Origin: Confluentibacter flavum
GTDB taxonomy: Bacteria > Bacteroidota > Bacteroidia > Flavobacteriales > Flavobacteriaceae
Assembly: GCF_002843175.1 (NCBI RefSeq)
Contig: NZ_PJEO01000016.1
Span: forward strand, 1-64,000
Length of the DNA: 64,000 nt
Direction of reading: 5' to 3'
Below are positions 1 to 64,000 of this stretch, piece after piece. Numbering within the stretch: the first letter of the stretch is position 1; every line of letters begins with the position of its first letter. The notes under the pieces are model-generated. The model was not told where the DNA came from. It made no database searches and saw only the letters and a list, made by a program, of their open reading frames with translations. A program made the translations under genes and the position numbers.

Positions 1-1029
1 TAACGTGAGTTCGATGTAATTATAAAGTTAAATACAGTTGCTTTGTATCGACGAAGTTGTTTTTTAAAGAAGGTTTTCTATCTTTAAAATTATAGGCAAT
101 AAGTGAGGCAAAAATATTATTGAAGTAGTTGGTTACGCTTCTATGTCTAGAATGTTCAACTTGGCAAATGTTCTTGAGTTGGTCAAAAATAGTTTCGATA
201 ATGGCCCTTTTTCTTAAATGATAAGCATCTTGCACAGGGGTCAATAGTTTTGTTTTCATGTTCTTTTTAAGCTTGGTTACCAGATGCACTCCATTATAGA
301 ACAACTCAGTAAATAGATCTTTGGAGATGTAGCCTTTGTCACCAAAGAGCTTCCCAAACAGCTTTTTAACAAAGGCTTTGAAGCGTAAAGGTTTTCTATC
401 ATCCACATTGCCTTTAGTTATCATAAAATCAATGATACCGCCTTGGTCATTGGTGATTATGTGCAATTTGAAACCATAGAACCAACCCAGGGAACATTGT
501 CCCCTTTGTGCCAAATCCTTGAATACCCTATGTTGGTTAATTCTTCGCTTGTCACAAACCCTTAGGGGCGTAGAATCTATAAAACTAATCCCCGTACAAT
601 TTGCCAATCCACAAACTTTGAGGTAAATAGCCAGGGGCATAAAGCTTTGCCCTTTGAGTTCCACCATACGATTATAGGATACCAGGTTTGGAAAATAACT
701 GGTTAGATGTTTTGAGACATAGCCTATATAAAAATCCTTGAAGGTTTTATACCCGGATAAATGGAAAAGCACTTGAATGGTCATTACTTCAGAGAGGCCC
801 ATTTTTGAAGCTCTGGTGCGCTTTTTTCCATTGGCCAGTAGGCTTTTTTGCCAAAAAGGGACAAATTCAAGACAAAAATCATCAATAGAACAGAAAATTT
901 CAGTAATTTTAGAATCGGAAATCATAGCGAAATATTTAGTTATATAATTGAAATTCAGAACTTTAATTTACTAAATTTTTCGCTTTTTTATTATAAATAA
1001 ATCAACTTTTTTACGTCGAACTCACGTTA
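1..1029 (-). mobile_element. IS982-family insertion sequence, apparently complete
   Basis: The terminal inverted repeats are visible: the first 14 bases (TAACGTGAGTTCGA) are matched perfectly by the reverse complement of 1016-1029, and the match continues with one mismatch to about 19 bp. Between them lies one transposase gene on the minus strand. The total length of about 1.03 kb and the single DDE transposase fit the IS982 family. The target-site duplication cannot be tested because the window starts exactly at the left repeat. The right end is only two bases from the stop codon of the neighbouring response regulator. Confidence 0.9.
20..925 (-). CDS. IS982-family transposase
   Basis: This 301-residue DDE transposase catalyses cut-and-paste movement of the surrounding element. 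The catalytic triad can be placed from sequence: Asp117 in SFIDSTPLRVCDKRR, Asp196 in FGDKGY and Glu244 in RAIIETIFDQLK. The first and last motifs are typical of IS982 (DDE_Tnp_1-type) enzymes. The frame is intact with no internal stop, so the element may be active. It starts at ATG 925, close to the inner side of the right inverted repeat, and ends 20 bases from the left end, leaving no room for accessory genes. It is transcribed in the same direction as the phosphorelay operon upstream, so it could also be read through from that operon. Confidence 0.93.
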   Translation of the reverse strand: MISDSKITEIFCSIDDFCLEFVPFWQKSLLANGKKRTRASKMGLSEVMTIQVLFHLSGYKTFKDFYIGYVSKHLTSYFPNLVSYNRMVELKGQSFMPLAIYLKVCGLANCTGISFIDSTPLRVCDKRRINQHRVFKDLAQRGQCSLGWFYGFKLHIITNDQGGIIDFMITKGNVDDRKPLRFKAFVKKLFGKLFGDKGYISKDLFTELFYNGVHLVTKLKKNMKTKLLTPVQDAYHLRKRAIIETIFDQLKNICQVEHSRHRSVTNYFNNIFASLIAYNFKDRKPSLKNNFVDTKQLYLTL

Positions 1030-1031
1030 AG

Positions 1032-1439
1032 TTATTCATTAATTAAAGGCTGCAAAACATGATTTAAAGAATCAACTGATAATGGTTTTGAAAGCGTGTC
1101 TTTAACAAAACTATAGCTTTTAGCACGTTTTATATCATCTAGATCGGTTGAAGAAGTAACAACAAAAATTATTATATTATTATTTAGGATGATCTCTTTT
1201 TTTTTGATAATATCTAAAAACTGCCAACCATTATATACTGGCATATTAATATCCAACAAAATAATATATTGGCTTTCTTCACTATAATTAGTATTTAAAT
1301 ATTCTAATGCTATTTTACCATTTAAAGAGGAGTTTACGCTCAACTCAGGATAAACCTTCTTTATCATTCTAGTAAATATTATATGAAAAATAGGATCGTC
1401 GTCTACTAATAATACATGCTTATTCATTGTTCGACTCAT
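1032..1439 (-). CDS. Single-domain response regulator
   Basis: A 135-residue stand-alone receiver domain with no output domain. The acidic pocket (VDDDP, residues 12-16), the phospho-acceptor Asp63 in LLDINMP, the Thr/Ser in VTSS and the C-terminal Lys in LSKP are all present. It probably accepts phosphate from the large kinase at 2970-7496 or passes it on. Its start overlaps the end of the preceding receiver-PAS gene by 20 bases, which suggests translational coupling; a second Met at residue 5 is an alternative start. It is the last gene of the four-gene operon, and the IS982 element begins immediately after its stop. The C-terminus looks complete. Confidence 0.9.
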   Translation of the reverse strand: MSRTMNKHVLLVDDDPIFHIIFTRMIKKVYPELSVNSSLNGKIALEYLNTNYSEESQYIILLDINMPVYNGWQFLDIIKKKEIILNNNIIIFVVTSSTDLDDIKRAKSYSFVKDTLSKPLSVDSLNHVLQPLINE

Positions 1440-2442
1440 TTATATTCAACAATTTAGCTTCATTTACAATATTACGTACTATGACGTCCATTTCGTTTCC
1501 TGATAATTTGAGCTGTTCTATTAAGTACGGTAAATCCTTTGAATTAAAAGATTCGAGCTCAATAAGATTAATTATTCCTAAAATACGCGATAAAGGCGCA
1601 CGAACTACATGGGATTGTGTCCAAGCAATGTCCTTTAATTTAACGTTCTGTGCTTCAATTTTTTTTGTATGTTCTAATTTATCGGTTACGTCATTTGCTA
1701 ATACCAATCTGACTAATCTACCATTATAATCAATATTACTACTAAAAATTTCTACACTGATGTTTTTACCAGACTTAAGTGTGTGAGTAAAAAACCCCGC
1801 AAAGCCAACAGACCCCGTTAATGCATGCTTGGCTAAACTATCCTGCAAATATTTAATTTGATTTTTAGGCCTTATATCCTTTATGGTCATACTTCTAAAT
1901 TCCTCTAAGGTGTAACCATATTTATCAATGGCTGCTTGATTTACATCCAAAAAAAATAATGTGGAAGTATCGTATAGCCACATGGGTTGCGGACTCAAAT
2001 TAAATAAATCTTGATATGTTTTTTTAGTTTTATTTAGACCGTTTATATAGCTTTTTCGTTCTAAAGAATAAATGATGGACTTGTATAATATTTCTGGGTT
2101 AATTTCATCTTTAATCAAAAAATCCGATACTCCCAGCGATAATATCTTTCTAGCCAAATCAATATCTGTATAGCCCGTCAAAATAATTATAGGGATATCG
2201 GTTGTATTCTGTTGGATTTTTTTTGCCAAAACCTCCCCCTGAAGGTCGGGCAATACCAAATCCAGCAGGATAATATCTATTTTTTTGTCTGACTTTATTG
2301 TTAAAATTGCAGATTCGAATGATTCCTCGTGAAAAATTTGGATAGCATCAAATTTTTCAAGTAGATGATCTTCCAGTAACACAAAATCCCCAAGATTGTC
2401 CTCAATTATTAGAATTGAAAGTGTCAGGCTATCCTTACTCAT
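1420..2442 (-). CDS. Receiver-PAS-DHp protein lacking a kinase ATPase domain
   Basis: A 340-residue signalling protein. Residues about 8-125 form a receiver (E14/D15, phospho-acceptor Asp61 in LLDLVLPD, LTGYTD, Lys111). Residues about 143-255 form a PAS domain. Residues about 260-330 are a dimerisation/phosphotransfer helix pair with an H-box (QSHVVRAPLSRI, His278). No N, G1 or G2 box follows and the protein stops at residue 340, so it cannot bind ATP as a normal histidine kinase. Its PAS domain closely resembles the first PAS of the adjacent 1508-aa kinase (both have LDVNQAAID and then YGY, and end near IRPK/LRPK). It may act as a phosphotransfer intermediate; that role is inferred. Confidence 0.85.
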   Translation of the reverse strand: MSKDSLTLSILIIEDNLGDFVLLEDHLLEKFDAIQIFHEESFESAILTIKSDKKIDIILLDLVLPDLQGEVLAKKIQQNTTDIPIIILTGYTDIDLARKILSLGVSDFLIKDEINPEILYKSIIYSLERKSYINGLNKTKKTYQDLFNLSPQPMWLYDTSTLFFLDVNQAAIDKYGYTLEEFRSMTIKDIRPKNQIKYLQDSLAKHALTGSVGFAGFFTHTLKSGKNISVEIFSSNIDYNGRLVRLVLANDVTDKLEHTKKIEAQNVKLKDIAWTQSHVVRAPLSRILGIINLIELESFNSKDLPYLIEQLKLSGNEMDVIVRNIVNEAKLLNINESNNE

Positions 2443-2475
2443 TATACCTCGTTTTAAATTTGAATAAAGATAACC

Positions 2476-2901
2476 TTACTTTGCCAGTTTAGAAAGTTGT
2501 AACCAAAACTCCTCTATTTTTAAAATGACTTTTAAAAAATCGTCCATATCAATGGGTTTGGTTACATAACTATTACCATGATTCTCGTAAGATTTATTGA
2601 TATCTTTTTGATTGGAAGACGTTGTAAGCATTATTACAGGTATTGTCTTTAGTGAGGCATCCTCTTTAATTTTTTCAAGCACGTAATGTCCATTGTAAAT
2701 AGGGATGTTGATATCAAGCAGTATTAAATCTGGACGATCTACTTCTATATAATCTCCTCTTTTAAACACAAAATCAAGTGCATCGGAACCATTTTTAACC
2801 ACACTAATTTTTGTTCTTATCTTACTTTCTTCAAAAGCATCAAGGGTAAGAACAATATCTCCTTCATTGTCCTCGACCAATAATATATGGACTTCTTTCA
2901 T
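2476..2901 (-). CDS. Rcp1-type single-domain response regulator
   Basis: A 141-residue receiver domain of the kind usually paired with phytochrome-like kinases. Key residues: Glu10/Asp11 in LLVEDNEGD, phospho-acceptor Asp63 in LLDINIP, Thr93/Thr94 in MLTTSS and Lys115 in YVTKP. The extended loop around residues 47-55 between the third helix and third strand is typical of the Rcp1 subgroup. There is no DNA-binding or enzymatic output domain. It lies 68 bases downstream of the large kinase gene and 33 bases upstream of the receiver-PAS gene, all on the same strand, so it is a likely first phospho-acceptor for that kinase. Confidence 0.9.
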   Translation of the reverse strand: MKEVHILLVEDNEGDIVLTLDAFEESKIRTKISVVKNGSDALDFVFKRGDYIEVDRPDLILLDINIPIYNGHYVLEKIKEDASLKTIPVIMLTTSSNQKDINKSYENHGNSYVTKPIDMDDFLKVILKIEEFWLQLSKLAK

Positions 2902-2969
2902 GTTTTAATTTTAATGTTTTTAAACGGTTATATACCTTAGGTAATCATGTTTGTATGTGACCCTTATTT

Positions 2970-5900
2970 TTATTGAAGTTTCATACTTAAATGTTCTTCG
3001 TTTTTATCAATAGTAAAATAAAATGTACTTCCTTTATCCAATTCCGATTCGACCCAAATCTTTCCTCCCCAGTACTCAATAAGCTTTTTAGCAATGGATA
3101 AACCAATACCTGTACCTTCATACTTGTCTCGATTGTGCAACCTCTGAAAGATAATAAAAATTTTATCAAAAAATTGGGAATCAATTCCAATGCCATTATC
3201 TTCAATACTTATCTGCCAATAGGCTTCTGTTTCCAAAGCTGAAACTTTTATCGTAGGAGGCACATTTTCCCTAGAGTATTTAATGGCATTATCGAGCAAA
3301 CAATGCACCGTTTGTAAAAGAGGTGCCCTGAAACACGTGATATTTGGAAGATTATTAACAAGTATGGTTGCTTTTTTTTGTTGAATGAGTCTCCTTCTTA
3401 AAATACCATAATCCTCGATAAGTTCGTTCAAATTAATAACTTCGAGATGATCTGCAAGTTTTCCTGCTTTAGAATAATCGAGTAAATCCAATATAATTTG
3501 TTTCATGCGTTTAGCCCCATCGGTAGCAAAATTAATGTACTGATGTGCTTTATCATCTAATTGGTCTCGGTACTTTCGTTGAATTTGATTTAAAAAACTG
3601 GAAATCATCCGCAAAGGCTCTTGTAAATCATGAGAGGCTATAAAAGCAAATTGTTCTAATTCTTCATTGGATATTTCAAGTTCCTTGATATGTTTTTTAA
3701 GAATTTTATTCAATTCTAGCACTTCTTTTTCATATACAACGCGGTGGGTAATATCGGTGATTGCACCAACCATTCGAATAGCTTTTCCTGTCTTATTTCT
3801 AATAACAACCCCTTTGTCTATAACTGTTTTTTCTTCTCCACTCTTATGAATAATTCGGTATTCATACCGCCAATGTTCCATTGAGGAATCCTGTAAACAT
3901 TCATGTAAACTAGTCTGTATTCCGGTAAGATCTTTAGGATGGAAACTATCTTCCCAAAATTCATCTCCTTTAAGCGCTTTTTTTACATCATATCCAAATA
4001 GTTTTTCAAAACCGTCGCCACGATAAAATACATCATTTTCAATGTCCCAGTCCCAAATAGCATCGGTTGTGGCTTTGGTTACTTTTTCAAAACGTTCATT
4101 GGCTTGAAGTATCCGTATATCTGTTTCTTTTCTAAGGGTTATATCCTTGAAATAAACAGATAAGCCCTTTGAGTTGGGATAAGCCGTAACTTCAAACCAC
4201 TTGTTTAATGTTGGATAGTGTTCCTCGAATGATACCGTTTTACCTGTTGCCACCGCTTGGTGGTATTGTCTATAAAAATCGGAGTCTATGGCATCCGCAT
4301 ACTCCTCCCACAGGTTTTTGCCCAATATAACATCCTTTTTTCTGCCAAGTACATGTTCAGCCTCTTTATTCCAATAGGTAACGATCCAATCTTTATCAGC
4401 AGCAAAAAACGCATCCCCAATACTTTCTAAAATTTGGTTTTTCTCCTCGTAGGCTTTTATCAAACGTTCATCGGCTTCTTTCTTATGCGTAATATCTCTA
4501 AAAAAAACACTAATTCCGTCAGCTGAGGGATAGGCATTAACCTCTAACCAAACACCGTAATAGTCTTCAAACAAGATGGGCTTTCCTGTTTCTATGACAT
4601 TATGGTAATTGGTATACGAGGGTAGTTTTACTGCGTCAGGAAAAACATCCCATAAATTTTTACCCAACAGAGCTTCTCTTTTAACACCAATAAGTTTCTC
4701 AGCCGTTTTATTCCAGTAAGTCACGGTAAAGTCTCTATTCATTGTAAAGAAAGCATCTCCAATACTTTCCAGGATTTGGTTTTTTTCCTCATAAGCTTTT
4801 TGTAATTCTAGTGTCACTTTTTTTCGTTCATTGATATTTTTAAAATAGGATGAAACCCCTCCGCTGGAAGGATACACATTGAGTTCATACCAGTTATTAT
4901 CCCCAGGATACAAATATTCAAAGCTTAGGGGCTTGCCTGTTTTGGCAACTTTTCGATACACCCTTTCCAACTCCGTACCTTTAGCCGGTTCAAATTCTTT
5001 CCAAATATTCTTACCAAGTACCTCACTGCTTTTTCGGTTCAATAAGTTTTCAGCTTCTTTGTTGAAGTAGGTGAAGTTCCAGTGTTCATCAAGAGCATAA
5101 AACGCATCAGAAATACTTCCCAGAATTTCTTTAAGTTGAACTTCAGTGGTTTTCAAGGAGTTGATATCTTGAAAACTTCCAGATATTTTAGTCCTCTTTC
5201 CTTGAACTTGCTGACTTTTTCCAATGCATCTAATCCACTTTTCTTTCCCTGTTTTTGTAATAATCTGTAGTTCTTCATCAAATCCAGTTCCTTCGTTGAT
5301 GAGTGTTCCAACTGCTTTTTCAATGCGGCATTTACTTTCTTCTTTATAAAACTCAAAACCTTCTGTTAATGACGGATTGTAATTATCATCAACTTCCAAA
5401 ATTTCTCTAACCATAGGGGACCAATATATAGTATCGGTTTTATCCAGTGAGACCAAATCGAGTTCCCAACTTCCGATTTTTGCCAATTGAGAGGCATCCG
5501 CCACTAACTCTCGTAATTTTTTCTCTTCAGTAATATTTTTGGCTGTAGCATAAATGACCCCTTCTTCTTTAATAGGATTGCAGTGCCAACTAAGCCAAAT
5601 AACATCACTTTTTTTAGTAATATAACGGGTTTCAAAATTGAGAATAGTTTCTCCTTTTTTTATTTTTTTTACTTCATTGTTAAAAATGGCTTTATCTAGA
5701 GGATGTGTAAAGTTTTCAAATGGGTATCCTACAATCTCGTGTTCTTCATAACCGAGAAGTTCACATCCCGCCTTGTTTATTTTCAAAAAATGACCATTTA
5801 GATCTGCAATACATATAATGTCTGGTAAGGTATCAAACAAATGATGCAGATCACTTTCTAAGCGTTTCCTATTAATTTTAGCCCCTATAAATGACTCCAT

Positions 5901-7496
5901 TTCAGTCAATATAGACTGATACCCTTCCATTTTATAAACATCTTCTTTAGTCCCAACAACCAACACTCCTACTATTCTTTCTTGGTGTGTAAGGGGAATG
6001 CCAAGCACAGATTTCAACCCTGCTTTTTTAGCAGCATCATTTCTTATAAAAAACCCCTCTATATCAATATCTCCCCATAAAATAGATTCTTTGGTTTTCC
6101 ACACCTTACCTGGAAGTCCTTTATCAAAACCTATTTCCTCTATATTTTCTGAATACGTATAGAATTTTTTCGCTGCAGCATCCATTTCAACACGGGATAA
6201 AAGCTTTAAGGCTTTTTCATGAATGGTAGGCAACCAAATTTCACACAAACTAAAGTCTCCATAGTTAACAATAAGTTCACAAAGTCGCTCAAGAGACATA
6301 TTGAGGTCTATACCGTCATTAAAAACAGTACTTATATTGGCTAAAAAATCTCTTTTAAAGTCTTCATTTTTAGCAGCGGTAACATCACGTTCAATCGCTA
6401 TCCAGTGGGTGTACCTACCCTTTTCATCGGCTACAGGTGATACGGTGAAGTTAATCCAAAACTCCTCACCATTTTTTTTATAATTAAGCGTGGTTACCTC
6501 ACATGATTCCCAGTTTCTAAGAGCTTTACCCAATCGTGCCAGTTCATTTTTATCAGATTTTGGACCTTGTAAGATGCGTGGCGATTTGCCAATCACTTCA
6601 TCAGCCGTATAGCCTGTCATTCTAGTAAACGCTTCGTTTACATATATTATTCTGGGGCCAGGTTCATCCTGTGGCTCGGCTTCGGTAATTAATACGGCAT
6701 CGTTGGTATGGGTAATAACACTTTCTAGTAATTTTAGGTATTGTTCTTCTTTTTTTTGTAACGTAATATCTTGTACTGTACCTTCAAATGTTATGGGTTT
6801 TCCTTCTGAGTTTTTGTTTAACCTTCCCATTTCGTGTACCCATTTTATATCTCCGTTGGGAAGTATAATGCGGTGCGTAAAATTTAATTCTTTTAATCCA
6901 GACACTGCAGCTTCTTGTTCACGTTCAAAAAGTGCTCTGTCATCTGAATGAATGGAATTAAAAAAAAAGTCATAACTAATTTCACTATTTTCCCTCTCTA
7001 TATCCCAAATCTCAAAGACCTTATCTGACCAATACAATAAATTGGTAATTAAATCAAGCCTCCAATAACCAATCTTTGCTATTTCAGATGCTGCTTTTAG
7101 TTTCTTTTCTGATTCTTGTAATTCTAAAAGTTGTTTTTGTAAAACGGTAACATCTTGGCAAACTACCATAAAACAGTTTTTTCCTTGAAAATCTACTCTA
7201 TGACCATTAGTTTCGACAAGCAAAATTGTTCCATCCTTTTTTTGATGGGTAAACGTGCCAAAGTGTTTATTGCCCTTATGCGTATGAATACCCTCATGAA
7301 CTGCCATTAACTTAGGTATTTCTTCTTTAGGCCTTAACTCTTTAATGGTTAATGTTAAAAATTCTGCTTTATTGTAACCATAGAGGTCAATGGCAGCTTG
7401 ATTGACATCAAGGATTTCAAAAGTATCTATATCATAGACCCAATTAGGAAAAGGGTTTAAATAGAATAGCGTGCTATAGTCAAGTTTATTGCTCAT
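2970..7496 (-). CDS. Multi-PAS/GAF sensor histidine kinase (nine PAS domains)
   Basis: A 1508-residue soluble sensor kinase with no transmembrane segment. Approximate order: PAS 5-118, PAS_3 130-248, PAS 252-375, GAF 385-540, PAS 550-655, PAS_3 665-780, PAS 785-890, PAS 905-1003, PAS 1018-1120, PAS_3 1130-1252, then HisKA (His1289 in SHDLQEPLRM) and HATPase (Asn1403, DNGIG 1433-1437, GTGIGLS 1461-1467). The third PAS carries GKSPRILQG at 303-311, a LOV-like motif in which the flavin-binding Cys is Pro, so blue-light adduct chemistry is not expected. PAS domains seven to nine are near-copies (two contain KNQILESIGDAFF), pointing to tandem duplication. The ligand is unknown. It heads an operon with three receiver-containing genes. 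Confidence 0.93.
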   Translation of the reverse strand: MSNKLDYSTLFYLNPFPNWVYDIDTFEILDVNQAAIDLYGYNKAEFLTLTIKELRPKEEIPKLMAVHEGIHTHKGNKHFGTFTHQKKDGTILLVETNGHRVDFQGKNCFMVVCQDVTVLQKQLLELQESEKKLKAASEIAKIGYWRLDLITNLLYWSDKVFEIWDIERENSEISYDFFFNSIHSDDRALFEREQEAAVSGLKELNFTHRIILPNGDIKWVHEMGRLNKNSEGKPITFEGTVQDITLQKKEEQYLKLLESVITHTNDAVLITEAEPQDEPGPRIIYVNEAFTRMTGYTADEVIGKSPRILQGPKSDKNELARLGKALRNWESCEVTTLNYKKNGEEFWINFTVSPVADEKGRYTHWIAIERDVTAAKNEDFKRDFLANISTVFNDGIDLNMSLERLCELIVNYGDFSLCEIWLPTIHEKALKLLSRVEMDAAAKKFYTYSENIEEIGFDKGLPGKVWKTKESILWGDIDIEGFFIRNDAAKKAGLKSVLGIPLTHQERIVGVLVVGTKEDVYKMEGYQSILTEMESFIGAKINRKRLESDLHHLFDTLPDIICIADLNGHFLKINKAGCELLGYEEHEIVGYPFENFTHPLDKAIFNNEVKKIKKGETILNFETRYITKKSDVIWLSWHCNPIKEEGVIYATAKNITEEKKLRELVADASQLAKIGSWELDLVSLDKTDTIYWSPMVREILEVDDNYNPSLTEGFEFYKEESKCRIEKAVGTLINEGTGFDEELQIITKTGKEKWIRCIGKSQQVQGKRTKISGSFQDINSLKTTEVQLKEILGSISDAFYALDEHWNFTYFNKEAENLLNRKSSEVLGKNIWKEFEPAKGTELERVYRKVAKTGKPLSFEYLYPGDNNWYELNVYPSSGGVSSYFKNINERKKVTLELQKAYEEKNQILESIGDAFFTMNRDFTVTYWNKTAEKLIGVKREALLGKNLWDVFPDAVKLPSYTNYHNVIETGKPILFEDYYGVWLEVNAYPSADGISVFFRDITHKKEADERLIKAYEEKNQILESIGDAFFAADKDWIVTYWNKEAEHVLGRKKDVILGKNLWEEYADAIDSDFYRQYHQAVATGKTVSFEEHYPTLNKWFEVTAYPNSKGLSVYFKDITLRKETDIRILQANERFEKVTKATTDAIWDWDIENDVFYRGDGFEKLFGYDVKKALKGDEFWEDSFHPKDLTGIQTSLHECLQDSSMEHWRYEYRIIHKSGEEKTVIDKGVVIRNKTGKAIRMVGAITDITHRVVYEKEVLELNKILKKHIKELEISNEELEQFAFIASHDLQEPLRMISSFLNQIQRKYRDQLDDKAHQYINFATDGAKRMKQIILDLLDYSKAGKLADHLEVINLNELIEDYGILRRRLIQQKKATILVNNLPNITCFRAPLLQTVHCLLDNAIKYSRENVPPTIKVSALETEAYWQISIEDNGIGIDSQFFDKIFIIFQRLHNRDKYEGTGIGLSIAKKLIEYWGGKIWVESELDKGSTFYFTIDKNEEHLSMKLQ

Positions 7497-7765
7497 TTGG
7501 GGTTATTATTTGCTCTATCTATTATCCAAATTTTTTAATATTATCATTATCCAAGAGCATGCTTGGAAAAAACATTCAAGACATTATTTATATTAATAAG
7601 TGCAAAGGCAACTTTTGCCAATGGCTAAAATTGCATTAATTAATGATTATTTAATTGAGAGAGTTAACTACTTTCCATTTTTACGGATATCGCAAAAAAA
7701 TTAAGCAGCTTTTATTAGAACGGGTATTAATAGCTTCACAAAGAAAAGAAAATCTTTTAATATTT

Positions 7766-9196
7766 TCAAGGTACATAATCAATACGTACTTCATCCAGTT
7801 CATACGTACCATCAAAAGTAGGGTTGCCACTGCCAATATATTTAAAAGCGATGTGTATGGTTCCTGTTAAACACGATAAATCGACATTGCCAGAGTTAAA
7901 CCAAGAGCCAAAATAATCGGTATCTTTAACAATATAAGCATCAGACAAGATACTCCAAGTAGCATTGGAAACGTTGGCTTCGGTACCATCCCAATTAGAG
8001 GCATATAATACTTGCATATCACTGCTATCGGCAAAACTATTGGAGGTTTTAAAACGCAGGGTTTCCCCATCCTGAACATCTAAATTAATGGGCGGTGATA
8101 TTAACCAAGCCACATTGCTTACATCGCCCGAACTAGCAGACTGCATTCTAGCCGATCTGTCTAAAGAAGCATTGGTTCCAGTCGCTGTGTAGGCTTCCCA
8201 GCCCTCGCTGCCTGCTTCTATATAATTGGTCCAACCGTTTCCTGTTATCAACCGATTATTGGTTTGCGATTGAAAATTATCGTAAAACAAATTGGCCATG
8301 CCAACGGTGTCTGCCAGACCACAACTAAATTGCATGGGGTCGCATCGGTTGTCATCGGTAAAATCGACATCGGTAACGCTATTAATCACTAATACATTAA
8401 AGTCGTCTCCAAAATCCCTTGTGAAGACTCCAGTTATAGAACCTTTTTTTTGAGGCACTTGTAACGACTTAAAATCGGCAAACGTACTGGTTTGTAATAG
8501 TATGGAAAGATTGGTATCGCAACTCTCCAAAGTACGGAATCCATCAAATTCATCAATACCTTCGCCTGCATAGGTTAATGCCAATTCGCTGTTTTTTATT
8601 TGCATATTATCCAATTGGATTAAGGTATTTTCATCAGCATCGGTTAATTCTATTAATGATGCTATTTTTGGGGTGATGGTAGCCACTTCTGGTGTTCTAA
8701 TCACAATCGTTCTATATTCAAATTCTTGTATTTGTTCCAAACTTTGGTCTTCTCCCTTGGCAATGGTTAATACACCGTTTGATTCGCCTATAGTCAATCC
8801 GCTTAATTTTACATATATTTTTCTGCCAAACTCGTAGGTGTCAGACAAACTCCCCACATTAATATCTAACCGAATCCCTAATCTGGGATCGTCATCGGGG
8901 TTACTGCCATCTACCTTATTTTGAATGATGAGTTCTTCAAAAAAATTACCGGCTTGGTCACTGGACACTACATAGCCTTCAATATATAATTCTTCATCTT
9001 CATCAATAATAGCTATCAATTTATCATTGGCGACCGCTTGGGCATACTTTCCGTACAGCGCCTTAAATGTGGTTAGTTGATTTGTTGGAATGGTAATGTC
9101 TTGTCCTTCTTTTGGTATTGGAATGTCATAATCGCCATCATCTACGCACGATGAAAAAACAACCAGCAACAACATGGCTATAAATTTAGTATTCAT
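7766..9196 (-). CDS. DUF5689/choice-of-anchor-J lipoprotein
   Basis: A 476-residue exported lipoprotein: a short hydrophobic leader ends in the lipobox FSSC (Cys17). The N-terminal part (about 30-285) matches the OB-fold-like DUF5689 pattern and the C-terminal part (about 290-476) a choice-of-anchor-J jelly-roll module (W-rich, ending FDGTYELDEVRI). Such proteins sit on the cell surface with TonB-dependent receptors. The gene is 11 bases downstream of the receptor at 9208-12021 and on the same strand, so the two are almost certainly co-transcribed. With the divergent exported nuclease at 12126 it may bind a polymeric or nucleotide substrate; that ligand is inferred from context. Family assignment is from recognition, not a search. 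Confidence 0.8.
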   Translation of the reverse strand: MNTKFIAMLLLVVFSSCVDDGDYDIPIPKEGQDITIPTNQLTTFKALYGKYAQAVANDKLIAIIDEDEELYIEGYVVSSDQAGNFFEELIIQNKVDGSNPDDDPRLGIRLDINVGSLSDTYEFGRKIYVKLSGLTIGESNGVLTIAKGEDQSLEQIQEFEYRTIVIRTPEVATITPKIASLIELTDADENTLIQLDNMQIKNSELALTYAGEGIDEFDGFRTLESCDTNLSILLQTSTFADFKSLQVPQKKGSITGVFTRDFGDDFNVLVINSVTDVDFTDDNRCDPMQFSCGLADTVGMANLFYDNFQSQTNNRLITGNGWTNYIEAGSEGWEAYTATGTNASLDRSARMQSASSGDVSNVAWLISPPINLDVQDGETLRFKTSNSFADSSDMQVLYASNWDGTEANVSNATWSILSDAYIVKDTDYFGSWFNSGNVDLSCLTGTIHIAFKYIGSGNPTFDGTYELDEVRIDYVP

Positions 9197-9207
9197 AATT
9201 TTTAGTG

Positions 9208-12021
9208 TTAAAATCTAACATATAGGTTTAAAAAATAATTTGCTCCTCTACCATACCAATATTTAGCACCAAAAACAGGTTTATCCAAGGCTTGGTCGTC
9301 CCTTAATTGCCTGTAATTGGCATTGCGCCCTTGTTCAAATCCGCCTGTTTTATAAACTTCATCCAACAGGTTATTTACACTTGCAAAAAAACCAATGTAA
9401 TACTGGTTCACTTTCCAAGATTTTCCACCTACCAGATTCACTACCATATAATCATCAAAACGTTCTTGTTTTAATAAGGCTCTTGCCAAATCATCATCAT
9501 AATCAATAAAAGGTTGGCCGTCTACATCGGTATAAAAATTCTTGGTTCTAGTTAACGGACTCACATCTACATAGGTGTTTTTAAAAAAATTGGCCGTGGC
9601 ACCAAACCACCAATAGTCGGGGTCGCGATATTCAAAACCGACGGAATAAGCTTGTTGCGAACCAACAGCTAACTTGTAATTTTTTAAATAGGATTTACCT
9701 AAATATACATTCTCAAACCTATCGGAAGACAGATATAAATCCGGGTTATTGGCATAGGTGTATTGCCCTATGGAACCAGCCCCCTTTAATTTGATAGTTG
9801 GCGTTACTTGAGCTTCCACGCCAAACTCGCCACCCAAATGGTTTTTGTTGATGCCCTGTAAAATTTCTTGAATAAATTCGGTTTCATCTCTCCCCGATTG
9901 TTGTGTGCCAGAATCGGCAATAACATTACCAATGCCATCTGCAAAGAAAAATGAGATTTCGTTGGCATTTTTAAGCATGGTATAAAACCCGGTGAGTTTT
10001 GCCTTTACATAAGAAGAACGGAAAATATAACTAGCATCAAAACTGCTTATTTTTTCTTCTGAAATATTGGGAACGATGTTGTGATTTGATCTGGAATTTG
10101 TATAACTATTACTTATGGATGGTGCTTTGGTAATGTAACCTAAATTGAAATCGAATACATGTTTCCCTGATATCTTATAGGTAAAACCTGCCTTAGCACC
10201 AAAACCCGTGAAGGATAACTTGTCTCCTTTTCCTAAGGAATTATCGGCAAATGTTTCCGATTGAAACAAGCCTTCACGCTGATATTGCGTGTTAGTGACG
10301 CTAGCAGATGCATAAAAATCAGCTTTATTGTATTTAAATTGTGCCTGTGCAAATCCTGATAGCACATTGGCAAACATATTATAATTATAGCCATACCTAT
10401 CGCCTACTTTGGCTATAGTGTTCGGATTTTTTAAATCGAACTGAACGCCGTCAAAACTATCCACATTTAAAAATCCTGAACCACCCAAAAGATCTAAAAC
10501 CTCAGCAAAATTTTCAGACTCAAATGCTTTATAACTTATGGATGCATCATATAAAATATGGTCGTTTACCTTACCATTAAAAATGGTGTTTAAGGTGAAT
10601 TGTTTATCATCTACCCGATCTTCGTACAACATATAGTTAGCGTTTTTTCCTTGGGCTGCATTTGCCATATTGGCGTCGTACATGGGTTGCCAATGAATCT
10701 GCCCATCGTTTAAAAAAAATTGTTGTGCACCGTATGCAAATTCTAAATCATCTGGGAAATTGTGCTCAAAATAACTTGGCATTTTTTGATAATAAGCTGG
10801 ACTTGGGTTTCGTCCGCCTCCTTCAAAAGTCTCCTGTCCTTCCGATGTTAATACTTGTGTAACACCTCCATAAGCCAAACGGCTGTTTCCTGTTTTTCCA
10901 AACTGATAACCCACATTGGTGTTCCATGACAGGTTGCTGTTTATGGCCCAATAATGGTTTAGCATTAAAATAGGTTCATCAACTTCTTTAATGCGGGAAT
11001 TTCGTTTATTTCCATCTTGCCAGCCCCAATATTCATTATACTTTATGCCTTTTAAATCATAAACCTCTTGAGTATTTGGAGACGATTTTCCTCTTCTGTT
11101 TGGTGTATAAATGCCTGTAAAGTTTAAACTATGGGCATCATTAATAACTTTTTCTGCGGAAACAAAAACGGAATTCGCATCATATAAGGTAGCCTCTTGA
11201 TAGCCTTCATCTCCCCATCGTCTCCCCAAAGACACCGCATAAGCCCAACCGCCTTGCAACAAACCCGATGAGTATGTTGCCATAAATCTATTGGCATAAC
11301 TTCTGTTGCTTGATGAATAGGTGATTCGTCCGCCATACGACATTTGAGATGCCCTAACATTCACATTGCTGGTTCCTAAAATACCTCCAAATTGGTAACT
11401 TGATGGTTTTAGTCCCGGAGCTAATTCTTGGTTACGCATCACATCATTTAATCCGCCCCAGTTGCTCCATTGGGGTCTGCCATTATATATTTTGTTCATT
11501 TCAATACCATTAATCAACATGGTACTATTATCCGAATCCAATCCCCTAACCCTAAAAAAAGAAGAGCTAAATTCGAATGCAGCAGTTCGTTGAAACACAT
11601 CTAGAGACGCATGCAATAAACCAGATACGTTTCCAAATCCACTTTCATCATTATCAAGTTCGTCTTCAGTTAAGCTAATGGTAAATAAATCTTGTGAAGC
11701 CATCGTATCAAGTTCAAGAATCATATCTGTAATATTAACTGTTTGAAATTCATCTACAGTTATAGGATACTTAGCTGTTATATATCCCATTTTAGAAATT
11801 TGTAATATGTGTTCTCCTAAGGGCACATTTGAAGAGAATTCAAACTCGCCTAATGTATTGGTTTTAGTGTTTTGAGATGTTGCCTCAATGGTTACGGTTA
11901 CTTCTGGAATAGGCTGAAAAGATGTAACATCCTTTACACTTCCTTGAATGCGTGTTTGTTGTGCTAATACAGAAATTGACATTAACATATAAAACAAAAA
12001 AACAAGCCCTAATTTTTTCAA
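9208..12021 (-). CDS. TonB-dependent receptor with carboxypeptidase-like N-terminal domain
   Basis: A 937-residue outer-membrane receptor. A signal peptide (about 1-20, ending VLAQ) is followed by a carboxypeptidase-D regulatory-like domain (about 24-110), a plug domain containing the stretch INGIEMNKIYNGRPQWSNW, and a 22-stranded-type barrel ending in the aromatic C-terminus YVRF. It imports a substrate too large for porins using TonB energy. It shares plug and barrel features with the receptor at 16325-18880 (PQWSNWGGL versus VYWSNWAGL, NDAHSLNF versus NDAHKLSF), so the two are paralogues. It is followed at 11 bases by a surface lipoprotein gene and faces away from the exported EEP nuclease gene. 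The substrate is not evident from sequence. Confidence 0.92.
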   Translation of the reverse strand: MKKLGLVFLFYMLMSISVLAQQTRIQGSVKDVTSFQPIPEVTVTIEATSQNTKTNTLGEFEFSSNVPLGEHILQISKMGYITAKYPITVDEFQTVNITDMILELDTMASQDLFTISLTEDELDNDESGFGNVSGLLHASLDVFQRTAAFEFSSSFFRVRGLDSDNSTMLINGIEMNKIYNGRPQWSNWGGLNDVMRNQELAPGLKPSSYQFGGILGTSNVNVRASQMSYGGRITYSSSNRSYANRFMATYSSGLLQGGWAYAVSLGRRWGDEGYQEATLYDANSVFVSAEKVINDAHSLNFTGIYTPNRRGKSSPNTQEVYDLKGIKYNEYWGWQDGNKRNSRIKEVDEPILMLNHYWAINSNLSWNTNVGYQFGKTGNSRLAYGGVTQVLTSEGQETFEGGGRNPSPAYYQKMPSYFEHNFPDDLEFAYGAQQFFLNDGQIHWQPMYDANMANAAQGKNANYMLYEDRVDDKQFTLNTIFNGKVNDHILYDASISYKAFESENFAEVLDLLGGSGFLNVDSFDGVQFDLKNPNTIAKVGDRYGYNYNMFANVLSGFAQAQFKYNKADFYASASVTNTQYQREGLFQSETFADNSLGKGDKLSFTGFGAKAGFTYKISGKHVFDFNLGYITKAPSISNSYTNSRSNHNIVPNISEEKISSFDASYIFRSSYVKAKLTGFYTMLKNANEISFFFADGIGNVIADSGTQQSGRDETEFIQEILQGINKNHLGGEFGVEAQVTPTIKLKGAGSIGQYTYANNPDLYLSSDRFENVYLGKSYLKNYKLAVGSQQAYSVGFEYRDPDYWWFGATANFFKNTYVDVSPLTRTKNFYTDVDGQPFIDYDDDLARALLKQERFDDYMVVNLVGGKSWKVNQYYIGFFASVNNLLDEVYKTGGFEQGRNANYRQLRDDQALDKPVFGAKYWYGRGANYFLNLYVRF

Positions 12022-12077
12022 TTTCTAAATTATAATTACTTACTAAACGCTAAAATAGTTTTTTTGAAAGAAATAAC

Positions 12078-12085
12078 TACTTTTG
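12078..12085 (+). promoter_or_regulatory. Candidate -7 box for the EEP nuclease gene
   Basis: TACTTTTG fits the Bacteroidota -7 consensus TAnnTTTG and lies about 40 bases upstream of the ATG at 12126. No convincing -33 TTG lies at the usual 17-23 base distance, so the call rests on the -7 box alone. Confidence 0.35.
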
Positions 12086-12125
12086 TAATCAGTTTTTTTA
12101 TCTTAATATGTAATATGTTTCAATC

Positions 12126-13220
12126 ATGATTAAATTTTTAAAATTCAGTTCATTGTTTTTATTTTGGATGGTAATTTCAATTACAGAGGCTCAAGAACAT
12201 AAAACTTATAAAATACATACTATTGCTTTTTATAATTTAGAAAACTTGTTCGACACCATAAACGACCCTACTAATTTTGATGAATATAGCCCCTTAATGG
12301 AACTAAAGGCAAATCGTTCTGATGCCTATAAAAAGAAAGTGAGAAATATGGCCCGTGTTTTGGCAGATATTGGACGGGACGTTTCTAACAATACTCCTGC
12401 AATCATTGGCGTTTCTGAAGTTGAAAACCAAGACGTGCTTGAAGACGTTGTGAATGATTCTATTTTAAGAGATAAAAATTATGGTATTGTTCACTATCAT
12501 TCTCCAGATGCCAGAGGCATTGATGTGGCATTATTATACCAAAAAAAACTCTTTTATCCCATTACAACAAGCAGTCATGAACTAAAGATTTACGACAATG
12601 TTACTAGAAAAAGAATTTACACCCGAGACCAATTATTGGTGAGTGGCCATTTGGATGGTGAACTGATGCATATTATAGTCAATCATTGGCCATCTAGAAG
12701 CGGTGGCGAAGCAAAAAGCCAATACAACCGGATAGCAGCGGCTAAACTATCTAAATATTTAGTGGATTCCCTTCAAGTTATAGATCCGTATGCAAAGGTT
12801 TTCATCATGGGTGATTTAAATGATAACCCCAATAATACCAGTGTTAAAAAGGGTTTAAAAACTCAAAAAGATAAAGATAAAGTTGATTTTAAAGGTATTT
12901 ATAATCCTTATGAAAACTTCTTTAGAGACGGTTTAGGAACAACGGCTTACCGAGATGCTTGGAGTTTGTTTGACCAAATACTGCTTACAAAATCCTTATT
13001 GGAAAAAGACTATACCTCTTTTCAATTTTATAAGGCAGGTATATTTAACAACGATTATTTAATTACGAGCAAAGGAACTTATAAAGGGTATCCGTATAGA
13101 AGTTGGTCTGATGGCGGATTTTCGGACGGGTTTAGCGACCACTTTCCAGTGTATGTTTATGTTATTAAGGAAATCCCCACTGTCCTATCGGACATCTCCC
13201 CGAAGGGGAGAGAAGACTAA
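12126..13220 (+). CDS. Exported endonuclease/exonuclease/phosphatase-family protein
   Basis: A 364-residue EEP-fold phosphodiesterase with a signal peptide (about 1-22, cleavage near TEAQ). Metal and catalytic motifs in order: FYNLENLF with Asn37, GVSEVEN with Glu98, RGIDVALLY, VNHWPSR with His187, IMGDLND with Asp230/Asn232 and SDHFP with Asp338/His339. Members of this fold cleave DNA, RNA or small phosphoesters; a secreted copy next to TonB receptors suggests extracellular nucleic-acid or phosphoester breakdown. It is divergent from the receptor at 9208. The last dozen residues (TVLSDISPKGRED) come from a palindromic repeat at 13181-13211, so the natural C-terminus probably ended nearer YVIKE. 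Confidence 0.88.
   Translation: MIKFLKFSSLFLFWMVISITEAQEHKTYKIHTIAFYNLENLFDTINDPTNFDEYSPLMELKANRSDAYKKKVRNMARVLADIGRDVSNNTPAIIGVSEVENQDVLEDVVNDSILRDKNYGIVHYHSPDARGIDVALLYQKKLFYPITTSSHELKIYDNVTRKRIYTRDQLLVSGHLDGELMHIIVNHWPSRSGGEAKSQYNRIAAAKLSKYLVDSLQVIDPYAKVFIMGDLNDNPNNTSVKKGLKTQKDKDKVDFKGIYNPYENFFRDGLGTTAYRDAWSLFDQILLTKSLLEKDYTSFQFYKAGIFNNDYLITSKGTYKGYPYRSWSDGGFSDGFSDHFPVYVYVIKEIPTVLSDISPKGRED
13181..13211. repeat. Double palindrome forming the 3' end of the EEP gene
   Basis: Two adjacent perfect palindromic units: TGTCC-TATC-GGACA (13181-13194) and TCTCCCC-GAA-GGGGAGA (13195-13211). They overlap the last codons of the preceding CDS, whose stop is at 13218-13220. There is no following T-run, so it is not a clear terminator; it resembles the other GC-rich palindromic elements in this window. 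Confidence 0.75.
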
Positions 13221-13232
13221 TTAAATCTATTT

Positions 13233-13673
13233 TTAGCTTATCCAGGTATTCCAAGGAATTCTTGATAAAAATAATACCAAAGCAATGGTATAAAAAACAG
13301 CTATTGGTTTTAATTTTGCTTGAGAGGTTAACTTCTTTTTATGTTTGGAATAACCTATGGTTATTAGAGCAACGGCTATAATATTCACAAAAGGATGCTC
13401 CACTAAATAAAGTCTATTAACAGCATCTTTCATCACGCCACCCATACCTAATTCACTAAAAGCTTGCAATCTTGGAGACACAAAATATAAAATCAATCCA
13501 ATTAACAATTGAATATGTGAAACGATTAAGGCAAATAATGATATTCTAAAATCATTGGCAGCATATTCTTTATCTGCAGCCATTTTATACAAAGCATTGA
13601 ACGTAGCCAATATTAATACCAAAAGTACGAGATAGGCCCAATAAGAATGGAGTATTTTAACTGTATTATACAT
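13233..13673 (-). CDS. Small integral membrane protein, function unknown
   Basis: A 146-residue protein with four predicted transmembrane helices (about 13-31, 45-65, 95-110 and 124-140). It has a conserved-looking His (HSYW, residue 9) and several charged residues in the first loop. I recognise it only as a flavobacterial membrane protein of unknown role; histidines in the first and third helices (HSYW, SHIQ, EHPF) could suggest haem binding as in cytochrome-b-like proteins, but this is speculation. It converges with the EEP gene, 12 bases apart, and lies downstream of the endonuclease I gene with a strong hairpin between, so it may have its own promoter. Confidence 0.7.
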   Translation of the reverse strand: MYNTVKILHSYWAYLVLLVLILATFNALYKMAADKEYAANDFRISLFALIVSHIQLLIGLILYFVSPRLQAFSELGMGGVMKDAVNRLYLVEHPFVNIIAVALITIGYSKHKKKLTSQAKLKPIAVFYTIALVLFLSRIPWNTWIS

Positions 13674-13730
13674 AATTATAAATTTAGATTTTTAGAATAA
13701 AACAAATGTAATAATTTATAGTATAAAAAA

Positions 13731-13766
13731 ACCGCTTCTCTGGATAACTATCTGGAGAAGCAGTTT
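13731..13766 (-). terminator. Rho-independent terminator of the endonuclease I gene
   Basis: A 17-bp stem (arms 13731-13747 and 13750-13766 with a few wobble pairs) flanked by A-runs on one side and T-runs on the other, so it reads as a terminator in either direction. It lies 23 bases past the stop of the minus-strand endonuclease gene. Confidence 0.75.
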
Positions 13767-13788
13767 TTAAATTATTGTTTTATGTATG

Positions 13789-14574
13789 CTAATTCCATTT
13801 ATTTTCTGCAGCATTGCCTCCCCAAAGTAAAGTCGCTAAATACGGATTGTCTATAAAAGGGTTTCTATTACCTTGTGCGTGCTCAATAACATCATTTCGT
13901 TGAATTTCAAATTGCGATACAGGATCTTCAATGTTCCATTTTAGAAAAAGCGATATGCCGCCAACTTTAATAAAACTTTGATTATACCTAAGATTTAAAT
14001 ACATAATCATTCTTGCAACATCTCCTTTCCAATCGTCACCTGGGTACCATCTATTTTCTTCTACATTATATGTTCCATTTCCAGTTGCGTAGGCATAATT
14101 ACTTCTTAAACTATTAACGTCTTCATCACAAACCCTTAAATGATGCAAGTCGGCAACAGCTATTTCAGAAGTTAATAATGATTGAGGATAAATATGCTCT
14201 GTATTAAATGTTTGCGGCGTATAGCTGTTGTTTCCTGATATATATTCTTGCCAATATCGACTTTCCCCAGAATACATTAGAATAACATTATTTGTATTGC
14301 TTGGGTCTTCATCTGCATTGTACAAATATTGGTGTCTTTGTCCATACGATAAGATTTTTGTATGATTCTCGGTAACATGTGCTATTAATTCATTTGCTAT
14401 TAAATCAGCATCTTCAAAAAAAGACACGTCACTATAATAATTTTGCAGATTTGAAGGGATATTAAAACTTATTTCTATTGGTTTCTCTTCTATTAAAGGT
14501 TCTCCATTATTATCAGGGTTGCTGCAATTAATAGATAGTAAACCGAATAGAAGTATTGCAATGTATTTATTCAT
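13789..14574 (-). CDS. Endonuclease I family lipoprotein
   Basis: A 261-residue exported nuclease of the EndA/Vvn/Dns type. A leader ends in the lipobox SINC (Cys17), so it is probably lipid-anchored. The His-Me finger nuclease core is clear: NTEHIYPQS with general-base His127, ADLHHLRVCD with His144/145, SNYAYATG, GDVARMIMYLNLRY and RNDVIEHAQGNRNPFIDNP. These enzymes make non-specific cuts in DNA and often RNA. The gene stands between the small membrane protein and the second lipoprotein/TonB-receptor pair, with terminators on both sides. Its neighbourhood suggests it feeds fragments or nucleotides to the adjacent receptors. Confidence 0.92.
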   Translation of the reverse strand: MNKYIAILLFGLLSINCSNPDNNGEPLIEEKPIEISFNIPSNLQNYYSDVSFFEDADLIANELIAHVTENHTKILSYGQRHQYLYNADEDPSNTNNVILMYSGESRYWQEYISGNNSYTPQTFNTEHIYPQSLLTSEIAVADLHHLRVCDEDVNSLRSNYAYATGNGTYNVEENRWYPGDDWKGDVARMIMYLNLRYNQSFIKVGGISLFLKWNIEDPVSQFEIQRNDVIEHAQGNRNPFIDNPYLATLLWGGNAAENKWN

Positions 14575-14600
14575 TAGTGTAAATTTAATTAAAGATAAAA

Positions 14601-14625
14601 AACCGCTTTTTAGGTTAAAGCGGTT
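14601..14625 (-). terminator. Rho-independent terminator after the second lipoprotein gene
   Basis: A perfect 9-bp stem AACCGCTTT (14601-14609) / AAAGCGGTT (14617-14625) with a 7-base loop. On the minus strand it is followed by a U-run. It lies 29 bases beyond the stop of the gene at 14654-16318. Confidence 0.8.
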
Positions 14626-14653
14626 TTATAATTATACTAGAATGATCTTTATT

Positions 14654-16318
14654 TTATTGTTGATAAACCCATTCACCACCTGTTTTTATAACACTTTTTG
14701 ATTCATTAGTTGTAGAGCCATTATATATAACATATGTTAACACATATTTCTGATCTTCTGCAGTTACAAAATTTCCATTTTCTAAAAGCACGTTAAAAGC
14801 TTCAAGTAACATGGCATCGTTCCAATAATTACCACTTGTAGGCCTTCTATCAAAACTACCAAAGAAACCATAATTGTCAGCAGGCCCTGGATAGATATCT
14901 ATAAACGCATTAGAAATGAATGCAACATCCGCTCCTGTAAAAGTATATCTTATGGTATTGTCTGGAACCCAACTATTACCATCAAATCCAAATTGCAGAG
15001 CAGTATCAATTGTAGATGTGTACGCTGTCCACATTCCGTCTATAACCGTATAAAGATTGCCTCTAATTTGAGCCCCACTTGAGCTAGAGAAATAATCATA
15101 AACCATGATAACCTCATCCTCTTCTTGAGCATATGCATATGGTGGAGTAAGACTTAAAAAAGTTGGTAAATAAGATTCCGCTGGTGTTGAGCTTCCAAAA
15201 TTGTCAAAACGCCCTGGTTGTCCTGAACCTTCACCCATAGAATCAAAATCCGCAGAACTTAAAAAGGAGACGCCATCAACTTCTTCCCATTCACTACCAG
15301 TATAGGTGAAAAATTCGCCTTTTTTATTAGTTTCTCCCGTTGCACCTAAAACTTTCAAGGCCATACTCGCTACCCTCCATCTTCCTGCATCTGTATTGGA
15401 TGAAACATATTTAAAAGCTATATTAATTGATTGTCCATCATATGCTGAAAAATCATAATCTGGAGAAGTAGTCATGCTTCCAAACGCTGTCTTGTCAAAA
15501 CTTAATGGTGTCCATGTTGCCGTAGATGGATCTCCTGAATAATTTGTAGAAATCAATATATCAATTTGGTCGGGAACACTTAAAAAATCAATTTCCTGAG
15601 TTATTTGGAATTTAAGATTTGTTTCTCCACTTAAATCAATAGCTGGTGAAACTAACCATTCCTCATTTGCTACCTGAGTACCAAAAAACCCATTACCTTG
15701 AACATAACCAGTCAGAGATGTCCAAACCGCATTGCTACCTGTAGCTGGCGAAGTCTCTATTATTGACCACCCTTCAAAACCTGCGGCAAAATCATATTCC
15801 AATAAGTTTGCTAACCCAACTTCTGGTGTATCAAAATATTGCGAATATCTAGCTAAAACAATATCTCCTGCTACAGGACTTGCTATTTGTGTTGCTAAAA
15901 CATTAGGTATTTGAGTCGTTGCATCTACATTTGGATAAAACCCGAATGCATCACTTCCTGTTGATGCGTAATCTGCATTAGTAAGTTGGTACACATCTGC
16001 ACCAGAGTAATCACTTACCCCTTCAGCATTACCAATAAATAATCTATAACCTACAGTAACAGCAGAACCTTTTCCCCAACTTGGGTATAAATCGGATAAA
16101 AAATCTGGCAACATAGTTTTAGCATCCTCTTCAGAACTAAAGCTGCCAAAAGTTAAATCTAAATCTTCATAATCATCACTAGTTAAAATATAAGTAGTCT
16201 CCCCAACAATTGGATTCTCTTTTGCATCTATATCATTATAGATATCTTCTAAAGGATTACAACTCGTGAAAATTGCTCCTATAATTAATAAGTAAAAATA
16301 TATATTTTTCATTTTCAA
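14654..16318 (-). CDS. Surface lipoprotein with choice-of-anchor-J domain
   Basis: A 554-residue lipoprotein; the leader ends in the lipobox FTSC (Cys20). The centre (about 180-330) looks like a choice-of-anchor-J jelly roll (FAAGFEGW at the start, GRWRVASMALKVLG at the end), and the whole is reminiscent of the DUF5017 group. It starts only 6 bases after the stop of the TonB receptor at 16325-18880, so they form an operon. The arrangement mirrors the receptor/lipoprotein pair at 7766-12021, although the N-terminal parts differ. It is likely the surface-exposed substrate-binding partner of its receptor; the ligand cannot be read from the sequence. Confidence 0.78.
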   Translation of the reverse strand: MKMKNIYFYLLIIGAIFTSCNPLEDIYNDIDAKENPIVGETTYILTSDDYEDLDLTFGSFSSEEDAKTMLPDFLSDLYPSWGKGSAVTVGYRLFIGNAEGVSDYSGADVYQLTNADYASTGSDAFGFYPNVDATTQIPNVLATQIASPVAGDIVLARYSQYFDTPEVGLANLLEYDFAAGFEGWSIIETSPATGSNAVWTSLTGYVQGNGFFGTQVANEEWLVSPAIDLSGETNLKFQITQEIDFLSVPDQIDILISTNYSGDPSTATWTPLSFDKTAFGSMTTSPDYDFSAYDGQSINIAFKYVSSNTDAGRWRVASMALKVLGATGETNKKGEFFTYTGSEWEEVDGVSFLSSADFDSMGEGSGQPGRFDNFGSSTPAESYLPTFLSLTPPYAYAQEEDEVIMVYDYFSSSSGAQIRGNLYTVIDGMWTAYTSTIDTALQFGFDGNSWVPDNTIRYTFTGADVAFISNAFIDIYPGPADNYGFFGSFDRRPTSGNYWNDAMLLEAFNVLLENGNFVTAEDQKYVLTYVIYNGSTTNESKSVIKTGGEWVYQQ

Positions 16319-16324
16319 AGTTTT

Positions 16325-18880
16325 TTAAAAATTAAGTTTTGCACCAATACTGAATGTTCTTCCGAAACCAAAATAAACCAGAGCAGTTTCAGCTACCGAA
16401 CCGTTTCCATCTTGAGCATCTGATATATATTCAGTATCAAATACATTATTCATTCTTGCAGTTAACGTAGCATCAAAAGAGCCAAATGAAAAACCGTGAG
16501 TCATTGCCACATCGAATAGTCCATAGGCTGGCATTTTCCATGCATCTGGGGCTCCTTCAGTTCCTCTGTCACTTGGATCAAAATCAGCATAAATATTGTC
16601 GTAATAATTATAATCAATTATTAATCTTGTTTCTGGAGAAAATCTATAATTAATCCCTAATGCTAGTGTAGTTTGCGCAGCATCTGCAACATGTAAATCT
16701 TTTATGAATAAATCAACTGTTTCAACTACGTTTTGGTCTTCGTCAAGTATATCAACATCTGTTACATTACTATCCCATCTCCAATCTCCAAGAGAAAGCA
16801 TCCCTGTAAGGTTTAATTCATCTGTAGCTTTATAAACAAAATCCAATTCAACACCTTCGTGGATGGCATTTACACCTAAAATATTTGCTACAGCGTTTAT
16901 TCCGTTTGGTTGTTGAAATGTAGCGGTTTCAGTTCTATCATTCCATCTAGTATGATAGAGATTTAAATTTGCTGATAATTTTTCTCCCCTAAAGCCATAA
17001 CCTAATTCAAAACTAGATATTTTTTGATTCGGTGCATCTGCATTAATATTATCATTACTAAAATTTAAAAAGACAGAATCAAAATCAGGAGCTTTTTCAA
17101 AGTACCCAAGGTTTGCAAAAACGTTATGGTTATCATCTATTCTGTAATTAGCACCTCCCTTTGCACTATAACCAAAGAAGTTATAACGATCTGTTTCCTG
17201 TAATGGGTCACTATCTAAATATTGGAAATAATCAATTCTCTTGTAAGATGTATTAGATGCCGCTAATGAAATAAAAGTATTGAAATTTTCATTTACATCA
17301 TATTCTAATTGACCAAAAGCACCTATCCAACCAACTAAACCATCATTATAATAATCTCGTTTATCACCGACTTGTAAAGCAGCATTTGGATTATTAACAT
17401 TACCATCATCTAAAGCGTATTGAGCACCTAATAAATCGGTTACTTCTGAAAAATGGATCCCTTTATAGTTTCTGTAATCTAATCCTGTTAGTAAAACTAA
17501 ATCATCAGATAAGTTTGTTTTTAATGTAGAAAGAACGCCATACCAGTTATGGTCATTACGTGAAGCTCTCAAATAAGTTTCTGCTCCATTAGCTCCTGAT
17601 GCAATATTCTCATCTACTATTTTATCAAAATCTATTGGCCCGAAATTTCCAGTTCTGTAATCTCCTTGACCTGTAGTGGCATCAAACCCAAACTTATAAT
17701 CACCAGCTGTACCGCCTCCACCACCAGATCCGAAAGATGCATAAGCAGAAGTGTTAATAGAGGTATTATCATTTAAATTCCAATAATGGTTTAAAGATAT
17801 TTGTGGTTTGTGGTAAAAGTTATCTTCTTGAAAAGTAACTTGTCCATTTTTATAGCCCCAATCTGCATTAAATTTCCTGCCTCTTTCAGCGTTTCTAAAA
17901 GATTCAATTAACTGTCTGTTTTGTCTTTGTCCATGGCGTTGTTTAGCCCCAAAAGCAGAAAATGACAATTTATGTGCATCATTAATTTCTTGAGAAACGT
18001 TAATAAAATAAGATATTCCTGTAAACTCCGTACCATCCACATAACCATCTCCTTCTGTTTTAGCAGCAGAGACTGTTGCTGCAAAACCATTGTCCATTAA
18101 TCCAGTAGAATAAGTTAAACCATATTTAAAATAGCCATCATTACCAATTGAGGATATCACATTTCCTCCTTCTTCAACATCTGTTGTTTTTGTAATAATG
18201 TTAATTGTACCACCAATAGAGGGTACTGCAATTTTAGCAGCACCTAACCCTCTTTGCACTTGCATTTGGCTAGTAACATCTCCTAAACCTGCCCAGTTAC
18301 TCCAATAAACTTGACCATTTTCCATGTCGTTTACTGGAATACCATTAATCATAACTGCGACATTTTCAGAATTAAATCCTCTAAGATTAATTCTACCGTC
18401 TCCATAACCACCACCAGCTTTAGTAGCGTAAACGCCTGGAGTTGATTTTAAAATTTCAGGAAATTCTTGGGTTCCTAACTTAAGTTCAATATCTTCAGCT
18501 TTGATACTAGAAACTGCTACTGGCGTTTTTCTGTCTACTGCAACAGAAGCAATAATTTGAATTTCTTCCAAGCCTACTTGACTTGACTCTAAAAGAATAC
18601 TTCCTAAGCTAGAACTGCCAGTGAAAGAAATTGTTTTTGAACTGTATCCTACGTAAGAGATTACTATTTCCCCAGAATTAGATTGTGTTTCAATGGTAAA
18701 GTTTCCATCAAAATCGGTAACAACACCATTAGTTGTACCCTTTTCTATAACATTTGCACCTGGTAAAGGCATATTAGTGCCTTCTTCCAAAACAATACCT
18801 GTCAAAGTACTTTGAGCCATGATAACTGTAGTAAATAACAACGCCACAGACATCAATAAAAATTGAGTAGTTTTTTTCAT
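16325..18880 (-). CDS. TonB-dependent receptor with carboxypeptidase-like N-terminal domain
   Basis: An 851-residue outer-membrane receptor. Signal peptide (about 1-22), carboxypeptidase-D regulatory-like domain (TLTGIVLEEGTNMPLPGANV, about 24-110), plug (about 120-230, with INLRGFNSENVAVMING and VYWSNWAGLGD), then a barrel ending GAKLNF. It shares recognisable plug and barrel motifs with the receptor at 9208-12021. A candidate -7 box lies about 50 bases upstream at 18927-18934. It heads a two-gene unit with the lipoprotein at 14654, followed after a terminator by the endonuclease I gene. A role in taking up products of extracellular nucleases is inferred from context only. Confidence 0.92.
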   Translation of the reverse strand: MKKTTQFLLMSVALLFTTVIMAQSTLTGIVLEEGTNMPLPGANVIEKGTTNGVVTDFDGNFTIETQSNSGEIVISYVGYSSKTISFTGSSSLGSILLESSQVGLEEIQIIASVAVDRKTPVAVSSIKAEDIELKLGTQEFPEILKSTPGVYATKAGGGYGDGRINLRGFNSENVAVMINGIPVNDMENGQVYWSNWAGLGDVTSQMQVQRGLGAAKIAVPSIGGTINIITKTTDVEEGGNVISSIGNDGYFKYGLTYSTGLMDNGFAATVSAAKTEGDGYVDGTEFTGISYFINVSQEINDAHKLSFSAFGAKQRHGQRQNRQLIESFRNAERGRKFNADWGYKNGQVTFQEDNFYHKPQISLNHYWNLNDNTSINTSAYASFGSGGGGGTAGDYKFGFDATTGQGDYRTGNFGPIDFDKIVDENIASGANGAETYLRASRNDHNWYGVLSTLKTNLSDDLVLLTGLDYRNYKGIHFSEVTDLLGAQYALDDGNVNNPNAALQVGDKRDYYNDGLVGWIGAFGQLEYDVNENFNTFISLAASNTSYKRIDYFQYLDSDPLQETDRYNFFGYSAKGGANYRIDDNHNVFANLGYFEKAPDFDSVFLNFSNDNINADAPNQKISSFELGYGFRGEKLSANLNLYHTRWNDRTETATFQQPNGINAVANILGVNAIHEGVELDFVYKATDELNLTGMLSLGDWRWDSNVTDVDILDEDQNVVETVDLFIKDLHVADAAQTTLALGINYRFSPETRLIIDYNYYDNIYADFDPSDRGTEGAPDAWKMPAYGLFDVAMTHGFSFGSFDATLTARMNNVFDTEYISDAQDGNGSVAETALVYFGFGRTFSIGAKLNF

Positions 18881-18926
18881 AAGTTTGAATTGAATTAATT
18901 ATTTATTATTCGAAAATTAGTCACTG

Positions 18927-18934
18927 CAAAAATA
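18927..18934 (-). promoter_or_regulatory. Candidate -7 box for the second TonB receptor gene
   Basis: Read on the minus strand this is TATTTTTG, matching TAnnTTTG, 46 bases upstream of the receptor's ATG. No clear TTG -33 element is visible at the expected distance. Confidence 0.4.
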
Positions 18935-18996
18935 CATATAATTATGTTTTAAGTATTACGCATATGTTAAGAAATTTAACAGTTAATGATAAAAAA

Positions 18997-19030
18997 AACA
19001 CCCTATTATTTGAACATAATAGAGTGTTTT
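18997..19030 (-). terminator. Rho-independent terminator of pgi
   Basis: Arms AAACACCCTATTAT (18997-19010) and ATAATAGAGTGTTT (19017-19030) pair almost perfectly. On the minus strand the right arm is followed by a long U-run. It lies 29 bases after the pgi stop codon. Confidence 0.82.
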
Positions 19031-19059
19031 AATGTATTCGTTAAATTTTTTAATTCATT

Positions 19060-20679
19060 TTAAGATAAATGCTTATAATAATTCAATAAATTTTGAGTTG
19101 AAGAATCGTGCTTATTTGTTGCGGTATTGTTAAGTTCCTGTAAAATTTTTGTTGCTAATTGCTTTCCTAATTCTACTCCAAATTGATCGTAACTAAAGAT
19201 ATTCCAGATAATCCCTTGTACAAATATTTTATGTTCATACATGGCTATTAATTTGCCCAAACTTTCGGGTGACAATTTGTTAATAAAAATGGTATTCGTG
19301 GGTTTATTGCCTTCAAATATTTTAAAAGGCAACAACTCTGATGAAGCGCCTTCCGCTTTTACCTCGGCTTCTGTTTTACCGTTTAGCAACGCTTCCGTTT
19401 GTGCCAGAAAATTTGATGTTAATTTATCTTGATGGTCTTGATTACCATGTAACGATATAACAAATCCAATAAAATCCGCAGGAATTAATTTAGTTCCTTG
19501 ATGTATCAGCTGAAAAAAAGCGTGTTGTGAATTGGTTCCAGGCTCTCCCCAAATAATGGTCCCTGTTTGATAATCTATAAGGTTTCCGTTTCTATCGACA
19601 CTTTTGCCATTACTTTCCATAATGCCTTGCTGTAAATAGGTAGCAAACTGACTTAAATATTGAGAATATGGAATAATCGCTTCACTTTCGGCATTAAAAA
19701 AGTTATTGTACCAAACACTTATTAAAGCTAATACAACAGGGATATTTGTTTTAAAATCTTCATTTTTAAAATGCTCATCCATTTTATGTGCTCCCAAAAG
19801 CAAACCTTCAAAATTTGGATAACCAACTGCTAAACTAATGGTTAAACCAACAGCACTCCAAAGTGAAAAACGCCCGCCAACCCAGTCCCACATGGGGAAT
19901 ATATTGTTTTCATCAATACCAAAAGCTTTTACATTTTTAATATTGGTAGAAACCGCTACAAAATGTTTGGCAATCGCTGATTCATCGGCAGATTTTAAAA
20001 ACCAATCTTTAATGGTATTCGCATTTGAAAGCGTTTCTTGTGTAGTAAATGTTTTTGAAACAATAACAAAAAGTGTGGTTTCTGGATTTAACTTTTTAAT
20101 AACTTCATTAACATGATCACCATCTATATTGCTTACAAAATGCGTCGTTAAATGGTTTTTATAATATTGTAACGATTCCACGACCATGGCAGGGCCAAGA
20201 TCGGAGCCTCCAATACCAATATTTACAACATCTGTAAACGGTTTTCCAGAAAATCCTTTTCTGCTGCCATTTACCACTTCATTCGTAAAGTTTTCTATTT
20301 TTTGTTTTACCTGATAGATTTCAGGCATTACATTAACGCCATCTACTTTAAAATCTGCATTCTTGGGTGCTCGTAAAGCCGTATGCAACACAGCTCTTCC
20401 TTCTGTTTGATTTATAACCTCTCCTGAAAACTGACTTTTAATGGCTTCTTTCAATTTAACCTCATCGGCTAATTGAAGCAAGTATGTCATGGTTTCCTCC
20501 GTAATTCTGTTTTTTGAATAATCTACGTAAAAATCATCCCATTTAATGGTAAATTTATTTGCTCTCGTGCTATCTTGAGCAAATAAATCTTTCATGTGAA
20601 CATTTTGCATGGCTTTATAATGTTCCTCTAATTGTTTCCAGGACTTTGTTGCTGTTGGATTTTTACTTGGTAATGCCAT
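19060..20679 (-). CDS. pgi: Glucose-6-phosphate isomerase
   Basis: A 539-residue cytoplasmic enzyme interconverting glucose 6-phosphate and fructose 6-phosphate in glycolysis and gluconeogenesis. Signature motifs are intact: [21 protein letters not shown] (phosphate binding), [12 protein letters not shown], the catalytic-Glu segment [12 protein letters not shown] and [16 protein letters not shown] with the ring-opening His. The length fits the long (E. coli-type) subfamily. The gene follows the M23 peptidase gene by 4 bases on the same strand, so they are probably co-transcribed, and it ends in a clear terminator. Confidence 0.98.
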
Positions 20680-20683
20680 AATA

Positions 20684-21970
20684 TTAATTATTTTGGGAGA
20701 TGAGATTATCGTTTTCTTCTTTATTTGAACTATCTAAAATCGGCAGACCATCTAATTTTTCTTTTATTGGCTTTATAAACTCTAAATAGTCGCCTTTAAG
20801 TGATTCTGCAATGGGTTCCGATTGTGAAAATTTCTCCTTTAAAGGATCGACCTGTTGTCCATTTTTCCAAAAACGATAGCATACATGTGGTCCACCTGTA
20901 TTTCCTGTCATGCCCACCGTACCAATAACATCACCTTGTTTTACGCGATCACCAACTTTTACTTTGCGTTTCTGCATGTGAAGGTATTGTGTTTCGTAGG
21001 TAGCATTATGCCTAATTTTCACATAATTACCATTACCTCCTTTGTATTGGGATTCGGTAACCGTTCCATTAGCTGTGGCTAAAATAGGAGTTCCAACCGC
21101 AGCAGCAAAATCGGTGCCTTTATGCGGACGTAATGCAAAACCGTAATAAGCAATGCGGCGATTTAAATTATACCTTGATGAAATTCTACTAAATTGAACC
21201 GGAGCTTTTAAGAAGGCTCGACGTAAATCTTTGGCAGCTTCGTTGTAATATTCGTGTATGTTTTTTATGGAATCTGTTTGATATCTAAACGCATAATAGG
21301 GGGTATCTTTGTGATTGAAAAATGCCGCTTTAACATTATGTACGCCAGCATAAATGGTATCATCAATATACTTGTCAGTATAAACTACTTTAAAAATATC
21401 TCCTTTTTGAAGGCGCGTAAAATCTATTGTCCAAGCGTATATTTGTTCTGCCAACATATTTGTTAAAATGGGGCTAATACCTTGTTTATCTAAAATTTCA
21501 GAAATACTACTTGTAACAATCCCTGTAACTGTTTTTTCAACATACTTAATAGGTTTTCGGCTTGTGTAGGCATGAATGGAATCGTGAAAATTAATGACCA
21601 CAAACTCTTCTTGGTTGGGTTGGTAGATAAAACATCTTGGGATTTCCAGAGAATCTTTAGAGCATAATAACGTGTAAGGTTTGCCTATTTGAAGATTTCT
21701 AATATTAAAGGTGTCTTTGGCTTTTTCGGCTATTTGAAATATATCTGGATACCCTATTTTATTTCGTTCTAATATTTGACCAAAACTATCTCCCTTTCTT
21801 ATGGTATCCCTTTTAACTGTAAAATCATTTAAATTAAAACCAAACTCATAAATATCTGGTTCTACCAACGCTAAGTCTTCGGATTCTTCCTCAAAAGTAG
21901 TTTCTGATTTTTCTTTACAGCTAAAGATATTCATGGCGATTAATGCCACAATTACATATTTTTTCAACAA
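20684..21970 (-). CDS. M23-family peptidoglycan endopeptidase-like lipoprotein
   Basis: A 428-residue envelope protein with a leader ending at the lipobox IFSC (Cys18). An N-terminal substrate-inhibitory or LysM-like region ([13 protein letters not shown]) precedes an M23 domain at about 280-380: PHKGTDF supplies the zinc-binding HxxxD, while the usual second HxH is GPHVCYRF, i.e. His-Val-Cys. The change may be a clade variant or may reduce zinc binding, so activity is uncertain. M23 proteins cut peptide cross-links in the cell wall or, when degenerate, activate amidases. It lies directly upstream of pgi (4 bases). Confidence 0.88.
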
Positions 21971-22160
21971 ATCTTTATTTTTTTATATAGCCCCTAACTA
22001 TAGTTAATTATTAAATTTTGTAAATCTAATAAATTCCTATTTGTATTTTATTGAAAAAATGTTAATCTATTACTTTTTTTCAACAGTTTTGCGATAAATC
22101 GTGAAGATTAGATGGCAAGTTAGGTTACATTAAAAAAAGAAAAAGACTTTGCTTAACCTA

Positions 22161-22943
22161 TTAATTATCAACAACTATTTTAAATGGGTGTTTTAATCCT
22201 TTAAAAGCTTCTAAATCGGCTCTTAATGACCCAATTCTTAAATCTGCCTTAATTCGTAAAGGAATCTTGTTTTTATCGTTAGATACCCAAAGCGTTAAAC
22301 TTTCTTCTTCTTTAAAAACACGCCCAGCCATTACAGATGGTCTAAATTTAAGTGTCTTTATTTTTCCAAAATCGGTTTCTATGGTTTCTTCTCCTAAATA
22401 TTTTAATTTAAACCCATAGATTTCTTCATCAAAAAACATATCGACCATAACTTCGTCTCCAGGTTTTATATTTTTAACATCTAAACGGTTTCTTAAGTAA
22501 TAAAATGTAGATACCATATCTTGAATATTGGGCTTGGTATCAAAAACGGCCTTTACTTTATTTTTTTTATCATGGTTGTATGCTTTATTATTTGCATGAT
22601 CAAAATCAATCTCAATGTCCTTGGTATAACCGCCTTCATCAATATTTCTTATAAATTTATAAGGTATGTTGGTTTTCTTATCAAAATAGGATTCATACCT
22701 GTCTTCCACTTTAAAAAACCATTTAATCATACCTGTTGTCCAGCCTTTTCCAACAACATGATATACGTCTTTTCCATTAATCTTATCATCTTTAACGGTA
22801 AGCGTAGCGTTACCCGCTTTGAGCCAATTACTGTAGCTCATTTTGAACTTAAACCATTCACCAGTGTCAAATGCAGATTCTTGGGCAAAAGATAACTGCA
22901 TAATGAACACACAAATTATAAGTAGATATTTTTTCATTTTCAT
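22161..22943 (-). CDS. DUF3108 family exported protein
   Basis: A 260-residue protein with a signal peptide (about 1-20, ending LSFAQ) and the beta-rich pattern of DUF3108: GEWFKFKMSYSNWLKAGNATLTV, YHVVGKGWTTG, VEDRYESYFDK and a C-terminal segment ending in ADLEAFKGLKHP. Function of the family is unknown; members are periplasmic or outer-membrane-associated. It stands alone on the minus strand between the M23 gene and the patatin gene, with its own promoter-like sequence (23010-23040), so it is likely monocistronic. Alternative start: the third codon is also Met. Confidence 0.82.
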   Translation of the reverse strand: MKMKKYLLIICVFIMQLSFAQESAFDTGEWFKFKMSYSNWLKAGNATLTVKDDKINGKDVYHVVGKGWTTGMIKWFFKVEDRYESYFDKKTNIPYKFIRNIDEGGYTKDIEIDFDHANNKAYNHDKKNKVKAVFDTKPNIQDMVSTFYYLRNRLDVKNIKPGDEVMVDMFFDEEIYGFKLKYLGEETIETDFGKIKTLKFRPSVMAGRVFKEEESLTLWVSNDKNKIPLRIKADLRIGSLRADLEAFKGLKHPFKIVVDN

Positions 22944-23009
22944 AGTAGTTAAATGTAACTCTTAGTTTATTATTTTATTGTAATAAGACCTAAATTACAA
23001 TTACTGTTC

Positions 23010-23040
23010 CAAAAGTATTAAAACAAAAAAACTCCATCAA
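23010..23040 (-). promoter_or_regulatory. Candidate promoter of the DUF3108 gene
   Basis: On the minus strand TTG (23038-23040) is followed after 20 bases by TACTTTTG (23010-23017), matching the Bacteroidota -33/-7 pattern and spacing. It lies 67 bases upstream of the ATG and overlaps the terminator of the patatin gene. Confidence 0.55.
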
Positions 23041-23059
23041 AATTAAATGATAGAGTTTT
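23027..23059 (-). terminator. Terminator of the patatin-like gene
   Basis: Arms AAAACTCCATCA and TGATAGAGTTTT pair with a short AT-rich loop; on the minus strand the hairpin is followed by a U-run. It lies about 90 bases downstream of the patatin stop. Confidence 0.65.
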
Positions 23060-23148
23060 CTTATTAAAACAACAAATTAATGTTAAATAATGACTATCCC
23101 GTTATTTTAACTTATTAAGACGAAACAAAAACAAGTATACTAACACAT

Positions 23149-25377
23149 TTAAAACCAAAAACCTACATTAAAAAACCAAATGCTTTTTTTAGTTTCTGGA
23201 GACCATGAATATTTAATTTCTATTGGACCAATAAATGTTTCTAAAGCATAGCCCAAGGCATAACCTGTGTAATCTATTTTTGAAAACCATTCTGAACCCT
23301 CAAAAAGATCATTTCCAACATTTGCCATATTTACGGCAAAATTTAAATGGTTTTTCTTAAAAATTTCATAGTCTAATGTCAATGCAGATTTTATAAAGCT
23401 ATTTCCAGAAATGGAAAGAAAATCATACCCATAAAATGGCATATAATTATTTATTAAGTGCCCGCCATAACCTCCTAAAACAAAGTTTAGATATGGGTTT
23501 GTTTCTTGTCCTACCCTAAAGCCTGCATCAGTTGTAATATTAGCCGAGAATTTTTTAGAAAACGATTGTGAGAACCCAAAAGTAGCTTTGGCTATTGAAA
23601 AACTAGAGAAGTCATCTTTAAATTCGGATGCATGTAAATAAGTGTGAAAATCGGCATTAAATAAAACACCATTTTTAGGAAAGTATTTATTGTCATAAGT
23701 GTCAAATCTTAATTTGCCAAACACACTTGTATAATCACCTCTTTCAAACACCGATTCTTCATCATCGTTACTGTTCAAAATGGTTTCTGAAGTAATTTTT
23801 AAATGTTTATATTCCGCCCCTAATGTTAAAGAAAGATCTTTTCTAAAGAGTGTTTGTATATATATCTGATGTGTAAAATCACTTACTTGTATGGCAAGTT
23901 TATTTATGTTTATTAAACTTAATTGCTCTGGAGATAGGATCGTTTCTGCTGCAACATTATGATTAAAATTGTCGTATCTAGAATTCAAACCAATGCTCCA
24001 ATAAAAACCTCTATCTATATAATAATCAAAATTATATCTTACATTATCACCAAGTATAAAATCGAAAGAAGCCAAGTCATTTTTGGTAAGCAATCTCTTT
24101 TTGGTGAGATTTATTAATGCCGAGCTTTTGTATAAATCATCATAATGAAGCCCTAATTTTAAAAAGGTTGTTTCATTACTTTCTTTTAAGTGCGCATTCA
24201 TATCGTAACCATCAATACTCTCTGAAGGCTTTAATTCATATAAAAAACTATCAAAATTATTGGTCGCAATTAAGTTATTGACTCCCTTATTAAAATCGTC
24301 ATAACTAATCTTTTCATTGGTTTTTAATTTTAATTTTCCCAGAACATAGGATCTGGTATAATTATTTTCACCAGATAAATTTATCGTATTAATTTTTAGA
24401 CTATCAACTGGTTTTATTTGTATTTGCTCTCTTTTTTTTGATTGAAATTTGGTAATCTCCGTTAATGCTTCCGCATGATTAAGCGTAGCAACGGCACCTG
24501 TTTTAGTGATTTTTTTGAGCTCACTAAAAGACACAACGGAAAAATTTGAGATATCTGGTTTTATGTAAATATCTGTCTTTTTTGCCTTGATCTTCATATC
24601 GTTTATGGTCCTAAAATTATTGATTTGGAGCAAAACGTCAGGGGCCGATGTGAGTTGTTCTCGAGACATAAAACCGTCTTGAACATCAACGCCTATAATG
24701 ACATCCATACCTTTTTCCCTCAGCTCATCTATAGGATAATTATTAACAACACCGCCATCAATTAAAACTTGATCGTCAATAATAACAGGCTGAAACAATG
24801 AAGGGAAGGCGCCGCTAGCCATAACGGCTTGTGACAAATTACCCTTATCGAGTACCACTGCTTTGCCTGTTTCTATATTAGTTGCTACACAGAAAAATGG
24901 AATAGGCAATTCACAAAAATCGTCTAAAGTATTGACATGTAATGTTGCTTTTGAGAGCAGTCCCAAGGTATTCTGACCTCTTGAAAGTGCGGAAGGCAAT
25001 TTAATTTTAAAGTTTTTAAAAGGTAAGGTAAAAGCATACTTTTCATTATTATCACGCTCATAAAATGTTTTTGATGCTCTTGGTAAATGATCGTTCAGAA
25101 TATCATCAAAATTTACCGACTGAAAAATGGAATCGATTTGTTTTCCAGAATATCCAGAGGCATACAAAGAACCAACGATAGCCCCCATACTGGTGCCTGC
25201 TATATAATCTATCCTAACCCCTAAACTATCAATTACTTTTAACACGCCAATATGCGCCAGACCTTTAGCGCCGCCGCCACTTAACACCAAACCGACTTTC
25301 ATATCTTTTTTTTCTGTTTCTTGGGATAACCCCTGAAAACAGATAAAAAAAACTAAAATGGTTATAATATGCTTCAT
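23149..25377 (-). CDS. Patatin-like phospholipase with C-terminal outer-membrane barrel
   Basis: A 742-residue protein: signal peptide (about 1-19), patatin domain (about 27-215) with the oxyanion motif SGGGAKGLAHIGVL, nucleophile GTSMG and catalytic DGGVVNNYP, then a POTRA-like segment (about 320-400) and a surface-antigen/BamA-like barrel to the C-terminal Phe (NVGFWF). It resembles PlpD-type autotransported lipases (type Vd secretion), which place a lipid acyl hydrolase at the cell surface. The start codon overlaps the uvrC stop by 4 bases (ATGA), implying translational coupling to uvrC. Confidence 0.92.
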   Translation of the reverse strand: MKHIITILVFFICFQGLSQETEKKDMKVGLVLSGGGAKGLAHIGVLKVIDSLGVRIDYIAGTSMGAIVGSLYASGYSGKQIDSIFQSVNFDDILNDHLPRASKTFYERDNNEKYAFTLPFKNFKIKLPSALSRGQNTLGLLSKATLHVNTLDDFCELPIPFFCVATNIETGKAVVLDKGNLSQAVMASGAFPSLFQPVIIDDQVLIDGGVVNNYPIDELREKGMDVIIGVDVQDGFMSREQLTSAPDVLLQINNFRTINDMKIKAKKTDIYIKPDISNFSVVSFSELKKITKTGAVATLNHAEALTEITKFQSKKREQIQIKPVDSLKINTINLSGENNYTRSYVLGKLKLKTNEKISYDDFNKGVNNLIATNNFDSFLYELKPSESIDGYDMNAHLKESNETTFLKLGLHYDDLYKSSALINLTKKRLLTKNDLASFDFILGDNVRYNFDYYIDRGFYWSIGLNSRYDNFNHNVAAETILSPEQLSLININKLAIQVSDFTHQIYIQTLFRKDLSLTLGAEYKHLKITSETILNSNDDEESVFERGDYTSVFGKLRFDTYDNKYFPKNGVLFNADFHTYLHASEFKDDFSSFSIAKATFGFSQSFSKKFSANITTDAGFRVGQETNPYLNFVLGGYGGHLINNYMPFYGYDFLSISGNSFIKSALTLDYEIFKKNHLNFAVNMANVGNDLFEGSEWFSKIDYTGYALGYALETFIGPIEIKYSWSPETKKSIWFFNVGFWF

Positions 25378-27170
25378 TTATTATGGTAATAATTATAAAC
25401 TTTTTCTGCTCTTGAAATCCCTACAACAGTCTCCAATTCGTCTAACTTGGCGTTAGAAATTCGTTTGGCAGATTTAAAATGCTTTAATAAATCAACCACC
25501 GTTTTTTCACCCACACCCGTTATTGTTTCCAATTCTGTATTTAATGCACTTTTACTGCGTTTATTCCTATGGTGTTCTATACCAAAACGATGTGCTTCAT
25601 TTCTTAATTGTTGAACGACTTTTAAAGTTTCACTTTTTTTATCTAAATATAATGGAATTGGATCATTTGGATAGTATAATTCTTCTAAACGTTTTGCAAT
25701 ACCTATAATGGCTATTTTTCCTCTTAAATTAAGGGCTTCCAAACTTTTTAATGCCGAAGATAATTGCCCTTTACCACCATCAATAATAATAAGCTGAGGT
25801 AACGATTGATCTTCATCCAACATGCGTTTATAACGACGGTAAACCACTTCTTCCATAGAGGCAAAATCATCTGGACCTTCCACTGTTTTTATGTTGAAAT
25901 GCCGATAATCCTTTTTACTTGGTTTCCCATTTTTAAAAACCACGCAAGCAGCAACTGGATTTGTGCCTTGAATATTTGAATTATCAAAACACTCAATATG
26001 TCTTGGTTCTTCATGCAACCTTAAATCGGCTTTCATTTGTGCCATAATTCTATTGGCATGCCTGTCTGGATCAACAATTTTATCTTGTTTAAACCGCTCC
26101 ATTCTGTAGTATTTGGCATTCCGGACGGATAAGTCTAAAATATGTTTTTTATCCCCTAATTGCGGAACGGTTACTTTTACATCTTCACCCAAATCAACTT
26201 TAAAAGGTACGTAAATTTCTTTAGATTTGGAATGGAATCGTTGCCGAATTTCAATAATGGCAAGTTCCAATAATTCTAAATCGGTTTCATCTAGTTTCTT
26301 TTTTATCTCTAAAGTATGTGACCGAATGATGGAACCATAAGACAATTGCAAAAAATTGACATACCCATAGGTTTCATCGCTTACAATGGAAAACACATCT
26401 ACATTGCTTATTTTAGGGTTTACAATAGTCGATTTTGCCTGGTAATTTTCAAGCACTTCTATTTTTTCCTTTATTTTTTGGGCCTCTTCAAACTGCATAT
26501 TTACTGCATATTGTTTCATCTGTGCTCTAAACTGCGATAGCGAATCTTTAAAATTTCCTTTTAAAATCTCTTTAATAGCTTTTATATTTTCGTTGTATTC
26601 AGCTTCCGTTTCCAAACCTTCACAAGGACCATTGCAATTTCCTAAATGGTATTCTAAACACACTTTATATTTTCCAGCATCAATCTTGTCTTCAGATAAG
26701 TGATAATTACAGGTTCTTAAATGATAAATGCCCTTTATTAAATCCAACAACGTATAAACGGTTTTCATACTGGTATATGGGCCAAAATACTCGCTGCCAT
26801 CCTTAATCACCCTTCGGGTTGAAAACACTCTAGGAAAACGTTCGTTTTTAATACAAATCCAAGGATATGATTTGTCGTCTTTCAACATCACATTATAACG
26901 CGGCTGGTGCTTTTTAATCAAGTTATTCTCCAGCAACAACGCATCTGTTTCTGTTTCTACAACAATGTGCCTGATGGTTACAATTTTTTTTACCAGCACA
27001 CGGGTTTTACCATTATCATGTGTTTTAGCAAAATAAGAGCTTACGCGTTTCTTCAGGTTTTTGGCTTTTCCAACGTAAATAATAATCCCTTCTGCATCAT
27101 AATATTGATACACTCCGGGTTGTTCTGGCAAGGTTTTAAGCTGTATTTCTAATGTAGAATGACTCATCAC
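25374..27170 (-). CDS. uvrC: UvrABC system protein C
   Basis: A 598-residue excision-repair endonuclease making the two incisions around a UvrB-bound lesion. Domains in order: GIY-YIG nuclease (about 13-95, PGVYQYYDAEGIIIYVGKAKNLKKR), Cys cluster CNYHLSEDKI/CLEYHLGNCNGPC, UVR helix pair (FEEAQKIKEKIEVLENY), RNase H-like second nuclease (CFDNSNIQGTNPVAACVVF, IIDGGKGQLSSA) and a helix-hairpin-helix tail (ITGVGEKTVVDLLKHF). Two starts are possible: GTG at 27170 or ATG at 27167, the latter more likely. A TACCTTTG -7-like box at 27172-27179 sits directly before it, so the mRNA could be nearly leaderless. Confidence 0.97.
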   Translation of the reverse strand: MMSHSTLEIQLKTLPEQPGVYQYYDAEGIIIYVGKAKNLKKRVSSYFAKTHDNGKTRVLVKKIVTIRHIVVETETDALLLENNLIKKHQPRYNVMLKDDKSYPWICIKNERFPRVFSTRRVIKDGSEYFGPYTSMKTVYTLLDLIKGIYHLRTCNYHLSEDKIDAGKYKVCLEYHLGNCNGPCEGLETEAEYNENIKAIKEILKGNFKDSLSQFRAQMKQYAVNMQFEEAQKIKEKIEVLENYQAKSTIVNPKISNVDVFSIVSDETYGYVNFLQLSYGSIIRSHTLEIKKKLDETDLELLELAIIEIRQRFHSKSKEIYVPFKVDLGEDVKVTVPQLGDKKHILDLSVRNAKYYRMERFKQDKIVDPDRHANRIMAQMKADLRLHEEPRHIECFDNSNIQGTNPVAACVVFKNGKPSKKDYRHFNIKTVEGPDDFASMEEVVYRRYKRMLDEDQSLPQLIIIDGGKGQLSSALKSLEALNLRGKIAIIGIAKRLEELYYPNDPIPLYLDKKSETLKVVQQLRNEAHRFGIEHHRNKRSKSALNTELETITGVGEKTVVDLLKHFKSAKRISNAKLDELETVVGISRAEKVYNYYHNK

Positions 27171-27614
27171 TCAAAGGTAATTATTTTAATTTTTTATTGT
27201 TAATTTACCATGTATTAAAACGTTAAACTTTTTTATATAAATCGCTTTTCGTTAGAACTCATTTAAACCTTTTGGATTGAAGCGAAAATTATTCATTTTG
27301 TATCCATTTTAAGGTTTTTTTGATCCCGATTGCTATCGGGAGCAGCAGGGCTATGGAAGGAAAAGAAGACGAAAAATGGGTGCAAAAGGGCGGTTTTTTA
27401 GCCAATTGAAAAAGTTTAAACGAGTTCTTTACTAATTCGCTACCTTCGCAAACTTTTTAAATGATTAGAACATGAAATGAGCATGACCGAAAATTAGTCG
27501 CAAATACCAATGAAGATATGCGAATTACACATGACCTTTAAAAAACAACTGCGAAGCACATCAGTGAACACAGCTAATAAATATCAACTTAGAGAACTAA
27601 ATAAATATCTACAT
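27171..27614. other. Intergenic region between uvrC and the rim operon
   Basis: About 440 bases without a convincing gene. It holds the uvrC upstream region (-7-like TACCTTTG at 27172-27179, minus strand), a perfect 7-bp hairpin TCCCGAT-tgct-ATCGGGA at 27324-27341, and at its right end the duplicated leader segment described separately (27531-27621). An open frame from ATG 27510 runs in frame into the RimB-like gene, but the added 35 residues are shared only with the other repeat copy. Confidence 0.6.
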
Positions 27615-27621
27615 ATGAAAA
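27531..27621 (+). repeat. Duplicated leader segment, copy A
   Basis: This 91-base segment is identical at 87 positions to the reverse complement of 60220-60310. It starts at ATGAC, contains ACTGCGAAGCACATCAGTG and ends in the ATGAAAA start of the following gene. Upstream, about 25 further bases (CCAATGAA...) are partly similar. The frame through it is open and in phase with the downstream gene in both copies. Confidence 0.9.
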
Positions 27622-28040
27622 AGAAAATTATTGGCAGAGTAGATAAAGTGGACTTTCCTAATTTGGATTTATTCAATATCGATGTTAAAATTGATACAGG
27701 AGCGTACACGTCTGCCATTCATTGTTCTGATATTATTGAGGACAACAAGAAGCTAAAATGTACTTTTTACAGTGAAGGCCATGCCAATTTCAGTGGAAAG
27801 GAAATCATTTTTGAAACCTTTTCCAGAACGAATGTGAAAAGTAGTAATGGTTTTAAGGAAAATAGATATAAGATAAAATCTGAAGTTATATTTTTTGGAA
27901 AAACATATAAGATTAACTTAACTTTAAGCACGCGCGACGATATGAAATTCCCCGTACTTATTGGTAGGCAATTTTTAAAAAACAAGTTTATGGTTGATGT
28001 AGACAAAGAAAATATGTCTTTTAATTTAAAAACACAATGA
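27615..28040 (+). CDS. RimB-like retropepsin-fold (ATP-dependent zinc protease family) protein
   Basis: A 141-residue protein when started at the ATG at 27615 ([14 protein letters not shown]); an upstream in-frame start would add 35 residues from the duplicated leader, which I judge less likely. The central motif [13 protein letters not shown] carries the Asp-Thr-Gly of retropepsin-like aspartic peptidases, and [10 protein letters not shown] is the family's second signature. Relatives are annotated as putative ATP-dependent zinc proteases and, in pseudomonads, RimB, encoded with RimK. The stop overlaps the start of the RimK-like gene (ATGA), so translation is probably coupled. Confidence 0.82.
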
Positions 28041-28915
28041 ATATAGTTATTCTATCCAGAAACTCTAGTCTATACTCCACTGAAAGGCTTATTGAAGAAG
28101 GCGAAAAAAGAGGTCATAAAATGGAAGTTATCGACCCCTTAAAATGCGATATTATTATAGAAAGGGAAAAACCCACTATTTACTATAAAGACCGTTATCT
28201 AGATTATGTAGATGCCGTTATCCCTAGAATTGGTGCCTCCATTACATTTTATGGCTGTGCGGTTGTAAGGCAATTTGAAATGATGAACGTTTTTGTTATC
28301 GCCACCTCAGATGCCATTCAACGTTCCAGGGATAAATTGCGAAGTTTACAGCGTTTAAGCAAAGCGGGCATTGGCATGCCAAAAACGGTGTTTACTAATT
28401 ATTCGCGCGATGTGGAAGAAGTGATTGAACATGTTGGTGGCGTACCCGTCATTATTAAACTTTTAGAAGGCACTCAAGGTTTGGGTGTCGTTTTGGCAGA
28501 AACCAAAAATGCCGCCGAATCAGTACTTGAAGCCTTCAACGGATTGGAAGCCCGAGTGATTGTTCAAGAATTTATAAAAGAAGCTAAGGGCGCCGATATT
28601 AGAGCACTTATTGTAGACGGACAAGTTGTAGGCGCCATGAAACGACAAGGTAAAGAAGGCGAGTTCCGTTCTAATTTACACAGAGGCGGTAGTGCGGAAG
28701 TTATAAAATTAAACGAATTAGAATTGCGTTTGGCCATGAATGCGTCTAAGGTTTTAAAACTTCCCGTTTGTGGTGTAGATATGCTGCAATCGGCAAGAGG
28801 GCCTTTATTGCTGGAAGTAAATTCTACCCCTGGTCTAGAAGGTATTGAAGAAGCCTCAGGAAAAAATATTGCAAAAAATATTATTACCTATATAGAAAGA
28901 AATACAAAGTTATAA
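28037..28915 (+). CDS. rimK: RimK-family alpha-L-glutamate ligase (ATP-grasp)
   Basis: A 292-residue ATP-grasp amino-acid ligase. The N-terminal domain (about 1-95) precedes the ATP-binding part with [35 protein letters not shown] (nucleotide loop), [18 protein letters not shown] and [17 protein letters not shown] (metal ligands). Close relatives add glutamate residues to ribosomal protein S6 or make poly-alpha-glutamate. It overlaps the RimB-like gene by 4 bases and is followed 15 bases later by an aspartoacylase-like gene. Whether S6 is the substrate cannot be told from sequence. Confidence 0.92.
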
Positions 28916-28930
28916 AATGATATCATTTGA

Positions 28931-29905
28931 ATGATTACAGCCAAAAATAACACATTACATATTCTAGGAGTTACTATTTTGCCTGGCGAAAGCAAAGAAA
29001 TAAGTTTAGATTTAGCCAAACTGCACACCACCTCAACGGTAGATGTTCCCATTATTGTAGAACGCTCTAAAATACCGGGACCAACTATTTTATTTACGGC
29101 AGGTATTCATGGTGATGAAGTAAATGGTGTTGAAATTGTACGTCAACTCATTGCTTCTGGTATTAACAAACCAAAATGCGGTACCATTATTTGTATTCCT
29201 GTTATCAATATTTTCGGATTTATCAATTTAAAACGTGAATTCCCCGATGGCAGGGATTTAAACCGTGTATTTCCAGGTTCCGTAAATGGCTCATTAGCCA
29301 GTAGGGTAGCCCATAAATTAGTTCACGAAATCATTCCCCATGTCGATTTAATCATTGATTACCATACTGGAAGCGCTGGTAGATTTAATGCGCCTCAACT
29401 TCGCTTTGTTAAAGACAATAAAGAGCTTAACGAGTTATCAAAAGTTTTTGGAGCCCCTTTTGTTTTATATTCTAAAAACTTAAACAAATCGTTTCGGAAT
29501 ACCTGCCATAAATTGGGTAAACCCATGTTGCTTTTTGAAGGTGGAAAATCATTTCACATAGATGAAACCATCACGGCTTCTGGCATTAAAGGTGCCAAAC
29601 GCATTTTGCAACATTTTGGCATGCTAAAGTCAAATTTCACAGTGGCAAAACCTACGAAAGAGTCTATTTATATTAACGAGAGCACTTGGAAACGTGCCAA
29701 ATATTCCGGCATGTTCAAACCTTCTGTAAAAATAGGGATTAAGGTGAATAAAAGAGATGTTCTGGGTACCATTACCGATCCTTTTGGCAAATTCAATCAC
29801 TTTGTAAAAGCCAATAATGTGGGATATATTATTAATGTTAACGAAGCACCAATAGTATATCAAGGCGATGCCCTGTTTCATATAAGCACCAAACTTAAAC
29901 GCTGA
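28931..29905 (+). CDS. Succinylglutamate desuccinylase/aspartoacylase-family zinc carboxypeptidase-like protein
   Basis: A 324-residue M14-like zinc hydrolase. Zinc ligands are visible in AGIHGDEVNGVEIV (His and Glu) and DYHTGSAG (His); DGRDLNRVFPGS supplies the substrate-binding Arg-Asn-Arg-type segment, and LLFEGGKSFH is the probable catalytic-Glu region. The family removes acyl groups from N-acyl amino acids, with related members cleaving peptide-linked Glu. Co-occurrence with RimK and a RimB-like peptidase suggests opposition to or maturation of RimK products; that is inference. It lies 9 bases upstream of the cyclo-ligase gene. Confidence 0.88.
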   Translation: MITAKNNTLHILGVTILPGESKEISLDLAKLHTTSTVDVPIIVERSKIPGPTILFTAGIHGDEVNGVEIVRQLIASGINKPKCGTIICIPVINIFGFINLKREFPDGRDLNRVFPGSVNGSLASRVAHKLVHEIIPHVDLIIDYHTGSAGRFNAPQLRFVKDNKELNELSKVFGAPFVLYSKNLNKSFRNTCHKLGKPMLLFEGGKSFHIDETITASGIKGAKRILQHFGMLKSNFTVAKPTKESIYINESTWKRAKYSGMFKPSVKIGIKVNKRDVLGTITDPFGKFNHFVKANNVGYIINVNEAPIVYQGDALFHISTKLKR

Positions 29906-29914
29906 TAATAGCAT

Positions 29915-30478
29915 ATGCAAAAAGCTGAATTGCGAAAAAAATATAAAGCACTTCGTAGTGAATTATCCATGGAAGCCATTGACCATTTAAGTATGGCGAT
30001 TGCCAATAAGCTTTTAAAACTACCCGTTTGGGATGCTTCTTTTTACCATATTTTTTTAACGATTGAAGAACAAAAAGAAGTCAATACCGATTATATTTTA
30101 AACATTCTATCAGGAAAAGACAAACATATTGTACTCTCAAAAAGTGATTTTGAAACCACGTTAATGACGCATTATTTACTGACGGATAACACCGTGATTA
30201 AAAAAAACACATACAACATTCCCGAACCTGTTGATGGTATAGAAATCACCAATAATAAAATTGAAGTCGTTTTTGTGCCCTTGTTGGCTTTTGATAAAAA
30301 AGGTCATCGTGTTGGTTATGGCAAAGGGTTTTACGACAGGTTTTTAGCCGAATGTAAACCAGATACCATTAAAATTGGACTCTCTTATTTTGAAGCTGAG
30401 GACACCATTGATGATGTTTTTAAAAGCGATGTAACACTGGATTATTGCGTAACACCTGAGCGGGTTTATGGGTTTTAG
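29915..30478 (+). CDS. 5-formyltetrahydrofolate cyclo-ligase
   Basis: A 187-residue cytoplasmic enzyme converting 5-formyl-tetrahydrofolate to 5,10-methenyl-tetrahydrofolate with ATP. N-terminal KAELRKKYKALRSEL with basic ATP-contacting residues and the C-terminal signature FVPLLAFDKKGHRVGYGKGFYDRFL are diagnostic. It is the last gene of the four-gene plus-strand operon, 9 bases after the aspartoacylase-like gene. No functional link to RimK is known to me; the position is probably for co-expression only. Confidence 0.95.
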   Translation: MQKAELRKKYKALRSELSMEAIDHLSMAIANKLLKLPVWDASFYHIFLTIEEQKEVNTDYILNILSGKDKHIVLSKSDFETTLMTHYLLTDNTVIKKNTYNIPEPVDGIEITNNKIEVVFVPLLAFDKKGHRVGYGKGFYDRFLAECKPDTIKIGLSYFEAEDTIDDVFKSDVTLDYCVTPERVYGF

Positions 30479-30567
30479 ATTTTTATGAGTAGTTAATAGC
30501 AAAATTAGAAACTATCCTTATAACAATATTTTTATCATTGGTAGTTTAATCTTGTGTCTTCAGTCTT

Positions 30568-32550
30568 TTATTTTATCAGTTTATGGAATTGTTCAATATT
30601 ACTTTGACTTCCTTGTATATAAATAACATCCCCTTGTTTTAATATTTCTTCTGGCTGTATGCTTTCCAGCATATCATCTCTCCTTTTTATGCCCAGGATA
30701 TTTATTCCGTATTCGGCTCTTAGGTTCAATTGTTTCAAAGGTTTCCCTAAAAATTTATTGCTATCGGCGTTCATGCTTAAGCATGTGATATTAAAGTCTG
30801 CTATATTACTAGGACGAAACGTTTTAGGTCGCTTTAATTCACCTTTAAACAATTGATAATTGTCATTTCTAACCGTTTCGATAAATTGATCAATGTCGTC
30901 TTCGGGTACAAGAAAATTTTGAAGCACATGAGTGAAAATTTGGACCGATGTTTCAAATTCCTCAGGAATAACTTCGTCGGCACCTAAAGCAATTAGTTCG
31001 GAGGTTTCCTTTACATACCTTGTTCTAACTACCAAATAGAGCGAATCAGAGTATGAGCGAACATTTTTGATAATGGCTTTAGTCGCAAGATTGTCTGATA
31101 TAGCTATTACAACAGCTCTAGCTTTTGAAAGATGCACCGTTTCGAGAATATGGTCTTGAGTGGCGTCACCAAAAATGATTGGCAAACCCTTTTTGCGTTC
31201 ATGCTTTACCGTTTCTGCATTCATCTCAATAACAACATAAGGAATGTTACTTGAAGCGGCTGCCTTTGCCAAATTACTACCATTTACGCCATATCCAATG
31301 ATAACCAAATGATTTTCCAATTCCTGATTGTCAATTTCTAGTTCGCTGTTTTCTGTAATAAAAGATCTGTCAAGTCCTAACTTTTTTGAAACACCTATAA
31401 ATCTGTTGGCTATTTTCTCTGAAAAAATAATGACAAATGGTGTCAATAACATGGACACGATGGAAACGGATAAAAAATATTGATTGGTTTCAGCATTTAA
31501 TAAGTTGTATTCTATACCCACTTTCGAGAGTATGAATGCAAACTCTCCCACTTGAAAAAGTGAAAGTCCTGTTAAAAGTACCGTTCTAATGGGATATTTT
31601 AGAATTGCAACTGCTATTGCGGTAATGGATGATTTTACAATAAATACAACCAATACCAAAAGCAATATGACAGGAATATTACTTGTAAAAAAGCTCAAAT
31701 CAAGCAACATGCCCACAGACACAAAAAAGAAACTAGTAAATAACTCTCGAAAAGGCAATATAATACTGGTGGCTTGGTGGCTGTATTCTGATTCAGAGAC
31801 AATTAAACCTGCAATAAAAGCTCCTAGTGCCAATGACAATCCTGCTTCTGATGTAAGAAAGGCAATAGCAAAACAAAGTGTAATAGTCACCAACAGAAAA
31901 AGTTCTTTACTATTCGTTTTCGCAACTGCATGCATCAATCTTGGAACAATATACCGTGCACTTACAAATGTGATTACAATTACAATCGCAGATTTTAGCA
32001 CCAGCGAAAAAATACTCATGCTAATATTGTCTGACTCTCCTGCTATTAGCGGTACAATGAGCATCATTGGCACCACTATAATGTCTTGAAAGATTAATAT
32101 TGCCAATGCATTTCTACCATGAGGTGCTGTAATTTCCTGTCTATCTTGCAACGTTTTAAGCACTATTGCGGTACTAGATAAAGAAAAAAGAAAACCAACA
32201 AAAACCGACTCATTCCATGGGTACCCTAAAAAGTAATAAACAAGCCCAGATACGAGCACTGTTATGCCTACTTGTAAAAACCCACCAACAAAAACAGTTT
32301 TTTTAATTGATATTAATTGTTTAATAGACAATTCCATGCCAATCACAAAAAGCAAAAGGATCACACCAACCTCCGATAGAATTTCAACTTGTTCAATTTC
32401 ATTTATAAGGCTTAATCCAGAGGGACCAATAATGACTCCTGTTAGCAGAAAACCGATTATGGAAGGAAGCTTCAGTCGTTGAAGCACAAATACGATTATA
32501 ACAGAAAAAACTAAAAGGATAAGTATGTCTTGTAGTAATGGTACATGCAT
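30568..32550 (-). CDS. CPA2-family monovalent cation:proton antiporter with RCK domain
   Basis: A 660-residue inner-membrane transporter of the KefB/KefC type. Residues about 5-385 hold 12-13 transmembrane helices of the Na+/H+ exchanger fold (LTGVIIGPSGL, HGRNALAILIFQDIIVVP with the ion-binding Gln-Asp, LALGAFIAGLIVSES). Residues about 410-530 form a TrkA-N Rossmann domain (IGYGVNGSNLAKAA) and 570-660 a TrkA-C domain, which gate transport by nucleotide or ligand. It probably exports K+ or Na+ in exchange for protons. It converges with the cyclo-ligase gene and has no co-oriented near neighbour. Confidence 0.94.
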   Translation of the reverse strand: MHVPLLQDILILLVFSVIIVFVLQRLKLPSIIGFLLTGVIIGPSGLSLINEIEQVEILSEVGVILLLFVIGMELSIKQLISIKKTVFVGGFLQVGITVLVSGLVYYFLGYPWNESVFVGFLFSLSSTAIVLKTLQDRQEITAPHGRNALAILIFQDIIVVPMMLIVPLIAGESDNISMSIFSLVLKSAIVIVITFVSARYIVPRLMHAVAKTNSKELFLLVTITLCFAIAFLTSEAGLSLALGAFIAGLIVSESEYSHQATSIILPFRELFTSFFFVSVGMLLDLSFFTSNIPVILLLVLVVFIVKSSITAIAVAILKYPIRTVLLTGLSLFQVGEFAFILSKVGIEYNLLNAETNQYFLSVSIVSMLLTPFVIIFSEKIANRFIGVSKKLGLDRSFITENSELEIDNQELENHLVIIGYGVNGSNLAKAAASSNIPYVVIEMNAETVKHERKKGLPIIFGDATQDHILETVHLSKARAVVIAISDNLATKAIIKNVRSYSDSLYLVVRTRYVKETSELIALGADEVIPEEFETSVQIFTHVLQNFLVPEDDIDQFIETVRNDNYQLFKGELKRPKTFRPSNIADFNITCLSMNADSNKFLGKPLKQLNLRAEYGINILGIKRRDDMLESIQPEEILKQGDVIYIQGSQSNIEQFHKLIK

Positions 32551-32742
32551 AAGTTTATTTTATTTCTAAGTTTTGTGTGTGTGTTTCATTTTCGGCCAAC
32601 CATAGTTGGGGTTTATGGGCTAAGATAGTTAAAAAACACTATTTAGACTTGCCAATATTTTTTAAAAATACACGAGCAACACGAACTTTTTGAAAGCAAA
32701 TTAGAAGAAATAGGCGTCAAACTATTTTAGATATAGCTCTTT

Positions 32743-33288
32743 TTAATCGTCCAGAATGTTTGTTTCAAATCCATCAATGCTTACTGTGTTTTTTTCTTTC
32801 CAATAGGCTTTGATGTTATCCTCTCCCTGTTTATCAGCCCAAGCATGTAAGGTGGTTCGTTCTTCCTTGAAATCCATAAATGGCACGGCAAAACCACAAG
32901 ATGTTTGAACCAGGTCCACTTCCATGTCTATTATTTGTCTAGCACCAACATTCTCTAAAAACAAATTTGAATATTTATGAAAACCGTCATCTCTTTTATG
33001 GTAAATTTTTGCTTCTCCATATAGCCTTAGAATCAAAGGTTTTCCTTCAAAAGCACAAAACATAATCGTCATTCTGCTATTCTTTAGTAAATGCGCAGCG
33101 GTTTCATTGCCGCTTCCTGTTAAATTCAACCAAACAATTTTATTCTCATTAATAACCCTAAACGAATCCGTTCCTTTTGGGGATACATTAACTCTTCCGT
33201 CGTTAGCCGCTGTTCCTACAAAAAATAGTTTCTGGTTTTCAATGAACTCTTTTAGTTCGGGTGTGATAACATCTAATTTCTTTCCCAT
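32743..33288 (-). CDS. Pyridoxamine 5'-phosphate oxidase-family (FMN-binding split barrel) protein
   Basis: A 181-residue protein with the split-barrel pattern FFVGTAANDGRVNVSPKGTDSF, WLNLTGSGNETAAHLLKNSRMTIMFCAF and LRLYGEAKIY. These bind FMN or F420-like cofactors and range from oxidases to general-stress proteins; the true pyridoxal-5'-phosphate-forming enzyme is longer and different at its C-terminus, so this is a family member of unknown substrate. It stands alone on the minus strand. A 7-bp inverted repeat lies immediately upstream of the start codon (33289-33307). Confidence 0.88.
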   Translation of the reverse strand: MGKKLDVITPELKEFIENQKLFFVGTAANDGRVNVSPKGTDSFRVINENKIVWLNLTGSGNETAAHLLKNSRMTIMFCAFEGKPLILRLYGEAKIYHKRDDGFHKYSNLFLENVGARQIIDMEVDLVQTSCGFAVPFMDFKEERTTLHAWADKQGEDNIKAYWKEKNTVSIDGFETNILDD

Positions 33289-33307
33289 GTTTTAAATTAG
33301 TTAAAAC
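33289..33307. repeat. Inverted repeat directly upstream of the split-barrel gene
   Basis: GTTTTAA-attag-TTAAAAC, perfect 7-bp arms, abutting the start codon at 33286-33288. It could be an operator for that gene, or the outer boundary of the cassette-like flank described next. Confidence 0.5.
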
Positions 33308-33308
33308 G

Positions 33309-33436
33309 TATTGTGTAAAGTTGGATGTTTGTTAATGAGGATCTTTGCTAAATTAAAATCGGAAGCCAGCAAACGGGCAACAAACTTTGTGCAAGCTAAA
33401 ACTAGCAATTTTTTATACACGGCTTGTTGGGTGTAG
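33309..33436. repeat. Left flank of the parDE cassette-like unit (attC-like)
   Basis: The segment from GTATTGTGTAAAG to GTTGGGTGT contains TGAGGAT-type and GAAGC..CAAAC.GGCA blocks that recur in the same order and orientation at 34056-34140. It ends at GTTGGGTGT (GTTRRRY-like), the reverse complement of ACACCCAAC on the other side of parDE. Its two ends also pair imperfectly (AAC...GTGTA against TACAC...GTT). No integrase is in the window, so calling it an integron site is tentative. Confidence 0.4.
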
Positions 33437-33441
33437 TTTTT

Positions 33442-33738
33442 TTATTCGGTTAATTTATTTTTCAAATCCATTCTTTCGTGTAATATTCTAATGATTTCTA
33501 TTTCTTCTGAAATTTGATGATAAAATATTATATGTTTCCCAGATTTGAACCCGAATAAACTAGCACTTATTTCATAATATTGTTTTCCAATATTGGGGTT
33601 TTTTCCGATTTCTTTACAAGCAAACTTAATTGTTGAATAATATATGTCTGCTTGATTTTCGGACCATTTATACGTTGTGTAATCCCAAATATCAGATAAG
33701 TCATTAATGGCTTCTTGTCTCAATATAACTTTAGCCAT
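33442..33738 (-). CDS. RelE/ParE-family toxin
   Basis: A 98-residue toxin of a type II toxin-antitoxin pair. The ParE-like pattern is clear: LRQEAINDLSDIWDYTTYKWSE at the N-terminus, GKHIIFYHQ in the centre and EIIRILHERMDLKNKL at the end. ParE-type members poison gyrase while RelE-type members cut mRNA; the C-terminal RILHERMD favours the ParE side. The start overlaps the antitoxin gene by 8 bases, which is usual for such pairs. It is the promoter-distal gene and is bounded downstream by the left cassette-like flank. Confidence 0.9.
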   Translation of the reverse strand: MAKVILRQEAINDLSDIWDYTTYKWSENQADIYYSTIKFACKEIGKNPNIGKQYYEISASLFGFKSGKHIIFYHQISEEIEIIRILHERMDLKNKLTE

Positions 33739-33979
33739 TCTTTCCTTTTTCGGATTTTAGTTTGGCCAGATGTTCATCAAAGTTAAAGTTTTCAACCCTT
33801 GGGCTATTCAGTCCTTCTTGTATGGCGTTTTTTAATGCAATTACTTTACTTTCTTCATCTTCCAATAGTCGAAGTCCAGCTCTGATTACTTCGCTTACAT
33901 TTTTATATCGACCGGCGGATACTTGGCTGCTAACAAATTGGTCAAAATAATTTCCGAGAGATATGGATGTATTTTTCAT
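33731..33979 (-). CDS. ParD-family antitoxin (ribbon-helix-helix)
   Basis: An 82-residue antitoxin starting at the ATG at 33979 (KNTSISLGNYFDQFV); a start 27 bases further upstream is possible but would lie over the predicted promoter's transcription start, so I reject it. Residues 3-45 form a ribbon-helix-helix DNA-binding domain (SAGRYKNVSEVIRAGLRLLED), and the acidic C-terminal tail should wrap the toxin. An 8-bp inverted repeat between the -33 and -7 boxes upstream is a likely operator for autorepression. Confidence 0.9.
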   Translation of the reverse strand: MKNTSISLGNYFDQFVSSQVSAGRYKNVSEVIRAGLRLLEDEESKVIALKNAIQEGLNSPRVENFNFDEHLAKLKSEKGKNG

Positions 33980-33994
33980 TTTTTTAAATTTTAT

Positions 33995-34025
33995 CAAATT
34001 TACCAAAAATTGGTAAAAATTCCAA
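33995..34025 (-). promoter_or_regulatory. parDE promoter with embedded operator
   Basis: On the minus strand TTG (34023-34025), 20 bases, then TAAATTTG (33995-34002), a full match to the Bacteroidota -33/-7 pattern. A perfect inverted repeat TTTACCAA-aaa-TTGGTAAA (33999-34017) overlaps the -7 box and spacer, as expected for an autorepressor site. The antitoxin ATG is 16 bases further on. Confidence 0.7.
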
Positions 34026-34047
34026 ATCTGACTCGTTTTCTCAAATT

Positions 34048-34160
34048 ACACCCAACGTGTATAGGTGTATGGAACGTTGCGGTTTATTGGTGAGGATTTT
34101 CCAAAAAACATTAGCGAAGCAAACTGGCACAAGCGAGAGGTTGCATGGAGTGCACTTTGT
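34048..34160. repeat. Right flank of the parDE cassette-like unit (attC-like)
   Basis: It begins with ACACCCAACGTGTATAGG, the inverted counterpart of the left flank's TATACACGGCTTGTTGGGTGT apart from a 5-base gap. It continues with TTTATTGGTGAGGATTTTCC and GCGAAGCAAACTGGCA, each resembling blocks in the left flank in direct orientation. It runs up to the end of the tlpA-like pseudogene. Confidence 0.4.
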
Positions 34161-34161
34161 T

Positions 34162-34659
34162 TTACAGATATTTTATTAACTTTCTATTTAGTCTTTTTTC
34201 ATTATTTCCAAACCATTTTTCGACAATTGTCCCATTTTTATCAATCAGAAAAAAATATGGCCAACCATCCATTTGATAGATTTTAGAAATCTCATCTTTA
34301 TTTTTTGCATCCCAAATAGAAATTCATTTAAAGTCTATGTTGGCTTTTTGTGCCATTTTATACCATTGTTCTTTCTCATTATCCCAATGAAATGAAATCA
34401 CTTTTAGTTCATTTTTGTACTTTTCTTGCACCTTGTTCATTTGGTTGTATGTTCCCCAACAAGGACCACAATAAGTTGCTGTAATATTTAGTAAAATGTA
34501 TTTCTTTCCATTATAATCAGACAGTTTTATTTCTTCTCCATTATCATCAATTCCAATAAAATCATAAGCTTGGTCTCCGGCATCAACTGTGAAATTGATT
34601 TGAGAATAAGTTTGACAAAAAAACAATAATGCTAGAATAAATAAAATAAAATTTTTCAT
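34162..34659 (-). pseudogene. TlpA-like secreted thioredoxin, interrupted by an in-frame TGA
   Basis: The intact part encodes 111 residues: signal peptide (about 1-19, ending QTYSQ), then DFIGIDDNGEEIKLSDYNGKK and the redox motif NITATYCGPCW. A TGA at 34324-34326 follows DFK. Reading through it, the same frame continues for 53 residues with the expected thioredoxin-fold end (ISIWDAKNKDEISKIYQMDG, then WPYFFLIDKNGTIVEKWFG) to a TAA at 34162-34164, giving a normal full length of about 165. A single-base change is therefore enough to explain the break. It may be a recent nonsense mutation or a sequencing error; the truncated product would lack half the fold. Confidence 0.85.
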
Positions 34660-34750
34660 TAGTAAAGTTGGTTTAAAATATGTAAAACTAAGTATACCAG
34701 AATAAATATACTAATTATCCTACCTACAAAAGCAAAAAGAGTAATAAACT

Positions 34751-35371
34751 TTATTTCTTAGAAAACGCCTTTTTATTAAAAACAATAAGCATGATAAACC
34801 CAGTGCTTATGGCCATATCGGCAATGTTAAAAACGGGTTCAAAAAATGTGAAGAATTGGCCACCATAAAATGGTAACCATTCGGGCAAGTAACCTTTGTA
34901 AAGTGGGAAGTACAGCATATCTACCACTTTACCATGTAATAACGTATCGTAACCACCGCCTTCTGGTAAAAAGGTGGCAACTTCTAAATAACTATCACTA
35001 AACAAAACACCATAAAAAACAGAGTCTATAATATTGCCCAAAGCACCTGCAAATATTAATGCTATGGCCCATGTTAATATATTTGAGGCTTTATTTTTTG
35101 TGGCATCATACAGCCAATAACCAATACCAAAAATGGCTACAATTCTAAATAGTGTGAGGGCTGTTTTTGCTGATCTATCGTTTATAAACGGCACAAAATC
35201 GCTTATTCTAGTGCCCCAAGCCATACCTTCATTTTCAATAAAAAAGATTTTAAACCAACTAAAGACTTCAATACTATCTTGTAGCTTAAAGTGTGTTTTT
35301 ATATATATTTTACTTATTTGGTCAATAAGCAAAACAATAATGATAAGTAGGATAGATTTTTTTAATGACAT
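34751..35371 (-). CDS. lspA: Lipoprotein signal peptidase
   Basis: A 206-residue inner-membrane aspartic peptidase that removes the signal peptide of prolipoproteins after lipidation. Four transmembrane helices are seen; catalytic Asp residues lie in GNIIDSVFYG and FNIADMAIS, and FIENEGMAWG is the family's N-terminal signature. It is longer than the ~165-residue proteobacterial form because of an inserted loop (YLEVATFLPEGGGYDTLLHG), as is usual in Bacteroidota. It is downstream of ileS and the DksA-like gene, the classic ileS-lspA order, but a terminator and a palindromic element separate it from them. Confidence 0.95.
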   Translation of the reverse strand: MSLKKSILLIIIVLLIDQISKIYIKTHFKLQDSIEVFSWFKIFFIENEGMAWGTRISDFVPFINDRSAKTALTLFRIVAIFGIGYWLYDATKNKASNILTWAIALIFAGALGNIIDSVFYGVLFSDSYLEVATFLPEGGGYDTLLHGKVVDMLYFPLYKGYLPEWLPFYGGQFFTFFEPVFNIADMAISTGFIMLIVFNKKAFSKK

Positions 35372-35433
35372 GAATGGATTTACGAATTACGATATTTGAA
35401 TTATGATTGAAAGCATGGGTGTTTAATACTGGA

Positions 35434-35482
35434 TTCCTGCCTTTACTTCGACTTCGCTCAGCATAAACTCCGGAATGACAAA
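35434..35482. repeat. Palindromic intergenic element
   Basis: GGATTCCTGCC at one end faces CCGGAATGAC at the other, with CTTCGACTTCGC between. The ends and spacer resemble the element at 58355-58452 (GGATTCCGGCCTTCGC and ...GAAGTCAATGAC), so they are likely members of one family. Confidence 0.6.
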
Positions 35483-35486
35483 TAAA

Positions 35487-35515
35487 AAACGTCTCGTTTT
35501 TAAACCGAGACGTTT
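35487..35515 (-). terminator. Terminator after the DksA-like gene
   Basis: Perfect 10-bp stem AAACGTCTCG (35487-35496) / CGAGACGTTT (35506-35515) with a 9-base loop, 25 bases after the stop. The minus-strand 3' side continues TTTTATTTG. It would end the ileS-dksA-like transcript before lspA. Confidence 0.8.
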
Positions 35516-35540
35516 AAACTATATTACTTTATCAAACTTA

Positions 35541-35921
35541 TTATTGCATGTTTTTTGCCTCAATACTCAATGTCGCGTGTGGCACTAACATCAATCGCTC
35601 TTTAGCAATCAATTTTCCTGTAACACGACAAATCCCGTAGGTTTTATTTTCAATACGGATGAGCGCATTTTTTAAATCGCGGATAAATTTTTCCTGTCTG
35701 ATCGCCAATTGCGAATTGGATTCTTTGCTCATCACCTCACTACCTTCATCAAACGCTTTAAACGTTGGTGAGGTGTCTTCTGTACCGTTGCTAAGATTGT
35801 TCATATAAGCGCTTTTAATAAGATCTAAATCGTGCTGCGCCTTCACTATTTTTTCTTGTATAAGCACTTTAAATTCTGCTAAATCTTTGTCTGAGTATCT
35901 TACTGTATTTTCTATAGCCAT
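35541..35921 (-). CDS. TraR/DksA-family protein with degenerate zinc finger
   Basis: A 126-residue protein with the coiled-coil N-terminal half of DksA-type proteins (FKVLIQEKIVKAQHDLDLIKS ... NSQLAIRQEKFIRDLKNALIRI) and the C-terminal finger region YGICRVTGKLIAKERLMLVPHATLS. Only the first of the four usual zinc-binding cysteines is kept; the others are Thr, Ser and Ala, so zinc is probably not bound in the standard way. DksA relatives enter the RNA polymerase secondary channel to tune stringent-response genes. The gene follows ileS by 4 bases and should be co-transcribed with it. Confidence 0.88.
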   Translation of the reverse strand: MAIENTVRYSDKDLAEFKVLIQEKIVKAQHDLDLIKSAYMNNLSNGTEDTSPTFKAFDEGSEVMSKESNSQLAIRQEKFIRDLKNALIRIENKTYGICRVTGKLIAKERLMLVPHATLSIEAKNMQ

Positions 35922-35925
35922 AATT

Positions 35926-38900
35926 TTAGTGTTTTTGAATAAACAACTTGGTGTTTACATCATCAAAGGCAATTTCGATGCCTTGGGTTATCTGATCTAT
36001 AATTTCAAGTTCTTCCGTTAATGTTTCTGTTTTTATATATTCTAAATTCGAGTTGACAGCTTGTGCCATTTTATCATCTTTTTGCAGCTTCACATCAATG
36101 CGATCTGTCACTTCAAAACCTGAGTCCTTACGTAAATTTTGAATGCGGTTTACAAGTTCCCTTGCGATACCTTCTTTTCGTAATTCGTCGGTAAGGGTAA
36201 TATCTAAAGCCACTGTTAATGCGCCTTCTTTGGCTACTAACCACCCCTCAATATCTTGTGAGGTAATCTCCACGTCATCAATGGCTAAAGTTATATTTTT
36301 TCCATTAATAACAATATCTAAAACCTCATTTTGTTCCATTTTGTTAATATCTTGCGAGGTAAAGTTAATTACTTCGTTCGCTATGGCCTTCATATCCTTT
36401 CCAAAACGAGGCCCTAAGGTTTTAAAATTGGGCTTAATTTGTTTAACCAATATATCTGAAGCATCTTCTAAAAGTTCAATCTCCTTAATGTTAACTTCAT
36501 GCTTGATTAAGTCTGAAACCGCTAAAATTTCATCTCTTTGCTGTTTACTGCTAACCGGAATCATTATTTTTTGAAGTGGCTGACGTACTTTTATCTTTTC
36601 TTTAGCTCTTAACGATAATACTAAAGATGATATTGTTTGTGCTGCTTCCATTTTACGCTCTAAACTTTTATCTACAAAAGTGGCATCAAAAACCGGGAAA
36701 TTTGCTAAATGTACACTTTCATAGTGTTCCTTTTTGGTAACGGAATTCAAATCCATATACAACCTGTCCATAAAAAATGGTGCGATTGGCGCGCCTAACT
36801 TCGCAATGGCTTCCATACACGTGTAAAGTGTTTGGTAAGCCGAAATTTTATCTGGTTGGTAATCACCTTTCCAGAAACGTCTTCTACTTAAACGCACATA
36901 CCAATTACTTAAATAATCTTGTGTGAAATCTGAAATGGCCCTTGCCGCTTTTGTTGGCTCATAGTCTGCATAATATTCATCTACTTTTTTGATTAATGTA
37001 TGTAATTCTGAAAGTATCCAACGGTCTATTTCTGGTCGTTCATTTAAAGAAATGTCAGATTCACTATAATTGAAATCATCCAAATTGGCATATAATTGAA
37101 AGAATGAATAGGTATTATAAAGCGTTCCGAAAAATTTACGTTTGACTTCTTCAATACCTTCTACATCGAATTTTAAATTATCCCAAGGATTAGCGTTCGA
37201 AATCATGTACCAACGCGTGGCATCAGCTCCAAAAGTCGATAATGTTTCAAAAGGATCAACGGCATTTCCAAGACGTTTGGACATTTTTTGTCCGTTTTTA
37301 TCCAGCACCAATCCGTTAGACACCACATTTTTATAGGCAATATCATCAAAAATCATTGTAGAAATTGCATGTAAAGTATAAAACCATCCACGTGTTTGGT
37401 CAACACCTTCGGCGATAAAATCCGCCTTCTTCCAAGTTTGTTCAACTAATTCTTTGTTTTCAAAAGGATAGTGGAACTGACTAGTTGGCATCGCCCCAGA
37501 ATCAAACCAGACATCTATTAAATCGCTTTCGCGTTTCATGGGTTTTCCAGATTCAGAAACTAGTATAATGGCATCTACAATATTCTTATGCAAATCTATT
37601 TTGGCGTAGTTTTCTTCGGAATTGTTGCCAACTTCGAAATCTTCAAAAATATCTTTTGAAAGTATTCCTGCTGAAACAGCTTTTTGCATTTCGGCTTTTA
37701 ATTCTTCAACCGAACCGATACATAGTTCTTCCTTACCATCTTCAGTTCTCCAAATAGGCAACGGAATGCCCCAATAACGCGAGCGTGATAAGTTCCAATC
37801 GTTAGCGTTTGCCAACCAATTACCAAAACGACCTGTTCCTGTAGCTTTTGGCTTCCAGTTGATGGTTTCGTTCAATTCGAACATGCGATCTTTTACATCG
37901 GTGACTTTTATAAACCAAGAATCTAACGGGTAATAAAGAATTGGTTTATCGGTTCTCCAACAGTTTGGATAACTGTGTTTATATTTTTCAACCTTAAAGG
38001 CTTTGTTTTCTTCTTTTAATTTGATGGCAATCTCCACATCTACCGAACGCTCTGGAGCTTCGCCATCGTTGTAATATTCATTTTTAACATATTTACCGGC
38101 ATATTCACCCATTTCTGGTCTGAACTTTCCTTGTAAATCCACCAATGGCACTAAATTACCATGTTCATCTTTTACCAACATAGGCGGCACTTCGGGCACG
38201 GCTTCTTTAGCAACTTTAGCATCATCAGCACCAAAGGTTGGTGCTGTGTGAACGATTCCAGTACCATCTTCAGTTGTGACGAAATCTCCCGAAATTACTC
38301 TAAAAGCATTTTCTGGATTATCGTGCGGAAGCGTGTATGGTAATAATTGTTCGTATTTTATTCCGACTAAATCTTTGCCTAAACACTCTCCAATAATTCT
38401 ATATGGAATTTTTTTGTCCTCTGGTTTATAATCTAATAATTCTGCTTTTGTATCAACTAGATTGAACTTGCCAGAAAATTGATAGCTAACCAGTTTTTTT
38501 GCTAAAATCACATGGATTGGTTCAAACGTGTATTGATTAAACGTTTCTACCAACACATATTCAATTTTAGGGCCAACCGTCAAGGCCGTATTTGAAGGCA
38601 ATGTCCAAGGCGTGGTTGTCCACGCTAGGAAAAAAATCCCCCTAGCCCCCGAAGGGGGAATTTGATCAGCCTCCCTAAATTGAAATGCTTTATAAAAAAC
38701 GCCCATATTTCCCCCTTCGGGGGCTAGGGGGAACTGCGCCACAACCGTCGTATCTGTCACATCTTGATACGTTCCCGGTTGATTCAACTCATGCGAACTC
38801 AAACCCGTACCCGCTTTTGGAGAATATGGTTGGATGGTATAGCCTTTGTACAACAAATTTTTGTTATAAATTTCTTTTAGCAACCACCAAACGCTTTCCA

Positions 38901-39366
38901 TGTATTTAGGTTCGTAGGTAATGTATGGGTCGTCCATATTTACCCAATAACCCATTTTTTCGGTTAGATCATTCCAAATATCAGTGTAGCGCATCACGGC
39001 TTTTCTACAGGCATTGTTATAATCTTCAACCGAAATAATTTTCCCAATATCTTCTTTTGTAATACCCAATTCTTTTTCAACGCCTAACTCAATGGGGAGT
39101 CCGTGTGTATCCCAACCAGCTTTACGCTTGACTTGATAGCCTTTTTGAGTTTTATAGCGACAAAAAATATCTTTTATGGCACGTGCCATAACATGATGAA
39201 TTCCAGGAAGTCCGTTTGCAGAAGGTGGCCCTTCAAAAAAGACAAACGATTCGTTGTTTTCTCTGGTGGAAACACTTTTTTCAAATATGTTGTTTTCTTG
39301 CCAATAGAGGAGAATTTCTTCTGCTACTTTTGGTAAGTCAAGACCTTTATATTCAGGAAATTTCAT
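35926..39366 (-). CDS. ileS: Isoleucyl-tRNA synthetase with an embedded palindromic element
   Basis: A 1146-residue class I aminoacyl-tRNA synthetase. The HIGH-type motif is GLPGIHHVMAR (about residue 53-63), the editing (CP1) domain contains WTTTPWTLPSNT (about 249-260) and GTGIVHTAP, and the KMSKS loop is GQKMSKRLGN. The C-terminal anticodon-binding region (from WILSELHTLI) is complete. Residues about 211-243, just before WTTTPWTLPSNT, are encoded by a 97-bp facing-palindrome element (38637-38733); the reading frame stays open, giving an insert rich in Pro/Gly. It is followed by a DksA-like gene at 4 bases and preceded by a structured 278-base region. Confidence 0.97.
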   Translation of the reverse strand: MKFPEYKGLDLPKVAEEILLYWQENNIFEKSVSTRENNESFVFFEGPPSANGLPGIHHVMARAIKDIFCRYKTQKGYQVKRKAGWDTHGLPIELGVEKELGITKEDIGKIISVEDYNNACRKAVMRYTDIWNDLTEKMGYWVNMDDPYITYEPKYMESVWWLLKEIYNKNLLYKGYTIQPYSPKAGTGLSSHELNQPGTYQDVTDTTVVAQFPLAPEGGNMGVFYKAFQFREADQIPPSGARGIFFLAWTTTPWTLPSNTALTVGPKIEYVLVETFNQYTFEPIHVILAKKLVSYQFSGKFNLVDTKAELLDYKPEDKKIPYRIIGECLGKDLVGIKYEQLLPYTLPHDNPENAFRVISGDFVTTEDGTGIVHTAPTFGADDAKVAKEAVPEVPPMLVKDEHGNLVPLVDLQGKFRPEMGEYAGKYVKNEYYNDGEAPERSVDVEIAIKLKEENKAFKVEKYKHSYPNCWRTDKPILYYPLDSWFIKVTDVKDRMFELNETINWKPKATGTGRFGNWLANANDWNLSRSRYWGIPLPIWRTEDGKEELCIGSVEELKAEMQKAVSAGILSKDIFEDFEVGNNSEENYAKIDLHKNIVDAIILVSESGKPMKRESDLIDVWFDSGAMPTSQFHYPFENKELVEQTWKKADFIAEGVDQTRGWFYTLHAISTMIFDDIAYKNVVSNGLVLDKNGQKMSKRLGNAVDPFETLSTFGADATRWYMISNANPWDNLKFDVEGIEEVKRKFFGTLYNTYSFFQLYANLDDFNYSESDISLNERPEIDRWILSELHTLIKKVDEYYADYEPTKAARAISDFTQDYLSNWYVRLSRRRFWKGDYQPDKISAYQTLYTCMEAIAKLGAPIAPFFMDRLYMDLNSVTKKEHYESVHLANFPVFDATFVDKSLERKMEAAQTISSLVLSLRAKEKIKVRQPLQKIMIPVSSKQQRDEILAVSDLIKHEVNIKEIELLEDASDILVKQIKPNFKTLGPRFGKDMKAIANEVINFTSQDINKMEQNEVLDIVINGKNITLAIDDVEITSQDIEGWLVAKEGALTVALDITLTDELRKEGIARELVNRIQNLRKDSGFEVTDRIDVKLQKDDKMAQAVNSNLEYIKTETLTEELEIIDQITQGIEIAFDDVNTKLFIQKH
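38637..38733. repeat. Facing-palindrome element inside ileS
   Basis: The left copy 38637-38661 (CCCCCTAGCCCCCGAAGGGGG core) and the right copy 38707-38733 are inverted repeats of each other over about 24 bp, and each is itself partly palindromic (CCCCC-GAA-GGGGG). They enclose a 45-base AT-rich spacer. Base composition is sharply different from the surrounding gene. Confidence 0.92.
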
Positions 39367-39393
39367 CTGTTTATGTTTATTGTTTTTTATCGG

Positions 39394-39544
39394 TCAGATG
39401 TTACATCCATAATCATGCTCCTGTATTTTAAAAGTGTTTTTAGCATGGATGTTTCATCTGATATTTTTTATTTTAATACAATGACAGATGTAAACTTTGG
39501 TGATCAATTTTATGAAAAACTCAATCATCACGAAACCAAAGTTT
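39394..39544. other. Two stem-loops upstream of ileS
   Basis: Arms 39394-39410 and 39445-39461 pair at 15 of 17 positions (TCAGATGttACATCCAT); a second stem AAACTTTGGT (39492-39501) / ACCAAAGTTT (39535-39544) is a perfect 10 bp. They lie 28-180 bases upstream of the ileS ATG. They could form a leader structure in the ileS mRNA, or on the plus strand the first could terminate antisense transcription (a T-rich run follows 39461). Confidence 0.5.
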
Positions 39545-39623
39545 TAACTCTCATTGTATCCAATTTCATTTCGAGGTGCGAAATTAATGAATTTTGATAA
39601 AATAGCGCCTTTAATTAAAGTAA

Positions 39624-39670
39624 AAAAAGCATTAAATCTAAGGATTAGTGAGTTTCGTTAAATGCTTTTT
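39624..39670 (-). terminator. Terminator overlapping the end of the small lipoprotein gene
   Basis: AAAAAGCATT (39624-39633) pairs perfectly with AATGCTTTTT (39661-39670), and a U-run follows on the minus strand. The promoter-proximal arm lies inside the last codons of the gene. Confidence 0.6.
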
Positions 39671-40109
39671 GAAAACGCTTTGCCTTAGCTATGAAAAGTT
39701 TTTGTTCCTCGGCGCTTACACTTTCTGTGGAAACCACTTTGCCATTGTAGATGAATATTTTTTTTGGCTTTGAATTTTCCGAATGAGAATCAAAATAACT
39801 AAGCTTATTATTTTTAAAATAATAGTTTTCGGTGATGGTTTTATTTGTTGTTTCTAAGTTTTTGATTTTTAATAATTCATTTGTTTCCTTATTAAAAAAT
39901 ACCGTGTACTTAAATTTCCCTATGTCTTCAAATCCTTCGGTGTCTGTTAGGGCTCCTTCTATAATGTCCGTTTCAAGAGCTTTATCCGAGTCTATTTTTG
40001 CAGAATATAATTCCACCTCTTTTATTAAACTTTCCGGGTTTTTAGACACCTTTGTGCCGCATGAAACCAAAACAATGACGAATACCAAGTATAAAAGACG
40101 TTTTCCCAT
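39645..40109 (-). CDS. Small lipoprotein, function unknown
   Basis: A 154-residue protein with a lipobox VSCG at residue 17 after a hydrophobic leader (LLYLVFVIVL). The mature part is mixed alpha/beta with a repeated strand pattern (KFKYTVFFNKETNELLKIKN, NYYFKNNKLSYFDSHSENS, PKKIFIYNGKVVS), similar to periplasmic lipoproteins that form an antiparallel sheet. I do not recognise a named family. It stands alone between ileS and radA, with its own terminator overlapping the 3' end and the radA terminator just upstream. Confidence 0.75.
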   Translation of the reverse strand: MGKRLLYLVFVIVLVSCGTKVSKNPESLIKEVELYSAKIDSDKALETDIIEGALTDTEGFEDIGKFKYTVFFNKETNELLKIKNLETTNKTITENYYFKNNKLSYFDSHSENSKPKKIFIYNGKVVSTESVSAEEQKLFIAKAKRFQKAFNETH

Positions 40110-40130
40110 ATTACAAATTTAAATAAAAAA

Positions 40131-40152
40131 AGCCCAAACAATTGTTTTGGCT
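40131..40152 (-). terminator. Terminator of radA
   Basis: AGCCCAAACA / TGTTTTGGCT arms with one mismatch and a 3-base loop, followed on the minus strand by seven U. It lies about 70 bases after the radA stop. Confidence 0.65.
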
Positions 40153-40221
40153 CGAAACCATATGAATGCTTATTATTAACTCAATAATAACAAAAAAATT
40201 GTCTTTTCAGGAGAAACTGTG

Positions 40222-41580
40222 TTAAACCAAAACACCCACTAAATCTTCAATTTTTGAGATAAGCTGGATGTTAATAGACGTAGTTTTAAGTGCTATTTTG
40301 TTGTATTTAGAAACATATATCGTGGAAAATCCCAATTTTTCAGCTTCCAAAATACGTTGTTCCACGCGTTGAACGGGCCTGATTTCACCAGATAATCCAA
40401 CTTCAGCAGCAAAGCATACATCTTTTTGCAAAGCAACATCTTCATTAGAAGATAAAATAGATGCAACCACGGCCAAATCAATAGCTGGATCATCTACATT
40501 AATACCACCTGTAATATTTAAAAAAACATCTTTAGCGCCTAAACGAAAACCTGCGCGCTTTTCTAAAACTGCCAGAAGCATATTTAAACGTTTGGCATTA
40601 AAGCCTGTGGCACTGCGTTGTGGCGTGCCATAAACCGCCGTGCTCACCAATGCTTGAACTTCAATCATTAAAGGACGCATACCTTCTAAAGTGGCAGCGA
40701 TGGCATTCCCTGATAATTCTTCATCTTTCTTAGAAATCAATATTTCGGATGGGTTGGAAACTTCACGCAACCCAGAGCCTTGCATTTCATAAATTCCAAG
40801 TTCGTTTGTAGAACCAAATCTGTTTTTATGCGCTCTTAAAATTCTAAATACATGGTTTCTGTCGCCTTCAAATTGCAGCACTGTGTCGACCATATGCTCT
40901 AAAATTTTCGGCCCAGCAATATTCCCGTCTTTCGTGATATGACCTATAAGAACTACGGGGGTTGCGGTCTCTTTTGCGAACTTAATTAACTCTGCCGTAC
41001 ATTCTTTTATTTGTGAAATACTTCCGGAAGAGGACTCAATATAATCACTGTGCAAAGTTTGAATAGAATCTATAATAACGATATCGGGCTCTAAAGCCTC
41101 TATTTGTTTGAAAATATTTTGGGTTTTGGTTTCGGTAAGAATATAGCAATTATTAGTGCTTGGGTTAATGCGCTCTGCACGCATTTTAATTTGTTTTTGA
41201 CTTTCTTCACCAGAAACATATAAGGTTTTATATGGCAATTTTAATGAAATTTGAAGTAGCAAGGTGCTTTTTCCTATGCCAGGTTCGCCACCTAATAAGG
41301 TTAAAGATCCAGGAACAATACCTCCGCCCAAAACCCTGTTAAATTCACCATCAAAAGTGTTTAATCGTATTTCGTTTGAAGCGTCAATGTCTTTGATTTT
41401 TAATGGCACAGCTGCCTTTTTTACTGCTGATGTTGGTGATTTCCAATCACTTTTTTCTGGTGTTTGAATGACTTCTTCCACAATGGTATTCCACTCTTTA
41501 CAAGCCGTACATTGTCCTTGCCACTTGGCATATTGATTGCCACAACTCTGACAAAAAAAGGTGGTTTTTAATTTAGCCAT
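40222..41580 (-). CDS. radA: DNA repair protein RadA (Sms)
   Basis: A 452-residue RecA-like helicase that drives branch migration in recombination. Domains: C4 zinc finger (CQSCGNQYAKWQGQCTAC, residues 10-27), RecA core with Walker A GGEPGIGKSTLL, Walker B PDIVIIDSIQT, the RadA-specific AHKNRFGST motif, and a C-terminal Lon-protease-like domain (GINVDDPAIDLAVVASIL). Length is normal. It is upstream of no co-oriented close neighbour on its 3' side (terminator at 40131), while a 55-base spacer with a hairpin separates it from the esterase-fold gene. Confidence 0.97.
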   Translation of the reverse strand: MAKLKTTFFCQSCGNQYAKWQGQCTACKEWNTIVEEVIQTPEKSDWKSPTSAVKKAAVPLKIKDIDASNEIRLNTFDGEFNRVLGGGIVPGSLTLLGGEPGIGKSTLLLQISLKLPYKTLYVSGEESQKQIKMRAERINPSTNNCYILTETKTQNIFKQIEALEPDIVIIDSIQTLHSDYIESSSGSISQIKECTAELIKFAKETATPVVLIGHITKDGNIAGPKILEHMVDTVLQFEGDRNHVFRILRAHKNRFGSTNELGIYEMQGSGLREVSNPSEILISKKDEELSGNAIAATLEGMRPLMIEVQALVSTAVYGTPQRSATGFNAKRLNMLLAVLEKRAGFRLGAKDVFLNITGGINVDDPAIDLAVVASILSSNEDVALQKDVCFAAEVGLSGEIRPVQRVEQRILEAEKLGFSTIYVSKYNKIALKTTSINIQLISKIEDLVGVLV

Positions 41581-41593
41581 ATTCCTCTTCTAA

Positions 41594-41610
41594 CCTCTCC
41601 AAAGGAGAGG
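41594..41610. repeat. GC-rich palindrome between the esterase-fold gene and radA
   Basis: CCTCTCC-AAA-GGAGAGG, perfect 7-bp arms, in the 55-base spacer 41581-41635. A larger inverted match (ATTCCTCTtC ... GAGAGGAATT) surrounds it. There is no T-run for a minus-strand terminator, so I class it with the palindromic elements. Confidence 0.6.
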
Positions 41611-41635
41611 AATTAATTCTGTTTTTAAATTTAAA

Positions 41636-42787
41636 TTAATAGCCAAAATCGGCTTTAATGGCATCTGATTTTTCTAGCATTAAATCTTTGGTAATACCTC
41701 CAATTTCTTCGAGGATGTAAGCCGACTGATAGGTTTTCATCGCTTTTTTTGGATCGCCTGTTTCTTCTTGAAAACGAGCTACGTAATAACTTCCTAAAAG
41801 GGTTTTAGGATATTGCTTTTGTGCCATTTTACCCAATTCTTCATAATATTCAAACTTTTCAGTTTTTTCTATAGCTGCGGAAATAGCTTTAAAATCGTTA
41901 ATAAGAATTTGTTTTTCTATTCCAAATAAGTCTTTTATCGTTTGATACTTTTCCTGTAAATAGGTGACTGGAGACGTATCTAATTTAAGTATGGTTTCTT
42001 GATATTCCTTTTTACTGATGGGTTGAAAAACATGAAAAATACTCTCTAAAGCATTTGGTAATGCATGTGTTGGAACAGAATAATGCGTCGGATTTTCAAA
42101 AGTGTCATACTTATATAAAAGGTTTTTATTATCAATCACTTTAACGTCCATATTTAGAGCTTCGGTCATTTTTTTTATGGATTCAGAATCGTTATTGGTT
42201 GTTGCTAAATAATAAAATGTTTTTGCTTGTATTTTAGATAACCGTTCTGGAAGATAAGTTATCATTTTAGGCGCTAATTCTGGGCTTATAGCTATATACC
42301 CTTGAAATAATGGTTGTTCTTTAAGCAAATAATAGTTTATAAAATTAGCTGTTTCTCCATGCCCAATGGCTACTTTAAATTTTCCTGTTCTGTAAGTGGT
42401 TTCAATAAACGGAATAAGTTCTGCGCCTATAAACTCAAAAAAAGCAGCACCGGTTTCTACAGGTAATGAGTTTTGTGCAGAATACATAGAATCTTCAAAA
42501 CGATCATCAAATTGATTAACCCCAACCACAATCGCTTCTGGCATATCTTCCCAATAGGTATAATAATCAACATTCCCAGCAACAGCTTCAAATAAATAGT
42601 CGCCATCTAGCACAATGAATAAAGGGTAGCTTTTATCTTTATCATTATTATAGCCTCTTGGCAATTGTATTTTCAATTCTCTTGTTTTCCCAAGCTTTGA
42701 AGACTCTAAAGTTTTGTATATAACTTGAGCATTCGTAAGACTTGTAAAAAACAGTGTAAACAATAGGTAAAGGATTGGTTTCTTCAT
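41636..42787 (-). CDS. Esterase-D-fold exported protein lacking the nucleophile serine
   Basis: A 383-residue protein when started at the ATG at 42787, where a good signal peptide begins (KKPILYLLFTLFFTSLTNAQ); an ATG 33 bases upstream would spoil it. Residues about 30-270 follow the esterase D (PF00756) pattern: LQLPRGYNNDKDKSYPLFIVLDGDYLF and AIVVGVNQF. The nucleophile elbow, normally GHSxGG, reads IGHGETANF, so the catalytic Ser is Gly. The C-terminal ~100 residues look like helical TPR-type repeats. It may be a binding or structural pseudoenzyme. Alternative: another residue serves as nucleophile. Confidence 0.82.
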   Translation of the reverse strand: MKKPILYLLFTLFFTSLTNAQVIYKTLESSKLGKTRELKIQLPRGYNNDKDKSYPLFIVLDGDYLFEAVAGNVDYYTYWEDMPEAIVVGVNQFDDRFEDSMYSAQNSLPVETGAAFFEFIGAELIPFIETTYRTGKFKVAIGHGETANFINYYLLKEQPLFQGYIAISPELAPKMITYLPERLSKIQAKTFYYLATTNNDSESIKKMTEALNMDVKVIDNKNLLYKYDTFENPTHYSVPTHALPNALESIFHVFQPISKKEYQETILKLDTSPVTYLQEKYQTIKDLFGIEKQILINDFKAISAAIEKTEKFEYYEELGKMAQKQYPKTLLGSYYVARFQEETGDPKKAMKTYQSAYILEEIGGITKDLMLEKSDAIKADFGY

Positions 42788-42878
42788 TTTTAAAATGATT
42801 TGAGATTTAACACATGGCAAGGTAAGAAATAAGCCCTAACTTTTCAAGAAGATAAAAAACGAAATGTGATGAGTTATT

Positions 42879-43847
42879 TTAAAGGTTTTTTATATCTGAT
42901 TTTCTATTATAAATTGGCAAATAGATTAAAGATAATCCGCCAAAAACAATAATCATTAGTGTTTGTGCAAACCACATGATCCAACCAAAAGCAATACTAG
43001 GTTCTTCTGGGATATTGAATATGGATAAAGCGGCATAAATCGCCAACGGATAGGAACCTATGCCTCCATTGGTGGCAGCAATACTAAAACTTCCGGCAAT
43101 AAAACCCACCAAAACGGCACCTAATGGCAAATCGCCTAAATCTTTAAAAGCAAAAGACGTGACATAAAACATGAGCACATACATAATCCATATAAACAGC
43201 GTATGAAAAATAAAAGCCCACTTTTTTTTCATTTTGAAAATACTAAGTACCCCTTCAATCAAACCTTTAACAAATGTTTTTATTCTTAAAGCCATTTTTG
43301 AGGTGCTTTTCTTTAAATATTTGAAAAACAAGACTCCAAGAAAAATCAACAAAAGTAAAGCAATCACAATTTTTATGGGATTGAATTTTTCAATTAAAAA
43401 ACCATATAAAAAATCAAATTGAATAAAGAGCGTTATTAGTATAATGATAAACATCACAATTAAATCGGCTATTCTCTCGGCAACAATCGTCCCAAATCCT
43501 TTTTCAAAAGGCACGCTTTCGTAATTTGTTATGATGGTGGCCCTCGCTATTTCTCCAGCTCTTGGTATGGTATAATTAATTAAATACGCCGAAAAAATGG
43601 CCATTACGCTGTTATTAAACTTGATTTTATGCCCCAGCGGCTCCAATAAAAACAACCAACGATAGGCTCTGGATAAATGGCTAAGAAATCCGAAAAACAT
43701 ACCTAATACAATCCACCTATAATCTGCTTCTTGAAAAAAAACAATTAATTGGTTAAAAGAAACTTTATGCAATGAATACCAAACTAAAAAAACTGCCAAA
43801 AGTAATGGGAGTATAATTTTTAGTGCTTTAGATGTTTTTGGATTCAA
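42879..43847 (-). CDS. Lysylphosphatidylglycerol synthase TM-domain (UPF0104) membrane protein
   Basis: A 322-residue integral membrane protein with about eight helices and the family signatures YRWLFLLEPLG, YTIPRAGEIARATIITNYESVPFEKGFGTIVAERIADL and AATNGGIGSYPLAIYAAL. It is the flippase-like half of MprF without the synthetase domain. The substrate is unknown; related proteins move lipids. It follows panD by 4 bases on the minus strand in a panC-panD-UPF0104 unit, an arrangement I have seen as typical of flavobacteria, though no metabolic link is evident. Confidence 0.9.
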   Translation of the reverse strand: MNPKTSKALKIILPLLLAVFLVWYSLHKVSFNQLIVFFQEADYRWIVLGMFFGFLSHLSRAYRWLFLLEPLGHKIKFNNSVMAIFSAYLINYTIPRAGEIARATIITNYESVPFEKGFGTIVAERIADLIVMFIIILITLFIQFDFLYGFLIEKFNPIKIVIALLLLIFLGVLFFKYLKKSTSKMALRIKTFVKGLIEGVLSIFKMKKKWAFIFHTLFIWIMYVLMFYVTSFAFKDLGDLPLGAVLVGFIAGSFSIAATNGGIGSYPLAIYAALSIFNIPEEPSIAFGWIMWFAQTLMIIVFGGLSLIYLPIYNRKSDIKNL

Positions 43848-43851
43848 AAGT

Positions 43852-44202
43852 CTATTTTAGTAAGTTTGTGGCTTCGTCGGGAAACACTAAGGAAGGTTTA
43901 AATACTTTTGCTTCTTCTATATCCATAAAAGCATATGTAATTAAAATAAGGGTATCTCCTACGGATACTTTTCTTGCGGCGGCTCCATTTAATGTAATTT
44001 CGCCTGTATTTCGCGGTCCGGGAATCACATAGGTTTCTAGTCGTTCGCCATTGTCATTATTAACAACCTGAACTTTTTCACCTTGTATGATGTTTGCGGC
44101 ATCCATTAAGTCTTCATCAATAGTAATACTACCAATGTAGTTAAGTTCTGCACTTGTACATTTAACCCTATGAATCTTAGATTTTACTACTTGAATTTGC
44201 AT
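43852..44202 (-). CDS. panD: Aspartate 1-decarboxylase
   Basis: A 116-residue pyruvoyl enzyme making beta-alanine from aspartate for pantothenate and CoA synthesis. The self-cleavage site is Gly24-Ser25 in NYIGSITID, and the small-barrel signatures [23 protein letters not shown] and [10 protein letters not shown] are intact. It lies 13 bases downstream of panC on the same strand, and the two steps join in the pathway, so they form a pan operon. Confidence 0.97.
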
Positions 44203-44215
44203 GTGGCAAAGATAA

Positions 44216-45064
44216 TTAATTTAATGCGATATTGTCAATAAGCCTAATGTCATCAGCATATACCGCTATGAATCCTCTATATTTTTTATTTTTAGATTTT
44301 CGTTTTAACGCCTTAAGGGTATGAATATCTGCAATTATAAAATATTCCAATTTTAACAACTCATGATTTGCAAACTGATTTTCAACCCATTTAGTTACCC
44401 AATCATCACTTTTTGTGCCAAAATATGTTTTGGCAGTTTTCAATGTTTTGTATATAAAAGGTGCGGCTATAATATATTCGGGTTTTAGTCGCGTATTTCT
44501 TGAACTCATTGCAAGGCCACTAGCTTCGCGATGTATTTTGCATCCAATCACATTTACTGGGAGGTGATATTTTTCTACTAGTTTTTTAATAATTTGTAAT
44601 TGCTGAAAATCTTTCTCTCCAAAATACGCATTGTTTGGTTTTACAATTTCGAAAAAGCGCTTGACTACCGTGCCGACTCCGTCAAAATGACCGTGACGAA
44701 ATTTCCCTTCCATTTCAAATTCCAATCCATCAAAATCAAAACTTTCTGATGTCGTTTTTCCTTCATATATATCTTCAACAGTAGGCGCATAAACCAAAAT
44801 ATCCTTAGAAATACTTGCTAAAAGCGAGATGTCATTTTCTAAAGTTCTTGGATATTTTTTAAGATCATCGGGATTGTTAAACTGTGTTGGATTTACAAAT
44901 ATGCTTACCACAACAACATCGTTATTTTGTATTGCCTTTTCAACTAATGCCAAATGTCCCTCGTGCAATGCCCCCATAGTTGGAATAAAACCAATGGTTT
45001 GCTGTTTTACCTTGTAAGCATCGATAGCAGCAATAATATCCTTCTTTCCTGAAAAAACTTTCAC
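44216..45064 (-). CDS. panC: Pantothenate synthetase
   Basis: A 282-residue ligase joining pantoate and beta-alanine with ATP. HIGH-type motif in [37 protein letters not shown] for pantoate binding, [13 protein letters not shown] and the KMSKS-like [10 protein letters not shown]. It is the first gene of the panC-panD-UPF0104 operon and is divergent from the glgA-like gene, sharing a 270-base upstream region. Confidence 0.97.
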
Positions 45065-45127
45065 CTTTTATTATAAAATTAACGCTGGCAAACTTAAGAT
45101 TTTACAACCAATCTGCATAAATTTTTG

Positions 45128-45135
45128 TACTTTTG
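45128..45135 (+). promoter_or_regulatory. Candidate -7 box for the glgA-like operon
   Basis: TACTTTTG followed by C matches TAnnTTTG closely; no clear -33 TTG is seen. A start just downstream would give a leader of about 190 bases before glgA. Confidence 0.5.
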
Positions 45136-45145
45136 CGTGTTTTTT

Positions 45146-45219
45146 ATTTTGAATTTTCAAAATCAGGACATTTATGAAACGGTTTTCTGTTGAGTAAAGT
45201 TTATCAATAGTTTCATAAA
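45146..45219 (+). other. Stem-loops in the predicted glgA leader
   Basis: Two inverted repeats in the predicted 5' leader: ATTTTGA-attt-TCAAAAT (45146-45163) and the perfect 10-bp pair TTTATGAAAC (45171-45180) / GTTTCATAAA (45210-45219). They could form a regulatory leader; no known riboswitch class was recognised. Confidence 0.4.
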
Positions 45220-45248
45220 ATCATCAAAAAAACGGCAAAAGCAAACAT

Positions 45249-45338
45249 ATGAGCCATAACAATAAGTCGATACAAACCGAAACGTTTAATGGCGAATTGC
45301 ATCGGGCCATTAAAAAACAAATAAATATAAGCAGATGA
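45249..45338 (+). CDS. Possible 29-residue leader peptide overlapping glgA
   Basis: ATG at 45249 opens a 29-codon frame (begins MSHNNKSIQTETFNG, basic C-terminal end) whose TGA overlaps the glgA ATG as ATGA. This geometry is that of translational coupling. It has no recognisable family and could be chance; the support is the exact overlap and the long otherwise empty leader. Confidence 0.3.
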   Translation: MSHNNKSIQTETFNGELHRAIKKQINISR

Positions 45339-46144
45339 AAGATAAGAGGATATTATATGTATCATCTGAAGTAGTGCCTTATTTACCAGAGACCGAAATT
45401 TCTTCAATGTCTTTTGAAGCACCAAGATTGGTGAATCAACAAGGTGGCCAAATAAGGATTTTCATGCCCAGATACGGAAATATTAATGAGAGAAGACACC
45501 AATTGCACGAAGTTATTAGGCTTTCTGGAATAAATTTAGTGATTAATGATTTGGATATGCCTCTTATAATAAAAGTGGCTTCTATTCCAAAAGAACGTAT
45601 CCAAGTCTATTTTATTGATAATGATGAATATTTTAAAAGAAAAGCAACATTAACAGACGAAAACGGCGTATTGTTTGCCGATAATGATGAGCGTGCTATT
45701 TTCTTTGCAAAAGGTGTTATTGAGACTGTGAAAAAATTAAACTGGTCCCCAGATGTAATTCATGTACATGGTTGGCTAGCTGCCTTACTTCCTATTTACC
45801 TAAAAGAATATTACAAAGACGAGCCCTTGTTTAACGAAAGTAAAATTGTTACCTCTGTATACAATCAAAGTTTTAACAATACGTTAAGTCTAGATATGTT
45901 TAATAAAGTTAAATTTGACAATCTTAATGAGGACTCCATTAAAGTTTTAGAAGAACCATCTTATATTAATTTAATGAAAATTGCCATTGATTATTCTGAT
46001 GCTTTAATTGTTGGATCTGAAGAAATCCCTAAAGATTTAACAACCTACATTAAAGATTCAAACAAACCTGTTTTAGAATACAAAAATAGAGATGATTTTG
46101 GTGAAGCTTACACGAAATTTTTTAATACTGAAGTTTTAAGCTAA
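45335..46144 (+). CDS. Glycogen/starch synthase N-terminal-domain protein
   Basis: A 269-residue protein matching only the GT5 N-terminal domain of glycogen synthase ([51 protein letters not shown]). Full-length GlgA is about 480 residues with a second GT1 domain, which is absent here. The ADP-glucose-binding KTGGLAD motif near the N-terminus is also absent, replaced by [15 protein letters not shown]. It may not be a glycogen synthase in function. It is followed 23 bases later by the DUF4270 lipoprotein gene. Confidence 0.85.
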
Positions 46145-46167
46145 CTAAAGATTCCTTATATAATTAT

Positions 46168-47841
46168 ATGAAAAAGATATTTAAAGCCCTTAATTTTACT
46201 GTTGTTATTCTGTTTTTATTAGTCTCTTTTATTGCTTGCGACAAGGATTTTAGCACTGTAGAAAGTGATGTTTTAGGTGAAGACAATATGAATTTTAGCA
46301 CGGCCAAAGTAAACTTGCCCATCATAGCTTACAATAAAAAGCTCGACTCTTTACAGATTAATAATTTGTCATCAAATTTGTTGGGTGTTTTTAATGACCC
46401 GGATTACGGTCAAACAACGGCAAGTATCATTACCCAAGTATCACCAAGTGGATTTAATCCTAATTTTGGTGACAATACTGTTTTAGACTCAGTCGTTTTA
46501 AATATTCCATATTTCAGTAGAGCCATAACAGATTCAACCTATACTATTAGCGATTCGTTATATGGTAATGCTCCTATCCATTTATCTGTTTTCAAAAACA
46601 ATTATTTTTTAAGGGATTTTAATCCAAATTCTCAAACCAATGAGCGGCAAAATTATTTTTCAAAAGCAAATGGCTCCATAAATGATACCGATAATTTTGC
46701 TATAACAGAAAATACAACCATAAATTTTGATACAAATAAAGGAGAATTGCTTTTTGAAGATCCTAACTTTATCCCTAGCAATGAAACCATTTATTTAACT
46801 CCTGCAGATAGTACTGCGCCGAAAACAAAATTAGCTCCCGCGCTAAGAGTTAAACTTGATAGCCTTTATTGGGTAAACAGCATAATTGAAAAAGAAGGGC
46901 AACCAGAACTAAGCAATGAAAATAATTTTAAAAACTATTTTAGAGGTCTATATATAAAAGCTCAGGCAATTAGTGAAGAAGGCAGTTTAGTTTTTTTAAA
47001 TCTAGCATCAACAAGCTCCAACATTACCATTTACTATTCTAAAGACAATCCTGCAGCAACCGGAGAAAGAACTCAAGATACCTATATTTTAAATATTGCT
47101 GGCAACAGATTAAATACCTTTATAAATAATTACACCCTTCCGTTAGCTAATGGAAACAAAACGTTAGGTGATGAAAAACTTTATTTAAAAGGTGCCGAAG
47201 GCTCTATGGCAGTCGTTGATTTGTTTGGCGGTATGGTTGATTGTGATGGAGATGGCACTTTAGACATATCAGCGCTAGATTGTTTTAAAGAAACATATCG
47301 GGTTCCTGACGGCAATGGTGGATATAAAAAAGACAACTTTGGCAATTATATCTTAAAACAATTGATCAATGAAGCACGATTGATTATTTATGAAGATGAG
47401 GGCATGGCAGCCGACTATCATAAATATGATAGGATTTATGCTTATGATGTTAAAAACAACTTACCAACAATCGACTATCTATTTGACCCTACTACAAACA
47501 ACTCAATACCTTTAAGCTCTAAAATAATAAGTTTAGGACAAAGAGATCCTGATCAATTAAAATACAAAATACGCCTCACAGAGCATTTAAACAGTATTTT
47601 AATTAGGGATTCAACCAATACAAAAATAGGCTTAGTTTTATCTTCAAATGTGAACGCAGATTATAATGCCGGTACTCTCTTTTTCAATAAGTCCAAAATT
47701 TTAAATAGTAATGCGGATGTTAAAGGGGTTCCTGCTACGTCCATTATAACACCAAGAGGCACCATTTTACATGGAACTAATGCAAATGTTCCTGAAAATA
47801 AAAGAATGAAATTAGAAATATTTTTTACTAAGCCTAAGTAA
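46168..47841 (+). CDS. DUF4270 lipoprotein
   Basis: A 557-residue lipoprotein (lipobox FIAC, Cys24). Residues about 30-550 match the DUF4270 pattern: [51 protein letters not shown] and a C-terminal [17 protein letters not shown]. The role is unknown; it is a surface or periplasmic protein conserved next to glgA and glmS in flavobacteria as far as I recall. It lies 23 bases after the glgA-like gene and 157 before glmS. Confidence 0.88.
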
Positions 47842-47998
47842 ATTTTTAGCTGTAAAGTTTATACTATAATAGTCTTATTTTATTTGTTGGAAATGAATTT
47901 CATCGTTTAAAAAACAACTTATAAATAATAATTATCATACATTAGTACTTATTTTACATATTTGTCTTGATTCATATTAAACCCAAATCAAATTAATT

Positions 47999-49846
47999 AT
48001 GTGTGGAATTGTTGGATATTTAGGGCACAGGGACGCTTACCCAATTATTATTGAAGGTCTTAAACGATTAGAATACCGTGGCTATGATAGTGCAGGAATT
48101 GCTCTATTTGATGGCACAAATCTTAATATTTCAAAAACTAAAGGTAAAGTTACCGACTTAGAAAATTGTGTTGAGAATCAAATTTCAAAAAAAGGTAACC
48201 TAGGTATAGGCCACACCAGATGGGCCACTCATGGTGTTCCAAATGATGTTAATTCTCATCCTCACACCTCAAATTCTGGTGATTTAGTCATTATCCACAA
48301 TGGAATTATTGAAAATTACGACTCCCTTAAAAAAGAACTTATTTCTCGTGGTTATACTTTCAAATCTGATACTGACACTGAAGTTTTAATCAATTTAATT
48401 GAAGATGTTAAAAACAAAGAAAATGTAAAACTTGGAAAAGCTGTTCAAATAGCACTAAACCAAGTGGTGGGAGCTTATGCTATAGCTGTTTTTGATAAAA
48501 CGAAACCTGATGAAATTATTATTGCTCGTTTAGGAAGCCCATTAGCCGTTGGTATAGGAGAGAATGAGTTTTTTATAGCAAGTGATGCATCCCCCTTTAT
48601 AGAATATACTAAAAATGCCATTTATCTAGAAGATGAAGAAATGGCTATTCTTAGAAAAGGCAAAGACATAAGAATTAGAAAAATTAAAGACGATTCTTCA
48701 GTAGATCCCTATGTTCAAGAATTACAACTAAATCTAGAGCAAATAGAAAAAGGTGGTTTTGATCACTTTATGTTGAAAGAGATTTATGAACAACCTAAAG
48801 CCATCAACGATACTTACAGGGGTAGGCTTTTAAGGGAAGATGCCATTATAAAAATGGCTGGTGTTGAGGATAATATGAAAAAATTCCTTAATGCCAATCG
48901 TTTTATTATAGTAGCATGTGGCACTTCATGGCATGCTGGATTGGTAGCTGAATATATTTTTGAAGATTTAGCAAGAATTCCTGTAGAGGTTGAATATGCT
49001 TCTGAATTCAGATACCGCAATCCCATAATTACTGAAAAAGATGTTGTTATAGCCATTTCGCAATCTGGAGAAACAGCTGATACACTTGCAGCTATTAAAT
49101 TAGCAAAATCAAAAGGTGCTTTTGTTTTTGGTGTATGTAATGTCGTAGGTTCTTCAATAGCTAGAGAAACAGATGCTGGCGCTTATACACATGCTGGTCC
49201 AGAAATTGGTGTTGCATCAACCAAAGCTTTTACTACTCAAATTACCGTATTAACATTAATTGCTTTGCGTTTAGCAAGAGCCAAAGGCACAATTTCCAGC
49301 TCTGATTTTCGTCACTATTTATTAGAATTAGAAATGATTCCTAAAAAAGTGGAAAAAGCTTTAAAAGCTGATGCTCACATAAAAGAAATCGCCTATATAT
49401 ACAAAGATGTTTCTAATTTCTTATACTTAGGAAGAGGTTATAATTTTCCAGTTGCTTTAGAAGGTGCTTTGAAATTAAAAGAGATTTCATACATTCATGC
49501 AGAAGGGTATCCTGCTGCCGAAATGAAACACGGTCCCATTGCTCTTATAGATGAAAATATGCCTATTGTAGTTATAGCAACGAAAACAGGGCATTATGAT
49601 AAAGTTGTAAGTAATATTCAAGAAATAAAATCCCGCAAAGGAAAAATTATTGGTATTGTTACCGAAGGTGATGTAACCGTTAGGGAACTTGCCGATCATG
49701 TTATTGAAGTACCAGACACTTTAGAGTCTTTAACCCCATTATTAACAACTATTCCGCTTCAATTATTATCTTATTATATTGCAGTTATGCTGGGTAAAAA
49801 TGTAGATCAGCCACGTAATTTAGCTAAATCTGTTACGGTCGAATAA
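47999..49846 (+). CDS. glmS: Glutamine-fructose-6-phosphate aminotransferase (isomerizing)
   Basis: A 615-residue enzyme making glucosamine 6-phosphate for peptidoglycan and lipopolysaccharide. The N-terminal Ntn glutaminase starts with the catalytic Cys2 (MCGIVGYLG; GHTRWATHG; HNGIIENYD). Two SIS isomerase domains follow (VACGTSWHAGLVAEY, ISQSGETADTLAAIK; YLGRGYNFPVALEGALKLKE) and the C-terminus NLAKSVTVE is conserved. A strong terminator follows at 49871. No glmS ribozyme is expected or seen in the 157-base upstream gap. Confidence 0.98.
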   Translation: MCGIVGYLGHRDAYPIIIEGLKRLEYRGYDSAGIALFDGTNLNISKTKGKVTDLENCVENQISKKGNLGIGHTRWATHGVPNDVNSHPHTSNSGDLVIIHNGIIENYDSLKKELISRGYTFKSDTDTEVLINLIEDVKNKENVKLGKAVQIALNQVVGAYAIAVFDKTKPDEIIIARLGSPLAVGIGENEFFIASDASPFIEYTKNAIYLEDEEMAILRKGKDIRIRKIKDDSSVDPYVQELQLNLEQIEKGGFDHFMLKEIYEQPKAINDTYRGRLLREDAIIKMAGVEDNMKKFLNANRFIIVACGTSWHAGLVAEYIFEDLARIPVEVEYASEFRYRNPIITEKDVVIAISQSGETADTLAAIKLAKSKGAFVFGVCNVVGSSIARETDAGAYTHAGPEIGVASTKAFTTQITVLTLIALRLARAKGTISSSDFRHYLLELEMIPKKVEKALKADAHIKEIAYIYKDVSNFLYLGRGYNFPVALEGALKLKEISYIHAEGYPAAEMKHGPIALIDENMPIVVIATKTGHYDKVVSNIQEIKSRKGKIIGIVTEGDVTVRELADHVIEVPDTLESLTPLLTTIPLQLLSYYIAVMLGKNVDQPRNLAKSVTVE

Positions 49847-49870
49847 AACTACAAAATTCACATGTATTTT

Positions 49871-49908
49871 AAAATCCTATGATTTATTACAATAAATTAT
49901 AGGATTTT
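49871..49908 (+). terminator. Terminator of glmS
   Basis: AAAATCCTATgATTTATT (49871-49888) pairs with AATAAATTATAGGATTTT (49891-49908) with one bulge, followed by a T-rich run. It lies 25 bases after the stop. Confidence 0.75.
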
Positions 49909-50053
49909 ATCATTTATTTCGCTAATTTTTGTCAATAAAATAATTGAAAGTCAATTTTTTAAATAAAAATACTATGCAAGCATAATATTTTTATTAATTT
50001 TACTATCATGTTGTAAGAAAGTTTATTACCTTAATTAAAACTTAGCCCAAATT

Positions 50054-52804
50054 ATGAAAACATCTATTTATGTTCTACTGTTGTTTCTCTGTGGATGGTC
50101 TTACTCCCAAACAACAATTTCTGGAACTGTTCTTGACGACAGCGGACAACCCATTCCTGGAGCAAATATCATTGTAATTGGAACCTCAACGGGTACAGTC
50201 ACGGATTTTGATGGTAATTTTACATTAAATGTAACCCAAGCACCTCCTTTTGATCTACAAGCAAGCAGCATTGGTTTTGCAACGGTTGTAGAACGAATAA
50301 TATCAAACAATCAAACGGTTAATTTTACACTTAAAGAAGGTACCTCACTAGATGAGGTAGTAATCTCTGCTTCAAGAACACCTGAGCGTATTTTTGAGTC
50401 GCCTGTTACGGTAGAACGTATCGGGTTAAAAGAAATTAAAAGTACGGCCTCTGTTGATTTTTATGACGGGCTGGAGAATCTTAAAGGTGTAGATGTAAAT
50501 ACAAACAGTTTAACTTTTAAATCTGTAAACACTAGAGGTTTTGCCACTTTTGCCAATAACCGTTTTATGCAATTGGTTGATGGCATGGACAACTCGACGC
50601 CTGCTTTAAATTTTCCAATAGGAAATTTAGTCGGCATGACCGAAACAGATGTTCTAAGTGTGGAATTATTACCTGGTGCTTCATCTGCTTTGTATGGTGC
50701 CAATGCCTTTAATGGTATTTTATTCATGCAAAGTAAAAACCCATTTGATCATCCAGGAATTCGTGCTTCAATTAAACGGGGGATTACTTCTCAAGAAGCT
50801 GCTGGGGATAATGCGTATACCGATGTCAGTTTTAGTGCGGGGCATAAGTTTAGCAATAAATTTGCTGGAAAAGTGAATTTTGGTTACTTAAAAGGCACTG
50901 ATTGGGCAGCTAATAGTGAAGTAGATAAAAACATGCCCGGCGGAACGAGAGCAACCAACGTTAATTATAATGGCGTTAACGTCTATGGAGATATTGTTTT
51001 TACTAATATTAGAGCTGCTGCAGGCGGATTGGGCATTGTACCTAATGTAAATGTAAGTAGAACAGGCTATAACGAAAGTGACTTGACTGATTATAATGCA
51101 GAAAGTATAAAGGCAGATTGGGGATTATATTATAGACCGTTTGAAAATGACTTTGAAATATCATATGTCGGTAAAGTAGGCACAGGTTCCACCATTTACC
51201 AAGGAACCAATAGATATCATATTAATGGATTTTTTCAAGAACAACATAAATTGGAAATAAAAAATAATAACTTTTTTTTAAGAGGCTATGTAGTTGGTGA
51301 TAAAGCTGGAAAATCTTATGACATGGAAGCCACCGCTATTCAAATTAATCGAGCTTGGAAAAGTGACCAACAATGGTTTGGAGATTATATTGGCACCTAT
51401 GTTGGCGCTACTTTTGGCGGAGCAACAGAAGCCCAAGCTCATGCTGCTGCTAGAGTAGCGGCAGAAAATGGTCGTTTTGAACCAGGTAGTCCAGAATTTG
51501 TTGCAGCCTTCAATAAAAGTATAAATGACCCAAATTTAGTGACCGGTTCTAAATTTCAAGATGCTTCAAAATACTATCATGCCGATGGAAATTACAACTT
51601 TAGCCACTTAACTGATATCGCTGAAATTCAAATCGGCGGTTCTTACAGACAATACAGTTTAAATTCTTCTGGTACTATTTACACCGATAGTGATGGTCCT
51701 ATTGATTATTCAGAATTTGGAGTATATACACAAATTCAAAAGAATTTAGAATTAAATGATGCTTTAGATTTAAAACTAACTGGCTCTATTCGTTATGATA
51801 AATCAGAATACTTTGATGGTTTCTTGTCTCCTAGAATATCAGCTGGTTTAACAGTAAACAAAAATCATAATTTCAGAGCCTCTGTACAAACGGGATTTAG
51901 AAATCCCACAACACAAGATTTATTCATAGGTTTAGATACTGGTGCTTATGTCTTGGTGGGTTCAGCACCTGATAATTTAGACCGCTTTTCAAGAACCTAT
52001 AATGTTAGTGCATCAGGCCAGTTATTAGGCCAACCTGCAACCGTTACACAAGCTGGCGGAGCTGCCTATACTAATTCATATACTGCAACTTCAGCGCTAG
52101 CTGCCGCCGCAACTGGAAATGCTGCGCTTTTACAAGTTGCAAACCCTGGTTTAATAAAGCCAGAGCAGATTAGCACTGCCGAAGTTGGTTATAGAGGTAA
52201 ATACAGCAACTTAATTGTAGATTTTAGTGCTTATTATAACAAGTACAAAGATTTCATTTCTCAAGGACGGGTTATTTCTCCATTATATGGAACAGTTGGC
52301 GATAATTCTTTGTCTTTTGAAGCGGTAAAGAATAGAGATTATCAAATCTATGGTTCTTATACAAACGCTGAGGCGGATGTTAAATCTTATGGTGCTTCTA
52401 TTGGTTTGTCTACAAAAATATTAGGTGATTTTGATTTAAGTGGAAGTTATACCTATGCAAAACTAGACTTTGACCAAGCTAAATACCCTAGTTTTGTAAC
52501 CAATTTCAATACACCAGAACACAAATTTAAAGCATCTTTTGGTAATACTGAGTTGTTTAAAAACTTTGGATTCAATGTGTCGTATAGATTTAGTGATGAT
52601 TACTTCTGGGAGGCTACATTTGGTGATGGTGTTGTGCCAGAATTTCATGTTGTAGATGCACAAATTAACTTAGTAGTGCCCAGTCTGAAATCAATATTTA
52701 AAGTAGGGGCGACAAATCTCGGTGGTAAAGAATATTATACAGCCTTTGGTACAGGATATATAGGCTCCATGTATTATGCGTCTTGGACAATTAACAACTT
52801 ATAA
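50054..52804 (+). CDS. TonB-dependent receptor with carboxypeptidase-like N-terminal domain
   Basis: A 916-residue outer-membrane receptor: signal peptide (about 1-18, CGWSYSQ), carboxypeptidase-regulatory-like domain (TTISGTVLDDSGQPIPGANI, about 20-100), plug (about 110-230, NTRGFATFANNRFMQLVDGMD, LYGANAFNGILFM), then the barrel ending YASWTINNL. It differs clearly from the pair at 9208 and 16325. It is followed 11 bases later by an SGNH-hydrolase lipoprotein, so it may import products of that hydrolase, for example acyl- or acetyl-bearing glycans or lipids. The substrate is not evident. Confidence 0.92.
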   Translation: MKTSIYVLLLFLCGWSYSQTTISGTVLDDSGQPIPGANIIVIGTSTGTVTDFDGNFTLNVTQAPPFDLQASSIGFATVVERIISNNQTVNFTLKEGTSLDEVVISASRTPERIFESPVTVERIGLKEIKSTASVDFYDGLENLKGVDVNTNSLTFKSVNTRGFATFANNRFMQLVDGMDNSTPALNFPIGNLVGMTETDVLSVELLPGASSALYGANAFNGILFMQSKNPFDHPGIRASIKRGITSQEAAGDNAYTDVSFSAGHKFSNKFAGKVNFGYLKGTDWAANSEVDKNMPGGTRATNVNYNGVNVYGDIVFTNIRAAAGGLGIVPNVNVSRTGYNESDLTDYNAESIKADWGLYYRPFENDFEISYVGKVGTGSTIYQGTNRYHINGFFQEQHKLEIKNNNFFLRGYVVGDKAGKSYDMEATAIQINRAWKSDQQWFGDYIGTYVGATFGGATEAQAHAAARVAAENGRFEPGSPEFVAAFNKSINDPNLVTGSKFQDASKYYHADGNYNFSHLTDIAEIQIGGSYRQYSLNSSGTIYTDSDGPIDYSEFGVYTQIQKNLELNDALDLKLTGSIRYDKSEYFDGFLSPRISAGLTVNKNHNFRASVQTGFRNPTTQDLFIGLDTGAYVLVGSAPDNLDRFSRTYNVSASGQLLGQPATVTQAGGAAYTNSYTATSALAAAATGNAALLQVANPGLIKPEQISTAEVGYRGKYSNLIVDFSAYYNKYKDFISQGRVISPLYGTVGDNSLSFEAVKNRDYQIYGSYTNAEADVKSYGASIGLSTKILGDFDLSGSYTYAKLDFDQAKYPSFVTNFNTPEHKFKASFGNTELFKNFGFNVSYRFSDDYFWEATFGDGVVPEFHVVDAQINLVVPSLKSIFKVGATNLGGKEYYTAFGTGYIGSMYYASWTINNL

Positions 52805-52815
52805 AAAAGATTATT

Positions 52816-54450
52816 ATGAACACAAAATATATATGGCTGTTAATAATCCTATTAGGGCTTACAGCATGTAACGATATTGAAGATGTTAGCAGACTTGAAG
52901 CTGAAGTAGAATTACCTGAACTAACTGCTGGCTCTGCCGATTTTTCAAACTATGTCGCCATAGGAGGATCATTTACCGCGGGTTTTACTGATAATGCTTT
53001 GTTTAAAGCTGCCCAAGAAAATTCATTTCCAAATATATTAGCGCAACAATTTTCGAAAGTTGGAGGCGGCTCATTTACCCAACCCTTAACAAGTGATAAT
53101 TATGGTGGTTTAGCTGCTGCTGGTACTAGAATTCCTGGTTTCGATCCAAGATTGGTTTTTGGAGGTGCTGGACCAGTTCCTTTAGAATCTGTGATTGGTC
53201 CCGTAACCGTGAGTACAGATATCGCCATCAATAAACCAACAGGTCCTTTTAATAATATGGGAGTTACTGGCGCTAAAAGTTTTCATTTATTGTTTGACGG
53301 CTATGGTAATATTGCAAACTTAGCAACGAAAACCGCTAACCCATACTTTGTAAGAATGGCATCAAGCCCTACTGCTACTGTTTTAGGTGATGCTATGGCG
53401 CAAACCCCGACTTTTTTTACATTATCTGATATTGGCGGGAATGATGTTTTAGGATATGCAATTTCGGGAGGTGATGGTTCAAATACAATTACACCAAATA
53501 CTGGCCCTCCTGGTGTAGGTTTTGACCAAACTTTTGGTTATATTGTTTCAACATTAACTTCCGGTGGAGCTAAGGGAATTATAACGAATGTGCCTTATAT
53601 TACAGATTTACCTCATTTTACAACCGTTCCTTACAATCCTTTAAGTCCATTAAATCCCGCTTTCGGCCCTCAAATACCAACTCTTAACGGTATTTTTGGT
53701 CAGTTAAATCAAGTATTTACTTTTCTTGGGGTTCCAGAGCGCTCTATAGTTTTCTCCACTACGGCCGCCAGTCCAGTAGTTATTAGAGATGAAACTTTAG
53801 TAAATATATCTGCTCAAATTGAAGGGGTTCTTAATGCAAGTCCAACATTCCCAGCTTTTGTTCAAAGTTTCGGGTTGCCAGCTCAAGCAGCACCATTAGT
53901 TGCCAATTTATTTGGGCTTACCTACGGACAAACAAGAATGGCTAACGCAAATGATTTGTTAGTTTTACCAAGCAGCTCGGTCATAGGAACCATGAATACA
54001 GATTCAGTAGCCTTTTTAATGAGTCAAGGCTTACCTCAAACATTAGCTGGACAATTTTCTGCAGAAGGCATTACATTACCCCTATCAGACAAATGGGTTT
54101 TAATACCAAGCGAACAACAAGAAATTAAAGCTGCAACAGATGCCTATAACATAACCATTGCATCGGTTGCAAACTCAAATCCTAATGTTGCTCTACTAGA
54201 TTTAAATGGCATTCTTCAGGAGGCAACGGCCGGCGGCGTTGTTTTTGATAATTTTACGCTTCAAACCAGTTTGGTTACGGGTGGAGCAATAGGCTTAGAT
54301 GGTATTCACTTTACAGCAAGAGGTTATGCCTATATGGCAAATAAATTTTTAGAGAAAATAGACGAAGCCTTTGGCTCAAACTTTATAGCTTCAGGAAACG
54401 TTGCAAAAGCCGGAGATTACCCAACAAATTATTCAGCTACATTACAATAA
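52816..54450 (+). CDS. SGNH/GDSL-hydrolase-like lipoprotein
   Basis: A 544-residue lipoprotein (lipobox LTAC, Cys18). SGNH blocks are visible: block I as YVAIGGSFTAGFTD (nucleophile Ser), block III as IGGNDVLGYA (Gly and Asn), and block V as LDGIHFTARGYAYMA (Asp and His). Members hydrolyse ester bonds in lipids or acetylated polysaccharides. The long length comes from inserts between blocks. It forms a two-gene unit with the TonB receptor upstream (11 bases) and ends in a good terminator. Confidence 0.9.
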   Translation: MNTKYIWLLIILLGLTACNDIEDVSRLEAEVELPELTAGSADFSNYVAIGGSFTAGFTDNALFKAAQENSFPNILAQQFSKVGGGSFTQPLTSDNYGGLAAAGTRIPGFDPRLVFGGAGPVPLESVIGPVTVSTDIAINKPTGPFNNMGVTGAKSFHLLFDGYGNIANLATKTANPYFVRMASSPTATVLGDAMAQTPTFFTLSDIGGNDVLGYAISGGDGSNTITPNTGPPGVGFDQTFGYIVSTLTSGGAKGIITNVPYITDLPHFTTVPYNPLSPLNPAFGPQIPTLNGIFGQLNQVFTFLGVPERSIVFSTTAASPVVIRDETLVNISAQIEGVLNASPTFPAFVQSFGLPAQAAPLVANLFGLTYGQTRMANANDLLVLPSSSVIGTMNTDSVAFLMSQGLPQTLAGQFSAEGITLPLSDKWVLIPSEQQEIKAATDAYNITIASVANSNPNVALLDLNGILQEATAGGVVFDNFTLQTSLVTGGAIGLDGIHFTARGYAYMANKFLEKIDEAFGSNFIASGNVAKAGDYPTNYSATLQ

Positions 54451-54472
54451 TGATAGCTTAAACTACAAGTAT

Positions 54473-54499
54473 AAAACACCTTCAAAAAAGAGGTGTTTT
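54473..54499 (+). terminator. Terminator of the TonB receptor/SGNH operon
   Basis: AAAACACCT (54473-54481) / AGGTGTTTT (54491-54499), perfect 9-bp stem, 9-base loop, followed by a T-run. Lies 22 bases after the stop. Confidence 0.85.
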
Positions 54500-54548
54500 T
54501 TTATGACAAAAAAGCTTAAAAACGACTTTAATTATAAATTAAAAAATA

Positions 54549-54556
54549 TATCTTTG
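54549..54556 (+). promoter_or_regulatory. Candidate atpD promoter -7 box
   Basis: TATCTTTG followed by C fits TAnnTTTG; the -33 region is TTTA, a weak match. A start near 54563 would give a leader of about 54 bases that begins with a small hairpin (GAAAAC at 54562-54567 / GTTTTC at 54575-54580). Confidence 0.5.
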
Positions 54557-54613
54557 CACGCGAAAACAAAATGCGTTTTCACACAATTAAATCGCATAAT
54601 ATTAAACATATAA

Positions 54614-56125
<1,512 letters not shown>

Positions 56126-56134
56126 CCGAAGCCA

Positions 56135-56226
56135 ATGCTGAATTTATTTCAGCATCTTTAAAATTGAATTTTCAATAAAAATTAAAAACCCTGAAACAAG
56201 TTCAGGGTACTAAAACAAGTTTTAGT
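56135..56226 (+). repeat. Three hairpins in the atpD-atpC spacer
   Basis: ATGCTGAA-tttat-TTCAGCAT (56135-56155), ACCCTGAA-acaag-TTCAGGGT (about 56188-56208) and ACTAAAA-caag-TTTTAGT (56209-56226). The arms of the first are identical to those of the palindrome inside bioF (60882-60902). The last abuts the atpC start codon at 56227. They may set the atpD:atpC ratio or protect mRNA ends; that is inference. Confidence 0.7.
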
Positions 56227-56505
56227 ATGTATTTAGAAATTGTATCACCAGAAGCAACTTTATTTAGTGGAGAAGTAACCAGTGTTGCCGTTCCGGGAGT
56301 AAATGGTAATTTTGAAATGTTAAACAACCACGCTCCAATTGTATCTTTATTAAAAGAAGGTTTTGTAAAAATTACTGGCAATATAGAATTAGATGAAGCT
56401 GTTCAGGACAAATTTACCAAAGGTGATAAAAACACAACTTTGCTGAAAATTGAATCTGGCACTATAGAAATGAAAGATAATAAAGTGATAATTTTAGCAG
56501 ATTAA
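56227..56505 (+). CDS. atpC: F1F0 ATP synthase subunit epsilon
   Basis: A 92-residue protein equal to the N-terminal beta-sandwich of epsilon (MYLEIVSPEATLFSGEVTSVAVPGVNGNFEMLNNHAPIVSLL). The C-terminal helical hairpin found in the ~135-residue proteobacterial form is missing, as I believe is common in Bacteroidota. Without it the helical inhibitory mechanism cannot operate. A terminator lies 24 bases after the stop. Confidence 0.96.
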   Translation: MYLEIVSPEATLFSGEVTSVAVPGVNGNFEMLNNHAPIVSLLKEGFVKITGNIELDEAVQDKFTKGDKNTTLLKIESGTIEMKDNKVIILAD

Positions 56506-56528
56506 ACTTTATTTAATCATAATATAAA

Positions 56529-56554
56529 AAACGTGAAACAATTGTTTCGCGTTT
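56529..56554 (+). terminator. Terminator of atpC
   Basis: AAACGTGAAAC (56529-56539) / GTTTCGCGTTT (56544-56554) with one G-T pair and a short loop, followed by T4. It separates atpC from the convergent MFS gene. Confidence 0.82.
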
Positions 56555-56568
56555 TTTTATGTCCAAAA

Positions 56569-57894
56569 CTAAGGCTTTAGCCCCACTTTATGTCCATAAA
56601 ACGCATAATATAAAATAATTAGATAACACGGTAAAAGAATCCAATACCCAAACGAAGTTGCTTCACCAATGGCTGAGGTTTCCCCCATGCCGTTTAAAAT
56701 TAACGCTTCTTTTTTACCATCTACCAACATACCATATAACGGCGGAATAATAGCACCTCCAGAGATTGCCATAATAAGCAACGCTGAAGCCGTTTTAGTA
56801 AATTTCCCTAAGCCTGTTAAAGCTAAAGGCCAAATGGCAGGCCACACTAAAGCATTTGCTATTCCTAAAGCAGCAACAAATAACACGGATACAAAACCAT
56901 CTGTAAAAACAATACAAAATGAAAAAACAATTCCTAAAATGGCACTGGCCTTTAAAGCAAATGCTTGACTTATGTATTTGGGAATTAAAAATACTCCTAA
57001 CGCATAAGTTACCACCATAGCCATTAATGTAAATAAGGTGAAAAATTTAGCTTGTTCGACAGGAATATCTAAAGCAATACCGTAAGATATAATGGTATCA
57101 CCAGCAATCACTTCAACGCCTACATATAAAAACAATGCTAAAACCCCTAACCATAAATGAGGGAATTGAAAAATACTGGTTTTTACCGTTTCGCCTGTTT
57201 TCGGCTCTTCAATAAGTGCTTCTTCCACATTGGGCAAAGGTGCTTTTCTTATTAAAACCCCTAATACAAATAGCACCAAGGCCATAACAATATACGGTGT
57301 AACCACGCTATCTGCCATAGTATCTAGTAAGCGTCCTTTTTCCTCGTCATCAACAACATCAAATTGTTCTTTTATTTTATCAATGCCAGATAACAATAAC
57401 GCTCCAAAAATAACCGAACCTAATGCGCCCGCTACTTTATTTGCTATACCCATAATAGCAATACGTTTGGCTGCACTTTCTATGGGTCCCAATATAGTAA
57501 TATAAGGGTTTGATGCTGTTTGAAGTAAGGTCATACCGGCACCTTGAACAAAAATACCACTCAAAAACATCCAGTAGGTTCTGGCTTCTGCTGCCGGTAT
57601 AAAAATTAAAGCCCCTACTGCCATAATAATTAAACCTAAAGACATACTTTTCTTGAAACCTATTCTTTTGATGACATAAGATGCTGGAAGTGCCATAAAG
57701 ACAAATGAAATATAAGAAGCAGATGCCACTAAATACGATTGAGCATCGGTTAATTCATTAATGGTTTTCATGAATGGAATTAATGCTCCATTAATCCAGG
57801 TTACAAATCCGAAAATCAAAAATAATCCTGCTATAATGATAATGGGAATAAATGTGTTGTTTTTTTGTGGCAGTGTTTGGTTTATTTCTGACAT
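56569..57894 (-). CDS. FucP-like sugar MFS transporter
   Basis: A 441-residue inner-membrane transporter with 12 helices in the sugar:H+ symporter (FucP/GluP) pattern: LFLIFGFVTWINGALIPFMK with the conserved Asn-Gly, GAGMTLLQTASNPYITILGP and NALVWPAIWPLALTGLGKFTKTASALLIM. The likely substrates are hexoses such as glucose, galactose or fucose; they cannot be separated by eye. It follows umuD by 13 bases on the same strand and converges with atpC. Confidence 0.93.
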   Translation of the reverse strand: MSEINQTLPQKNNTFIPIIIIAGLFLIFGFVTWINGALIPFMKTINELTDAQSYLVASASYISFVFMALPASYVIKRIGFKKSMSLGLIIMAVGALIFIPAAEARTYWMFLSGIFVQGAGMTLLQTASNPYITILGPIESAAKRIAIMGIANKVAGALGSVIFGALLLSGIDKIKEQFDVVDDEEKGRLLDTMADSVVTPYIVMALVLFVLGVLIRKAPLPNVEEALIEEPKTGETVKTSIFQFPHLWLGVLALFLYVGVEVIAGDTIISYGIALDIPVEQAKFFTLFTLMAMVVTYALGVFLIPKYISQAFALKASAILGIVFSFCIVFTDGFVSVLFVAALGIANALVWPAIWPLALTGLGKFTKTASALLIMAISGGAIIPPLYGMLVDGKKEALILNGMGETSAIGEATSFGYWILLPCYLIILYYAFYGHKVGLKP

Positions 57895-57907
57895 ATATTA
57901 AGGTTGA

Positions 57908-58348
57908 TTACACTTTTTTTATCACGTTGGTAACAATGCCCCAAATAATAAAATCATTGTCTTTCGTGATTTTTATAATGGGATAATTAGGGTTTTCTGG
58001 TTGTAACCAAACCTCATCTTTATCAACCTTTAAACGTTTTACCGTGAACTCTCCGTCCAAAAAGCAAACGGCTATTCTATTGTTTTTGGGCTGTAAACTC
58101 CTATCAATAACCAATAAATCATTATCATCTAGTCCTGCGCCAATCATAGATTGACCACTTACGCGTGCAAAAAAAGTAGCTTCTTTGTTTTTAATAAGTT
58201 CTTTATCCAAAGACAAACGCTCTTCTTTAAAATCTTCGGCTGGTGATGGAAATCCCGCAGAAATTCCAGTATCAAAAAACAAAGCTCCTAAATGGTTGGT
58301 TTCATCAGGAGTGAAAAATGCTAGCGGTTGAGCGTTGTGTAATATCAT
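57908..58348 (-). CDS. umuD: UmuD/LexA-type S24 peptidase
   Basis: A 146-residue S24-family protein like UmuD: the self-cleavage region AGFPSPAEDF, catalytic Ser in SGQSMIGAGLDDNDLLVIDRSL and Lys in CFLDGEFTVKRL. There is no DNA-binding domain, so it is not a LexA repressor. After RecA-stimulated cleavage it would join UmuC as translesion polymerase V. It lies downstream of umuC here, the reverse of the usual umuD-umuC order, with a palindromic element in the 107-base gap. Confidence 0.9.
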   Translation of the reverse strand: MILHNAQPLAFFTPDETNHLGALFFDTGISAGFPSPAEDFKEERLSLDKELIKNKEATFFARVSGQSMIGAGLDDNDLLVIDRSLQPKNNRIAVCFLDGEFTVKRLKVDKDEVWLQPENPNYPIIKITKDNDFIIWGIVTNVIKKV

Positions 58349-58354
58349 CTTTTA

Positions 58355-58452
58355 TCATTCCTGCGAAAGCAGGAATCTAATTTATAATTAATTCTATATT
58401 TTCTGGATTCCGGCCTTCGCAGGAAATCAAAGATTCGACGAAGTCAATGACA
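58355..58452. repeat. Facing-palindrome element between umuC and umuD
   Basis: Left unit 58355-58379 (TCATTCCTGCGAAAGCAGGAA core) and right unit 58403-58430 (GGATTCCGGCCTTCGCAGGAA core), each palindromic and inverted with respect to the other, around an AT-rich spacer; a tail GATTCGACGAAGTCAATGAC follows. It fills almost the whole gap between the genes. Confidence 0.8.
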
Positions 58453-58455
58453 ATA

Positions 58456-59712
58456 CTATTTCACTTTAATAATATCATTAATATTCGTTGTATATCTTGG
58501 CGATAAACGTTCTTGACGCATTTTCCAAGTTCGTTTTAAATCTTGATTTCCCAATTTCACTTTATAATCTGCATACTTTTTATTTAAACCATCAATAGCA
58601 TGCATAAGTGGTTTGTGCTTTGGGTTTTCGCTTTCAAATAAATCTATTTGATGATTATTTGTAGGCACCAAACCCATAACTATAACGCCTGCCCGTTTAT
58701 ATTTAATCCCTTCTTTAAAAATTGTTGCTACGGCACTCACTGCTTGTTGACTAATAATCAATGTGGAATCCGTTGGAAAAGGTAAGCTTATTATTTTACT
58801 TGCTCTGTGTTGTTCTAAATCTTTTTTATGCCTATCGCTACTTAAGGTCACATAAATAACATGGCAGCTGGATTTTTGTTTTCTTAGCTTTTCGGCGCAA
58901 CTTGTCGCAAATGTTGAAATGCGTTCTTTTATATTCTCTAAATCCGAAAATGTATATTCAAAACTTCTGGTGGTGGCAATGGCATGTTTTGCCTTTATTT
59001 CATCTAGTTTAATTTCTGAAACACCTTCTAAATCCTTCTTTAATTTCCACTCGGTGATTGAAAAAGTTTTACGAACCCAATCATCTGAAAGTTGTACAAA
59101 ATCGAATGCTGTATGACAGTTTTTCGCTTTTAATCGCTTTTGAAGATTCCAACCAATGCCCCAAACATCTTCTATTTTAGTCCATTTTAAAGCTTTCATT
59201 CTTTTTTCTTCAGAATCAATCACATAAACCCCATGGGTTTGATCTGGAAATTTACGCGCAATTTTATTGGCTACCTTGCTCAAGGCTTTTGTTGGCGCGA
59301 TACCCACACAGGTTGGAATGCCCGTCCATTGTAAAATACGTTGCCGTATTTGATTACCATAATCATTAAAATCATAATCCTTAAACCCTCTAAATTCCAA
59401 AAAAGCTTCGTCTATACTATACACCTCAACATCTGGTGTGAAGTGTTCTAATATTTTCATAACACGATTACTCATATCACCATATAACGGATAATTTGAT
59501 GAAAGTACGTGGATATTTTTTTCTTTACAAAACGTTTCCCATTTAAAGATGGGTGCGCCCATGGGCAATCCTACAACTTTAGCTTCATCACTTCGTGAAA
59601 TAACACACCCATCATTATTACTTAAAATAGCAATGGGTTTATGGCGTAAATTAGGATTAAAAACGCGTTCGCAAGACGCATAAAAATTGTTACAATCTAC
59701 TAGGGCATACAT
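58456..59712 (-). CDS. umuC: Y-family DNA polymerase V catalytic subunit
   Basis: A 418-residue translesion polymerase. Catalytic motifs: YALVDCNNFYASCERVFNP (first Asp), VYSIDEAFLEF (Asp-Glu pair), CVGIAPTKALSKVANKIA and a helix-hairpin-helix region IEDVWGIGWNLQKRL. The little finger and C-terminal UmuC tail (KRTWKMRQERLSPRYTT) are complete. It is SOS-related by family; no LexA box was recognised upstream. It lies upstream of umuD on the same strand. Confidence 0.95.
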   Translation of the reverse strand: MYALVDCNNFYASCERVFNPNLRHKPIAILSNNDGCVISRSDEAKVVGLPMGAPIFKWETFCKEKNIHVLSSNYPLYGDMSNRVMKILEHFTPDVEVYSIDEAFLEFRGFKDYDFNDYGNQIRQRILQWTGIPTCVGIAPTKALSKVANKIARKFPDQTHGVYVIDSEEKRMKALKWTKIEDVWGIGWNLQKRLKAKNCHTAFDFVQLSDDWVRKTFSITEWKLKKDLEGVSEIKLDEIKAKHAIATTRSFEYTFSDLENIKERISTFATSCAEKLRKQKSSCHVIYVTLSSDRHKKDLEQHRASKIISLPFPTDSTLIISQQAVSAVATIFKEGIKYKRAGVIVMGLVPTNNHQIDLFESENPKHKPLMHAIDGLNKKYADYKVKLGNQDLKRTWKMRQERLSPRYTTNINDIIKVK

Positions 59713-59776
59713 AAAAGTAAATATACGAGAAAGACCTTAAAAAAATAGAGTGTAACTATTAAAGAAAACTTAATAA

Positions 59777-60226
59777 TTAAAGAAATTGTCCCTTCTTCAC
59801 AACAGTATGTCCGTTCCGCTTATAAGACACTTTCGTGCCATTAGCACAAAAATCGTAGGCTCCTTTGGCTTTATCTTCTGTTGCAGATAATAATACCACA
59901 TCTTCTACCTCACATTTATATTCCTTAGCCACTTTTTTCTTTATGTCTTCCATAGTCGCTCGTCCTCTTTTTAATTGTATTTGAATGTTTTTATCTAACT
60001 CAGGCTCTACAAAATCTTGAGCTAAATTACATCCACTACTTTCAGCAGGTTGCAATTTTTCTTTAACGACACTATTTAACACAGGAGATTCTGCATCAAT
60101 ATATTCCCATGTATAATCTGTTTTTAGCAAAACACGTCTGCCATCCTCTGTTTTTACAATGTAATTATTTTGTGAAAAACCAATAAACGAGATAAAAAAC
60201 AATAAGATTAAAAGATGTGTTTTCAT
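59777..60226 (-). CDS. Small exported protein (DUF3157-like)
   Basis: A 149-residue protein starting at the ATG at 60226, where a clean signal peptide begins (KTHLLILLFFISFIGFSQ); an upstream in-frame start would add residues from the duplicated leader and bury the signal peptide, so I reject it. The mature part contains NYIVKTEDGRRVLLKTDYTWEY and two Cys (CNLAQDF, YKCEVED) with a third in DFCANGTKV. I believe it belongs to DUF3157 but cannot confirm this. It is divergent from bioF. Confidence 0.75.
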   Translation of the reverse strand: MKTHLLILLFFISFIGFSQNNYIVKTEDGRRVLLKTDYTWEYIDAESPVLNSVVKEKLQPAESSGCNLAQDFVEPELDKNIQIQLKRGRATMEDIKKKVAKEYKCEVEDVVLLSATEDKAKGAYDFCANGTKVSYKRNGHTVVKKGQFL

Positions 60227-60310
60227 ATGTAGATATTTATTTAGTTCACTAAGTTGATATTTATGAGCTGTGTTCACTGATGTGCTTCGCAGTTGTTTTT
60301 TAATTGTCAT
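60220..60310 (-). repeat. Duplicated leader segment, copy B
   Basis: On the minus strand this 91-base segment matches 27531-27621 at 87 positions. It ends in the ATGAAAA start of the exported-protein gene. Reading frame through the repeat is open and in phase with that gene, as in copy A. Confidence 0.9.
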
Positions 60311-60428
60311 ATGGTATCGCTATTATTTTCATTGGTTTTTTTGCAAAAAACTTGTTGCTAATGGCGATTTCATAATAGATATTATATTGAATGAAATCAA
60401 AAGTACAAATTTTGCATACATTTGTTCT

Positions 60429-61601
60429 ATGGAATTCCCTAAAAAGTTACAGCAAAAACTTGAGGACCGCCAAGAGGCAAATGCTTTACGACATCTTGCG
60501 TCACATAACTGTACAATAGATTTTTCGTCCAATGATTATTTAGGTTTTTCGAAAAATGAAACTATTTTTAACAATTCCCGTGATTTTTTAATAGGTCATA
60601 ATATCAAACAAAATGGGGCTACTGGCTCTAGATTACTCTCAGGAAACCATTCTTTGTTTCCTATTATTGAAAGCATTATATCAAATGTCCACAAGGCTGA
60701 ATCGGCATTGATTTTTAACTCAGGATACGATGCCAATGTTGGCTTTTTTTCTAGTGTGCCACAGCGTGGTGATATTATTTTATACGATGAATATGTGCAT
60801 GCTTCTATAAGAGATGGTATTGCCATGAACCATGCAAAAGCGTATAAGTTTAAGCATAATGATTTAGAGAGTCTTGATGAGATGCTGAAACGAGTTCAGC
60901 ATGACAGCACTATTTATATTGTTACAGAATCTGTATTCTCCATGGATGGTGATTCTCCCGACTTAAAAAAACTAGTAGACATCAGTAAAACCCATAAAGC
61001 CCATTTGGTGATAGACGAAGCTCACGCTATAGGTGTTTTTGGGAACCGTGGCGAAGGCCTTGTTCAAAATTTGGGCTTAGAACAGGATGTGTTTACACGT
61101 ATGATTACCTTTGGAAAAGCCATGGGATGTCATGGTGCCGCCATTTTAGGAAGTGATACCTTAAAACAATATTTAATTAATTTTTCACGAAGTTTTATTT
61201 ACACCACGGCCTTACCGCCCCACTCGTTGGCAAGTATCCATTCAAGCTACAATGAGCTATTTGTAACTAATAATCGTCGTCTTTTACATGAAAATATTCA
61301 ATTTTTTAAATCTGAAATCAAACGATTAGGTTTAGAATATTTCTCTTTTGGGGAAACATCCGAAGGACAAATGGGATTTATTGAAAGTTATTCGGCCATC
61401 CATTGTTGTGTTATTTCAGGAAATGAAAACTTAAAAACCATAGCGCAAAAGCTTCAAGAACAAAGCTTTGATGTAAAACCAATTTTATCGCCGACAGTTC
61501 CTAAAGGCCAAGAACGTTTACGCTTTTGTATGCATGCTTACAATACCAAAGAAGAAATTTCGGAAGTCTTAAAACTACTTGCAATTTTTGTTGATATATG
61601 A
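60429..61601 (+). CDS. bioF: 8-amino-7-oxononanoate synthase
   Basis: A 390-residue PLP enzyme condensing pimeloyl-thioester and alanine in biotin synthesis. I start it at ATG 60429 (EFPKKLQQKLEDRQEANALR); an upstream in-frame ATG at 60270 would add 53 unrelated residues across the repeat. Motifs: SSNDYLGFS, GATGSRLLSGNH, VIDEAHAIGVFG and the PLP-Lys segment TFGKAMGCHGA. Residues about 152-159 (MLKRVQHD) are encoded by a palindromic element. TACATTTG at 60417-60424 resembles a -7 box only 4 bases from the start, hinting at a very short leader. The stop overlaps the next gene (ATGA). Confidence 0.95.
   Translation: MEFPKKLQQKLEDRQEANALRHLASHNCTIDFSSNDYLGFSKNETIFNNSRDFLIGHNIKQNGATGSRLLSGNHSLFPIIESIISNVHKAESALIFNSGYDANVGFFSSVPQRGDIILYDEYVHASIRDGIAMNHAKAYKFKHNDLESLDEMLKRVQHDSTIYIVTESVFSMDGDSPDLKKLVDISKTHKAHLVIDEAHAIGVFGNRGEGLVQNLGLEQDVFTRMITFGKAMGCHGAAILGSDTLKQYLINFSRSFIYTTALPPHSLASIHSSYNELFVTNNRRLLHENIQFFKSEIKRLGLEYFSFGETSEGQMGFIESYSAIHCCVISGNENLKTIAQKLQEQSFDVKPILSPTVPKGQERLRFCMHAYNTKEEISEVLKLLAIFVDI
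60881..60905. repeat. Palindromic element inside bioF
   Basis: ATGCTGAA (60882-60889), 5-base loop ACGAG, TTCAGCAT (60895-60902), then GAC. The arms equal those of the hairpin at 56135-56155 and the loop resembles ACAAG of 56188-56208. It encodes MLKRVQHD within the enzyme. Confidence 0.8.
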
Positions 61602-62011
61602 ATGACACATTTATAACCATAGCAAGATTTCAATATTCATCTGAAGCGGAAATCGTTAAAGGAAGATTAGAAGCTGATGGCATTCAAGTCTTTCTATTAG
61701 ATAATCTAACTATTGACTCAAATCCTTTATATAGCAATGCTATTGGAGGAATAAAACTCAAAGTGTTATCCATTCAAGCTGAAGAAGCGGAACACATTCT
61801 TAAATTCATTAAAAAATACTCCATTGATGATAAAGGAGATACCATAAAATGTCCAAATTGTAACAGTGAAAAAATAGACCTTTTTTCAACAATTAAAGAT
61901 GTAAAATCATTATTCTGGTTCATATTCGGAATATTGTTTTCTGTTTTTCCCTTTTATACAAAGCACAAATATAGATGTGAAGATTGTAAAACTGAATTTG
62001 ATTTAAAATGA
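61598..62011 (+). CDS. DUF2007 protein with C-terminal zinc ribbon
   Basis: A 137-residue protein. Residues 1-75 follow the DUF2007 pattern (FITIARFQYSSEAEIVKGRLEADGIQVFLLDN ... GGIKLKVLSIQAEEAEHIL), a PII-like fold used as a signal-transducing or putative binding domain. Then comes a split zinc ribbon, CPNCNSEKIDLF and YRCEDCKTEF, around one hydrophobic segment (SLFWFIFGILFSVFPFY). Starts and stops overlap its neighbours bioF and bioD by 4 bases each, so it is firmly in the biotin operon, though no biotin role is known to me. Confidence 0.85.
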   Translation: MNDTFITIARFQYSSEAEIVKGRLEADGIQVFLLDNLTIDSNPLYSNAIGGIKLKVLSIQAEEAEHILKFIKKYSIDDKGDTIKCPNCNSEKIDLFSTIKDVKSLFWFIFGILFSVFPFYTKHKYRCEDCKTEFDLK

Positions 62012-62640
62012 AAACATACTTCATAACAGGAATCTCTACGGATGTTGGCAAAACCATCGCTTCAGCCATTATTACGGAAGCTTTGGAAGCTGACTATTGG
62101 AAACCCATTCAAGCTGGGGATATTGATAATAGCGATACACATAAAGTCAAAAAATTGGTATCTAATAAAAAGTCTGAATTTCATCGAAGTTCTTATATAT
62201 TGAATTCCCCTATGAGTCCGCATGCAGCGGCCGAAATTGATGGTATTTCTATAGATATTTTAAAAATAAATTTACCTAAAACAAAAAATAACTTGGTTAT
62301 TGAAGGAGCTGGCGGTTTATTAGTGCCTTTAAATGACACACACACTGTTTTAGATATCATAAAACCAACTTATAAAGTTATTGTGGTTTCTAGACATTAT
62401 TTAGGAAGCATCAACCACACACTTTTAACCGTAAACACGTTGAAAGAAAAGGGTTTTGATGTGTCTATTATTTTTAGTGGGAATGAACATAAAACAACCG
62501 AAGATATTATTAAAAAAATGACAAACGTTCCCATTATTGGGCGTATTGATGAAGAACCGTATTTTGATAAAAATGTGGTTAAGGAATATGCTGATGAATT
62601 CCTGCAAAAGCAGGAATCTCATAATTTTTTTAAAGAATGA
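62008..62640 (+). CDS. bioD: Dethiobiotin synthase
   Basis: A 210-residue ATP-dependent carboxylase forming the ureido ring of dethiobiotin. Walker A is FITGISTDVGKTIAS, with YWKPIQAGD, SPMSPHAAAEIDG and VIEGAGGLLVPLN as substrate-binding motifs. The last residues (EFLQKQESHNFFKE) come from the left unit of a palindromic element, so the native C-terminus was probably near YADE. It is coupled to the DUF2007 gene by a 4-base overlap. Confidence 0.95.
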   Translation: MKTYFITGISTDVGKTIASAIITEALEADYWKPIQAGDIDNSDTHKVKKLVSNKKSEFHRSSYILNSPMSPHAAAEIDGISIDILKINLPKTKNNLVIEGAGGLLVPLNDTHTVLDIIKPTYKVIVVSRHYLGSINHTLLTVNTLKEKGFDVSIIFSGNEHKTTEDIIKKMTNVPIIGRIDEEPYFDKNVVKEYADEFLQKQESHNFFKE

Positions 62641-62772
62641 ACTATCGACGCAAAGCATAAGAGGTCTCAAAGTGGAATCTATTTTCATTTGACGCAGAGC
62701 GTCGGGGATTAAAACCCTACTTTGATTAAATTTAACGTATAACAAAAATGAGATTTCCGCCTTCGCGGAAAT
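62596..62772. repeat. Facing-palindrome element at the end of bioD
   Basis: Left unit 62596-62622 (AATTCCTGCAAAAGCAGGAAT core, then CTCAT) and right unit 62748-62772 (ATGAG, then ATTTCCGCCTTCGCGGAAAT) are inverted with respect to each other. The 125-base spacer includes a GACGC-AGA-GCGTC hairpin (62693-62705) and covers the bioD stop and the whole bioD-bioA gap. No gene is seen in 62641-62779. Confidence 0.75.
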
Positions 62773-62779
62773 AAAAATT

Positions 62780-64000
62780 ATGACATTAAAAGACCGCGAT
62801 AAAAAACATCTTTGGCATCCATTAACGCAACACAAATTGCATCCAAATACTATTGCCATAACCAAAGCAAAAGGATGTGTGTTGACCGATGAGGATGGCA
62901 ACGACTATATAGATGCCATTGCCTCTTGGTACACCAGTATGTTCGGACATTGCAATCCGTTTATCACCAACCGTGTTGCTGCGCAAATGCAGCAGTTAGA
63001 CCAAATTGTTTTTAGTGGATTTACACACGAACCAGCTATAAAATTGTCTGAAACCCTCATCACAATCCTTCCTGAAAATCAAAATAAAATTTTCTTTAGT
63101 GATAATGGCTCAACGGCTGTTGATGTTGCCATTAAAATGGCATTGCAATTTCATTTCAACCAAGGTGAAAAACGCAATACACTCATTGCCTTTGAAGATG
63201 GTTTTCATGGTGACACATTTGGTGCCATGAGTGTTTCAGGATTATCAGTTTACAATGGTCCTTTTGAAGATTTCTTTTTAGACGTAAAACGTATTCCCAC
63301 ACCTAACGGAGACAATCATGAATACATTCTAAAAACTCTAAAAACTATTACAGCCAACCATAAAATAGCAGGATTTATTTACGAACCCTTGGTGCAAGGT
63401 GCTGCCGCCATGAAAATGCATGATGCCTCTGGTTTAGAAATGATCTTGCAATTCTGTAAAACCCATAACATTGTTACCATTGCCGATGAAGTCATGACTG
63501 GCTTTGGTAAAACAGGAAAACACTTTGCATCACTGTATTTAAAAACAAAACCAGACATTATGTGCTTGAGCAAAGCCCTAACAGCTGGTTTAATGCCTAT
63601 GGCAATAACCTCTTGTGTACAAAAAATCTATGATGCTTTTTATAGTGACGACATTAGTAAAGGGCTGTTCCACGGGCATACCTATTCTGCAAATCCGTTA
63701 GCGTGTACGGCGGCTTTAGCAAGTATCGAGTTGCTACAATTGGAAGAAACACAAAACAATATCCTGCGGGTTATAAGCGCTCATAATGATTTTAATGAAA
63801 GAATTAAGCACCACCCAAAAGTAAAATCTACACGGCAATTGGGCATAATTTTCGCTCTCGATTTAAATGTAGATATGGAACGTTATGGCAATTTACGTGA
63901 CCGATTATTTAAGTTCTTTATGTCTAAAGGCGTGTTTTTACGTCCGCTTGGTAATACTATTTATATTCAAGCACCTTACGTCATTACGCAAGAACAGTTG
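62780..64000 (+). CDS. bioA: Adenosylmethionine-8-amino-7-oxononanoate aminotransferase, 3' end outside window
   Basis: An open frame of 407 codons from ATG 62780 to the window edge; the full enzyme is usually about 420-430 residues, so only the tail is missing. It transfers the amino group of S-adenosylmethionine to the bioF product, the step before bioD. Motifs: KHLWHPLTQH, DAIASWYTSMFGHCN, SDNGSTAVDVAIKMALQ, FEDGFHGDTFGAMSVSG, the Asp-containing IADEVMTGFGKTG and PLP-Lys in LSKALTAG. The frame begins 8 bases after the palindromic element. Confidence 0.95.
   Translation, partial: MTLKDRDKKHLWHPLTQHKLHPNTIAITKAKGCVLTDEDGNDYIDAIASWYTSMFGHCNPFITNRVAAQMQQLDQIVFSGFTHEPAIKLSETLITILPENQNKIFFSDNGSTAVDVAIKMALQFHFNQGEKRNTLIAFEDGFHGDTFGAMSVSGLSVYNGPFEDFFLDVKRIPTPNGDNHEYILKTLKTITANHKIAGFIYEPLVQGAAAMKMHDASGLEMILQFCKTHNIVTIADEVMTGFGKTGKHFASLYLKTKPDIMCLSKALTAGLMPMAITSCVQKIYDAFYSDDISKGLFHGHTYSANPLACTAALASIELLQLEETQNNILRVISAHNDFNERIKHHPKVKSTRQLGIIFALDLNVDMERYGNLRDRLFKFFMSKGVFLRPLGNTIYIQAPYVITQEQL

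Follow-up and report, generated by a model that had tools for sequence, protein, structure and literature searches.

IS200/IS605-derived non-autonomous elements of the PATE type (Y1 HUH) insert 3' of a short fixed target that is kept on the left, carry a cleavage-like motif at the right end, leave no target duplication, and have a strand-specific orientation with stems near both ends. REP/BIME sequences occur as tens of short, structured, interspersed repeats that in known cases are moved in trans by a domesticated Y1 transposase (TnpA_REP, or RAYT), and Bacteroidetes possess their own TnpA subclasses with atypical repeats (PMC6006769). DDE-type MITEs are short, high-copy, non-coding and mobile. 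Among structured RNAs, the Flavo-1 motif (RF01705) is widespread in Flavobacteriaceae at scattered locations, where it is reported in sense or antisense, often outside transcripts, and not at start codons (PMC2864571, PMC9723704).

The leader described here, from a 64-kb stretch of Confluentibacter flavum DNA (the window), is very probably a copy of a structured, non-autonomous mobile element of ~95 bp that inserts at start codons and is present about 60 times in the genome. The element resembles the IS200/IS605-derived elements in each of the features listed above: left boundaries reading GTGAA or TTGAA are found with a right ATGAA, and empty sites hold a single ATGAAA. Unlike them, it targets ATGAA at start codons, it has 6-bp stems closing loops of ~37 and ~25 nt rather than short imperfect subterminal hairpins at both ends, and no matching Y1 gene or parent was found; the Y1 elements of the genome in which it appears most active (G010) have other ends. 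The element shares with REP/BIME its tens of short structured copies, but it is larger, has two stems, and is bounded exactly at the start codon, and whereas a REP repeat flanks its own RAYT gene, the palindromes on either side of the RAYT-like genes in this genome are of another kind. Although short, high-copy, non-coding and mobile like a MITE, it lacks terminal inverted repeats (neither of its ends, A-CATCC.. and ..CACATGAA, is the inverted repeat of the other) and a variable target-site duplication. Its consensus also lacks the nested R''L''-L'R' core boxes (GTTRRRY) of integron attC sites, with stems that lie side by side. Flavo-1 is similarly structured and scattered; no tested element copy matches RF01705. 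HEARO/IsrB elements likewise integrate next to an ATGA-like sequence; HEARO is a long omega RNA and in most cases comes with a nuclease ORF, and the tested element copies have no Rfam HEARO match. The window holds no Rfam match at gathering scores, and ten element loci none up to E 1. We found no description of a start-codon-inserting element in the open-licence full-text literature, and to our knowledge the family is undescribed so far.

Two duplicated leaders and their repeat family

The initial annotation had reported a near-identical leader in front of two unrelated genes. This duplication is real, with 85 of 89 bases (96%, four differences) identical between 27532-27620 (+) and 60221-60309 (-), and the BLAST E-value of 3e-35 between these oppositely oriented copies, A and B, rules out a chance match. 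As had been annotated, both copies are open and in frame with the ATGAAAA of the downstream gene, and the genes are unrelated: a RimB-like ATP-dependent zinc protease of 141 aa behind copy A (27615..28040, +; Pfam PF05618, Zn_protease, E 6.8e-17) and a small exported DUF3157-like protein of 149 aa behind copy B (59777..60226, -; PF11355). The boundaries of the 89-bp match do not delimit a natural unit, however; the match is the tail of a larger element. A search of the same genome with the 89-mer returned many partial matches ending ...ACATATGAAA before different genes, and their alignment gave a ~95-bp element that starts at ATGAAA (ATGAAATCGCC.. or ATGAAATGAGC..) and ends in CATATGAAA, the last ATG of which is the start codon of the gene. 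The element has an ATGAA at either end, and most copies stop exactly at a gene's start codon.

The homology unit of both leaders accordingly begins farther upstream, at the ATGAAA at 27472 and at 60373. Copy A (27472..27620, +), recognized by sequence and by a match to our covariance model, R1 (27473-27568, 64.5 bits), consists of a left ATGAAA (27472-27477), a stem 1 of the ATGAGC/GCGAAT type, stem 2, a 53-bp insert (CTGCGAAGCACATCAG..AACTAAA, 27549..27601, +), and, as the start of the RimB-like gene, a right ATGAAA (27615-27620). Copy B (60221..60373, -; R1 match 60372-60273, 66.4 bits) has its left ATGAAA at 60373-60368, a stem 1 of the ATCGCC/AGCGAT type, a CATATG/CATATG stem 2, the insert at 60240..60292 (-), and a right ATGAAA (60226-60221) that is the start of the exported gene. 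The insert sits in the loop of the second stem, includes two of the four differences, and is absent from all other element loci examined, so the 89-bp match is an ordinary element tail plus an insert common to A and B only. Because the left halves of A and B belong to different subtypes (subtype 2, ATGAGC type, and subtype 1, ATCGCC type, respectively), any copying must have been limited to the right half with its insert, and we propose that the insert probably spread between them by gene conversion. That A and B are a mere recent segmental duplication of one leader is highly improbable: the 96% identity and the restriction of the insert to these two places speak for it, but besides the mismatched left halves, no duplicated segment extends beyond the element at either copy, and the orthologous site of copy A in a congener (G003, locus L031) has the element without the insert.

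By abolishing the TAA stop of the mini-ORF ATGAC..AACAATAA, the insert opens the frame that the initial annotation had considered a possible conserved leader peptide (MTxKKQLRSTSVNTA..KYLHM). The frame is indeed open in A and B, but the coding differences between the two alter the amino acid, and the ORF is confined to these copies; in ordinary copies the mini-ORF ends after MTxKKQ or lacks its ATG, which is missing in the CATCTG and CATGTG subtypes. We therefore reject selection on a leader peptide, whose likelihood we regard as negligible.

R1 finds four copies in the window. Copy C (39361..39457, -; 65.8 bits, E 7.6e-9) is intact, of the ACATCC/GGATGT + CATCTG/CAGATG subtype, and ends at the start codon of ileS, the gene for isoleucyl-tRNA synthetase (35926-39366; PF00133). 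Copy D (45245..45339, +; 39.5 bits, E 3.1e-4) is degenerate, having lost its left ATG; its end coincides with the start codon of a gene (45335-46144; PF08323) of the glycosyltransferase-5/starch synthase-like type. Immediately upstream of the ileS copy, the leader at 39457-39560 (-) has a strong predicted hairpin (-27.5 kcal/mol) and no Rfam match; a remnant tandem copy was suspected upstream of this element, and the predicted fold does not support it.

The initial annotation had proposed a search for further copies, and held that its reading would fall if just these two existed, both as recent, unexpressed segmental duplicates. The search found many: the 4.1-Mb genome holds 56 at E<0.01, and 79 of 199 genomes of the family have covariance-model matches. 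Across the phylum, 25 of 296 genomes have matches, in families f5, f22 and f48 among others; the matches reach a second family of the same order, one family from a different order, and families belonging to other classes. The distant-family copies that were read show identical architecture. Among the matches listed, the exact 25-base tail pattern occurs in Bacteroidota/Chlorobiota records only, its hosts including Flavobacterium, Winogradskyella, Arenibacter, Lutibacter, Chryseobacterium, Gramella, Vicingaceae, a Chlorobiota MAG and others. Viral contigs, phages and plasmids gave no element matches, and carriage by any of these was rejected.

Structure and boundaries of the element

The two stems stand next to each other, the first beginning at the left boundary and the second including the right ATG, and the spacer between them is 2 nt long in 88 of 90 copies. 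Across these 90 copies, which come from many genomes, 88% of cells are paired and 184 are changed on both sides, compared with 57 in shuffles. The covariation score is 0.345, versus 0.111 in shuffles and at most 0.086 with slid partners, in an alignment that was fitted to the structure and so favours this result; a MAFFT alignment of 25 copies goes in the same direction. Positions 7 and 8 of stem 1 hold Watson-Crick or wobble pairs, or a tandem G.A/A.G (37/90 copies), and almost nothing else, while the CAT of stem 2 is invariant and able to pair with the ATG at either boundary. The structured RNA suggested by the initial annotation is upheld in part, by the two conserved, covarying stems; no tested copy matches a known Rfam family.

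Variants of this architecture were also seen. Three loci of one genome carry a 120-nt long subfamily with an extra conserved segment in the first loop. Eight loci have element copies split by palindromic inserts (TCCCGATA..TATCGGGA or GCCTGCC types), which are other palindromic repeats nested inside; a similar palindrome occurs in the window at 27325-27342.

The boundaries are asymmetric. Among 137 copies the left pentamer is ATGAA in 123, GTGAA in five and TTGAA in one, and the right pentamer is ATGAA in 132; a second set has ATGAA at the left in 72 of 75 (with one TTGAA) and at the right in all 75. Distant genomes add two GTGAA and one TTGAA at the left, and CTGAA was seen in none of the copies examined. 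The left therefore looks like the former start codon (ATG, sometimes GTG or TTG) and the right ATGAA like the element's own, a pattern that matches insertion without target duplication. Some of the left GTGAA pentamers could have arisen by mutation of ATGAA. Position +6, immediately behind the right ATGAA, is occupied by A in 97% of copies as against 59% of ordinary ATGAA starts, a preference relaxed in one genome (G350), and the sequence context upstream of copies is similar to that of ordinary starts. Copies stand before long ORFs in 22/29, 19/22, 26/36 and 61/75 cases (72-86%). If only insertions at starts and in intergenic DNA survived, 46% would be expected, the share of long-ORF starts among such ATGAAA sites; among ATGAAA sites of every kind their share is 11%. 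The excess over 46% has p values from 1e-3 to 3e-10. We attribute the lack of insertions inside genes to selection, and part of the start-codon enrichment could be due to purifying selection. The excess over intergenic sites suggests a further target preference, or unannotated small genes, and some copies do lie in intergenic DNA without a gene start.

Mobility and candidate mobilizing enzymes

Evidence of movement comes from G010, where 11 copies have the same 96-bp sequence and each lies in front of a gene or site of its own, among them leucine dehydrogenase-like (leuDH), serC, yidD and MGMT-like genes; near-identical copies precede argG and further genes. At the serC, leuDH and MGMT sites, the flanks joined across the element align unbroken to congeners that hold a single ATGAAA. 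The site of copy B is empty in three congeners (G002, G003, G004), whose orthologs begin ATGAAAAC without the element, so copy B arrived in this lineage. In tandem arrays, one ATGAA is common to both neighbours at each junction. Near-identical copies at unrelated sites together with precise empty sites are the marks of a non-autonomous mobile element, and of the mobile promoter or leader that the initial annotation had envisaged, the mobile leader is borne out.

These observations also bear on a rival view, in which the element acts first and foremost as a cis-regulatory RNA, such as a translational switch that sequesters the AUG within stem 2, selected gene by gene and spread by duplication. 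The strong covariation, the start codon within stem 2 and the usual position in the 5' leader would suit such a role. We nonetheless consider it quite unlikely, given that the carrier genes have no common function (ileS, argG, fmt, ychF, serC, yidD, SusD), that the 11 identical copies precede unrelated genes, that congener orthologs do without the element, that some copies are intergenic, and that the tested copies have no match in Rfam.

In the favoured reading the mobile element follows the IS200/IS605 rule outlined above, of a target kept on the left and its own cleavage motif on the right without duplication; its single-stranded DNA would recognise NTGAA, and an enzyme acting in trans would insert it 3' of this sequence; pairing of the internal CAT with the boundary ATG may form part of target recognition. 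No mobilizing enzyme was found. Y1 transposase genes are present in genomes with identical copies (G010, G143, G180), but none of those examined in G010 has ends matching the element, and the IS200 copies of that genome were rejected as parents because their ends differ. An autonomous, gene-bearing parent with split element halves was likewise absent among the loci examined. Neither the RAYT genes (MSRNYKF type) nor the subclass-1.2 Y1 genes were retained as candidate movers, since the palindromes flanking them differ from the element. In three RAYT-containing loci, the covariance-model matches precede genes next to the RAYT gene instead of bracketing it. A repeated 1.3-kb element that gave weak model matches (29.8 bits) proved to be an insertion sequence unrelated to this family, encoding an integrase-type transposase. 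PF01797 genes are absent from several high-copy genomes, and the copies sampled there are all old (53-85% identical), a combination that fits enzyme loss without proving it.

Three RAYT-like genes, two in the C. flavum genome (L203 3603-4160, L204 3673-4239) and one at L215 2713-3273 (MSRNYKF.., NHVH..YIHNNP), resemble TnpA subclass 2.6 and have their own flanking palindromes (CGCTAAGCT/AGCTTAGTGG; CGCGCGAATCC..). Two low-copy Y1 proteins of the C. flavum genome (L206 2765-3226, L207 1233-1829) are subclass-1.2-like (MANTYTQIHIQ..YIKNQ), and the palindromes on either side of their genes, GTCCC..GGGAC or CTCCTACGGAG, may be a cognate repeat, although subclass 1.2 is described as generally without IS-type ends (subclasses per PMC6006769). 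In G180, a RAYT-like gene lies immediately upstream of a Cas1-like gene, which is followed by an element copy (L208 1941-3684).

Two further modes of movement can be weighed. A tyrosine recombinase, rather than a Y1 enzyme, might recombine the element at ATGAA, as a folded single strand or as a circle, by an attC-like logic. The single-crossover geometry, with one ATGAA per junction and tandem arrays sharing it, would agree with this, as would the structural constraint on the ends and the many host genomes without Y1, but the consensus has no attC R'/R'' core boxes, the stems are side by side rather than nested, and no candidate recombinase was identified, so we hold it to be unlikely. Tentative, and less likely than not, is a reading in which the element represents a class found throughout Bacteroidota/Chlorobiota that homes to start codons by CAT-ATG nucleic-acid pairing, brings a new start codon and leader for the gene, and owes its movement to an enzyme or RNA-based mechanism that belongs to no known transposase family.

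Tolerance of insertion at start codons

An insertion at a start codon would normally be expected to kill or silence the gene. Bacteroidetes, however, make no use of Shine-Dalgarno sequences; initiation there relies instead on the sequence ahead of the start being unstructured and poor in GC (PMC3155529). At its right end the element has a 25-nt A-rich loop with its own ATG and thus replaces both the start and the leader of the gene, which would then be translated from the element's ATG behind its own A-rich 25-nt leader. Because start selection in Bacteroidota is independent of Shine-Dalgarno pairing, insertion exactly at the start codon would be nearly harmless. The presence of copies at essential genes, ileS in the window and fmt, ychF and pheT elsewhere, supports near-neutral insertion, and the apparent tolerance at ileS, pheT and fmt is likely explained by the ATG and unstructured leader that the element brings with it.

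The element affects start-codon annotation, as the ORF of the gene behind copy A is otherwise called 35 codons too long. It also provides a handle toward a new or diverged single-strand transposase. More broadly, a start-codon-inserting element of this kind would make many of the mapped 5' leaders of the phylum element-derived, and would tie the target choice of a mobile element to the Shine-Dalgarno-independent initiation of Bacteroidota.
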